Of a stretch of 64,000 nucleotides of DNA, positions 1 through 64,000 are shown in pieces. The notes beneath the pieces were generated by a model. It made no database searches. It saw only the letters and a list, made by a program, of their open reading frames with translations, and was not told the DNA's origin. The translations under genes and the position numbers were made by a program. Position 1 is the stretch's first letter; every line of letters begins with the position of its first letter. The stretch is from Arctopsyche grandis (Eukaryota > Arthropoda > Insecta > Trichoptera > Hydropsychidae), in assembly GCF_051622035.1 (NCBI RefSeq), contig NC_135360.1:16062501-16126500 (forward strand), in the 5' to 3' direction.

Positions 1-710
1 AAACAGTGATTGATGTTACGTCAAACAATATACTGAATTCAGGAAACAATTACATAAAGTTTTTTGGTAAAATCAAAGATAGTTAGTTTCTAAAACTAAA
101 AAACGCAGTTGTCAGTAACGTTTTTGATGAATGAATACATTTTTAATTATTTTAAATAAAGAGCTGTCGAACAGAGAATAAAGCAATTTCACACATTACA
201 GAAAATTATTTACTCCGATTCTTGGCAAATCTACCAAATTCATGTAACTGTTGTATATTTTTTTGTATTTGTGAAAGTGTATACAGAATGCTCAATTGCG
301 CTCTTATAACCAACAAGTACCACTTTAACAAAAACATAGGTCACGTTGTGATGTTGCCCTGATACTCCTTTGATCCTTTATATACATACATATAGGCAAT
401 GTAAACATTTTAGTTTTAACTAAATGTATCGCTGTATAAGTTTATACAATTATTGCATATAAAATAATTATTTTTAAACATTTCTTGACAGATTGATGGC
501 TCTCGAGAGTTAAAAAAAAGCAAGAGAAAATTAGACGTGTGGGTCGTGTGTTGTCATATTCAACTTTTGTGGTTTTTGTGAATGATATAAAATGACCAGT
601 TTAACTGTATCATTCGATCGTTTTGCACGTTGTGAATTGTGATAAGTTGTACGTTTTTGGGACACGTCGAGTGATATTTTGTTCTAACGTCTCCATCGAG
701 TTTCGGCAAG
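1..710. other. 5' flank and leader of zinc-finger gene
   Basis: No ORF or RNA gene is supported here. The stretch is AT-rich until about 540, then becomes mixed-composition sequence leading to the ATG at 711, as expected of a promoter and 5' untranslated leader. No TATA box is evident in a convincing position, and the transcription start cannot be placed. Confidence 0.4.
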
Positions 711-6583
<5,873 letters not shown>

Positions 6584-7128
6584 AAACGATGTGTAAAGTG
6601 AACACGTAATGTATTACTAAGGACAATTTATTTTTATTTTAAAATAAATTGTTATTAGCCTTATTTCATTGCTGAAGTCTTGATTTTTCTTAATATTTGA
6701 TATACATACATTTCGTGATACGTTCATTCAGTGTCGGATCTATCCGAAAAATATTCAAAAATTTGTATTAGTTTTGGTTATGAAATCAAAATTTATTTTT
6801 TCATATGAAAAAAATTGCCTTTTGTGATTTTTTAAAGTAAACCTTTACTTCGTGTATATTATCAAGATGTGTTCACAATGTGTAAGATAAGTGAGGAGTG
6901 CAATTTTATTTTCAAAAAACAGTGAAATAGTTAGAAGTCTCACAGATATAGATGTTTAACGTTGATACCAGTGGTTTTAGTTTTATGATTTATAAACTAT
7001 ATTTGTGTTTTGACGATTTCTATAGCACAAGTTACAAATATGACAACAGAATGTTCTTGTGTATATATTATAGATTAGTACTATAATATTTTTTCTTAGT
7101 ATAATTTTTAGTATTGTACATAAATAAA
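6584..7128 (+). terminator. 3' UTR and poly(A) signals of zinc-finger gene
   Basis: AATAAA occurs at 6643-6648, 60 bases after the stop, and again at 7123-7128 just ahead of a second overlapping copy. Either could end the transcript; no coding sequence follows. Confidence 0.5.
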
Positions 7129-10100
7129 GTTTAATAAATTTTATAGATTACCCAGTCTTTTACATATAATTGGGATATATAAATGAAATATTTATTATCC
7201 AAGTGAAGTTTTTTTTTTACATATAATATGTATTATTTGAAAGATTCATTACAATTAAAAAACATCAGAATCTTTTGTATGTATGTATATTATTTACTCT
7301 CAGTTTTTAATAGAATTTTAAAAACCACAGTTACATTATAATTGCATAAATTTCAACAATTTCCACACACCAAACATGCGATTAAATTTAAATGTTTTCC
7401 AAAAATCAAATATGTTTGCATAGTTTTTTATTAAATTTTGATGTTGTGCCGGCACAACTGCGGCTCGTTGATAACTATATTTTTGATCTAATGTTAAACA
7501 CTAAAGACTGCTACAGTGTCTGAAGTTCATTTTTCTCGTAAATGAATTATATTACAATAAATTGAATAATTTATAGTCGCCAAACAAATTTACAAAGTAA
7601 TGATAAAAATTCCAACATTATTGATATAGAACTTTCAAGTGCCATTAGAGTTTATAATTTGTGTTCAATTTTTTCAGCATGTTAATGGAAATGAAAGAAT
7701 TGACAATATTTAGTGAACTACTTAGTAAATTTATTTAAAAATTAACTAAGTATGTACATAACGTAAGAAAAATCATTGTATTTGACAAAGTACGTTTACC
7801 AAAATTTTGATGTACTTGTTTTGTTCAATTTCATTTTTGTTCTGTTGAGTATCTAATGATAAATTTAATAACTAAAATGTACGTTGTGTTTTCTAGTCAG
7901 TATTTGCAAGAAGTGCTACATATTTCGAAGAGAAAAACATAAATTACATATCTTGTTATGGATTTTTCATTTCTTGTAAGCTGCTATTATTAAATTTATT
8001 GAAATATCTGCGAATATATATTTTTTTGTATATTTTTAATATTGATATTTTCAATGATACATCTTATTTTGCCTTAAAATTTTTTTGCTACTATTCATTG
8101 TAATACATGTATTCTATTAGTATGAATGAATATTTAAGCGTTTTATATGCGATTTGTATGTGTTCAAAGACTACACCATATTGATACATCATAACCAATC
8201 ATAAGTAGGCACAATTTAGAATCGAAATGATAGTAAGGATATAAAAATACATAGTGATAAAACATACCAATACGATTTTAATGTGAATATTCGTTTTTAA
8301 ACTGAATAAGGTTTCATTTTCAATTTCCACCATATTCAACAAACTGATCATAAGTTTTGAATGGATTTTAATGGATGACTCATGATTTTTTTTTGTGTAC
8401 ATAAACCAAAAAAAGCTTATGAACAAAATTCTTATATATTTTTTAATTTAATTGTTTATACTTCCAATTAGTATAGTAAAATGGTTTGTACAAAATAGGA
8501 AAAAAATACGATTTAGTCTGTAAACTTATGACGATGCTTCTTTATTGATAAATTAATAATTAACTGAACTTCTCGGCATATCAAATTACTATACGTTCAT
8601 ATAAAATAGCTACATTTGATAACATTATTTATTTGCGCGTTAAATAATTTCGGCTTACACACAACATTCGTTTTTGAAAAAGCGAATTGACTTATCATAT
8701 GAACAAGCTTACCATTTACTTTTATGTCAAAAAGTTAATTTTTAAAAATAAAGCTGAATGAAATAAGATCTATTTTTTTTTTATTAATATTTTGTATTGA
8801 AAGCTACTTGAAAAGATGTGCAATCTAGATGTCGGAAATATTACAGAGTTTTTCAACGCTACATCATTAATCAATCCCACATGAAAATTTTGGTTCATTT
8901 GTAATATATTGAATATTAACTTCTAGTCAACTTGCAAGATATTTTTACTAATTTCATTATAATTGTGAAAAATTCATTTAAAACATGGCAAAGTGATTCA
9001 AATTTATATCTTCACAAACATTTTTTATATCTTATATATATTATACTCGGCACATGATGATTGTGAGTAACAAATAAAAATTCCATTGACGTTATAATAA
9101 CCAATAGAGAATATGGAGATAATCAAATACGTTGATATATCAAATTTAGAATGGTGCTGTTTATGTACTGTGTAATATCCAGTTAAAGTATTTGTTCTAA
9201 AACTTTAATTGCACTTAACTTTCTACTGTCTTTGTAATGTTGATTGATATAGATCATATTCTTAAATTTATTTAAACAAAACAGAAACATTGTGATTATG
9301 CAATACTTTTCCCCTTTTAAGTGTACAACATTTACTACGAAAGAAATTTAAAATCTATTTGATTTGAAGAAAATGTGATCAAAATCTCATTGAATGATTT
9401 TAATAATCATTGACTGTAGGCATTACTGATTAAATTTTAATATATTTTAGTATATCGAATATTTCAAGTGAGGCTAAGCCATAATTTTTTGTTTGTAAAA
9501 AAAGTATAATATATTTATTTATTTAATAGCATCTGCTTGAAGTTTAATCCATGTTGGGAAAAACAAATTTATATATTATGTGCACAAAGGAAGATTTTAA
9601 ATTGATTTTTTTACTTCCATTATGAAATGCTTTTGTATTGAAATCAAATCATGATACATCAATTTTGTCATTTGTTAACATCTACTTCATCTACATTTTA
9701 ATTTTAATAATTTACTTATTTATTTATTTTTCTTAGACACATCATAATACGATATCAATTGTTTTCTTTGCGAACCTGCAACTCCTTCAAATTTTATTGT
9801 TATTTTTTAAATAAAATTCTGCGTCTCAAATTGTATGTTGACTTCAGGAATTTTTTCATTTTATTGTGGAGTTATGTAAATCTTGGGACAATCAAGATAT
9901 TTTACCATAGGTACCCAAAATTTTTTTTTTTTTTTTTCAAGTTGGAGTAATATTTGTATAGAGTAGAAATAGCACCTTATGTATAAGTTATGATTAATAA
10001 TTTTAATGATACAATTCGTGTACATATTACTTTTAACAATCCTTAGGTTTATGTAATTTTAATTTATCAGTTGAGGTCGCTTGTATACTAAACTCTGTCG

Positions 10101-11100
10101 CCATATTGGACAGTTACTTTGTGTCCGTTGTTATATGTAATGCTTTTATATTTTAAATAAATAATGTAGAATAACTATTGATATTCTATCTTATTTTATT
10201 TTGTATGAAAGACCGAATATGTTAATTTATATTTCATAAAAGGATAAACGATAAATTTAGTTTGAATGTCATACATACCACACCATTTTTAAATATGCTG
10301 TTTTTTGTTCGATAAAGTGATGTTTACCGTTGAATTATACAACACACCGAAATTAAGTTCATGCTGAATAGTTAAGCTTATTGATAGTTTTTTTAGTGCA
10401 GAAATAGTGTAATTACATGGTCAGTTTTTTATATTCAGCATTGTACCTAATAAATTGTATAGAATTAGTAAAATATATAATTTTTTATCATATGTTTGTG
10501 GTTTAATTTTCTTTTTTAAAGCTTTTTATTAGTTTCACTCACTATTTGTGAGCTGATTTTTTTGTACTCGGTTTTAAAAAAATCAAATTCGACAAAACCA
10601 AACATTCTATTCAAAGGAAATAGATGCTAAAATTACAGATCACCTGATGACGCAGCACGTGAGTTCTAACACCCCTAGTTTAATTCTGAAATATCTACAA
10701 TAAGGTTACCACTTTTTTTTGTAATTTAAAACCAAGATGTTTAAAATTGCTCAGCCAGTAAGATTAATACAGTCAATATATGTACTATCAAGGGTAGGCT
10801 GAGGATTTTCAGCGCCATGGGCAATAATAAAATTTGCGCCCCCCCCCCCCTCATTTTTATTAATACATGCTACATAATATAATTTAATAAAATGAAATAT
10901 AAATCAAAAATATTAACAATTATTATTCTAAGTCATTTAAAAGGGACATTTGAAATTTTTTCCGAGATGGAGTGCTACGTTTTTTGGATTTTACGAAAGA
11001 GAGCGGCGTTACCACGCGGTCCTGTATATTTCTAGCCCTGGTGAGATGAATGACAAGAGTAGTAGATAGAGTGAAGAGATTGAAATGACAATGGGAGTGC
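7129..11100. other. AT-rich intergenic region, no gene seen
   Basis: Dense stops in all frames, runs of T or A, and no splice-linked ORFs. It may include distal 3' UTR of the zinc-finger gene. Near 10795-10850 is a short repeat-like fragment with a poly(C) run. Nothing else can be supported. Confidence 0.5.
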
Positions 11101-11290
11101 CACGTGGCTAAAATGCTGAACGAAAGTTGTACAAAATAAATGCTAGAATGGCGTCCAAGAGAATGCAAAAGGGTAAAAGGAAGGTGCGTGAATGAAATTA
11201 GGAAAATGTGTTGGGTGAGATGGATGAGAGTTGCGCAAAGCGGAGACGAGTGGAAGCGTGATGGAGAGGCCTTCATCCAGTAGTGAATCG
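11101..11290 (+). pseudogene. non-LTR retrotransposon (RTE-like) ORF tail
   Basis: Plus-strand translation from about 11148 reads ...NEIRKMCW, WMRVAQSGDEWK, DGEAFIQ then stop. This is the conserved C-terminal tail of LINE endonuclease/reverse transcriptases (pattern R-W-x-D-x-I-R-K ... W-x-x-x-A-Q-D-R-x-x-W). A stop lies upstream at about 11131. Only the tail remains. The (GAT)n tract near 11504 would suit a LINE 3' end, but a palindrome lies between them. Confidence 0.65.
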
Positions 11291-11362
11291 TAAATGAGGC
11301 CGTCGGCAGCAACAATATTTTCCGTATCCAGTTACTAATATGGCCGGTGTCGACGGCCCCAG

Positions 11363-11488
11363 TGGCTACGTCCACACTGCCGATATTTGCGAATTTTTCC
11401 ATAACCAGTTCCTAAATATCAACCACAGGTTGCAATATGGGAACTAGATATGGAAAATTCGAGAGTATCGGTAGTGTGGACGTAGCCA
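11363..11488. repeat. 126-bp near-complete palindrome (foldback)
   Basis: TGGCTACGTCCACACT at the left is matched by AGTGTGGACGTAGCCA at the right. Pairing continues inwards through AATTTTTCCAT/ATGGAAAATT and CAGTTCC/GGGAACT with a 10-20 nt centre. It would form one long hairpin. No TSD was found. Confidence 0.75.
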
Positions 11489-11630
11489 ATGGCTGTAAAT
11501 GATGATGATGATACATTATAAAAGTACATAATTTTCCTAAAAAAACATCGATTTGTGTAGATTAAATTGAGGTGATGCCTGACAAATGCGTATATTTCAC
11601 TAGTTTATGTTTGTGTTATATACTTATTAA

Positions 11631-11895
11631 CAGTGGTGGACTGGCCATACAAGCGAACATGCCCGATGGCATGTGAGCCCCACTATCTGTTAGAAAATAT
11701 GGGCCTATGTTTCTTGTAACTAAATTTGTTTATTTCCATTTTTGAAAATTTTATTTATTTTTTACCCTTGATTTTTAGCGTGATGGAAAGAAGAAAATTT
11801 TGTTATATGGGGGGGGGGGGGACAAATTTTTTTAACCCTGGGTGGGCCCCCTTTGACTCCTGGCAAGCGCTGATATCAGTCCCAGTCCGCCACTG
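11631..11895. mobile_element. non-autonomous hAT element with perfect 8-bp TSD
   Basis: A 265-bp element beginning CAGTGGTGGACTGG and ending with the matching CCAGTCCGCCACTG. It is flanked on both sides by CTTATTAA (11623-11630 and 11896-11903), an exact 8-bp duplication as made by hAT transposases. It contains a poly(G) tract and no intact ORF. Confidence 0.85.
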
Positions 11896-12359
11896 CTTAT
11901 TAATACATAAAAAATACAAAATATTGCAAGAAAAAATTTATTCTCAGAGTCAAAAGTATTCGAAAATTAAGCCCATTAAAAAAATAATTTTACATTTTTA
12001 ATATCTGAGTCGGAGTCATATTTTTTCTCGAATGAAAAAATCCACGTTGCGAATGAAACTGAAAAGCATAGAAGTAGAATACATAGAATAGTCGTTGTTA
12101 TCAAAAGTATCGTCTAAAAGCGAGCCATCGAAGAGAGAGACGGAAAGTCAGAAGAGAGACGAAGTTTAGCAAACAATGAGCAAACGATGAACAAACTCTG
12201 CCGCGCAGAGTTTATGTAGCAACATTTTTGGAGGCTGAGAGTGATTCTATGAATTATACTTGTACATATGCTGAAAATCAAATCACGTGCCCGTGAGTTT
12301 TAGTTTGAGTGTGTAAGCACTGCGCAAAGTTCGTATTATCGAGGTGCTACTGCAGAGTA

Positions 12360-12800
12360 GGTGAGGTTGGCAAAAGGCGCTGGGTGCAGCAGTATTGCGT
12401 GGGGCGCAGCGGGGCGTTCTAGGTGTCGCCTTACGTAATTCGAGCGTCTGCATCCGCCCTCCACACTCGCCCCCCCACACGACACTTCCATGGGGCGCAA
12501 GAAGAAGAAGGCCTCCAAACCTTGGTGCTGGTATCCCACTCGGTTACACGTAACCCGACGACCCCCCACACTGCCCCCCCCACTGCCCCCCACACACACC
12601 CACACACCCCACACAGACGGGGCGCAGCGCCCGAGCTGCCCTGTCGGCCCCCTTTAGCATCTCTCCCGCTCGATTGGGCGAAACGAGGTCACTGCGTGCG
12701 ACACTGCGACACTGCGCCACTGCACCATTGCACCATTGTACCATTGTACCATTGTACCATTGGACCATTGCGCACGTCCTGTGATCTACATATCGAACTC
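12360..12800. promoter_or_regulatory. GC-rich island around BuGZ exon 1
   Basis: Base composition rises sharply against the AT-rich surroundings exactly around the BuGZ start codon. The island extends into intron 1 with C-rich tracts (CCCCCCACACTGCC). It is inferred to cover the BuGZ promoter and leader. No TATA box is evident. Confidence 0.45.
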
Positions 12801-15800
12801 CCCATTGCCCCCTTATCTGTGTTATGTTCCATTCATTATTATCTACTAGTCGATCTGAATGCTACCTCGTGACGTTTGACAAATGGCTGTCATTATTTCA
12901 GGGTCATGTTCAACGACGGAGTGCCGTTCGACGTGCTTTCTCTTTATCAGTCTTGCTGTAGCTTGACGTTGTAATTCATAGAATAAATACACCGAAATGT
13001 ACATGTACTCAAAGTACTGGCTTGATTAAGTAATATGCAATCGTTCTCGTTTGCTCAGTGCTGAGCGTCATGGTCATTTTTATCATCTGAGATCCTGTGG
13101 ACGATCTTCTACTTCTCCCGGTCCTGTCCTAAGTTTAAAGCAGCGCTTGAGGACGATCCCGTTGGTTCTTTAATTTGATCTGACCATCTTAACACTTTGT
13201 AAGCGGGTAGGTCGCGCGGCCTCTCAATTTACTCGGCCTCGTTTACTCTCAATACTCGCTAAAATTCGTATAACTCTCGAAGTTCTCATTGTATTTCAAT
13301 AAAATTTTTGATTTGTACTCGCCAGTATCTGCAGATTCTATTTATGAACACCACAACACAAAAAAGTTTTACTTTCACTTATAAATACATGTTGTTTTAT
13401 AGTTTTAAAGTTTTAATTAAAAAATGGCTTATAACATAAATAATAGTTTAATACAATATTTACAAATGGTAATTAATAGTTTACGCGTGTATGATATCTA
13501 TCAAAGCAGGTACCTTTATGAAGTGGAACGTTACAGAACTCGCAAAAGTATCGGGTTTCACTGCTGTTCTTTTGTGCAGTACACATGGATATTTTTTTGT
13601 GCCGCTTGTCATTATGGGTCGTAATTTATGACTTCGTAAATCCATAGATAATCCTAGGGGATGGTCCTTTGTCGTTGCACGCTTCGTTGGTGCTGGTGTT
13701 GGTGCATTATTATCGGCAAATATTTGATCCTGATCATCAGCACGAGAAGCCATCTTTACGGATTAATTCAAATTCAAATTCACGAAAGCGACCAAAAGAA
13801 CCGAAAAGGTCAGCGTCTTACGGAAACCTACATCTAGGGTGAAATAAGAAGAAACAAGCGAAAGATTGAAAAAAATGGGTGTGACAAATTTCAAACAGAT
13901 GTTACGAGTTTAAATGGTTCCACGAGACAAAATATATAACACAGGTTCCGATTTTATCATTTGTATATGAAGTATGTATCCAGTTATAGAGATGTCGTTG
14001 ATTAAAAATATTTTAAGAACACGAGTTTTCTCGTAATCCGCAGTCCAAGAGCAGACTACGTGAACACGAGAATTCTCGTGGCCCGCCATCAAGCGTTGGG
14101 TACTCAAACACGAGAATTCTCGTGACCCGATCACAAAGTGTTAAGGGAGACTGTCTTCCCGCTCGCCTTCCCTTAAATGTTCCGGTGACCGTCGGCTTCT
14201 TTAGATTCTCCACGTTCTTCCTGGTAATATGGCAAAAGTAGGAAAGCATCCCTTTTCTACATGTGGAGAGTCTCCTCGAAACTGCCAACTCTTTGAGGAT
14301 AAATGTTAAATTAATTATAAAATCACATCAATATTAATAAACCAGTATTAAATAAATTTTATTAATTTATCCTAGCTTTAGTTCTTTTAAACGTCAGCAG
14401 CATTCATCGTTATGTATCATATTGGAATGTTTTTTATTTGCAAAATTACTTGCAATTTATTCTTGTTACAAAAAGCATACTCTGCAACATTTTTTCGAAG
14501 ACGGCAACTATTCTCGTGCTGGCTCAGCTATTTTTAATGTTTTAGTTTCAAATTTGAAAAAAAAAATGATTACTTCAACATAAGTATGAAAAATTCTAGA
14601 TTATTCAGCCTGAATTAGTGTTGGGATGGTTCAGGTAGCAAAACTATGGATGATTGAGAGTATTGTAGGTTTAAAATGTATCATTCGTAATAACTTGACT
14701 ATGGATAGTCATTAGGGCAATCTCAAATAACAATACACGTTCCGACAGTTCTGAAAGCAAAATAGCATAAAAAAGGTTTTCTACAAAGTAAAAAAAACGC
14801 CCCAAAAGTATTTTGCCCTAGAGTATCCACCTCTTAATAATTACTAAATGTAAGAAAACACGTGAAACCACGTGGGAGCCGAATTAAATTTTGCAGGCCA
14901 AACTGGGCAACTGTTTTATATAGGAAAGGAACGATATATGTATTGATTCCAATTATTATTACCAAATCAATGAACATTTAATATTAGCGTTGAATATTTC
15001 CATGAACCACGAAAACGAAAACTCTCCCTCTGACTTATGACAAGAACATGTTTGGGTTGATAGTGCTAGTTTTTTTTTAGATATTATCTAATTTCTATAG
15101 TGTATTAACTAAAAAGACCCATTGACAATTTGTCACGTACCAATAGGATACTGCTCTGGTCAAAATACGAAATCTAGTCTAGAACAGATCAGCTAGGGCG
15201 AAAACACACTGAATCGAACGACAAGTGAACGTCCTTGGACTCCCGTGTTGAAATAGCCATGCGGTTTTTTTTTCGATTAGTTTCGACAAGTTTTTCATAC
15301 ATTTCTTCAATTATGAGAATGACTGTTATCGATTACTGTCAATACAAGGATTTGAGCCAGGGCGCCAGGGATATACAAAACTATCTAAAAAAAAAACATG
15401 CATCTTTGTGTGTTTGTTCTCCCTAATTGACTGGCAGATCAGGCTTTTTACGAAAATTTTATTATAACACCTTGTTTATTATATAGGGTAGGTAGTTGTT
15501 ACAAAGTACATGTTTTTAAACCATTTCATTTGATTTATCAGTTTTGATAACCTTTCATGCAATACTTGCACACGAATGACCCTGGTTTAGATGATCGCCA
15601 TTGAATGGACCACACGCAAATACACGTTGAATATGTTATTTTTGTGTGTTTAAATGGTTTTCTTTGTTCAATCCGAATGTTCAAAGTGCATTGTTCCAAG
15701 ATTCTAAATTTTTATTTGCCAATGTAAATAACACATAATTTCAATCGCAACACTTTTATTTTGATGTACGTGTATTATTTGCAAAATTTTCCTTAACAAA

Positions 15801-18800
15801 GATTTAACAGGTACTGCAATAGAGAGTTTGACGATGAAAAAATATTGATTCAGCATCAAAAGGCAAAACATTTTAAATGTCATATTTGTCATAAGAAACT
15901 TTACACCGGACCGGGATTGTCTATACATTGTATGCAGGTAGGATTGTGACTGTATACACATATGTGTGAATTGAAATAAATATAAAAAAAAACTTGAAAT
16001 TATAATTGTAATGCTTTGTAGGTTCACAAAGAGGCTATCGATAAAGTGCCAAATTCCCTTTCAAATCGATCAAATATTGAAATTGAAATATACGGCATGG
16101 AAGGCATTCCTCCTGAAGATGTAAAAGAACACGAAAAACAAAGATCAGGTCACTATTATATTTTATTATTGGATTGATTTGATTTCGAAGAGTTGTTTTT
16201 TTTTTATTGTTCTTCATATGTCGTAGGTGGACCTGGAGGAGTCAGAGATGACGATAGTGATGATGATGAGCCTGCTGTAAAGAAAAAACCGCCTTCAACT
16301 GGTTTATTGCCCGCACCGCCATCAGCTCCAAATGCTCCTCCACCTACCGCTATGCCTGGCATGTACCAGCTGCCACCAGGAATGCAGATTATGGGTCCAA
16401 TGCCACCACCACCATTCATGCAAGCACCACCTGGGTAATTTCCGCAAATTATTTAATCAAATGGTCAATTGAAATTTCAGTCAATTTAATGAATGTTTGT
16501 ATTTCAACAGAATGGTAGTGGGGTCAGTTCGACCATTATTCCCCGGTGCTGCCGGTGCACAATCTACGAGCTCTGCATCAGTGACTCCGAAGCCGGCTTT
16601 CCCTGCATATAGGTATAAAAAAATGATATTTTCAATATGCACACATGTATTGTGAATTATTCTTTTTACTGAATGTTTTTTGTTTCATTGTAGTACGGTA
16701 ACAATAAGTGCTCCACCGACTGGTGTAGCCGGTAGTAGTACAAGCTCGCCAGCACGACCGTTGGTCACATCGACCGGTGCTGCTTCTCGTATAATGCACC
16801 CTCCTGAAGATGTTTCTTTAGAAGAGTTGCGTGCGAGATTACCGCGTTATCGAAGAGTGACACGCGTTGCGACTCCGGCAACGGTGTCGACTGCCACATC
16901 CACACCCACACCAGCTCCGGCACCGACTCCGACGGTCGTTTCGCAGCCACAGCCGTCTTTACAACAAGCCATAGTTGAGGTGTACCTTTATGTAATCTTC
17001 GTAAAGTTTCTTTATACAATTTTTAATGTGTATACACAAATGTTCGTTTGGAATATGCAGCCGTAGAGATGCACACGTAGTAATGTGTTTTTGAAATGTT
17101 AATTATCTAGCAATTGGCTCAGCAACAACATCAACAGCAGCAAATGGCGGTGCAATTGGCCGTTGCCGCGCAGAAGCAGGCACAGGACGCGCACACGGCA
17201 GCATTACTTCGTTCCCTTCCTCGTCCTCCGCCGCATCCTCAATTTGTACCCGTTTCTTTACCGTTAGGTACCATGGGCATGCCCATGAGTATGATGAGTG
17301 CTGTAGGAGGTCGACAAATGCCCCCCGGACCCATGCATGTGATGCAGCAGATGCAGCAACATGTGCCTATGCCTCAGCTTAATATGCTGCGACCGCCACC
17401 AATGCAGTTCCCACCGGGTATGTAGCTTATTGTCTGCCACATTTACTAGTCGAGAAAGAGATTATATTTTCTGTTCTGGATCAATATATTTATGAAAACA
17501 ATTTTAATCCAAAATAGAACCTGACTAATTTCATGTAACGTTCAAATTGAAAGAAAAATAATTAAAGAGAATCCTGAAAATATATACAAATATCATAAAC
17601 CCAACGTTTTTACATAACTACATCTTATATTGAATATATTAATTGTTATTAATCATATCTCTAATTATTTCCCTAATATTAGGCATACATATAAGACTAT
17701 AGTAAAGTTTTGTTGAATTGTGTACCTCCTTCGAATTTGATAATTTATGATGTGTATTTGTAATATAAATTACATATCCACGTTTAGTAATTTTTTCACG
17801 ACAGAACTTTACTATTTTAATGAAATTTACTGTTGATGAAGGGAGATAAATTTTATCTTATGATTTGTTTATTTCATATTTTGTCTCAAGTTAACATTGT
17901 ATTTTTGAAGGTATTTTGCATTCATCTACTATAATATTACGTTCGGAGCAAAGCTATTGCTTTAAATGACAAAAATAATAATTATTTTTAATTTATTTTC
18001 GATAATGACTATTCTCACGATCACTTTTACTCCAAACAGTAAGAATCTTTAATTGTATTTACACTTTTAACTGTTTTTGTATTGAAAAACATATATTCAA
18101 AACAAAACGTCATATTGATTGTATTGTATATTGAATATTGGTTAAACCATGCATTTATATTTTTTCATCCATTATAACATAATGTAAATTTATATACTCA
18201 AATTAACACTTTTGCTAATTTAAAGGCAAACTATATTTTTATTTTATGTGTGGCTGATCGAGAGTGTTATTTGCATGTATTCCCTTTACACAATTAGCAG
18301 CTTAATAATAATCTGAAACTCAACATTCAGAATTTTCCCTCAAAACTATTTTACATAATTTAAACACTGTTTTTTTTTTCTTTCTAATTGTTAAAGCCTG
18401 TCTAGATTTTATGAGTTTTAGAGATAATCTGAGAAGAATGTGCATTTATTTATATATATTTTTTATTTTATGTACAGTATTGTTCACATTCATTGACGTA
18501 TTGAACAATCTCTTAGAACTTGAATAATAACTTTTCTGATATTTTACCTTATTTTTTTTAAACTGAAGAAAAAAAAAAAAAGAATACAAGCGATTAATCT
18601 TTTATTGACTAATTAAATTCTCATGTTTATTATGAGTGTATTTAATATATTGTATATATATATATATTTATTTTTTTTTGGAGGGTGGGAAGAATTTAGA
18701 TTTTGGTCAAGAGTTTAATATTATGTTATAAAAATCCTGGATTTTTGCTACAAATACTCGTAAATTTGGTGTACTTATCTTATATACATATTAGGGACTT

Positions 18801-21800
18801 ATATTTATTTTACTTGATTTATTGATATCAAATCACGAATATACATATGTTGCGTTTGTACATATTGATGTTATGAATAGATTTGCTTTAGCATGTTTTA
18901 TACATATGTAGGTAGCCTTATTCTTTTGTATTGCTAATTAATTTCAGTGCCGGTAAAGTGAACTCTTCATTATTACTTTGTATTATATCATCAGTTCAAA
19001 ATATTAAAATATTTGAGATTCAAAAAAAAACGATGACGGCGTATTATAATTTATTTGATGCGGTGATTTTAACAGTTTAAAGTTTTTTTCTAATATTTTT
19101 AAAAGATTAACGATAATTTTTTTTTTTATATGGAGAGTTTACTATTTGTTGGTAAAAATTGACGTGAATATATGTACTTACATGTGCTAGATTTTCTAAA
19201 AGGATTGTATGCATTCCAGTAAAAATATTTACATGTATTTAAAAGTTCAATATTTTCAATGCCACTGTTTATATTAATCTATCATTGATTGCGGGTTTAA
19301 ATAAAATGTATGAAACATTTCTTGAATACAATCTTTTCAGTTTATCGGTTTGGAACTATAGCTGTTTATTTTGTAGATGATTAATTTATGTTGGTTCATG
19401 TTGTCCGAATGGGATTTTTACTATGTAATTTATTTTGCAAAAATTATGTTGCTTTTGCATCAATACTGTTAATAATTTGAGTATTATGATAATCTACATT
19501 CGTACTATCTATTCGTAAAATTTTCTATAGAAACGGTGGATCTTTCAAATTGATCGTCGTTAGTTCAATAATGCGTTTTCTGAATTCAATTTCTGGTGTA
19601 ATTCTTGTTATCTTTTATGTAATATATACATATAAGAAGTGATTGATTTTGTTTATACTCGCAGAAAACTGGAGATGAAAGTGCTCGGAGAGTATGTTTT
19701 CAGTGTTATTTTGCTCTCTAGATGGTCCTTAACATTATTTAGTTAAAATAAATGTTTTGCTAATACTGCCTATTATATGTTTTTGTTTTTTTTCTTTCTT
19801 TTTTTTTGATACGGTTGATAAAGTGATGTGAATGGGCCGTTGAGTTGGGCCCCTGCCTGATAATAAGTCACTGTGATCATCCCCACGGTCCTCCATAAAG
19901 GTAGACTACATCCACAAGTACCAAGCTACTTACTTGCATTATATATCTATATATATATATATATATACCAATATATACTTAAATATATATATTAATATAC
20001 ATTATATTTTATTCAGGCAATTAAAGCCTTATCATTTTATTTCCTGTATATTCTCTCTCTATCTTTCGCTCTGATATGAATTTAATTTTATACATGTAAA
20101 TCATCTTTATGGATACATATTTATTTTACTTATTATTTATGAAGTGTCTCTTTATTTTCGAGAATATTTTTATTTAATTTTTTTTGCGTTTATACATTGA
20201 GTATTCTACCATATTCATGATGTTTTTTTTTATTATTATATAATATACATACAGTAACATGCAGAGAAATCGCATCACTTTCAATTGTTCGATGTTTTCG
20301 ATTTTTTTTAATTACATGAAGCTATACACAAGTTTTTTTGGTTTTATTATTTGATTTCAACTATTTAACATGTTTTACGATTAAAAAATATTATTTATAT
20401 TTTTAAATTAAGGCGAGATACGAATTTAAAAAAAAATGCAAAATAGGGCATCTTTCTTATATGTATTTCAAATGTCTCTAGCTAAAATAATATTACAGTA
20501 TATATTTTTCTATGAATTAAAATACATAGGCAATGAACATATGACAACAATAAATAGTAATATAATAATTACTAGTCAATCGTCTTGCTTCTATGATGGG
20601 ATGGTACCTGCCGGCGGGAACAATACGACTTTTTTTGTCGTCCGAAATTTCTGCAAACCATACAGAGACTCCGACTGAATAAATTGGATGAGGAGAAAGC
20701 CGAACGAACATTTCAGTTATCAGTGTGTTACTAGAATAGTTGAAAACCGGGCGGCCAAATGATTTGGGGATGTTTTTCGTATTACGGCATGGAAGTGCTA
20801 CGTTTTTTCAATGGTAAAGTGAAGACTATAGACTATGAAAAAAATTTGGGAATTTTTTTCCGTCTTATTGAACAACATCTTTCAAAGTCAACCGACTTCA
20901 AAATTTCAGGCCGATTTTGCAAATTATCATCGGGCACAAATGATATTTATTGTATTTAAAATAAGTGATTGATATCATCAAACAAATTTAATAGCATTTT
21001 ATTAAGTTTGGACGTCTATTTTTTTTACAAATAAAAAAATACAAAGAGAAAGTAGATATTCATCACTAAAATGACCAGACAATAGCCCCGACTTACAACC
21101 TATCGAATATTTATGGGCTATTATAAAGCAAAGGGAATAAAAACAACACCCTGGGGCAAATTATGAGTTAAAAAAACTGTTTAAAATGTATGGTTTGAAG
21201 AAATTTCGGACGACATACTAAAAAAAGTCGTATTGTCCCTGCCGGCAGGTACCATCCCATCATAGAAGCAAGACGATTGTCTAGTAATTATTATATTACT
21301 ATTTATTGTTGTCATATGTTCATTGCCTATGTATTTTAATTCATAGAAAAATATATACTGTAATATTATTTTAGCTAGAGACATTTGAAATACATATAAG
21401 AAAAATGCCCTATTTTGCATGTTTTTTTAAAATTCGTATCTCGCCTTAAATTAAAAATATAAATAATCTTTTTTAATCGTAAAACATGTTAAATAGTTGA
21501 AATCAAATAATAAAACCAAAAAAACTTGTGTATAGCTTCATGTAATTAAAAAAAATCGAAAACATCGAACAATTGAAAGTGATGCGATTTCTCTGCATGT
21601 TACTGTATATGATTGTTTATATTAAAACATCACGTGTTTTTGTCTTTTTTTGATTATATATATATATTCTTGACGACATATTTTTTGTTGATATATATAT
21701 AACAGATAATTGCCATGTGTTTGGGGTGATGATTGAATATGTGCCATGCTCGCCAGCTTATAGATCTTTGTGTTTTTGTGCGTTTACACGTGCAACCTAT

Positions 21801-23982
21801 ATAATCGCAAACACAAACTCAATGTAATGTACATAAATAGTCATGTATGTGGACATTCGTATTGTATTATGTACATACATATCAAATTAATATCGAAATT
21901 GTATCTGAAAGGGGCAAGTTGATTTGTAAATATGTTGTATTTTATATTTTTTATTAACGTGTAATCCAGTGTTGCGTGATTTCAGTATATTTTCAATACC
22001 GTGTTTGATTTATGTACATATATGGTGATGGGAGTATCTTTAAAAAACATAAATGTATGACATTATAACTATACTATAGGCGAGCATGACACGCTTGGAA
22101 TTAGCACAGCTGTGGCCCAATTATAATGTATTTGAATGTTTGGCATGGTCGTGAATTGCTTCAATAAATCACATTACATATTACTTGATTCCTTGGATAT
22201 TAGATGCCTAGTTAGTTATTATTTAAGAACACTTTTAATAAACATAATATGTGGTAGGTTTTATTTTGAGACTGATAATTAAGTTTTGGTTTTTATATAA
22301 CTATATTATAGTTAATACTTGCAATTTGGGCAAAACCTTCGTGACTTCTTTTATGCTCCGTTTGTCTCGTGACACTTTCATTTGAATTAAATGTATACAT
22401 AAACGTTTCTAAATTAAGGTAAGTACTCCGGGTAAAAGAAGTCTATGAAGTTTGGTCATATTGCTCGCACATAAGTATAACATCAGCACTTCTTGCAGTT
22501 CCACAGTCTTTTATAAGCATATTCTTTTAAAGATCAAAACGTTGATTACACGTGTTCAGTGTGCGCTTTGTTTATTTTTCGTATATTAGTCATAATAAAT
22601 TGATGCCTGCTGATTAAGTATTATTTTTTTAAATATGATTTAACTCGATGTGCACATTTTTTGTATAGACGTTTTTCCCGCATTGAAAGGTTACCAAAGA
22701 AATCTGTTACGGCAGTGTAAAGGTTATCATCCTAGTGTCCTGTATTTCTGATCGACGTTGAAAATACATTTTTATTTTATAGTTTTTGTATATTTTTATG
22801 TATGATTTGCATAAAGATTATAAACAAATTTATAAACAAGACTGTGAAATTGTTAATGCTTGTTGTACTACTTATGAATAAGGTTTAGCGGGTAAGTAAT
22901 GTCTTTTTTTTAAATTTCAGTGTAAATCTTAGGCACTCAATTAATAAGTAGGTTCTTTCTAAATTACCTAGAGCAAGCAATTCACTTATTTATAACTTAA
23001 TAATAGATTGTTAAAAGTTACCATTTTTCAAATGTATTGTCGTGATTTAAATGAAAATCGACGGTTAAAGTCGTGCTATGGAATATTGTTCTAGTTTTAC
23101 AATAAAATTCTTACACAGGTGTCATTGTAAAGCTTTCCACCGAATTTATTAACGAGTATTTTGATTGGACACAGTTTTGATGTTGTATGTATTTGCCATC
23201 GCCCTGATGTGACGTGTTTTCTTTTTGGCAGAAGCATATGCCAGACGAAATTGGCATTGATTCGCCCGGTTGTCACACTTAGTAGATTATAGGTGAGATA
23301 ATATTAATTCAAACAGGTGATTGTTACCTGCAATCACAGCGGTCGTTACCAACTGCTGTTGGACTCAGAGGTCCCCTGTTAATATTTTTAAGCTACACAT
23401 GTAAACTGAGTTGTTTATCTAAATGTATGCTTCATGGACTGAATTTGCGTTGTTAAATTGCAACCATAATTTGAACCATACATTTTTTTTAAATGTTTGT
23501 TTCATTTGAAATTTTGATTTTAAGTCTGAAATAATTGATGTCATAATGTGTGAAGAATATTTTATCCACGTAATCAATTTGTCGTTTTATAATACGTCTT
23601 ATTTTTATTTTTTTTTTAGTATATTTGCATAAAGCTCTATATAAGTATTGCACGAATTTAATTTTGAATATATTACTTTTATTTTTTTTTGTTTACATTG
23701 ATTGTTCGGATTTCACAATTTATAATTTGAAAGTATATACGTATATATGTATGTGATATGTATTAAAGATTCGGCAATGAAATTGATAATGCCGACTGTT
23801 CTTCACTCATGAAGCATTTTGAATAAAGTTGCTGCGAGTATTTCTAATATGTGATTGTGTGTTTGTGGTGTGTAGGCATGATTCAACTGGGTGGGATGAT
23901 GGGCCCCATGCAAGCGATGGGTCCAGTGGCGTTTCCAGGGGCGGTAAGCGGCTTGCACATGATGCCACCTCGTTTTAGGTGA
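12490..23982 (+). CDS. BuGZ: BuGZ/ZNF207 orthologue, Bub3-binding zinc-finger protein, 434 aa
   Basis: BuGZ is known in animals as a spindle and kinetochore factor that binds and stabilises Bub3 through a GLEBS motif and promotes microtubule and tubulin condensation. Exons: 12490-12530, 15811-15937, 16022-16148, 16227-16434, 16511-16612, 16694-16979, 17111-17417, 23876-23982; 1305 nt, open throughout. Exon 1 encodes [14 protein letters not shown], the family's hallmark start. Two zinc fingers follow at residues 13-34 and 37-58 (C-X2-C in each, [19 protein letters not shown] in the second), then the family signature [12 protein letters not shown]. Next come an acidic DDDSDDDE stretch, Pro/Met-rich low complexity, and a GLEBS motif near residues 234-255 ([18 protein letters not shown]) with the key adjacent glutamates. 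A Gln/Met/Pro-rich tail ends HMMPPRFR. Exon 1 sits in a GC-rich island suited to a promoter. Intron 1 (3.3 kb) and intron 7 (6.5 kb) are full of transposons. A GTAAGC at 23944 inside the last exon could serve as an alternative donor. Confidence 0.93.
12697..12772 (+). repeat. 9-bp tandem repeat (ACCATTGT-type) in BuGZ intron 1
   Basis: Successive units of the form CACTGCG give way to TGCACCATT and TGTACCATT, about seven units with one-base variants. It is a short minisatellite inside the GC-rich island. Confidence 0.7.
13075..14290 (-). pseudogene. RTE-like LINE fragment, split by a piggyBac insertion
   Basis: Read on the minus strand, 14290-14145 encodes a reverse-transcriptase tail segment ([19 protein letters not shown]...GRQSP). 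After skipping the piggyBac, the same frame resumes at 13188-13075 as [13 protein letters not shown] ... LGQDREK, with a stop inside it. The break falls exactly at a TTAA. It is the same kind of LINE tail as at 11.1 kb but not the same subfamily. Confidence 0.75.
13193..14140 (-). mobile_element. internally deleted piggyBac-like element with TTAA TSD
   Basis: TTAA at 13189-13192 and 14141-14144 flank terminal repeats CACTTTGT...GCGGGT and ACCCGATCACAAAGTG. The minus strand encodes a piggyBac remnant: a start [10 protein letters not shown] joined to the C-terminal part [14 protein letters not shown] +1 frame change then leads to the cysteine-rich domain [20 protein letters not shown]. The catalytic core is absent. 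Subterminal palindromes CACGAGAATTCTCGTG lie near 14064 and 14109, with a diverged one at 14020. Confidence 0.85.
14300..15800. other. rest of BuGZ intron 1, no further feature seen
   Basis: Mixed AT-rich sequence with short ORFs only. No splice-bounded exon fits the BuGZ frame between 12530 and 15811. Confidence 0.5.
17418..20251. other. BuGZ intron 7, proximal part
   Basis: AT-rich with no coding sequence. One GC-richer patch at 19820-19930 (around GGGCCGTTGAGTTGGGCCC) can form small stems but matches nothing I know. Confidence 0.45.
20252..21605 (+). mobile_element. Tc1-like transposon with ~415-bp terminal inverted repeats
   Basis: A 1354-bp element flanked by the TA dinucleotide (20250-20251, 21606-21607). 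It starts CAGTAACATGCAGAGAAATC and ends with the reverse complement. Arms 20252-20664 and 21187-21605 match almost throughout, leaving only about 520 bp between them. That centre holds decayed Tc1/mariner transposase: a WGCFSYYG motif at about 20761 and the DSPDLxPIEYLW-type motif at about 21073 ([19 protein letters not shown]), preceded by TGA in place of the usual Trp. It is non-functional and sits in BuGZ intron 7. Confidence 0.9.
21608..23311. other. BuGZ intron 7, distal part
   Basis: AT-rich sequence with scattered moderate-GC segments. Near 23231 an acceptor-like CTTTTTGGCAG precedes an ATGCCA/TGGCAT stem, but no exon in the BuGZ frame is convincing. Confidence 0.4.
23312..23380 (+). 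repeat. recurring stem element, copy a
   Basis: Begins AACAGGTGATTG and ends GGTCCCCTGTT, so AACAGG pairs with CCTGTT. An apical stem CAGCGGT (23337-23343) pairs with ACTGCTG (23352-23358) over an 8-nt loop. It shares ordered blocks ACAGGTGA, ATCACA, GTTGG and CCCCTGT with three other segments downstream. It lies in BuGZ intron 7. Confidence 0.5.
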
Positions 23983-25167
23983 TCCCCGCCTCCATCAGCA
24001 TCACACCATCTCTGGCTTCTCTATCAATGAGTGTCCATATATGAAGTCGGTGCATTTCTTATTACTTATTTGATCTTCATATTCTTAAAAAGTATTTAAT
24101 GAGACTACTGATTTTAATTACCTCTGCTTGATTTGTATAATCTAAATAACCACAATAATTTAATCAATTGTATAAAAATATGACAGTTATTTTTGTTTTG
24201 TTTACCGATAAAAAAAAGTCTAGTGGTATGATTTAGGATAATTAAATTGTTCAAATTTGTTAAGGCGAATTTATTAATAACAATTGTTTTATTTATTGTT
24301 ATATAATTTATTTTGAAATTCGACATACGTATGTGTGGTGTATATGTTAGAATGTCTGTAACATAGTTCATTTTATGAATGCTACAATGTATGATATGTG
24401 ACTATCGGTAGTATATTTAATAGTTGATTGATTGTGTGCTATAACAGTGTTCAGTGCTTAAACTTGTATTCGGATGCGATAGTATTGATTTGTTTTTACT
24501 GTCAACAGATATTTTAACTGCTGTGATGGTTCCGTGTTTATAAAGAGAGCCCTTTTGTTCAGTGATAAGGGTATGTAAATTTAAGATCCTTTTTAATCCT
24601 TCATACTCGCTCTTCACATTTTGTGTGCCCCACAGCTGATAACTACAAAATATCTCCGAGCTTCTACTTTTCGTCTGCTTAGTGAATGACATTTTATAAC
24701 TATTAAAGTCTAAACGTTCAGTATGTATTCGACAATCTTGAAATAACATCGTTAGCTTTATTGTGATGATTATACACTGTTAGTGGTGGAGGGAATTTTG
24801 TAAGAATGATTCCTGGACCTGGACAAAACAAATCAGGTCAGTTTTATTTTCATATTTTATTCAAATGTTTATCTGACAGGCTGTTAAGGTAAGCCCTAAA
24901 TGGTTTTTTTTTTGTTTTTAATAAGCGTCGCTACAGTTGAAAATGTGTTTTTAGTTTATATGAACGTAATTTATTTTAATTTAATGTATACAAATGATAC
25001 TGAATAATATAGTGCACTATTGACTATAGATAAAATGATAATATTACCTTGGAGATTATATGTGAGCACTGATAGTTTTTTTTATATGTATACGTGGATT
25101 ATGGAATTACTTTTCGTCCTGCTGAAAAACAGGTGATATGTTAACATTTTATTATATAAGACAAATT

Positions 25168-25300
25168 GACAGGTGATAGGGGAATAATCACAATGGCTGT
25201 TGTTGGACCTGGTAAACGAACATGTTCTGTTCAAATATAATCAAATAACTCTCAAATTTTTACAAATTATATATAAATACCAACGGACGGTCCCTTGTTA
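25168..25300 (+). repeat. recurring stem element, copy b
   Basis: Starts GACAGGTGATAGGGG, continues AATCACAATGGCTGTTG and TTGGACCTGG. The closing block GGTCCCTTGTTA is displaced to about 25289. It has the same block order as the copies at 23312, 25405 and 25820. Confidence 0.45.
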
Positions 25301-25302
25301 TT

Positions 25303-25404
25303 GTAGAACTAACAATCTCACTCTAAATCGAATAGTCGAATTGTATATTGTATGGCTGTTTTTTTAATATTGCTCTCCCGTGTTAATTGATTTGTTAGTT
25401 CTAC
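25303..25404. repeat. 102-nt hairpin with 13-bp perfect arms
   Basis: GTAGAACTAACAA at 25303-25315 is the exact reverse complement of 25392-25404. The right arm abuts copy c of the recurring element, and the left arm abuts the closing block of copy b. Confidence 0.6.
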
Positions 25405-25497
25405 GACAGGTGAGAAAGTGCAGATAGTGTTTCTGGAGTTGAACACGTTCTGCTTATTATATCACAACAGCCGTTGTTGGGCCGCTGCTCCCCTGTT
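25405..25497 (+). repeat. recurring stem element, copy c
   Basis: Starts GACAGGTGAG and ends GCTCCCCTGTT. An internal hairpin pairs GCAGA..GTGTT (about 25430-25441) with AACAC..TCTGC. The ATCACAACAGCCGTTG and TTGGG blocks follow. It matches the other copies in block order. Confidence 0.5.
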
Positions 25498-25659
25498 AGC
25501 CACACGTCTGAAGTATTCCTTTTTTTTGTTCATATTATCGATGTATGCCTCTTTTCTTTGAAATGTTTATAAGATGTAACATTATTTGTTTTTTTTTTTT
25601 TTTTGATTTTTACTTTGAAACACTCCTTGTATTCTAAGTTACAATCTTTTAATTGAATA

Positions 25660-25661
<2 letters not shown>

Positions 25662-25735
<74 letters not shown>
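25662..25735. repeat. (TA)n microsatellite
   Basis: An uninterrupted TA dinucleotide run of 74 bases. Confidence 0.95.
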
Positions 25736-25737
<2 letters not shown>

Positions 25738-25819
25738 CTTTATACAATGACTGTATGTTTTTTATTTGTTCTAAAATGAAATTGAAATAGATAAAAAATA
25801 ATATACTTCAGCCGGAATT

Positions 25820-25880
25820 AACAGGTGACTTGATGAATTGTCACAACATTTGGTTGTTGGATTGGTGGCCCCCTGTCACA
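25820..25880 (+). repeat. recurring stem element, copy d
   Basis: Starts AACAGGTGACTTGATGAA, then GTCACAAC, GTTGTTGGA and GGCCCCCTGTCA. GTGAC pairs with GTCAC and ACAGG with CCTGT. This is the copy most similar to copy a. Confidence 0.5.
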
Positions 25881-28660
25881 TATATTGTTAAAAGTCTCGT
25901 GTATTTTATATCATGAAAACGCCTAACCAAATGTCACACATAAACTGCTTCTTTTTATTGAATAATGTAGATTTCCTACTTGAAATAAATTATGGTTAGG
26001 TTTTACTATTTATTCGGTATTGTATTATATTAGTTTGAATTGTGCATATTAATAATGAGTTTTATTTGTAAACGTACATAAGACTTTCGAATCTTCATTA
26101 GTCACAATTAGGAAAATGATAATTTAACGTGTGCTCAATTGCTTAGAAATATAGTAATTTATGTATTATATTAAAAAAATAATGATAGAGGCCATATTGA
26201 AATTAATAGTTTGTTATATTTTTACGACTTGCACAGATTTTTCTTCAATACGATTTTACATACAATAGCTTGCGAATAATAAATACTTAATCAATTTATG
26301 GCTAATGCCTTTTTTTTTGTTAAATTCACTGTTGCATTTAAATTTTTGAATTTTCTCTTAGTGGTTTATTGACATTTGGATAGGGCTTATGGTAAAAAAA
26401 GAAAAAAATGTCCTCAACTGTCTTTAATATGATGTAATGCGTATTATTTATGTATTCTCAGTTTTGTAGTTCAATCATGCTGCAGAGTTTAAACACAATA
26501 AATAATAACATACCAAAAAAAGGTGTTTTAATAATTTTAGTACATATCCAACCATTATGTAAATATTTCTTACATCAAGAGTTATAAATCTACAACAAGC
26601 ATCTGCTCGTATAAATTTAAACTCGGTCAGACGCCCTTTTGCATGTCAAAATGTTCAATTGCCTTTTATATAATAATGATTACACATTTTTGCGAGTCTC
26701 CCCTTCTGTTGGTTTAGTTATTCATCAAATTCTTTACAAAACTTTAATCATCCAGGTGCTGTATTGAAATATGTATACCTTGTTAAAAAAATAGCCGTTA
26801 CTTTGATTCTTAAACGGGATATAAAATTTGATTCTGCATCAATTTGTGATTTAAATTCCTTATAACATTTTGAAAAATGATTCAACTCTACGCTGTACAT
26901 ATTTACATATGTGGGTATTCATTATTAGTATCAGGTGACCAGTATTCATTCAATTGAAGCTGTTGTAAGTTTGCTTCTCCACTGCATACAAATTTACGCG
27001 TTCCATAATTGGAAAGAAATGTGACTCACAAGGCTTTCACGGTTTGTAACGTGCATATAACCAATATATTTTTCGTTCTTGAAAAAATGTAATAGAGCGT
27101 ATCGTTTGATCTTAAATTTCCGCAAGTAATTTAAATGATTGCAAATTTTATTACAACGATTGCAATTACCAATGCGAAACGTCCGTTCAGTGTTGCAACG
27201 ATGCAACAGTGTGCAGCGAGCGCTCGTTTATTAAAATAGCTAAAAAATTTGGTTGTCAGTGCTATTTTGTAATTAAGAACACAAATTAATCAAGTAAAGT
27301 AAGAATTCATTTGCACCGAGACAATATTAACGAGCTCTGCAAATAAGATAAGGTTTGTATATAAATTAAATTTAAAAAAAAAACAGCTTGCAGAAAAGTA
27401 TTCTTTATTTTTCGCTTGTTTATTATATCTTTTGTTTTTATTTAAATTATTACAAATTTGAGGACACTTATGTATCTGATGCATTACAAAATTATTGCAA
27501 TATGTCATGTGTAATTAAATAAATACACTGATGTCTTTATATGTAAGAATATATGTATGTATGTACATAATGTAGATTTACATGTAGACATAGGCTATGT
27601 TTAAAATATGTTTGTTTTTGTTATTAACAATTGTTATCTCTTAGTACAATCATGCGACAACATTTTGCGATGATATAAATTTTTGGGAAACTTGAATGTC
27701 GCTAAAATTATGTTACCTATTCACGGCCTAATTTTTTTTATAGGGGTACTTAACTGTGACGAAACACGCTAACATTTATTTACGAATCTACTTCGTTTAT
27801 GTATATACATGGGAAATATTTCTATAAATCCACTTATTTGTTACATACTACATGGAAATATTGAATTTATATATAAAAATCAAAACTAGATTGTATTATC
27901 GTTCACTTCTCATAAATGGGTCATTTGAAGCAGTATAGTGTCCATTCAAGAATTGATAGAACTGTGAATGAGTATTGAATAGTTGGAATCTGTCGAAAAT
28001 TTTTTTGTGAAGGGAGTGTTTGTCCAATAGGTACAATACCTACTGAACTAATATCTAATTAGTTATATTAACAACACACACTTATCTTTATATAATTTTG
28101 AATTGTCCTCATACATCTACATACATACGTACATAGGCTGTCTAACTTTAGATAATCTAAGGACCAGATTAAAGAAAAAGATCAACCTGGAATTAAAAGT
28201 CACCAAGACATATCTGAAACTGTTGTGGTAAGAACACGCTCAAACGTGTGGCACGGCACGCCTAGGTAGACTCTAGCTATGATAGGCGTGTCTTCATGCT
28301 ACGAAGTTTCTGCTACATTTATTCAAATGTGGGAATTACTGTTAAACTTATATAAGCCCATTTTAAAGTTCAATGAAGTCGACTAATAAAGTTCTCAACA
28401 TGGGGGCTTTATTGGTTCCTCCCACGAATACAGTCTGAGAGACCCCTTCGTCGGAGAATGAGATGGTTGTCCAGCTATATTTCACTAGAACAACCGCACA
28501 GCACTCTGCTGTAAATACGAGGATAAAATATCACCGAAAACTCTCCAGGAGGTGAATTTTGGTCTGGATCGCCATAGCATAGTGCTATCGATTTTTTACT
28601 GTGCAAAACTATAAACAAAAAAAAAACGTGCCGCGTACCACTCTGTATCTGCACCTTGAA

Positions 28661-28876
28661 CAGTGGTGTCACCCCAATTTTGGAACAATGGGTTTCCAAT
28701 TTTTTTTCAATAAAATTATTAATATATTATACTTTTTTTTTCGTTCAAGGCACTATATAAATGAAAGTTCATTAAATATTCAAGATTTGTATAGTTTTTG
28801 ACAAAAATTATATGAATTTTTGGATTAAATAACGGGTTTCCGAAAACCCGTGGAAACCATTAGGGTGACACCACTG
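28661..28876. mobile_element. hAT-like MITE, TIR CAGTGGTGTCACCC
   Basis: A 216-bp non-coding element bounded by CAGTGGTGTCACCC and GGGTGACACCACTG. Flanks ACCTTGAA (28653-28660) and ACCTTGTG (28877-28884) resemble an aged 8-bp duplication. Confidence 0.8.
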
Positions 28877-29689
28877 ACCTTGTGTGTGATTTATGTAAGC
28901 TGAAAACAACGTTCTTTAACAACCATTAATTCCACAATGTCTGCATTTCAGAAAAACGTAATCAGAATAGTTATAAATATTGCACTGAAGAAGTTCTCCT
29001 TATGCAACATTCGTCACAGTCAGATTTATTGTCTCTTCGTATGATATTAATCAATTTTACAGCCACTATTAAAAAACAATATAAAATGAATTGCGATTTT
29101 TTTCTTACATCGAATGAATGAACGTTTAGTTTTATTTTTCAATATAATCCTAATAAATGCATTTGATCAAGTATTTTTTTTATTCCAAGTCAAAAGATTT
29201 GTCTCTTAGAGTCTGCGGAAAATATGATACATGTATGTATATACATAGCCAATAGTATCATACTACGGGAGACATGACGCATGGGAAATCTTTTCGTGCA
29301 TGGTGCAAGCAGTGGCGTCGCTAGGGTTGGTGTCACTCCCCAACCCAAGTCATATTTACAAAAGAATAAATAAAAAATTCTTCGATGGCAGATATGAGAC
29401 TCTTGTTTTGGATAGCTTGAAACAAGGCTACTTCTTCAATTGTCTTTGATCTCATTTGGAGCTGAAATTGAAAACATCGTCCTCTTGTGAGCTTAGCGAC
29501 CCTTGTTTGCGCCCCTGTCGATATTTTTTTAACCACAGATCTTCCCTCTATCGCGATTTCATGATCATCTAATTTTAAAAGCACTTGTTCAATGCTCCAC
29601 AAGGTGACCGCACTTCTCTAGCTATCTTGAAACTTCTAGTAATGATAATGGCACCCCTAGCCACCCTTGAGTTGGAATATCCTTTCATA

Positions 29690-30158
29690 GCCTTCAGCAT
29701 GGGTCGGTGGTTGGGCTTTTGTCTAGTACTGAGAGGTCGCCGTGTTTGATCTCGTGAGTTGACCTCAATTGAAAAGAATTTATTCCGAGTATATTATCTG
29801 TAATGCTGTTGGTCAGGCATGGATATTCGTGACTCAAAGTTGATCGTTTCCTATCAAAGTTTGCCAATTTTTCTGATTTCATTGTTGAAACGGTTCCTCC
29901 ATTAAATTGGATAAAAACCATCCTACACACTATGTCAATACTATTTGAGAATGATTTATGTACAATAAAATGTATGTACAAGTTAAAAAAAAACTCATGG
30001 ATGTCTCGTTAATTTCGAGTTTTTCAGTGTCTTGTAATTCAGCGACTTATGTAATAAAAATTCTGCATTGTTTGTAATTGGCCAGGAAGGCGCATTGGGG
30101 TTTGCCTGTTGGCCTTTCCTGGTATATATATAAGTATGTAAAAATAAATAATAAATAT
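29690..30158 (+). mobile_element. SINE, copy 1
   Basis: A tRNA-like head (GGTCGGTGGTTGG and GTGTTTGATCTCG near 29703 and 29732) is followed by the family's conserved core: GTGACTC, TTGATCGTTTCCTATCA, AGTTTGCCAATTT and TTGTTGAAACGGTTCCTCC. It ends in CCTTTCCTGGTATATA and an A-rich tail. It is nested in the hAT at 29310. Confidence 0.8.
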
Positions 30159-30291
30159 GTTTAGTTTTTGCACTGTATTGGAGTTATTTCTACGAAATTC
30201 AGGCAAACAAACATATTCCGAGACGGACGAGTCGTTTCGGCTGCGCATAAATTAATTTAAAATTTGTAATGTTATATATTTACTAGTAAGT

Positions 30292-30431
30292 ATAGGCGCT
30301 CGGGTTCTATTTCCCAGGAAAGAGGGGCTGCCTTTTGTCAATTTCTACTGTCTTACAAAGCTAGAGAGCAAAAAAAAAAAATTGACAATAGGCAATCCCA
30401 CTTTCCTGGGAAATAGAACCCGAGCGCCTAT
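30292..30431. mobile_element. 140-bp foldback element with >30-bp perfect arms
   Basis: The left arm starts ATAGGCGCTCGGGTTC and the right arm ends with its exact reverse complement. Pairing continues through TATTTCCCAGGAAAG, and with mismatches through the TTGTCAATTT blocks. The transcript would be one long hairpin. No TSD is evident. Confidence 0.85.
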
Positions 30432-30445
30432 CCTTAGTTACTTGT

Positions 30446-30974
30446 GTTGTACCCGATGAAATTTCATCGCATGGTTGTTGGCATATTAAGTTATTAAATA
30501 AAAAAAATAAAAGAAATGTGTTGGTCCTGTGTTCGATCCGCACGCGGTCGAATTTTTTTCAAATACATTTTAAATATATCTAATATGAAAAATTTATATT
30601 TGTGCGAGTAGGATACAAGAGGATGCTGTGACGTCATACCGCATCCTCTTGTGTCCTGCTCGCACACACGTAAGTAAGGCTGTGCGAGCAGGGAGAATTT
30701 CACCGCACGCCACTCCTATCTACATATAAACAATATAAAACATCAAGAGAAAAACGAATTAATTAAATAAATTTTCAATAAATGGTTCAAAATGCTCGAG
30801 AGATTAATTTAGCTAGCAAAAAGTGTATATAGAAGTTTTTTCTTTCGTAATTATATTCGTACATTTTTTTGGCATAGGCTTAGCTGTGACGTACATATGT
30901 ATGTCGAATCAAAACGACTATTATAGTACGGCGAGCGTTATCTTACACAAACACACAGAATAGCGATATTATAT
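30446..30974 (+). repeat. dispersed repeat R3, copy 1
   Basis: Matches 32475-32952 over most of its length: GTTCGATCCGCACGCGGTCG, TTTTTTTCAAATAC, CTGTGACGTACATATGTATG and GCGATATTATAT in the same order. It differs by the palindromic insertion at 30601-30714. It has a tRNA box-B-like GTTCGATCC; its class is unknown. Confidence 0.7.
30601..30714. mobile_element. truncated palindromic MITE within R3
   Basis: TGTGCGAGTAGGATACAAG (from 30601) pairs with CTTGTGTCCTGCTCGCACA (to 30666). The 3' end AATTTCACCGCACGCCACT matches the terminus of the complete element at 59196-59345; the opposite terminus is missing. Confidence 0.65.
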
Positions 30975-31047
30975 GTATGTTTCATTTGGTGACACCTGGT
31001 GCGCTCCGCACCCCCCACACCTGCCTTGTGACGCCACTGGGTGCGAG

Positions 31048-32474
31048 TCTGGCGCCATGTTAATCGAAAATACGAAAAATAACTTGTCTAATTAGTCTCC
31101 CATCTATTTGTATCAATGAAATTATGAATCTACGAACACGTGTGGTTAATCGAGAGTTTTGCCTGTTAAGAATCCAGTTCTAGTTATGGCTACGAGAGAC
31201 AAGTCTACCGAGAAATCTCTTCGTATACTATGTACATATGTATGAGGACTTTTGCCTACGATGGAGTGATTCGTTTCCAATTTGGATTTTGGCGCTAATA
31301 GACCGTTCAAAATTCGCCACGAACTTACGTCCCAAGGTGGAGGGGATGTGTTCTCTACAAAGAAGGCTGTTGTGGTGAAGGGGGCGGCCGTTGCGCAAGT
31401 TCCAAGGCCGACAGACAGCACCAGTTCAGTGTGGTGGGTCGACGCGACTTGCCGCTGCCACTCCAGCCTCACCTGTCTTCTGATCGCCAGCCTCATAAGA
31501 TACACGTATAAACAATTTCATCTACATATTTAAATTTGTTTAGTTGGAGGACGTTGACTCTAGATGACTAGAGGTCACCGATTCGACATAGTTCTTCGCC
31601 GAATAGTCATTCGCTTCTAAAATGCGTGTGAACAAGTTTCTTGCACTGTTGTGGTCCATTGCCGGCGACACACGCCGAAACCAGACGCGTTCAAATCTCC
31701 GCGCATTTCTAACCCGATTGCCCTTTCTCATCATTCACGATGTGTTGGATTCGTTTAGTGTAGATCGTTGCGACACGGTTTCGTCGATAGTGCGAGATTC
31801 TATTGCAATTTATCAACTGGGACTGTTTTGGCGTAGGACAGGGGCGTAGCTATCGTTACACCGACAGCAGGTAACCAAATATGCTCACGTGTGTCTGTAT
31901 AACCGAACCCACTTCGCTGGTACTTACTACGATGAATCTACCATTCTTTTCAATCTTGGTTTTGAATGGACTGATTTCACTTTTTGCAACGGGCAAAATA
32001 GTGTTTTCATTTTCTACTCTTTAAGATTGTGTTTAGTTTTTAGTGTTTTTTGCGTTACTGAATATACGCAATTGAAGTATGTTTGATTTGACTTAATTTA
32101 TTCGCGTCAATATGGTCAATGTGCGTTGGCGGCTAATGTACAAAATGTGTTTGCATACAATGTAGATATTTATTAGAGAATTTAAACGTTTGCCAAATCC
32201 GAATTTGCTGTTATTGAAGTCATTTTCGCTCCTTAAAAATTTGTGTTCAAATTTATGTAGTCACCATTTATTTTCCTTTATTTGAAAATAATAATTTTGA
32301 TTTGTAACAAATTTATTATAGGATTAATTTTAATAAATTAAAATCATCATATTATAAGTATGTGGTCTAAAAAGGTTGGTTAATTAGATTAAATATATAA
32401 CGTGTTTACAGTCAAAGTCTATACGTTGCTAAGTAACGTTGATTTGTGTTTACTGTTATTATAAACAAGACTAA
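31048..32474. other. unassigned intergenic segment with moderate-GC block
   Basis: 31140-31860 is less AT-rich than its surroundings and has overlapping ORFs on both strands (83 and 75 aa on +, 119 and 64 aa on -). None resembles a known protein or joins to the yellow gene by splice sites I can defend. It may be a promoter or leader region or an old transposon. Confidence 0.35.
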
Positions 32475-32952
32475 TGTTGTACCTGATGAGATATTATCCC
32501 ATGGGTATTAGCATATTAAGTTATTACATAAAAAAAATAAAAGTAATGTGTCGGTCCCGTGTTCGATCCGCACGCGGTCGAATTTTTTTCAAATACGTTT
32601 TAAATATATTTATATTTAATTATTTAATATGAAAAAAGAAATAGTAAAAATTACCTACCTACCTAAATATATATAAACAATATAAAACATCAATAGAAAA
32701 ATTAAATCAATTTTCATTAGATGGCGGTAAACGCCCAGAGACTTAGCGCCGTCTATTTGTCTAGAGGAAACATTGGTAACAAACAGTATACATAGATTTT
32801 TTTTTATTTTGTTATTATATACGTATACGTTTTGTTGGCAGTGGTTTAGCTGTGACGTACATATGTATGTATGTCGAATCGAAATGACTATTATAGTAGA
32901 GCGAGCGTTATCTCACACAGACACACCAACAGACAGAATAGCGATATTATAT
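32475..32952 (+). repeat. dispersed repeat R3, copy 2
   Basis: Homologous to 30446-30974 and in the same orientation about 2 kb away, but without the palindromic insertion. It carries a variant middle section with ATGGCGGTAAACGCC. Confidence 0.7.
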
Positions 32953-34955
32953 AAACAAGATAAAATGTATTTAGTTTTGTTTTTCATAAACGGACCTGGT
33001 ATTTTCTGTCTAAAGAAATTTATCATCAAAATATTTTTTACAAATTTACAAATCTTTTATCGTTTTTGCTAGCATTTTCGATTTGTATGATTGAAATTAA
33101 TGAAATTGAATGAAACAAATCGCATTTTTTTACATAAATTTTTAGCGTTGTAACTAATCTTGACGGTCTTATGTAAAAACACTTACAGATTGAAAATACT
33201 AAAAAACCAACGCATTTGAATTATCGTCGTTTTTTAAAGTTTACCTTTACAATTATCACACGGTTACATGCGAAACGTGTTAAACTTAAGTCACACGCAG
33301 TGAGATCATGCAACTTTTCGCCGAATCTGCAAAATACCTATGAAATGATTCACGGGAAGTTTTATAAATATATTTCCACACCGCCTATCGATTTGTTTAG
33401 AAATACGCATTTTGAACACTTTTCTTCTAGGTTACTTATTATGAAAATATCGATTCAACTTGAGAAATATACAATACTTATTACACAAGTTAGTTGCAGG
33501 GTTGACCGAGGCGAATCGGCCCCTAAGGCGAATTTTTAAATTAATAAATATGTGACCTCCAGAGTACAAAATTCATCAGTAGATACAGCATGCATTCAAT
33601 AACGTTCTAATTCTTAGTACTTACGTATGTACTTTTCATCAAATTTGAAGGAAAATGTAAAAATGGGTAAACCAAAATTTGATTATTATGATTTCCATAT
33701 AAAATTGAATCATTGCTCTCGTCACCTTAACGATTGGCATCCAACACGAAAGATACCTGGATTATATGTGCGATAATTGAATTGTTTCGTTTCTAAATTC
33801 CAAATACGAGTTACATTATTACCACTCAATTAACACCGCTCAAAGAGAAAGTGCACTCGTCCGGAAAGTGAACACAATTCTTGTACACGCCCAATAATCA
33901 ATTATAGTAAATATTTGTGTATTTTTATATGTTATATCGCGTCTTTCTGATGCTGCTGTACTTATGAATGTATGTATTTGCAATTGCAATAGATCGGTTT
34001 ACATTTAAACGTTGAAAAGTGCATAATTGTAGCGCGTTGACATTGCAAATACGTGTCGCCTTTATTGGGTCAATGGCGGAGTTTAGCGTTGATTTTTTTA
34101 TGTTTTTAAATTTTGCGTCCGGCATTTAGAAGGTTAAAATGCGGTCAAATTTAACCAGAGCGGCGCGTCATAGTACGCGGTGAGTCAATCTCGTGAACGC
34201 ATATTTTCCATTTACGCATAGTAAAAATAAGATACTTGAAGTTTATTTCGTTCGTGTCGATGTTTCTCACGCTTTATTATTAATTTAAAAAAGTTTAAAC
34301 AGTCTTTGTTTCTCGTAAACAATAAAATAAATTTCTCACGGTTAATATTGCGTATCAAATAGTCGGAATTAATCATGGAGATGTTGTGGCAACTAACATC
34401 TACGCTTTGGCTACTAATATCTACGCTTTGGCAACTAACATATACTACATACAAAATATGACTTATGTACATATATTAAACCTATAGAGCACAGGCGTCC
34501 AACCTTTTTCCAGTGGCGACCTCTTTTTATATAAGCCAAGTGACCTCGCGACCTCAAAACCCTTTTGATGTATAAAAAATTCAATCCTTTTTATGTCTAC
34601 ATTTAAATTAGTCAATCTATTAGTTAGGTTGTGTATAGTTAGCTTATGTACATAAGGCTTAGTTATTAATCACATTGACCGGTTGTTATTAATAATAAGC
34701 GGATTTACTATATTGATTGTAACATATGTAAATAAGTTAACTTATATCTTATCACTACACTTTTGTGAAAATTGACTGATGTTTAAAACGTAAATTTGAA
34801 CTAATTTTTATTAAACGAGTGTAGAATATAAATGCGACTTCCATGGAAAAAATCCTTTTCTCGTTATGGAGTCTCCTTGTTCGTCTTTCAAAAGAGATTG
34901 AAGCCTTGTTTAGTATGCGAACAATGAGCAGGTACATTAAGGTCTGAAATCTCAG
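32953..34955. other. intergenic DNA, no gene seen
   Basis: AT-rich with short ORFs only. At about 34489-34530 CACAGGCGTCCAACCTTTTT looks like an isolated hAT terminus followed by GTGGCGACC; no partner end was identified. Confidence 0.4.
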
Positions 34956-35489
34956 CAGGGCTGTGGAGTCGGAGTCGGAGCATTTCAAGCGGAGTCGGAG
35001 TCGTAAAAAATCAACTAACTTCAACTCCTTTTTATTTTTATTATATCCTTTAATTAATAGTATTACGGTTTGCATGCATGTACTTACTTATTATTTATAC
35101 CTATTTCATTACCAATAATTCAATAAATTAGGTTACATGTCAATTTTTAGTTATTTTTAACTTAAATTTTTTATATTTTAAACTAGAACTCCTTTAATTT
35201 TTTGAAAGGCGCTATTTATAACTGAAAATTTTATACGTTGGCAAGAAAAGTCGGTGTCGGAGTGAAAATGGACGCGATGTGTGTATGTGGGTATGTATGT
35301 GGCGGATGCGTATGAGGATTTAAAATGCTCTGCGTGGAAGCGTACACATATCCACGAAGACACACACATTCATTCATCATTTCGAACGGGTGAACGGGTT
35401 GGATCATTGAGCGTGTAATGCGCGCACTTAACTTTTTCTATTAATACCTGCGCGCGCGCGCCTATAAATTACCTTACATTATATTTATA

Positions 35490-35569
35490 TATAAAATATA
35501 ACTTTATTTTAATGCGTGTATCAATTCTTTTCCGGAACCACCCGCTGAAATCAACGGGCACAACACTAG
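35490..35569 (+). mobile_element. Helitron 3' terminus, copy 1
   Basis: An imperfect hairpin CCCGCTGA/TCAACGGG (35541-35558) lies 7 bases before a terminal CTAG (35566-35569) followed by T, the canonical Helitron 3' end. The same end occurs at 55216-55219. Confidence 0.7.
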
Positions 35570-35572
35570 TCA

Positions 35573-36013
35573 TTAGCCAGCAGCATAGCTCGGACGTTAA
35601 GCTTCTGCTTACCGTCAAGAAGGTGCCGGGTTCAATCCCTGAATGAAAATGAATTTTTCAGAGTATGCTGTTGGTCAGACCTGGGTTTGTGACTCCAGGT
35701 TGATCGTTTCCTATCAGAGTTTACCAATTTTCTCTGATTTCATTGTTGAAACGGTTCCCGGAAAAAAAAATTGGCTAAAAATCCTTCCTACCTACTATGT
35801 CACCACTATTTGAAATTTGATTGATGTACAATAAAAAATTATGTACAATTCATAGATGTCTCGTTAATTTGCGAGTTTTTTCAGTGTCTCGCAATTCAAC
35901 GACTTATAATAAAAATGCCGCATTTGTATTTGTAATTGGCCAGGAAGGCGCATTGGGATTTACCTGTAAGGCCTTCCTGGTATATATGTAAAAAAAAAAA
36001 TAAAAAATAAAAT
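35573..36013 (+). mobile_element. SINE, copy 2
   Basis: Starts immediately after the Helitron end with TTAGCCAGCAGCATAGCTCG. It has a box-B-like GGGTTCAATCCC, then the family core (GTGACTCCAGGTTGATCG, TTGTTGAAACGGTTCCC) and CCTTCCTGGTATATA with an A-rich tail. The tRNA-like head differs from that of copies 3 and 4. Confidence 0.8.
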
Positions 36014-37073
36014 AGCTCATAAGTAGAGGTAGGATAGCCAAGGTGCCGCTCATTGTTCCATTGTAGTAAATCCTTTGTAAAAAAGGTTCGGCAAACATTT
36101 AACAATGCATTTACAACATTTGAACAATACGCGGCACCCTCTGGGTCCGGGCTTTACTCATAAGATAACGTCGTAGTCGGTACATTTTCAAAGCGACTCA
36201 CAGCCCTGGAATCAAGCGAACATTGCGCACGCAAAATATGTAGACATAAATTGAATGATAATGTAAAAATATTATAGCATTGATATTGTTAAATGTTTAT
36301 TTAAATTATTATTCTCAGACTAGGTTGACTTTCGGCCTGAACAGAACACATCTATTGATTTAATTTTATTATGTATTTGTTACATAATAACGTACCGCGT
36401 TGCGGGTCTAAAAAACCCGTTTTTCCGCCAACGCCAATAGTATAACGGCCCTAAATTCATTCTATGTATACTGCATAGCTATTAAAAGTATACATACATA
36501 TATACTTTCGCGAATTTATTGCCTAATATAACTTTTTTCCAACGTGGTCAAAGTTAGCTTTTTGACCACAGGCTTAAAGTTCACAGGTTTGCGTGCTTAT
36601 CGGCCCTCAACATTATGAAAGCGAAAATAGCTTTCTATAACCCGAGAAAATTTACGCGTTGGGCAAGAATAATCGACCTCCGAAACGAAACTGTGCCTTT
36701 TCGCTTTTTCAAAGCACCCGGCATTTAACGGGTTGATAAACGTGTCACCCAAAGTGGTGTGTTCGACCGCATTTTATCATGTGATAGGAAGTAACATGCA
36801 TTCGTTGTTGAACCAATTTGATTATTTTAATAATAATAACAATTTTACAATTTGCGGATATTTTTTACTCTCAATTTACATACATTATTACACAGGTATG
36901 TATGTAAATAGTGTTTGACAAATATTTATTAAATTCAATGATATTAGATCTACTGTAATGTAAAATTCAATATTGAATTGAGTTCAAATACAATATATAC
37001 TTAATCTTAAATTATATGAAATATTTTAAATAAGTTTTTCATTTGTTAAATCTACCTATTTATCACTAGCGGA

Positions 37074-37124
37074 TCTAAGAAAATGGTCAAGGGGAGCAAT
37101 TATCTAATATTTAAATAGAAGGAA

Positions 37125-37185
<61 letters not shown>

Positions 37186-37302
37186 GTGAACAATAAAAAT
37201 AAAAGTATTTATATATACATATGTATATGAATTAATAATCATCCAAGGGGGGGGGGGGCGTGGCACACAGCACCCATGGCACCCCCCTTGGATCCGCGTA
37301 TG
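37074..37302. mobile_element. hAT-like MITE containing a (TA)n run
   Basis: Ends CACTAGCGGATC and GATCCGCGTATG are inverted with three mismatches. Flanks CTATTTAT and ATATTTAT form an 8-bp duplication with one mismatch. A TA run at about 37128-37182 and a poly(G) run lie inside. Confidence 0.7.
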
Positions 37303-37789
37303 ATATTTATTGAGTTGTTTTGTGAAATTTTGATACTGATTTGAATGTCCAATGCTTAATCGTTTGATTTTTGGGGTTTTCACTTGGACGTAATATAGAA
37401 ATATATATGTACCGGATATAATATTAAAAAAAATGTTTTTAAATATTTCAAAACATTTGTACGTATTTAATTATGTACATTAGTATCTTAATTAGATAAT
37501 CTATAAAAGCTATTAGGCAAATGCAAATGACGTTAATTTTATAATTTATTTTATCTTAAGTGCACAAATTTTATACAGATTGTTAGTAAGTGTTATTGTT
37601 TTTCTAATTATTTTATTAATTCATTCGTAATAAATAAATACTCACGGTATCAATATAAAATTAAAATATTAAACATAATATGAACTATTATAATTTTCCA
37701 TTTTATTTTTTTCTTTTACTCTATTAGAAATAGTTAAATTATGAATTTACTTATAAATAGATTGATTTTAAATTTTCAGATTTTTAAAG

Positions 37790-39284
37790 ATGTTGATTCG
37801 ACTACAGAGCAGATGTTTTCAAATATTTTTATTATGCTTCCATGCAACGCTATGTATGGGTATGGATAACTTGCGAGTTGCTTTCGAGTGGAAACAACTC
37901 GATTTTGCATATCCGAACGAACAAATGCGAGAAGAAGCAATAAAAAATGAAGATTTTATACCTGAAAACAATATTCCTGTTGGGCTTGAAGTTTCCGGAG
38001 AGAGGTTGTTTGTAACGGTGCCAAGGTGGAAGCCTGGAGTTCCAGCATCACTAACATATGTTCCTTTAAATGGTGAATTTAAATTCTTTTTCATTTCATA
38101 AAATTCAAACAAAAAATTTACCCCAAACGCAGCTATAGAAGCTTTTACTTAAAATAAATTTTAATAAAACATTGTTGAATTATTTTTCAGATACAAATGC
38201 GGCATCTCCAAAGTTGATACCATATCCTAATTGGTCAGCTCATAGATTCACCGAAGGAAATGAACCAGAACTGGTATCTCCTTTCCGAGTCAGAGCTGAT
38301 CGTTGTGATCGTCTTTGGGTTTTAGATAGCGGCTTGTCAGATTTGCTCGGTAATGTTACCGTAGTATCACAACCTCAGCTTGTCGTCTATGACCTGAGAA
38401 CAGACCAGCTTATGAGACGTTTCACAATTCCACCAGCACAATTAGAAGAAGAGTCTTTTTTTGCGAACATTGCTGTTGAAGATACTTCATGTGAAGACAG
38501 TTATGCATACGCTGCCGATCTTGGCTCACCTGGACTTGTTGTATACTCTTGGCGATATCAAACATCGTGGAGAGTGAAACATCACTATTTCCACCCGGAT
38601 CCACTATCTGGTGATTTTAATGTTACTGGAATTAATTTTCAATGGGAAGATGCACTTTTTGGTTTGGGATTATCTGCTCCTGGATCCGATGGGTTCAGCA
38701 CTCTTTATTTCCATCCGTTGGCTAGCACTAATGAGTTTTCTGTTTCCACAAAAATTCTTAGGAATGAATCCTTAGCCAACAGCAGTTTCGATGAATTTAA
38801 ATTGTTGGGAAATAGAGGTCCAAACGCCCAGTCTAATGTAGAATTTGTCGACAAATCTACAGGTGTTTTATTTTATGCTTTGGTTAATTTAAATGCTGTT
38901 GCATGCTGGAAAACTACAAACAAAGCATACACCATTGAGTCTCAAGGTAGAATTTATATGAGCAATTTGACAATGGTATTCCCTAATGACATCAAAGTTG
39001 ACGATAAAGGAAATTTGTGGGTCCTTTCCGATAGACTTCCAACATTTATGTATTCAAAATTAGACAGTGAAGATGTAAATTTCAGAATATTAACTGCATC
39101 CGTAAAAGATGCCATTCGAGGAACTGCATGCGATTCCAAACCAAACATTGAAATGATCAAAAAATTCGCCAACGATACTTTGAACAAACTTAAGAAGCTT
39201 GGCACTTCGAATTCCGCTCTTTCGAATACTTCATATATACAAACAGTATTATTATTTGTCGTCTCCATTTTCATATTGTCTTAA
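37790..39284 (+). CDS. yellow / major royal jelly family secreted protein, 458 aa
   Basis: Yellow-family proteins are secreted insect beta-propeller proteins linked to cuticle melanisation, behaviour and reproduction. Coding exons 37790-38072 and 38191-39284; the first coding exon begins at 37780 after a clear acceptor, so a non-coding 5' exon must lie upstream and was not located. Residues 1-24 form a signal peptide. The yellow signature follows: LRVAFEWKQLDFAYP, FIPENNIPVGLEV, LFVTVPRWKPGVPASL, LIPYPNW, RLWVLDSG, FFANIAVE, YAYAADLG, GLVVYSW, HPDPLSGDFNVTGINFQW, STLYFHPLAS, NAVACW and NLWVLSDRLP. Several N-glycosylation sites are present. Length is usual for the family. Unusually, the last 20 or so residues are strongly hydrophobic after a short SNTS stretch, suggesting a membrane or GPI-anchor signal. 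The paralogue class (b, c, d and so on) was not settled. AATAAA at 39480 follows. Confidence 0.93.
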
Positions 39285-40280
39285 AAATACAGTTTTCATA
39301 GTCATTTTATAATAGTTTGCCATATACATATATTTACATCCAAATATTGTGGATATTGTGAGATTGATAAAGTTGGTTACCAATCATTAATATTATAATA
39401 AGACATATGTATGTCTACTTTATTATATTTTTTATGTTGCCTATTTATTGCACGACATAATTATATTATACATATGTTGAATAAATTCATTCATGCTAAT
39501 GCAGGTGTTACTTAAATATCATACTTTAGTATTACAAATAGAGTTTAAAAAACTTAGTTTAAAGAAAATCTGTAAATATTTCATTTTAAATTAAATGTAT
39601 TATTAGTATTTAAATTATGCGTATTTTCTTTATCCTCATAATTCATAAATTAATTTGTAAGTTGTGAGTCGTTTTATGAGCATATGTTTGAAAAATTTAA
39701 TTTTAATAAAGAATTAATATGATCGAAACAACATTTTTTTAATTCATACTATATTTGTAATTAACAAGAGTTTATATGTGTATACTATGATAAAATATAT
39801 AACATTAATATTTTATCTCGAGATTATTCAAATAGCATATGTTTGCATCGTAAATTTATGCAGAATTAATGAGAAATTCTTTTTTGACGCTTGACAAATT
39901 TGTGTCCTGATATAAATATATCATAAATAGTACTTCTATTTGCTATATTTACGATACGTTTCTATTTAGTATCATAAAATGATAAATGAAAAAACAGTTT
40001 TGCAGCAACTTCACTCTTAGTCAGAATTTTGAAGAAGCGAGTCCATCTTATACAGGATACTAATAATCTACAGGTTACTAACTATACACGTTAACTTTGT
40101 TCAGATATGGGAAATTAAAAATTTTATATATGTATTTACATATGTACATATTTGTAAAATTCAGTTTAGAATGTGGATATTAAATTGGTAATTTTTATTT
40201 TTAGCTTCTTATTTAAAAGCTGTTTATGTGTGATATTATTTTAGATAAATAGAACCATCACAGTATTACATACAGTAAAG
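39285..40280. other. yellow 3' UTR and intergenic DNA
   Basis: AATAAA at 39480-39485 is the likely poly(A) signal of the yellow-family gene. The remainder is AT-rich with no coding sequence. Confidence 0.5.
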
Positions 40281-41586
40281 ATGGTGGAAAAAAGTGGGGA
40301 AACTGAGAGAAGAATAAAAAAAACGTTTAAAGAAAAATGCACTCATTGTATCAGTGGACCAAAACAAATAATAAGAACAACAATTCTCTTAACTTGCACC
40401 GTAGTGGTTGTTTATCAGGCAAGTTATCAAACATTCGTGACATGTATGCTATCAAAATGTTAAATACGTTAAAAATAAATGCTCTTTATTTCACTAACTT
40501 ACCTCCATTGCTTTCCGAGTTGAAATCTGATGATTTTATTTATTTACTTAGATAAATTATGTCTGATATGGTTTGCTACATTTTAGTCGTTCTCCACTAA
40601 TTAGATACATATTCATGTTTAATTTATAAATTGAAAAATATTGTTCTGTTTTTTAATAACACAAATATCACTTTAGATTGGAGAATGTTTAAGAAAAATA
40701 AGAAATCCTCCAATTACGACGTATACACATTTTGACTTCAATGATACTGTAAAATATCCTGCTATTACGATTTGTAGAGATCCGCCTTATAAAAATGATG
40801 TATTACAAGTAAGTTATTACATTGGTTATTATACTTGTAAACACAGAATCCAACTAAAAGTTCATTGTGATAAATTGGTTGATGTCTCTGTTAAACTCAA
40901 AATTAATCAGAAATGTACAACTTGTGTTAGCTGTGATAATAAATATTATGCACTCACCTGTATAGGTGATAAAAAATGAAGTCTGAAAAACATTTGTAAA
41001 CGTACTATTTGATATTTAACCAGGAACATGGATTATACGGACATCCTCGCTATACTTCTGAATGGAGAAATTTCAACTTTAGTAATGTAAATTTGGACGA
41101 ATTTTGGAGAGAAGCCACTTACAGTGATAAGGACAATTTCATATCTGCTGGCCTCAATTCTATCAATAGTTGTAATTTAATTTAATTATGTTATTATATA
41201 ATTAGATAATATTACAAGAATTGTATCTTAAATTTACTTTTTTGACTGTCCTAAAAAGATATAGAAGTTGTCAACAGCTTACATTTTGTATTGGGTCAAT
41301 GTCAAACTGTTTCTCCTAAAATTTATGTATCGACAGTTTCCAAGAATACTGGATATTCGATATTACTCAATCACTCCATGCTAGAAATTGATACTACTTC
41401 AAGTACTATACCACCTGGATATCACATCTTCGTTCATCAAGCCAATGAGCCGTTTGCAGGTATTTTGAGTTCAGTATTTTCAGTGATATAATCCAATTTC
41501 CAACAAAAAAACAATCTTTCAATAGTATTACATAATAGTTAATAGTTACAGTACCCATTTTTCCATCTATGCAGCAAATTCTATAT

Positions 41587-41668
<82 letters not shown>

Positions 41669-43155
41669 CGTACATACATATCTATATTGCAGCACTAACT
41701 TGACATATTTATAAAACGCGATAAATCGACATATTTATAATTCAACTTCAGATAAGTGTAATATTTTTATTATTAATTTGTTTTCCAATAATTCTGGTGC
41801 TGTGGACAAGTATATATATAAATACTTAAAATTAAATTCAAAGTTATAGATTATATATGTTTAAACTGCACCCTATTATAAAACCATCTTAATTTTTAAA
41901 TGGATAATTCTCGATGGGATAATATAGGTACATATGTATGTACAAGTGAATATTTTAGATGTAGATTAAACCAATGAATACAAACACGCAATGAATCTAT
42001 GCAACTTGCATTTATCTTTTCTAAAAAAATACTCCATAACCAATAATTCCAAAACATATTATTGGCAAGAGAAAGTTTATTTATTAGAAGATATATTTAA
42101 CAACCTTCCGAAAATTTTAAACTTTGAACAAAGGGTTTCTGAAAACCTACTGTATCAGAGTATTGAATATTTTATAATATTTATGTACATGGGGTGTATT
42201 ATAAAATATATATATAACTAGCTGAACCCAGCATGCGTGGTAATGCCACAATAACGCAAGCAATTCCCGTTCCCGTTCCCGTTTCTCGATGTGTTTCGAT
42301 AAGTGAATACTTCAGTTTCAAATTAATACTTAATCAAATTAAATTAGAGTAATGATAATCTGTTGGGAAAACACAGGCAGCGAACAAATTTGAAATTATT
42401 CAATTTTTTGTTTATTTTACCCTAACAACGCAGGTGGAGACGCGAAAACATTTGAAATTGTTGCTTTGCAATGTTACTCATTCCCGTTTTTCCCGTTTCC
42501 GTTCCCGTTTTTGGGCGATTTTTTACAGAAACCATCGCGGACATACACACAATAACTCCTGTAAGTTTCATTGCAATCGGTTGAATGGTATAGGAACGCA
42601 TACGTGACAGGCAAACATTGATTTTTATATACAATATAGAATTGAAGAAATGTAATTATAAATGAGACTTCAAAATTCATATGTACATATATTTTTGGTA
42701 GAGCATTTGTCCGTTAGTCTCATGGAACATTTATATGTAAACGTTGGCGAAGAATTGGAAGTCAAATTGGGAGTTCAACAACTTAATATGCTATCCACTG
42801 GACCTAAAAATTGTCAGACTGAAGATGATTACAGCGCAACATTGGTAAGAGTTACATATTTGAAAATTTTAATGATTTATATTATTTATTATAGAAATAA
42901 TTTTTCAAATAAAATGTAAATTATAATATGTAATTGCTTTCGAGTCGTTGGTTACTCTAAAAAGCTCTCACAATATAAGATAATCAAAATAATTTTTATA
43001 TTTATCAAAACAGTGTGTTGAAAAATGCGTATGGGATAGCATTATAGATGAAGTCGGATGTTCTGGCCCTTGGATGAAGACTGATATTCCATATTGTAGT
43101 AACTATACTGCCATGAAAGAACTTATAGTTAATTATATCAGGTAGATTAAATTAG

Positions 43156-43186
<31 letters not shown>

Positions 43187-43890
43187 CATAAATTATATAT
43201 TTATTAAATTGTACACGAAATTTGAACAGTCATTAAAAATTGTATTAAACATCAGGTTTTCAAATAAAGCGGATTGCGCTTGTCAACAGCGGTGTCGATC
43301 GATGATATACAGTACTTACGTAATGGATAGGAATTCACTGACCGTGTGGAATTCTGCAACTGGTGTGTGGGATGATAAACACGGAGTTCATAAACTACAA
43401 ACACAAGTATTGAACAAAATAATATGTAATTCATATTTGAAAATATAAAAACTATATGTTGTTTTTCAAATGATTTTAGCTCTATATATATTTCAACAAT
43501 AAATTAGTTTCCGTTTATGAAGAGAATCATAGCTATGATTGGTCATTGTTTTTGGCAGATTTTGGTGGTAGCATGGTAGTATAATCTTAATGGAAATGAT
43601 GTGCTATTTTAATTAAAATGAATAGTATTTGAAAATTTATGCTATTTCAGGGATTTCTTCTAGGACTTTCTGTACTCGGAGTTATTCTTATCTTAGAAGA
43701 TATATTCGACAGTTGTATTAAGCCTTTGGTTTCTTCTGATTCAGAAAAATCAACGAAAGATAATAGAGATAAAAAAATCAGTGTCTCTAGCGAAAGCAGT
43801 TGCAGCATCAATTATAATGATAAAAGTGATATCCTGAAAGATTACAATAAATTTAATATTAAGAGTATTGAAAAAAATTTCTATATGTAA
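40281..43890 (+). CDS. DEG/ENaC (pickpocket-type) sodium channel subunit, 457 aa
   Basis: A subunit of a trimeric amiloride-sensitive-type cation channel of the plasma membrane; insect pickpocket genes act in mechano-, chemo- and osmosensation. Exons: 40281-40418, 40677-40808, 41024-41168, 41259-41459, 42702-42844, 43014-43141, 43256-43406, 43480-43575, 43651-43890; open throughout (1374 nt). M1 lies at about residues 28-46 (TTILLTCTVVVVYQ), followed by the family's post-M1 motif as KYPAITICRDPPY. The extracellular domain includes cysteine motifs CVEKCVWD, GCSGPW and CACQQRCRS. M2 near 372-400 reads DFGGSM then GFLLGLSVLGVILILEDIFD, containing the G-L-S selectivity-filter triplet. The cytoplasmic tail is Ser/Lys-rich. 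The first intron uses a GC donor (CAG|GCAAGT) rather than GT. The intron 3 donor (A|GTTGTA) is weak and the least certain junction. Intron 4 holds a TA microsatellite and a dispersed repeat. AATAAA lies at 43897 and 44143. Confidence 0.9.
41588..41665. repeat. (TA)n microsatellite in channel intron 4
   Basis: An uninterrupted run of TA dinucleotides. Confidence 0.95.
42218..42640 (+). repeat. dispersed CTAGCTGA repeat, copy 1
   Basis: Begins ACTAGCTGAACCCAGCATGC and ends with ATTGCAATCGGTTGAATGG, GGAACGCATACGTGACAGGC and a TATA-rich tail. It shares this order of blocks with 51254-51625. It is a common type of insect interspersed repeat; its class was not determined. It lies in channel intron 4. 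Confidence 0.6.
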
Positions 43891-46508
43891 CTAACTAATA
43901 AATATTTTTATAATTTTAATTTCGTAGAAAGTATCTAATATGAACATACAATTGTATTTTTATTTTTTTTTAAATTTTGATTTTTTAACATGTGTATGTT
44001 CTTATCTGTGGATATATTTTATTTGTGTTTTAAAAAAAAATTAATACGTGTTGTTGACAAACACATAGTCTATAGAATTTATAATTTAGTAATTCCATGT
44101 ATTTTATGTCAGGCGATCATGTGAACATTGCATGTTTTGATAAATAAACTATACAATTCATAAACAAATATAGTTTTTTCCAATATTAGTTGTTTTCAAA
44201 ACAAAAATGCTTACATATTTATGTAATATATTATATAATGTAAAACTAAATTTGATACATTGTGCAGTACATAATATACTATACATATTATGTATAGTAA
44301 ACTTTCGATTTTCCGAGTGCAGATTATCTGGTTTGTGGATTATCGGTGCATGAATTCAATATTTTTTAAATAAAAGCATGTAAAAAAAAAGATTTTTTAT
44401 ACCACCTTCAATTCAAACCATAGATTATGAAGTCATGTATGTATTTCATCAATGAAATATCGATACCTTAAGCTGGTAAGATTTAAGTAATCCTGGGCTT
44501 CCATGGACTTTGATATACAAATAATAGTCACAATACAGACTTTATTGAGGTGAATTGACCAATAAGTATATAAAATGTAGTATATAAAACTTAAAGAAAA
44601 GATCTTCAGAAATACACAAAAATCACAGATTTTCTTAATAAATATGTAACAAACGAATAAACCTACTTTCTGCATTAGAAATACATACGTAATGTACTAC
44701 ATAGTTTAACACGAAAGAAAAGTCGATAGTTTATTTTATTCGCATTTTTAATAATCAGTATCACCCCATCCCCCTATTATGCGGGTGAATATGTATGTAT
44801 GTATTATGTAAAAAAAAGGCACTGAATTAAAAAATTATGTAGAATAGAGTTTTCTATCAAAACCGAACTGTAAAGGCTATAATACGAAAGACTATACGTA
44901 TCTACATATAATATGAAAGACAATAATACGAAAGTATTTATTATCAAATATACCTACATGTGATAAATTAAAAAAAATCTTTTTAATTAGTGAGATAATT
45001 ATATATTCACATATTTATAATGATAGTCAGATAGTGGGAACTAATTTATAATTTTTGTTTGTAACGAAGAATTTAAACATTGGAACCAATTTTATTTCAA
45101 AATTTTAGATAAACCTTCTTTAGTAGGTTTATTTATTAGGCAAAAAATCAAACTTTATTAATCAAGTTTACTTTTATCGTCGTAAAATTTAATAGTACTT
45201 TTTTTTTAAGAAATCTGAAATCATCAAATGTAAAATAAGAAAATATTTCAAATTGATAATATCACATGTTAAATAAATAATTAATAACACGGATCTCACA
45301 AGTCACGGATCTCACAAGTCACGGATCTCACAAGTTACGGATCAAGTGATAAGAGTGGAGATCAAAACACTATTAACTGCATACTGCATATTTATTTTAT
45401 GAAACTAGATTTTACTAGAAACTAATCAATTAATTATTGCAATTGCATAGATAATACGACTTCATTATTGTAATTAGATAGTTATATAATTGAACTTATG
45501 AATTATTATAAAAGTTTTAAGCAATAAAAATTTAGGCAATTTCAAACGCCCAAAATATTATTACATTTATACACATTTGCATTATCTTAAATGTAATACA
45601 ATTTATTCATAGATTATTTCTGGCAGAAACATCTTCTTTTGATAGATGAATGAAAAAGTTGTATTTTTAAATGGAAACTGTTGTTCAAAAATTTGCAGTG
45701 TTAATTATAATTAAACAAAAATTCTCAAATATGCCAATTATGGAATATAATGAAATTTAGATATGTACAAGGAAGAAGAGGTTATTCATCTAGATTTTAA
45801 TTTTATGTGACTACGCAAACCCATTATACTATCCAGTATTTTATATTTAAATATGCCATGTATAAAAGTCTAGTTTTGATTAGATAAATTTAAGATGAAA
45901 TAGTATTTTTTTTTGTGTTTCATTTTCCTTAATTTTTTTTTGATAATTTTTATTCTCGCAAATTTCTGTTTTGTTTACATTATTTGCCAAAACATTGATA
46001 GTAAAATAATACATAGATATCAAACCTTTGAATTAAAATTAGTGCTAAATATTATTTTAATGGAAAATTATATTTTTTAAATAAATAAAATTTTATTATT
46101 TTATAATATCCATAAAAACTGTAATTAATTATAACATAACAACAAGCGCTTAATTATATAACATAATTATAATAAAGCAGGTGGAAAAATTTATGAAATA
46201 TGAAGGGAAAATCTTCTCGTAAAATGTATTAATAAATTTTGTAGAATTTGTAAAAGCTTAAATTTATTAATAATAATAATAGTTCTTAGTTTTACTTGAT
46301 GGCAATATAAAACGTTACACATTTGAAAAATAAAATTGTTATCTACCGCTTACGGCAAACGGCGAATTGTTTATAATTAAAATGGGGAAAAACTTACACG
46401 AGAATTATACATAATTGCGCATATAAACAATGTTTATGTTTTGATCATTTCTGATTGGCTTATTTTTCTCCCTCCATTTTATTGTGTTGAGCTTTATCGA
46501 ACATTCGG
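43891..46508. other. intergenic DNA between channel and repeat-protein gene
   Basis: AT-rich and without coding sequence. 44297-44350 (AACTTTCGATTTTCCGAG...) resembles a fragment of a pogo/Tigger-type terminus, at low confidence. Confidence 0.45.
45289..45344 (+). repeat. 16-bp tandem repeat, ~3.5 units
   Basis: Units of ACGGATCTCACAAGTC repeat three times with a shortened final unit, about 1.2 kb upstream of the TATA box of the repeat-protein gene. Confidence 0.85.
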
Positions 46509-46567
46509 TATAAAAGCACGAATACTGGAATTGAATTTTATTAGTCGTGCTTTGAGCATTGCAAACT
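46509..46567 (+). promoter_or_regulatory. TATA box, initiator and non-coding exon 1 of repeat-protein gene
   Basis: TATAAAAG at 46509-46516 is followed, at a spacing of about 30 bases, by TTAGTC at 46541, a good arthropod initiator. A short non-coding exon then runs to a strong donor GTAAGT at 46568. The acceptor TTTTCAG ends at 46738. This is the only textbook core promoter in the window. Confidence 0.7.
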
Positions 46568-46780
46568 GTAAGTATATACATAAGTATACATACAAACTAC
46601 AAAATCATTAATTCACTAATATTATTGTATAACAATATTCAATAGTTTACCATATTAATTCATATGTATACTATAATTTTCAATATTAATACATTTATTA
46701 TGTTAAACTGAAATTTTCTAATTGTTTATTCTTTTCAGATATCAAGAAGTTTTCAACACTCAAACTACACAAAAATAAAA

Positions 46781-49700
46781 ATGGCACAAGTGCAACTAAA
46801 TACAACTTTCAAAACCTTTGACTTCTTAAAATCTGAAGCGGAAAATAAGAATGTTGACTTCTTATTCTTGGACTTTCTAAATAAAACTGGCCGATTTCTA
46901 AAGCTGTTCGTTGAAAACAAACCGGAAGGGTTCCTCAAACAAGAAGATTTCCTTGATTTCCTGAAATTCGTAGAGGACAAAGCCCCACAAGACTTCATGT
47001 TCCTGACTTTCCTCAACAAATTCGTTGACAACAAGCCATTCTTATTCTTGAACTTCCTCAACTTCTTGAACCTGTTCGTCGAAAGCAAACCAGAAGGGTT
47101 CCTCAAACAAGAAGATTTCCTCGACTTCTTGAAATTCGTGGAGGACAAAGCCCCACAAGACTTCATGTTCCTGACTTTCCTCAACAAATTCGTTGACAAC
47201 AAACCATTTTTATTCTTGAACTTCCTCAACTTCTTGAACCTGTTCGTCGAAAGCAAACCAGAAGGGTTCCTCAAACAAGAAGATTTCCTCGACTTCCTGA
47301 AATTCGTGGAGGACAAAGCCCCACAAGACTTCATGTTCCTGACTTTCCTCAACAAATTCGTTGACAACAAACCATTCTTATTCTTGAACTTCCTCAACTT
47401 CTTGAACCTGTTCGTCGAAAGCAAACCAGAAGGGTTCCTCAAACAAGAAGATTTCCTGGATTTCCTGAAATTCGTAGAGGACAAAGCCCCACAAGACTTC
47501 ATGTTCCTGACTTTCCTCAACAAATTCGTTGACAACAAACCATTCTTATTCTTGAACTTCCTCAACTTCTTGAACCTGTTCGTCGAAAGCAAACCAGAAG
47601 GTTTCCTCAAACAAGAAGATTTCCTGGATTTCCTGAAATTCGTGGAGGACAAAGCCCCACAAGACTTCATGTTCCTGACTTTCCTCAACAAATTCGTTGA
47701 CAACAAGCCATTTTTATTCTTGAACTTCCTCAACTTCTTGAACCTGTTCGTCGAAAGCAAACCAGAAGGGTTCCTCAAACAAGAAGATTTCCTGGATTTC
47801 CTGAAATTCGTAGAGGACAAAGCCCCACAAGACTTCATGTTCCTGACTTTCCTCAACAAATTCGTTGACAACAAACCATTCTTATTCTTGAACTTCCTCA
47901 ACTTCTTGAACCTGTTCATCGAAAGCAAACCAGAAGGGTTCCTCAAACAAGAAGATTTCCTGGATTTCCTGAAATTCGTGGAGGACAAAGCCCCACAAGA
48001 CTTCATGTTCCTGACTTTCCTCAACAAATTCGTTGACAACAAACCATTCTTATTCTTGAACTTCCTCAACTTATTGAACCTGTTCATCGAAAGCAAACCA
48101 GAAGGGTTCCTCAAACAAGAAGATTTCCTGGATTTCCTGAAATTCGTGGAGGACAAAGCCCCACAAGACTTCATGTTCCTGACTTTCCTCAACAAATTCG
48201 TTGACAACAAACCATTCTTATTCTTGAACTTCCTCAACTTCTTGAACCTGTTCATCGAAAGCAAACCAGAAGGGTTCCTCAAACAAGAAGATTTCCTGGA
48301 TTTCCTGAAATTCGTGGAGGACAAAGCCCCACAAGACTTCATGTTCCTGACTTTCCTCAACAAATTCGTTGACAACAAACCATTCTTATTCTTGAACTTC
48401 CTCAACTTCTTGAACCTGTTCGTCGAAAGCAAACCAGAAGGGTTCCTCAAACAAGAAGATTTCCTGGATTTCCTGAAATTCGTGGAGGACAAAGCCCCAC
48501 AAGACTTCATGTTCCTGACTTTCCTCAACAAATTCGTTGACAACAAGCCATTCTTATTCTTGAACTTCCTCAACTTCTTGAACCTGTTCGTCGAAAGCAA
48601 ACCAGAAGGGTTCCTCAAACAAGAAGATTTCCTGGATTTCCTGAAATTCGTAGAGGACAAAGCCCCACAAGACTTCATGTTCCTGACTTTCCTCAACAAA
48701 TTCGTTGACAACAAGCCATTCTTATTCTTGAACTTCCTCAACTTCTTGAACCTGTTCGTCGAAAGCAAACCAGAAGGGTTCCTCAAACAAGAAGATTTCC
48801 TGGATTTCCTGAAATTCGTAGAGGACAAAGCCCCACAAGACTTCATGTTCCTGACTTTCCTCAACAAATTCGTTGACAACAAACCATTCTTATTCTTGAA
48901 CTTCCTCAACTTCTTGAACCTGTTCGTCGAAAGCAAACCAGAAGGGTTCCTCAAACAAGAAGATTTCCTGGATTTCCTGAAATTCGTGGAGGACAAAGCC
49001 CCACAAGACTTCATGTTCCTGACTTTCCTCAACAAATTCGTTGACAACAAGCCATTCTTATTCTTGAACTTCCTCAACTTCTTGAATCTGTTCATCGAAA
49101 GCAAACCAGAAGGGTTCCTCAAACAAGAAGATTTCCTGGATTTCCTGAAATTCGTGGAGGACAAAGCCCCAAAAGACTTCATGTTCCTGACTTTCCTCAA
49201 CAAATTCGTTGACAACAAGCCATTCTTATTCTTGAACTTCCTCAACTTCTTGAACCTGTTCGTCGAAAGCAAACCAGAAGGGTTCCTCAAACAAGAAGAT
49301 TTCCTCGACTTCCTGAAATTCGTGGAGGACAAAGCCCCCCAAGACTTCATGTTCCTGACTTTCCTCAACAAATTCGTTGACAACAAGCCATTCTTATTCT
49401 TGAACTTCCTCAACTTCTTGAACCTGTTCGTCGAAAGCAAACCAGAAGGGTTCCTCAAACAAGAAGATTTCCTGGATTTCCTGAAATTCGTAGAGGACAA
49501 AGCCCCACAAGACTTCATGTTCCTGACTTTCCTCAACAAATTCGTTGACAACAAACCATTCTTATTCTTGAACTTCCTCAACTTCTTGAACCTGTTCGTC
49601 GAAAGCAAACCAGAAGGGTTCCTCAAACAAGAAGATTTCCTGGATTTCCTGAAATTCGTGGAGGACAAAGCCCCACAAGACTTCATGTTCCTGACTTTCC

Positions 49701-50191
49701 TCAACAAATTCGTTGACAACAAACCATTCTTATTCTTGAACTTCCTCAACTTCTTGAACCTGTTCATCGAAAGCAAACCAGAAGGGTTCCTCAAACAAGA
49801 AGATTTCCTGGATTTCCTGAAATTCGTAGAGGACAAAGCCCCACAAGACTTTATGTTTATTGACTTTATGAACAAAGGAGATTTTCTTCAAAACTTTTTG
49901 GAGATATCTAACGAAAAGCAAACATTTGTCGAAGAAAACCCATCGTACGATTTCGTACAGGTATTGTTAAAAATTGATTTTACATTTTTCTAATTTTTTA
50001 TGAAGATATAATTTTTTAATTGAAACATTTTATTTAATAGAGTTGTGGTGAAGCCCCATTTTATTCTACCGCATCCAACTTTTTGGCAGTGTAAGTTTTT
50101 TTAATTAATTACATTTAAATATACTTATTAGTTCGTATAATGATAGATCACAATAATAATTTTTATTTATTATTACAGAGCATGCTGTTAA
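46781..50191 (+). CDS. orphan Phe/Leu-rich tandem-repeat protein, 1080 aa
   Basis: Family not recognised and function unknown. Coding exons 46781-49960, 50041-50090 and 50179-50191, all GT-AG, preceded by a non-coding exon. The ATG follows an A-rich AAAATGG context and is the first in frame. Residues 1-40 are a unique N-terminus (MAQVQLNTTFKTFDFLKS) with no signal peptide. From about residue 41, eighteen tandem 56-residue units follow (the last cut short), each made of three sub-repeats beginning FVESKPEG, FVEDKAPQD and FVDNKPF and ending in FL-x-FL-x patterns. Each full unit has 13 Phe and 10 Leu in 56, with no Cys, Trp, Tyr, His or Arg. The spacing suggests amphipathic helices. After about residue 1024 the C-terminus is unique (NKGDFLQNFLEISNEKQTF) and ends SCGEAPFYSTASN...VACC, where the only cysteines occur. 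AATAAA lies at 50303. Strong expression is inferred from the TATA promoter. It could be a structural, lipid-associated or secretory product; none of these is shown. Confidence 0.85.
46901..49850 (+). repeat. 168-bp coding tandem repeat, 18 units
   Basis: Unit starts recur exactly every 168 bp from 46901 to 49757. Units differ at only a few positions (GTA/GTG, CTCGAC/CTGGAT, GTC/ATC, AAGCC/AAACC), with variants shuffled among units. The first unit is the most diverged. Confidence 0.97.
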
Positions 50192-51253
50192 TTTGACAAG
50201 TCTTGGTATTCCCCTGTTGGCTATTGGATTTTTGTAATTGTGTAGTCCGACAAAAATGAAGTATTTGTACATATTTGTATTATATTATAATATTTTTATT
50301 TAAATAAACAGAAGCATATAAATTTAAAAAAAAATTGTTTTTTTTATATTTACTATACAAACCTACATATGTATGTACATATGTATTTAATATTACAAAG
50401 TCAATATACACAAATACATTTTTATTTTATATTAGTATGTTAAGTTTTGTAGATATTCGTACATGTATATTTACATATCATACTATATTTTGTCAAAGTA
50501 CATTACAAAAATGATATAAAAAGATATTAATTTCGTAACTTTTACATCATATTATACATCTGTTCATATGTACATGCAGTCAAAAAATGTTAAATAAAAT
50601 CAATTATTTTTTCACTGATTCGAAAATTTTCTTTAATAAATAAATATGTAGTTTGTATTTTCTTTACAAAATACATATGTAGTTTTTACATACATATATA
50701 TATGTGTATGTATATACTTACTATTTTATATTTTATATTAATTAATTGGATATAATATTCATTTGTACATATGTATTATACATTTAAGAAATGGAAAAAA
50801 AATCGTATCTTGTGGAAAATGGGACATAACGCATTATTCATGCGGAATTATTTACGTTACTGGTGAATCATTATGTGCATCAGAATGCAGAAAACATCTG
50901 GTTGAACCAAAATACACAACACATACACACACACGGATTTTGTAATTTTCATTTTTCATTGGATGATTGTATGAAAATTTCTGAAACAACTTTTCTTTCG
51001 GTTGATGTTTTGGTATAAGTCGTATATTCTATAATCTGTAGTATACTTAATCTAAATACGAGCATTAATAAAATATAATAATTTTGGGCCAGTATGTCAT
51101 AATATTGACCTAAAATCCCGTACCATCTGAATGTTTAAAATTTTGGAAAAATGTTTAGGAAACAATAGGAGGTTAAAACTTTTTATTAATCAAACCATGT
51201 ACATACATACACATATATGTATTTATGCATGTATGTATTTATGTAACATACAT
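50192..51253. other. 3' UTR of repeat-protein gene and intergenic DNA
   Basis: AATAAA at 50303-50308 lies 112 bases after the stop. Beyond it is AT-rich DNA with many ACATATGTA-type palindromes and no gene. Confidence 0.5.
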
Positions 51254-51625
51254 ACTAGCTGAATCCGGCATGCGTTGCAATGCCATAATAGGGCATGCAA
51301 TTCCCGGTCCCGTTTTTAAGTGATGGTTGGAGCTAACTAACCCAACTAACGTCTCTTTAAAGCCGTGTCGTCATCAACCAATTGGTGACGTGGTTACCAA
51401 CACACAATTTCCTTGACTACACAATGGCGCTTCATACTTTCGCGTCGGTAAAATCGTAATTACAAATATTATTATTAAGAGGTTTTTTCCCGTTTTTCTT
51501 TCACAAAAAGCTTCCCGGACATGCATATAACAAATCCTGAATGTTCCATCGTAATCGGTTTAGTGATTTAGGAGCCTATACGCGACATACAGACAGACAA
51601 TTAGACATTCAATTTATACTATATA
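51254..51625 (+). repeat. dispersed CTAGCTGA repeat, copy 2
   Basis: Starts ACTAGCTGAATCCGGCATGC and ends with ATCGTAATCGGTTTAGTG, GGAGCCTATACGCGACATAC and a T/A-rich tail. It matches the copy at 42218. Confidence 0.6.
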
Positions 51626-51959
51626 TACATAGATGTATGCTTAAGGCTAAACTATGCATGTTGGATACTGTTCCGTGAAATGAAAATACTATTTATGTAA
51701 CTATGGAGTGTTTTTATCTTACATAAATGTATTTTATAAATTATATTTAACTGTTGAACAATAATTATAAATTTGTACCGTATATTTATTTAAGAATACT
51801 TGAGAAAGGTGGTAAAACCGATGAAACCAAGGGGTTTGTTAGTACACAAAGTTATTATGCAAAAATAAAAATATCAAATAAGATAAAAAAAAATTAAAAG
51901 AAATATAAAAAATTCAAAATAAAGGAAAAAATAAACAATTAAAAAAACGGAAGAGAAAA

Positions 51960-52560
51960 TACAAAAGACAAAAACCCATTTATTTTAAGGAAATCATTAA
52001 GTTTATTTTTAAAAAGGTTTAAGTTACTGGAAGTTACTAATTCGTTGGATAGAATATTCCAAATTTCAACCATTCTATTAAAAAAAAAGATTCTCTAATT
52101 ATTTTGAAATAAATATTTTTTTGGAGTCTGAAAGAATGACTTATCAGATTAGTGTTATTGTTAAACGTAAGGAGGTTTATCATAGGACTATTGTAATGGA
52201 CTTAGATTACTTGTAGACACTTGCAGTGGTCAATTAGATTACCACTCATTTTTCTCGTCTCCAAAGTGGAAAGATTCATTCTTTTCAATCTCATACCATA
52301 TAAAAGTGATTTAAATTCAGAAGGCATTTTTTTTTAATTTTTCGTTTGACTTTTTCTAAACATTCAACGTCTTTTTTTTAAATATGGGTTCCAAATGGAA
52401 TAAGCAAATATAATTTTTTATCTTATATAGGTTTTACAAATTATCATATAGATATACAAGTTTCTTCCGAGGAGAATATTAGCCTTTTTACTGGTCAGAA
52501 TTTTTAGATAAAATGCTTTGCTGAAAATGACTCGCCGACTCAGTGATGAAATCAAAGAAA
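51960..52560 (-). pseudogene. non-LTR retrotransposon reverse-transcriptase C-terminal fossil
   Basis: On the minus strand, 52400-52000 reads IWNPYLKK, ECxxK-like remnants, LKSLLYGMRLKRMNLSTLET, RKMSGNLIDHCK and, near the end, FFNRMVEIWNILSNELV. This is the order of the C-terminal region of Jockey/CR1-type LINE reverse transcriptases (Y-x-x-x-x-W-N-P ... R-L-x-x-L-x-L-x-x-L-E-x-R-R ... W-N-x-L-P). Several stops and shifts make it inactive. Confidence 0.7.
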
Positions 52561-54125
52561 ATTTAAAAATAGAACGTGTTAAAAAATAAGTAAGCCTTAA
52601 AATGAACCTAAAAATTTATCTTTTAAAAAATTGACAATTTTGGGCTAATTTATTTCTATATTTTTGATATAAAATCTTTTATATCATAAAGTCAAAATTC
52701 TGGAACAAATAAATCATACGCGGCTGACCACAAAATGGAAAACTCTCTCGCGTATTTGGAACATCAAAGAGATGATTCGAAACAAGAATGTCATCCAATT
52801 TGATTTATGAATTTTCTTCTTATTACATTTTTTTCTTGTTTGTATTGTACGTATGTATGTACATACATATGTATTGCATATACCGTGATGTGCTATGCAC
52901 ATAGTTAATATGAACAATTTTCCAAAAGGAAAAACAAATCGTTGTGAACAAAGTTGATTTAATCGCGTCGAGAATCGTGTCGTGATACATATTTATTGTG
53001 GTATTGCGTTATATTTGTTCTGGCGGCGAAAAGAGGGGAACGATGACCACTTCTTATTATGGACCTGAGTGCTGTTTTGACTTCATCTCCCTGGAGGATA
53101 ATAATAAAGGTGTCCACACACTAACGGGTTTCCGAACGTTTTAATGGTCGTTCGGAAAACGTTTAGTAACACACCTGATTCATAATTTCTAATTACATAT
53201 AATATAATCCACAAGCAAGAGTTCACAATAACATTGCATAACTTTCATTGATTTTCTACTACATTCATGTACATATAAACTGGTATTTCATACCCATTTT
53301 GAAACTAAAAACTGATTATAATACATACATATTTAGGTATATTTTGCTAAAACTCATTTAAAATACAAAATTCAACTTCATTTGAATTCTCATCGCGTTG
53401 CTTAGCATGTGATGAAGTGAATTATTTCATCATTGACTTCTATAATATAATTAAACTAAAAAAAATGTTTCTAACAAAAGCTACCTGAAACATTATCGAA
53501 AACACAATTTTAAGGTTGAAAATTAATAAATGAATCAATATAAAATTGAATTTGAAAATAAATAAATTTTGTATGCGGTCAGCTCTGTTATCGGACGATG
53601 TGTGTTTTTCTTGATCTCGATAATGACGAGGTTAACTTATTAGGTTTTAAAATGAAATAACTAGTTTTATCGAGATTGATCAAGAATGCAATATTGATGA
53701 TGTGGATACGATCTGATTTTTGTGGGCGGATTTATCCGGCATAAATAAACGCTATTATGCTGATTAGTTTGTTATACTATTTATAAGTGACTGTAAAAAC
53801 TTCCCTCAAAAATTACACGAAGCTATCGCGCAAGATAATAATTACAAGCTACAAAAGGTTATATAAATGTTACGAATATATTGCATTATAAATATCATAT
53901 TATATATGAATATACATACATATATAGATATGAAACTATAGAACATGTTAATTATATCGATGCAGTTTTTCTAAATTTAATTTTCTAATTAACCACCACA
54001 AATAAAGGCTTATATTATATATATAAAAACGGACTGTCGCTAAATATATTTGTATATTTGTATATTTGTATATTTGTATGTATATATGTGACGGACGATC
54101 AACCGTCAACCAGTATGGGGAACAA
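52561..54125. other. intergenic DNA, no gene seen
   Basis: AT-rich with short ORFs only. A repeated TATATTTGT array begins at about 54045. Confidence 0.45.
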
Positions 54126-54577
54126 AATTTTTTTTTTTTCATATTTTTCATATTTTTCATATTTTTCAGTTTTTTCATATTTTTCAGTTTTTTTCAGGTT
54201 TTTTCAGTTTTTTTCATAATTTTCATTTTTTTCATAATTTTCATTTTTTTCAGTTTTTTAATTTTTTTCATTTTTTTCAGTTTTTTCATTTTTTTCATTT
54301 TTTCAGTTTTTTCATTTTTTTTCATTTTTTCAGTTTTTTCATTTTTTTCATTTTTTCAGTTTTTTCATTTTTTTCATTTTTTTCATTTTTTCAGTTTTTT
54401 CATTTTTTTCATTTTTTCAGTTTTTTCATTTTTTCAGTTTTTTCATTTTTTTCATTTTTTCAGTTTTTTCATTTTTTTCATTTTTTCAGTTTTTTCATTT
54501 TTTTCATTTTTTTCATTTTTTCAGTTTTTTCATTTTTTTCATTTATTTCATTTTTTCAGTTTTTTCATTTTTTTCAT
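54126..54577 (+). repeat. T-rich simple repeat, TTTTTTCAT / TTTTTTCAG units
   Basis: About 450 bases almost wholly of T-runs punctuated by CA, CAG or CAT. It gives spurious Phe/Ile/Ser ORFs. Confidence 0.95.
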
Positions 54578-55060
54578 TGCCGGGGGCGCTGGCGGCGCCG
54601 AAGGCGTCAGCGGCGCTGGGGGCGAAGCCCCCGGGGTGCCGAAGGCATCGGGGCGCTGGGGGCGCCGGAGGCGTCGGCGGCGCTGGGGGCGAAGCCCCCG
54701 GGATGCCGAAGGCATCGGGGACGCTGGGGGCGAAGCCCCCGGGGTGCCGAAGGCATCGGGGGGGCTGGGGGCGCCGGAGGCGTCGGCGGCGCTGGGGGCG
54801 AAGCCCCCGGGATGCCGAAGGCATCGGGGACGCTGGGGGCGAAGCCCCCGGGGTGCCGAAGGCATCGGGGGGGCTGGGGGCGACGGGATGCCGAAGGCAT
54901 CGGGGACGCTGGGGGCGAAGCCCCCGGGGTGCCGAAGGCATCGGGGGGGCTGGGGGCGCCGGAGGCGTCGGCGGCGCTGGGGGCGCCGGAGGCGTCGGCG
55001 GCGCTGGGGCCGAAGGCCCCGGAGCGACGGAGGCATCGGGGGCAAAGGCGTCAGGAGGTC
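54578..55060. repeat. GC-rich minisatellite with GGCGAAGCCCCCGG and CCGAAGGCATCGG modules
   Basis: Two alternating modules, one with GGGGGCGAAGCCCCC and one with GATGCCGAAGGCATCGG, are repeated irregularly in roughly 60-130-bp blocks. Both modules are palindromic hairpin formers. Composition is well over 70% GC, in the sharpest contrast with the adjacent T-rich block. Confidence 0.9.
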
Positions 55061-55099
55061 GGCGATGCACAAAACGTAGTTCGTAATTCGTAATCACTT

Positions 55100-55219
55100 C
55101 GTAATTCGTGCATCAATTTCTTTCCGAAACCAGTCGATTCAATATCTTTAACTTTATTTTTATTCGAGTTTCAATTCCTTTTCGAAACCACCCGTTGAAA
55201 TCAACGGGTCCAACACTAG
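55100..55219 (+). mobile_element. Helitron 3' terminus, copy 2
   Basis: TTTCAATTCCTTTTCGAAAC leads to the hairpin CCCGTTGA/TCAACGGG (55191-55208). The terminal CTAG (55216-55219) follows 7 bases later, then T. It matches the copy at 35490-35569. The minisatellite just upstream may be the body of this element. Confidence 0.75.
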
Positions 55220-55220
55220 T

Positions 55221-55581
55221 TATTTTATATTATCCAGAGCTGCGCGTCAACAGCTCGACATAGTACTGCACGGAAAAGACTACTTCTATTCATACTATAC
55301 AGCACCGCCGTTGTAAGCACGTTCATACTTGTTTTGGACAATTGCAAGGCAAAATCTGCTCACAAATACATATGTACATTACAGAGCGCGACGATATGGC
55401 GCAAAATAAAATGTACTGCTGTACCTATGTATATAATGTGTCGGTTACTGCTGTTTCGGTACGCCACGTACACATTACGGAACTTACAAACGTGTCCATT
55501 TAGAATGTACTAAAGAATATTTTGTTGTACTGCTGTTTACGTGCAGTTGTTGGCTTGAGATGTACTGGTATAATCGAACCT
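55221..55581 (-). mobile_element. PIF/Harbinger-like MITE fragment
   Basis: The reverse complement of this segment begins GGTTCGATTATACCAGTAC and carries CAACTGCACGTAAACAGCAG, matching the left end at 58178. Its other half (TATCCAGAGCTGCGCGTC, AACAGCTCGACATAG) matches the right end at 60020-60118 in inverted orientation. The left terminus is missing next to the Helitron end. Confidence 0.55.
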
Positions 55582-56903
55582 TAATACAGTAACTTGGAAT
55601 ATTTTTCAAATAAGGATCAGTTGGTCCTTTATCTGACATACATCTTCTAGTATATAATTTGAAAATTATGGGCTTATTCTGAAACATGTAGATCTGAGCA
55701 AAGTTGGATTCTGTTGATATTTAAAGCATTCAACAATTAACAAAGTAAATTAACGTACGAAAGTTTACTTCAACATGACATTTAACAAATAAACACGCGC
55801 TATATCATTCAAATCATCCATTTCGACACTAAAACACCAAACTCCAGTAAATTGTATAACCATAACTAAGAATCATTATTTATCTATGCGAAATCGAATG
55901 TTTACCTCTTACATACAGAGCGATCCTATATTTAAAATTTCCTTCATAAAATAAAGATTTTTGCCACGTGAAAGAAACTTACATCAAACTTTCAGAAAAC
56001 CGGAAAATCCTTGAAGAATGCGCCTCGCGTTCTGTAAAATGTAAGGTCAGCCCTTTTCTTTTTATAACCGACGTATGCGCCAGGCGTCACCCGGTCAAAT
56101 TTTACAATAATTTAAATCCGACTTCACTTCACGATCACATCAATCGACGATATGATGGTCAGATGGAGAAGCGTGAGCGGCCGGTGCCTGTGCCAGAAAT
56201 AGAGTGCGAAAACAAACACCTCGGCCCGGAGCGAGACTGAAGCAAGTCAAAGGAATTTAGACCTTATGGTCCATATCCCAAAGAACAAAAGAGAACAAGG
56301 AGAAAAGGCTCAAAGCGGCACGTCCCACTATACAATAATAATTATTCCCATTATATATCAGATGTTCTTTAAAATAAACTTCTCAAAATATAATAAGAAA
56401 CGTATGCCCAGTGCTACGCCCCTGTAACTATCGACTAGAACTAACGATACTTCAACTTCAGTGCGAATTTTTTACAAATAATCAAAAATTGTTCAAAACA
56501 ATTGAATCGATTTCATTTTTTTTTAAATAAATAATGACGTATTGTATCGAATATAAGATGAAAGACAGCAATACAATTTAAATGTGTACATACATACATA
56601 TGTTCGACACATTTTTTTTACATACATATAGTAATTTGGCAGCGTTGACGATATTCGAGTTTCATGTTAGAAATATTCACTTCAAACCTTTCTTTTATTT
56701 GACACTGTGTCAAGGATTTTAGCTACCCGTTTGTTCATTGGCCTGAATCTTTCAATGAAACTTTCGCGAACTTACATACATACATACATATGCACAGCAC
56801 ATTCTCGATTTACCACGACCGAGTAAACCAGGAAGTGGAAAATGTCAGCAAGTTCTATACACACAAATAGAGCCCTTACGTACAAACGCGTATGAATCCG
56901 TAT
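55582..56903. other. intergenic DNA, no gene seen
   Basis: A 90-aa ORF at 55968-56240 is open but has no recognisable feature and no Met-context or splice support. It is probably repeat-derived or chance. Confidence 0.4.
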
Positions 56904-57360
56904 TAGGGATTGCAATTCACCATCAAATTTCATAAACCGTTAAACGGCAAATGATTTTTCCTACTACCGGTCAACCAGTATTAACCGGTAAATGAAAAAG
57001 CTTTTTTCCTGGATTAAACAACTAAGTGACTACTTTTCCTAAAAGTGTTAAATTACATATATTTAATCGTAAATAATTAAAGATAAATCTCTGGTGAATA
57101 ATGTCATATAAATGCGTTACAGTAAATTCGTAATAATAAATAAATTTTATGTTTTATTTTAAACCAATCATATTTATTTATTTAAAGTTTGGACCATTTG
57201 ATAGTTCCAATATTAATTGAAACAATCGTCTAATGGCATTTATTACGATTTAGTTGGTCTGTGTTATCAGTGAATTCATCAATTTAAAATTGTCACATTT
57301 AATACTGAAAATAAACAAATTCCAGACAACCTAATTCACAATACGCCATTTGCATCGATT
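56904..57360. mobile_element. hAT-like MITE, TIR TAGGGATTGCAAT, 3'-truncated copy
   Basis: Starts TAGGGATTGCAATTCACC and follows the copy at 1970-2428 through blocks such as CAAATTTCATAAACC, ACCGGTAAATGAA, TAATGTCAT and TTTAATACTGAAAATAAA. It lacks the final inverted repeat. Confidence 0.75.
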
Positions 57361-58177
57361 GTAAATCTAATATTATAAAATTATATGCGTGTACTAGTGA
57401 TTCTGCGATGAGACGTCCCGGGATTTTTTTTCTCGGGAATTCCTGGCTTTTCTTGTTGTCTCGAGTCCTGGGACTCAAGACTTTAAATTCTCCAATTTAA
57501 AATGTGCGTAATATGTGTTACATTTTATTTGTTGAAAATAGTATTCTTATGGTTGAAACTCCTGAAAAAATTGTTTTTCATTGAATACAAACAGGTATTA
57601 TATATGTACATGCATATGTATGTATATGTACATATGTATAAGACGACCATCTTAAGTGACCGTTGGCGATGGGTTTGCTGGAAATGATAGCAAACCACCA
57701 GCCTGCATGCTCTTTCGATTGAATTTTAACTGTTTGAATTTCAGAATGTACGAAAGACGAGATATTCATGGGGTTGCGCAGATGACATTTCGATGTACAT
57801 TGATGATTGGCAATTCTTAAAATTGAGTTGGATCTTTCTGGCAAGTTTAAAAAGGCAAAAGCCGAGACAAAAGTATGAAATGAGCATGCAGCCAAATGAG
57901 CATGCGGGCGCTTGGTTTGCAATCGTTTGCAGCGCAGGGAAAATCGTTAATTGACTAGAATATGAGCCATATTTGAAACGAATCGAATATTAGCGCATTA
58001 AAAACTATTTCTGAAGTACTCAAATGTATTAAAAAATAAGCCTTTTTTATAAAAAAAAGTTTACATATATGTAAGCTCATCCTGGTAAATTGAACGTGTA
58101 CTCTATAAATAGAATATAGTACAATTATGTATTTCAAAGGGTGATTCGGTTAGTGTTTATACGTACTAATAAAGATT
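57361..58177. other. intergenic DNA, no gene seen
   Basis: 57405-57485 holds a repeat-like segment (CGTCCCGGGATT, CTCGGGAATTCC, GAGTCCTGGGACTC). No coding sequence is supported. Confidence 0.4.
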
Positions 58178-58608
58178 CGTTTATACCAGCTCAGCTAAAG
58201 CCGGCAACTGCACGTAAACAGCAGTACGAAAAATATTCATAAAAACATTCTACATATATAGACACATTCACATGTAATGTGGCACAGATTACCTAAACAC
58301 AATCTGCTTTAGGTCATCTACTTTAGAGAGTCTTTAATTAATATTATGTATTAGATGTATTATGAGCATTTATAAGAACTGTAAATAGGTTTTTGAGCTC
58401 TTTTTCCTATTATGCTGTACATTAACATTAGAATAGTATAATACTATGATTACTAACCAAAGTAAATTAAATTGTAAAATAGAAAATGATCAGTAGATCG
58501 GTAGTTATTAAAATAGGGGTGACCGTGAAAAAGTCGAAGTGAAAAAGTCGAAAATATTCGTTTATCATGCATACATTTGAAAAACGGTTAGTATATACCT
58601 ATATATTT

Positions 58609-59193
58609 AGCCAGCAGTTTGGCTTAGTGATAGCGTTTATATTTAGCATCACTGAGGTCATAGGTTCGTGTCCTTGCCACTGCTGGTTAGATTTGGGGGT
58701 TTTGTGACTCCAAATCGATCGTTTCTCTATCAGAGTTTGCCAATTTTATCTGATCATTGCTGAAACGGTTCCTGAAAATTGGTATTAAATCTAATCCTGT
58801 TGTCACAAAAATCTGCCTGTGTATAATTTGTATTAATTATACACAGTAATCTGAAATCCATAGATGTCACTATGATTATTATTTCTGATTCACTCGTCAC
58901 TCGACGCTCCGTGAGAACGGACGTGCCGAAGACGTACTCTCTGTGCGAGCGCTCATAATACAGCGATACGCCATACCGTCAAAAAACCCACACCTTTTAA
59001 TTATTATAATTATTATTTCTGATTAATTGTTATATTCTATATATTCTGATTGTATATGTATGTATTACTGTATTTCTGATTTCTGATTGTTTATGTATTT
59101 CATTAACGTACACCCGTCGCATTGGAGCAAATCTGTAATGGCGAGTGTGTATTGATTTGTGACAATAAAAATAAAATAAAATAAAATAAAATA
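58609..59193 (+). mobile_element. SINE, copy 3, interrupted
   Basis: Head TAGCCAGCAGTTTGGCTTAG with box-B-like AGGTTCGTGTCC. The core has GTGACTCCAAATCGATCG and GCTGAAACGGTTCCTG. The body breaks near 58880 and a distal part resumes at about 59100 (GTAATGGCGAGTGTG) with an (AAAAT)n tail. Confidence 0.7.
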
Positions 59194-59195
59194 TC

Positions 59196-59345
59196 AGTGG
59201 CGTGCGGTAAAAGTCGTACATCCTCACTTAATTTGCGCGAGCAGGATACAACAAGAACAAGAGAAACATGCTTTTCCTCCCGTATCCTGCGCACATTAAA
59301 CAAGGCTGTATGACAAAAAGAGAGATAATTTCACTGCATGCCACT
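59196..59345. mobile_element. 150-bp MITE with TIR AGTGGCGTGCGGT
   Basis: AGTGGCGTGCGGTAA at the left pairs imperfectly with TCACTGCATGCCACT at the right. The internal half-palindrome GCGAGCAGGATAC matches the truncated copy at 30601-30714. It sits directly behind the SINE tail. Confidence 0.65.
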
Positions 59346-60118
59346 CATATATATTATATATACATAGTACCGTTTACCATGCACCCTTTTTTTTTGATCT
59401 TTTGACTTTAAATCTTTCAATTTTTGATCTTTGCCTTCCGATATTTGCTTTTTCGACCATTTCACTTTCAGTCCCATGAGGTAGACCATTAAAATAGATA
59501 TAAGATGTATTGTGAACATAATTTCGTAATAATAAAAGGCATTTAAAAATAAAAAAAAAAATGTAATGTGTGTGTAACGTATCGAAACAGCAGCAGCCGA
59601 CACGATCCATTGATATTATACAGCAGTACATGTCACCGACACGTATCAATCAGAACCGGTTTTCTTTTAGCATTGTGGAACTAGTTAAGCATGACGTGAC
59701 GTTATAGTCGCAAGTGCACCAGTACTAAATAAATTCATTTTATACAGCGGTACATGTCATCGAAACGTATCAAATAGAACAGGTTATCTTTGATCACTGT
59801 GGAAATATTCACGCATGACGTGACGTCAGAGTGGCGAGTGCAACCATACTAACGAAAGTGTTGCCAGGTGCATATGAATATTTTCGGAAACGTCATATGG
59901 TGACAATATTGACTTGACGATATGAAGCAAGCAATATTGCGCCGTATCTTCGTGCTCTGTAGTGTTAATTTAAGTCGATTTTGCCTTGCACTCGTTCAAA
60001 ACCAGTACGAACGTGCAGAAAACGGGCGGTGCTGTCTAGTATGAATAGAAGTAGTATTTTCCGTGCAATGTTGTGCCGAGCTGTTGACGTGAAGTGCTGG
60101 ATAATACGTGTAAACGGA

Positions 60119-61462
60119 CCTTAATAATATGAAAAGCGTGCAAAAGTATAAAAATATTATCATCTTGCAGACACAACATGAGGAATTCGTTTATTTTTTG
60201 CTTCGAATAATTTCACAGGCATATTTCCAAACCATATCGAAATTATTGTATAATAGTCGAAGGTCAAATTTAAGCGCGTTGAGGCCAAAACAGAATCAAT
60301 CGAGATGTTTTCGAATGCTTCATGCTTTTCATTTGGCTAACTTGTTTTGAACTAACTGAACATTACGTTATTTTTGGAAGGCCTACCATGAGTCTTAACT
60401 ATGTAAAATATTTCATTGTAATAGATGTAGAAATAGCAAGGCATTCTTTTGGCAGTTTTTCAAGAAGACTTGGTTCACTTTTGCGCATATCAACCTGTAT
60501 TATTACTGTCGGATCATTCTAAAACTTCTAATTCAAAAATATTGAGCAAAATATGAACTATAACTAGCATCATTTTCTAGTAAAAAGAAAATTAATTTGT
60601 TTTATAAGTGCAATATGTTAATATTTCAATTTCAATATTGAAGCATTCTTCAACAAAGTTTTCCAAAGAAAAGAAAATATATAATTTTTGAGTAGTTTCA
60701 TTGAAAAATTATAGTATCGTATCACAGAGTACGGATTCTATTATAATAGAGCAGGAGCTGACAACTAGATTTCTCGTCTGATTTAAGAATAGCCAAAATT
60801 TACATCAGCGGATGATGATACGAGAATGGGAGTACTCTCAAAATGGGACAAAACGTGAGTAAACACCGGGATTTCGTTTTGGGATGACTTCCGGTGTTGC
60901 TATAAGCTCGGTGATCGTCAACGTGTCCGGTATGACATAATGAGAATGGTTCAAAAATGCGATGGGAGGTGAGTGGTTTGGTCGGATAGTGTGATGGTTG
61001 GCGGCCCGGCCCGGCCGCTGATTGTTCCCCGGAATAGAGGAACACAAATAGACAGCTGGTTTGAACGCACGTTCTACCTGATGCCTTGCCCACACTACCG
61101 CGCTCCATACAACATCTCTTTTCGTCTCACAATTCGCTTCGACACTTCAAATTCGACCGATTTACGTCCATTCGAATCATTTCTCATCTTATTCATCAAT
61201 CAACCGCTAATTATTTCGAAAAAGCATTGAGAAAACTAAGCCAAGTGCATAATGATACGAAGTACGAACTTTTCGCAAGAAGGAAATGTTTTACCTTATT
61301 TAAAAAGCGCACTAAATTAGAAAGAAGTGTTTCTATTTATTTTGTTTAAATAATATTTGAATCGAGCGAACCATTATTGTATATGACTGTTTATTTTAAA
61401 CATTTCCTTGTTCAAAAAACAAATAACAAACTTTTTAATTTTGTAAACTTACAGCTTACAAG
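60119..61462. other. intergenic DNA with moderate-GC block
   Basis: 60800-61110 is GC-richer (GGCGGCCCGGCCCGGCCGC at about 61001) and open on both strands (85 aa +, 102 aa -). Two GTGAGT donors lie at 60853 and 60969. It could be a promoter or first exon, but nothing downstream in the window completes a gene. Confidence 0.35.
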
Positions 61463-61911
61463 CTTAGCCAGCATTGTGGCTCAGTGGTTGCGTTTATGTT
61501 TAGCACCGAGAGGTTATCGGGTTCGATCCCGTGCTAATCTTTAATATTGCTGGTCAGACTTGGATAATTGTGACTCCAAGTCGATTGCTTCTTATCAGAG
61601 TTTGCCAATTTATCTGATTTCATTGTTGAAACGGTTCCTCCATCAAATTGGCAAAAATCATTATACTCGCTGTCATAAATATCTGAATTTGATTTATGTA
61701 CAATATATAAAAAATTATATACAAGTCTAAATCCATAGATGTCTCTATGGAGTCATTAATTAATTAATTCATTGTTAATTTCGTGTTCTTCAGCCTCTCG
61801 AAATACAGCGATTTATGTAATAAAAATGCTGCAATGTTTATAATTAATTGTTATTAAATGTAATCTACTGTTATGCCTTCCTGGTAAATATGTATGTAAA
61901 AATAAATCTGT
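61463..61911 (+). mobile_element. SINE, copy 4 (best preserved)
   Basis: tRNA-like head with box A-like TGGCTCAGTGGTTGCG and box B GGGTTCGATCCC. The core includes GTGACTCCAAGTCGATTG, AGAGTTTGCCAATTT and TTGTTGAAACGGTTCCTCC. The 3' part has ATAGATGTCTC, CAGCGATTTATGTAATAAAA, CCTTCCTGGTAAATATG and an A-rich tail. It is the reference copy for the family in this window. Confidence 0.85.
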
Positions 61912-64000
61912 TAGTTCTAATGTTAATCTTTTAAATAATGACTTTTGAAATAAAATAAAGTAAAAATGAAAATATGGGAAATGAAAAGGAAAATCTTCAC
62001 AAATCACGATTTTTTCATTTCAATAACATTCGAATGAACTTGAAAATAAAGTACAGAAATCGGAACAATTTTTAAGTTGTATCAATAATAAAAGTGAGTA
62101 TCTAAATCAAAATGAAAATTATTATCCAAAGCCCATCATATACATATGTATTTTATAAATTATGCTTGACATATTTATAAATGAAATCTCTATAAAAACA
62201 GATTTATTGAACGATCATGGATTTTAATGTTCTTTGTGGTTTCTAAAATCTTAAAACATTAAAAAGTTATATTGTTAGGCCTGTATATAAATGGTCAGTT
62301 ATTAATTCACCTTTTCGGCCAGTAAATGAAATAAGTTGTCAGTAATACATATGTATAATACATGTTATTAATTTAAATAATCAGTAATGTACATAAAAAA
62401 AATTCGTATTCAAATTAAATATATTAGAGGTGTGTCTTGGAGATAATCAAAAACATGAAAACGGAAATCAAATCACTGTATGATATGAAAATTCCTGTAA
62501 AAATGCATGAAATATTGTTACAGAAGAATTTCAAGCTAAAAAATAAGATACAAATATAAAATTTTCTGACAATATTACTAAAACTCACACTGAGCGTTTA
62601 TTGTTTTTCACTAACCACTTTTATGAATATCATGTGATAATTTTTTCATTTAGTTACTCATCGTTTTTGTATTTAGCAACTGACCAAAAAGTTTATTGCC
62701 ATATAGCCATCGATATTCTGCCATCTGCCATTTGTGTCAATATATCATATATACATTTTTATATCCCTCAAAAAGTTACTGATTAAGTCTTTCCAGGCTT
62801 ATCTGAACGTTTTAACCTCTACCTATAATACATTACATGTACATGAATATAATATACACATAAAGTCGACAATAATTTATCAACTAGCATGTTCAGTTTG
62901 TTTGATCTAAAATAATAAAGTACATACATATGTACGTACATACATATGTAGTTTTGAACGAACGTGAACATTGCTTACGTACATTGAGTGTGAACTTACA
63001 TACATATGATATAAAAGGTTGTTCCACTTTCAATATTCAGGATTAAATGTGGCCACCGTTGAAACATATTTTTGCAAAAGCTTATTCTTGTCACCGCCCA
63101 AAGTCCACCCAACCAACCATAAGCCGACGGTGAACGGAAGCTTATTCATGTAAATGCGTTTTGTGCAAATTTTAAAATATACATAATGCTGAAGAAGCGA
63201 CTAAATTACGAACGAATGACGTTTGTCCAGCATGCATTCAACTGCACTGGATCAGATTACTGCAAGCATACAAATGCATGCTACTAATAACTATCCTTTC
63301 ATTTGACTAAGTGTGCATGTAAGATTTTACTAGTGAATCTTAGCACGTATTTATATTAAACTAGCTTTATTACCCGGCTTCGCTCGGTATTTGTAATATA
63401 AACCGCTTAAACATGACTAATATAATAGTAAACATTTTATTAAATTTATTTGAATACTCATTTGTTTTTTTATTAAATTGACTGTCACGAACAAACAAAC
63501 ATATACAGTAAGTCTCTTATAAAAAAAATATATGTATACGAAATTATATGTATACCAGTATTCCAACCAATCAAAAACGAATTTGACAACGGGTAATCAG
63601 AAACGAATTGCACACATAAACACATAGAACTGTATTATAATCGGGATCTCTCGATGATAATCGGGATCAAATTACTATACACTTAATTCCTATGTCTCAT
63701 TTCAGTCAACTTAGCTATAATATCATCACTGAAATACAAAAAAATGATTGAAAAACAGAAATAATTATTTATTTATTTGTTAATTTAATAGAAAATTGCT
63801 AATTAAAATAACAAACTAAAATTAATAAATATAACATTGAATTAACATATAAAATTAATAAATATAACATTGCACGAACATTGCACATTAACTTTTTATA
63901 ATTGCATCTTCCACAGAGTTATCCATTAACACCCTTCAAGAAGGAATCAATGTTATTAGCACCTCTAATGTTTTCAAGAAGGGCATTATATGTAGATTTG
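61912..64000. other. AT-rich intergenic DNA to window end, no gene seen
   Basis: Short ORFs only. At 63360 ACTAGCTTTATTACCCGGCT begins a short fragment of a common insect interspersed repeat. Tandem ATTAATAAATATAACATTG units occur near 63820-63870. Confidence 0.45.

Follow-up and report, generated by a model that had tools for sequence, protein, structure and literature searches.

The question raised by this locus is whether an open frame consisting almost throughout of one phenylalanine- and leucine-rich repeat belongs to a gene at all and, if so, what kind of protein it encodes. Within the window, i.e., the 64-kb stretch of Arctopsyche grandis DNA analyzed as a whole, the predicted gene spans approximately positions 46540 to 50320 of the plus strand, and from the ATG at 46781 to the stop ending at 50191 it would yield 1080 amino acids once spliced. 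A preceding sequence-only reading had proposed such a spliced gene with a TATA promoter, and the signals found here (a TATA element with an initiator, splice sites and a poly-A signal) bear this out as a prediction from sequence (Table 1). For the pair TATAAAAG...TTAGTC, the window contains a single occurrence where shuffles predict 0.04, for a spacing range that was chosen post hoc with the site already seen, while TATAAAAG by itself is near chance (11 in the window vs. 8.8). The number of exons had to be corrected, since three had been claimed and the predicted model features four exons and three introns, with an untranslated exon 1. All three introns (46568-46738, 49961-50040, and 50091-50178) show GT-AG ends. 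As assumed from the promoter, exon 1 contains an in-frame stop (the upstream frame reads LVVL*ALQT...) and therefore would not allow an N-terminal extension of the protein. Only 50 and 13 coding bases fall into the last two exons. Retention of the second intron would shorten the product to 1070 residues ending in KIDFTFF and retention of the third to 1077 residues ending in ...NFLAV, so that the terminal ...VACC requires the third intron to be spliced. The earlier claim that cysteines are confined to the C-terminal end holds true, as they occur only at residues 1062, 1079, and 1080.

Table 1. Predicted features of the repeat gene and its antisense frame (window coordinates)
Feature	Position	Strand	Remark
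Core promoter: TATAAAAG at 46509, initiator-like TTAGTC 24 bp downstream	46509..46546	+	Single match within window
Exon 1, predicted untranslated	46540..46567	+	Start assumed from promoter; donor GTAAGT at 46568
Exon 2, predicted: leader, ATG 46781 and 1060 codons	46739..49960	+	Acceptor TTCTTTTCAG
Exon 3, predicted (SCGEAPFYSTASNFLAV)	50041..50090	+	Intron GT49961..AG50040
Exon 4, predicted: ACC, stop ending 50191, AATAAA at 50303	50179..50320	+	3' end assumed
N-terminal 42 residues including diverged half-unit (TFKTFDFLKSEAENKNVDFLFLDFLNK)	46781..46906	+	33% identity to unit 1
17 complete 56-residue (168-bp) units, each of three ~18-residue modules starting FV[ED]xK	46907..49762	+	
Unit 18: conserved ~32 residues, then diverged (...DFMNKGDFLQNFLEISNEKQTFVEENPSYDFVQ)	49763..49960	+	73% identity to unit 1
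Antisense open frame, 1040 codons	46765..49887	-	One minus frame of the 56-codon unit without stops

The repeat structure of the 1080-residue protein was confirmed, with 17 complete 56-residue Phe/Leu units and a partial 18th. The anchor F[VI]E.KPEGFL is present 18 times and all 17 gaps between the anchors measure exactly 56 residues; at the DNA level, TRF reports 17.6 copies of period 168 with a 98% match, and the array is free of stops and frameshifts. A count in the unit gave the 13 Phe and 10 Leu claimed before. The N-terminus, previously described as unique, is not wholly so, because a diverged half-unit lies within it. Since this N-terminal part aligns to a half-unit and the C-terminal stretch to a diverged unit, the array looks like the homogenized middle of a longer, older repeat. 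The unit in turn has an inner three-fold repeat that the sequence-only reading had not described, with FVESKPEGFLKQEDFLDFLK, FVEDKAPQDFMFLTFLNK, and FVDNKPFLFLNFLNFLNL being alike. With cut points picked by eye, the summed alignment score of these three modules is 99 compared with -15 (sd 13) for shuffled units, none of 2000 scoring as high. With cut points optimized in real and shuffled units alike, 99 stands against a mean of 3.6 (sd 12.6) and a largest value of 42, and again no shuffle (0 of 200) reached the real score.

A tandem repeat whose length is divisible by three keeps any open frame open, and the antisense strand of the array is likewise open. Both observations would be expected if there were no gene here and the frame had arisen by accident in a coding-looking satellite. 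The variation among the units makes this very improbable. The 18 distinct nucleotide variants comprise 14 synonymous and 4 non-synonymous changes in the sense frame, a synonymous excess with p = 8.8e-8 over the 19% expected from random single changes in the unit (94 synonymous to 394 non-synonymous, plus 16 stops). In four of the five other frames this excess is absent (p 0.82-0.99), and in the open antisense frame it is weaker (10 of 18, p = 0.0016); under a transitions-only expectation the values are 5.1e-4 for the sense and 0.1 for the antisense frame. The antisense excess is read as reflecting third positions that face third positions, and the antisense frame itself is most readily explained as a side effect of the repetition. 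Further arguments against a satellite are that the sense frame runs on through the diverged N- and C-terminal parts, that promoter, splice and poly-A signals are present, and that the genome search found one locus only. Accounting for the ratio of 14 to 4, the protein appears to be conserved, and the repeat looks to be under selection at the protein level.

The units vary in DNA and reveal exchange among each other. Of the 17 complete units, 12 are identical in protein sequence, and 13 distinct DNA sequences are found among the 17; five site pairs violate the four-gamete condition, and unit 1 differs most from the consensus (6 differences, 0-4 in the others). Judged from these patterns, the units recombine through unequal exchange or gene conversion, a process that the edge unit escapes. 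Adjacent units are slightly more alike (2.9 mean differences) than units more than eight apart (3.9). At two-fold Y sites, C-ending codons account for 21 of 23 in the unit, where the repetition reduces the bias to few independent events, for 16 of 34 in the gene's own flanks, and for 32 of 97 in the neighboring yellow ORF. High expression could account for this bias, as could biased gene conversion. A-ending codons at K/E/Q (11 of 12) are at odds with a preference simply for C or G. The strongest GC skew in the 2-kb profile of the window lies at 46001-50000 (-0.18 and -0.25), which is consistent with an array whose sense strand is rich in C (C 0.26, G 0.15).

Paralogues were searched for in the 475.7-Mb assembly (189 contigs), in which the window occupies positions 16062501-16126500 of contig C6; the search scores only the best candidates. 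Two units as protein query gave 17 matches, all in the array, and the unit DNA gave 18 matches in the array alone. The N-terminus matched only itself, and the C-terminus matched itself and one further site at 17.8 bits, which was taken as chance. Within the window and with the gene masked, the best candidate for a second copy (E 0.036, 24.6 bits) fell into a zinc-finger region at 4660-4782 and was likewise read as chance. At the sensitivity of this search, the predicted gene is single copy in its own genome.

Described families were addressed with several libraries. In Pfam, the first 1060 residues matched RTP1_C1 (PF10363; 3e-25, 88.9 bits) and KN_motif (1.3e-7), both above the cut-offs and without a single significant stretch. 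One unit matched KN_motif at E 0.43 and nothing else, and two units stayed below every cut-off, reaching 15.1 bits for RTP1_C1 compared with the required 25.9. Tandems of shuffled units passed a curated cut-off in one of three cases, namely for the unrelated Ig_RSC4 at 3.9e-11. As single and double units fail and one of three shuffled tandems passes, both whole-protein matches were rejected as artefacts of repetition. The comparison with alpha-helical solenoids such as the HEAT-like RTP1_C1 is affected by the same result: the three short hydrophobic modules of each unit would be appropriate for a solenoid and the summed Pfam match points there, but two units fall short of the cut-off and a shuffled tandem matches another family comparably. 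Med31 was rejected as well, with 18.4 bits for the 1060 residues and 20.5 bits when eight units in tandem were used alone, against a cut-off of 25. Insects also possess tandem hydrophobic repeats in the Bla g 1 / G12 proteins, the insect allergen-related repeat (PF06757), which the protein resembles in this respect; the family was not among the matches in Pfam (1060 residues, one and two units), where matches above E 0.1 are mostly removed by the HMMER filters, or in the PDB.

The PDB sequence search revealed no relatives, the best values being E 0.23 and, in a second search, 0.044 over 23 residues. The candidates dehaloperoxidase (E 0.23-0.6; 0.38-0.94), endochitinase (0.82), and internalin (0.044) were regarded as short chance matches. 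Four fragments searched against NCBIfam reached at best 16.7 bits compared with a cut-off of 360, and two short peptides used as patterns, sensitive to close relatives only, found nothing in the viral contigs of IMG/VR. Literature searches returned no papers for the peptide strings of the repeat and, for keywords, none relevant by titles or the beginnings of abstracts. Thus, the description as an orphan without a match to a described family stands across Pfam, NCBIfam, PDB, IMG/VR, and the own genome, whereby orphan refers to the libraries searched and the host is the only insect genome or proteome covered. The gene is presumably lineage-restricted.

Besides the repeat gene, the window and the genome offered several observations in their own right. 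A Yellow/MRJP-family gene lies at 37772-39284, with a dopachrome conversion enzyme as the best PDB match (E 1.1e-79), followed at 40677-43890 by exon pieces resembling a pickpocket/ENaC channel, whose hand-joined PF00858 match (18.5 bits) is below the cut-off of 23.6. A long polyglutamine tract (CAA/CAG) at 6122-6583 occupies an open frame near C2H2 zinc-finger-like exons, and two tandem 124-bp copies with an 81% match are found at 59609-59852. Rfam and ARAGORN returned nothing within the window. At 54130-55080, a (TTTTTTTCA)n tract adjoins an array of about 500 bp and ~80% GC together with a shared tail, and this dispersed bipartite repeat had at least 61 matches in the genome, drawn from the best 40 of 646 candidates. 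In all three copies examined, the T-rich tract lies to one side and an identical 30-base tail to the opposite side; one copy is reversed. The repeat looks like a mobile-element family. Elsewhere in the genome, an intact-looking mitochondrial COI with flanking frames resembling ND2 and COII (G000:C1:36082829-36087169) lies inside a 42.7-Mb contig and would stem either from a recent insertion into the nuclear genome or from a join made during assembly. This COI copy looks hemipteran, perhaps psyllid, but two Diaphorina citri COI primers did not match (0 of 2 with up to 3 mismatches). The search for (TTAGG)6 gave 27,414 and 19,447 overlapping matches, which, among those listed, include an array near the end of contig C1 at 42.66 Mb and interstitial tracts on the same contig; a telomerase RNA-binding domain was found in the genome as well. 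Flies are not known to possess these two features, so that a fly as the host is improbable. The TACATACATATGTA motif, with 24 matches against 0.1 expected, had at first pointed to a higher dipteran, a reading that was abandoned for this reason.

In the protein, Phe accounts for 22.3% and Leu for 17.0% of the residues, half of all residues are hydrophobic, and each unit holds three prolines. The predicted pI is 4.5 and the net charge about -60, with a single Arg, two Tyr, and neither Trp nor His. The aromatic residues F+Y+W amount to 22.5% and are nearly all Phe. Hexamerins and arylphorins are rich in aromatic residues (above about 15%), and the content here is higher still. It may be asked whether the protein is an intracellular Phe reserve that supplies tyrosine, cuticle tanning or melanin and is comparable in function to arylphorin, which it resembles in being an aromatic-rich insect protein. 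The yellow-type gene of the dopachrome-conversion kind lies about 7 kb upstream, with the channel-like exons in between, and this proximity is weak evidence. Such a store is quite improbable, since only two of the aromatic residues are Tyr and the residues other than Phe are conserved, which is unexpected for a mere store. Moreover, the protein is a tandem repeat without a hexamerin domain (the Pfam scan contained no hemocyanin-type domains) and without a sign of a signal peptide, whereas hexamerins are secreted according to PMC3242770. The statement that a signal peptide is missing agrees with the hydropathy of the predicted model, as no N-terminal hydrophobic core was seen within the first 40 residues (best 15-residue Kyte-Doolittle mean 0.45; hydropathy only); an unseen alternative exon might supply one.

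For the fold, the suggestion that amphipathic helices are stacked is no more than plausible. In 11-residue windows, each module reaches a hydrophobic moment of 0.5-0.6 at 100 degrees, but longer windows are weaker (0.07-0.48 for 14 residues, 0.08-0.22 for 18 residues; windows with an inner proline being skipped), and the prediction of helix does not extend over the whole unit. The optimum angle often lies at 115-125 degrees, and the strongest hydrophobic harmonics are, in descending order, 2.95, 18.67, and 3.5 residues. Chou-Fasman, a weak method, predicts mostly helix for module 1 and for the beginning of module 2, and mostly strand from there on through module 3. The latter would fit a condensate or amyloid-type assembler, i.e., a Phe-rich low-complexity chain that separates into phases or forms strands instead of helical repeat domains, and so would the repetition and the Phe content of 22%. 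Still, this appears unlikely given that the Uversky plot places the protein on the folded side (H 0.505 vs. boundary 0.433), that FG dipeptides are missing, and that the charged turn residues are kept in nearly all units. FG-repeat nucleoporins, which are built of Phe-bearing tandem repeats as well, differ in that the protein contains no FG dipeptide in 1080 residues (GF 18) and is hydrophobic in half of its residues.

The coating of lipid, likewise suggested before, received divided support. The Wimley-White interfacial sum of the whole unit is unfavorable (+4.9 kcal/mol), whereas among three hand-chosen segments of the unit (+4.2, -0.8, and -4.5) the third module is favorable and the second slightly so. 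On the octanol scale, the region around the third module is favorable with -7.0 and could thus make contact with membranes; no transmembrane-grade 19-residue stretch was seen by Kyte-Doolittle (max KD19 1.04). An amphipathic repeat protein that lines the surface of lipid droplets or of other membranes, in the way perilipin 4 and apolipoproteins do, would agree with these third-module sums, with the moments in 11-residue windows, and with the many tandem repeats without indels. Perilipin 4 (Plin4; PMC5889406) consists of 29 33-mers and, like the present protein, strings together a great many nearly identical units with no indels. It differs in its periods (33/11, compared with 56/18 here), and the array described here is acidic with three prolines per unit. 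According to Table 1 of PMC5889406, the composition is opposite, with an aromatic fraction of 0.002 and a charged fraction of 0.15 in Plin4 against 0.23 and 0.27 in the repeat protein. The eight leading harmonics do not include periods near 11 (11.2 and 3.73), and Pfam found no Perilipin domain in residues 1-1060, the part of the protein that was scanned. Together with the unfavorable whole-unit sum, the prolines and the acidic net charge, this leaves a lipid coat improbable.

The reading preferred here, held at slightly less than even confidence, is a real, single-copy, probably lineage-restricted gene that was expanded by units and would encode an intracellular structural protein that is folded or ordered and assembles with itself. 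The C-biased codons, the missing signal and transmembrane stretches, and the Uversky plot, in which the protein falls on the folded side, were counted in its favor; the beta propensity in modules 2 and 3, the octanol value of -7.0, the A-ending codons, and the weaker significance of the synonymous excess under a transitions-only expectation count against it. According to this proposal, a ~54-bp module would have been tripled to the 168-bp unit, and the middle of the gene would then have been expanded by unequal exchange and gene conversion of that unit. The resulting protein would comprise about 54 short Phe/Leu-rich modules with charged turns containing K(A)P between them, which may pack into a single long and regular particle through contacts of the Phe/Leu faces or, alternatively, line up laterally to form an insoluble body or filament inside the cell. 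The silk gland, saliva and fat body named in the sequence-only reading are guesses. The product would probably be made in quantity in one tissue, and the three C-terminal cysteines might, quite speculatively, cross-link the chain or anchor it to lipid. A further-reaching version, which has to be regarded as rather doubtful, is an undescribed class of self-assembling protein, i.e., a solenoid or fibre of ~54 Phe/Leu modules grown from an 18-residue module in one insect lineage by concerted evolution and serving as an abundant intracellular body or lipid-contacting scaffold.

It is unusual, to our knowledge, for a natural protein to combine 22% Phe with a strict, selected 56-residue repeat and no indication of a secretion signal. 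If the protein folds, it would represent a naturally evolved, near-ideal repeat protein that is accessible with three units; if it does not, it would be a Phe-rich assembler outside the FG class. For the gene itself, the locus would provide an example of lengthening by the tripling of a module and subsequent concerted evolution.
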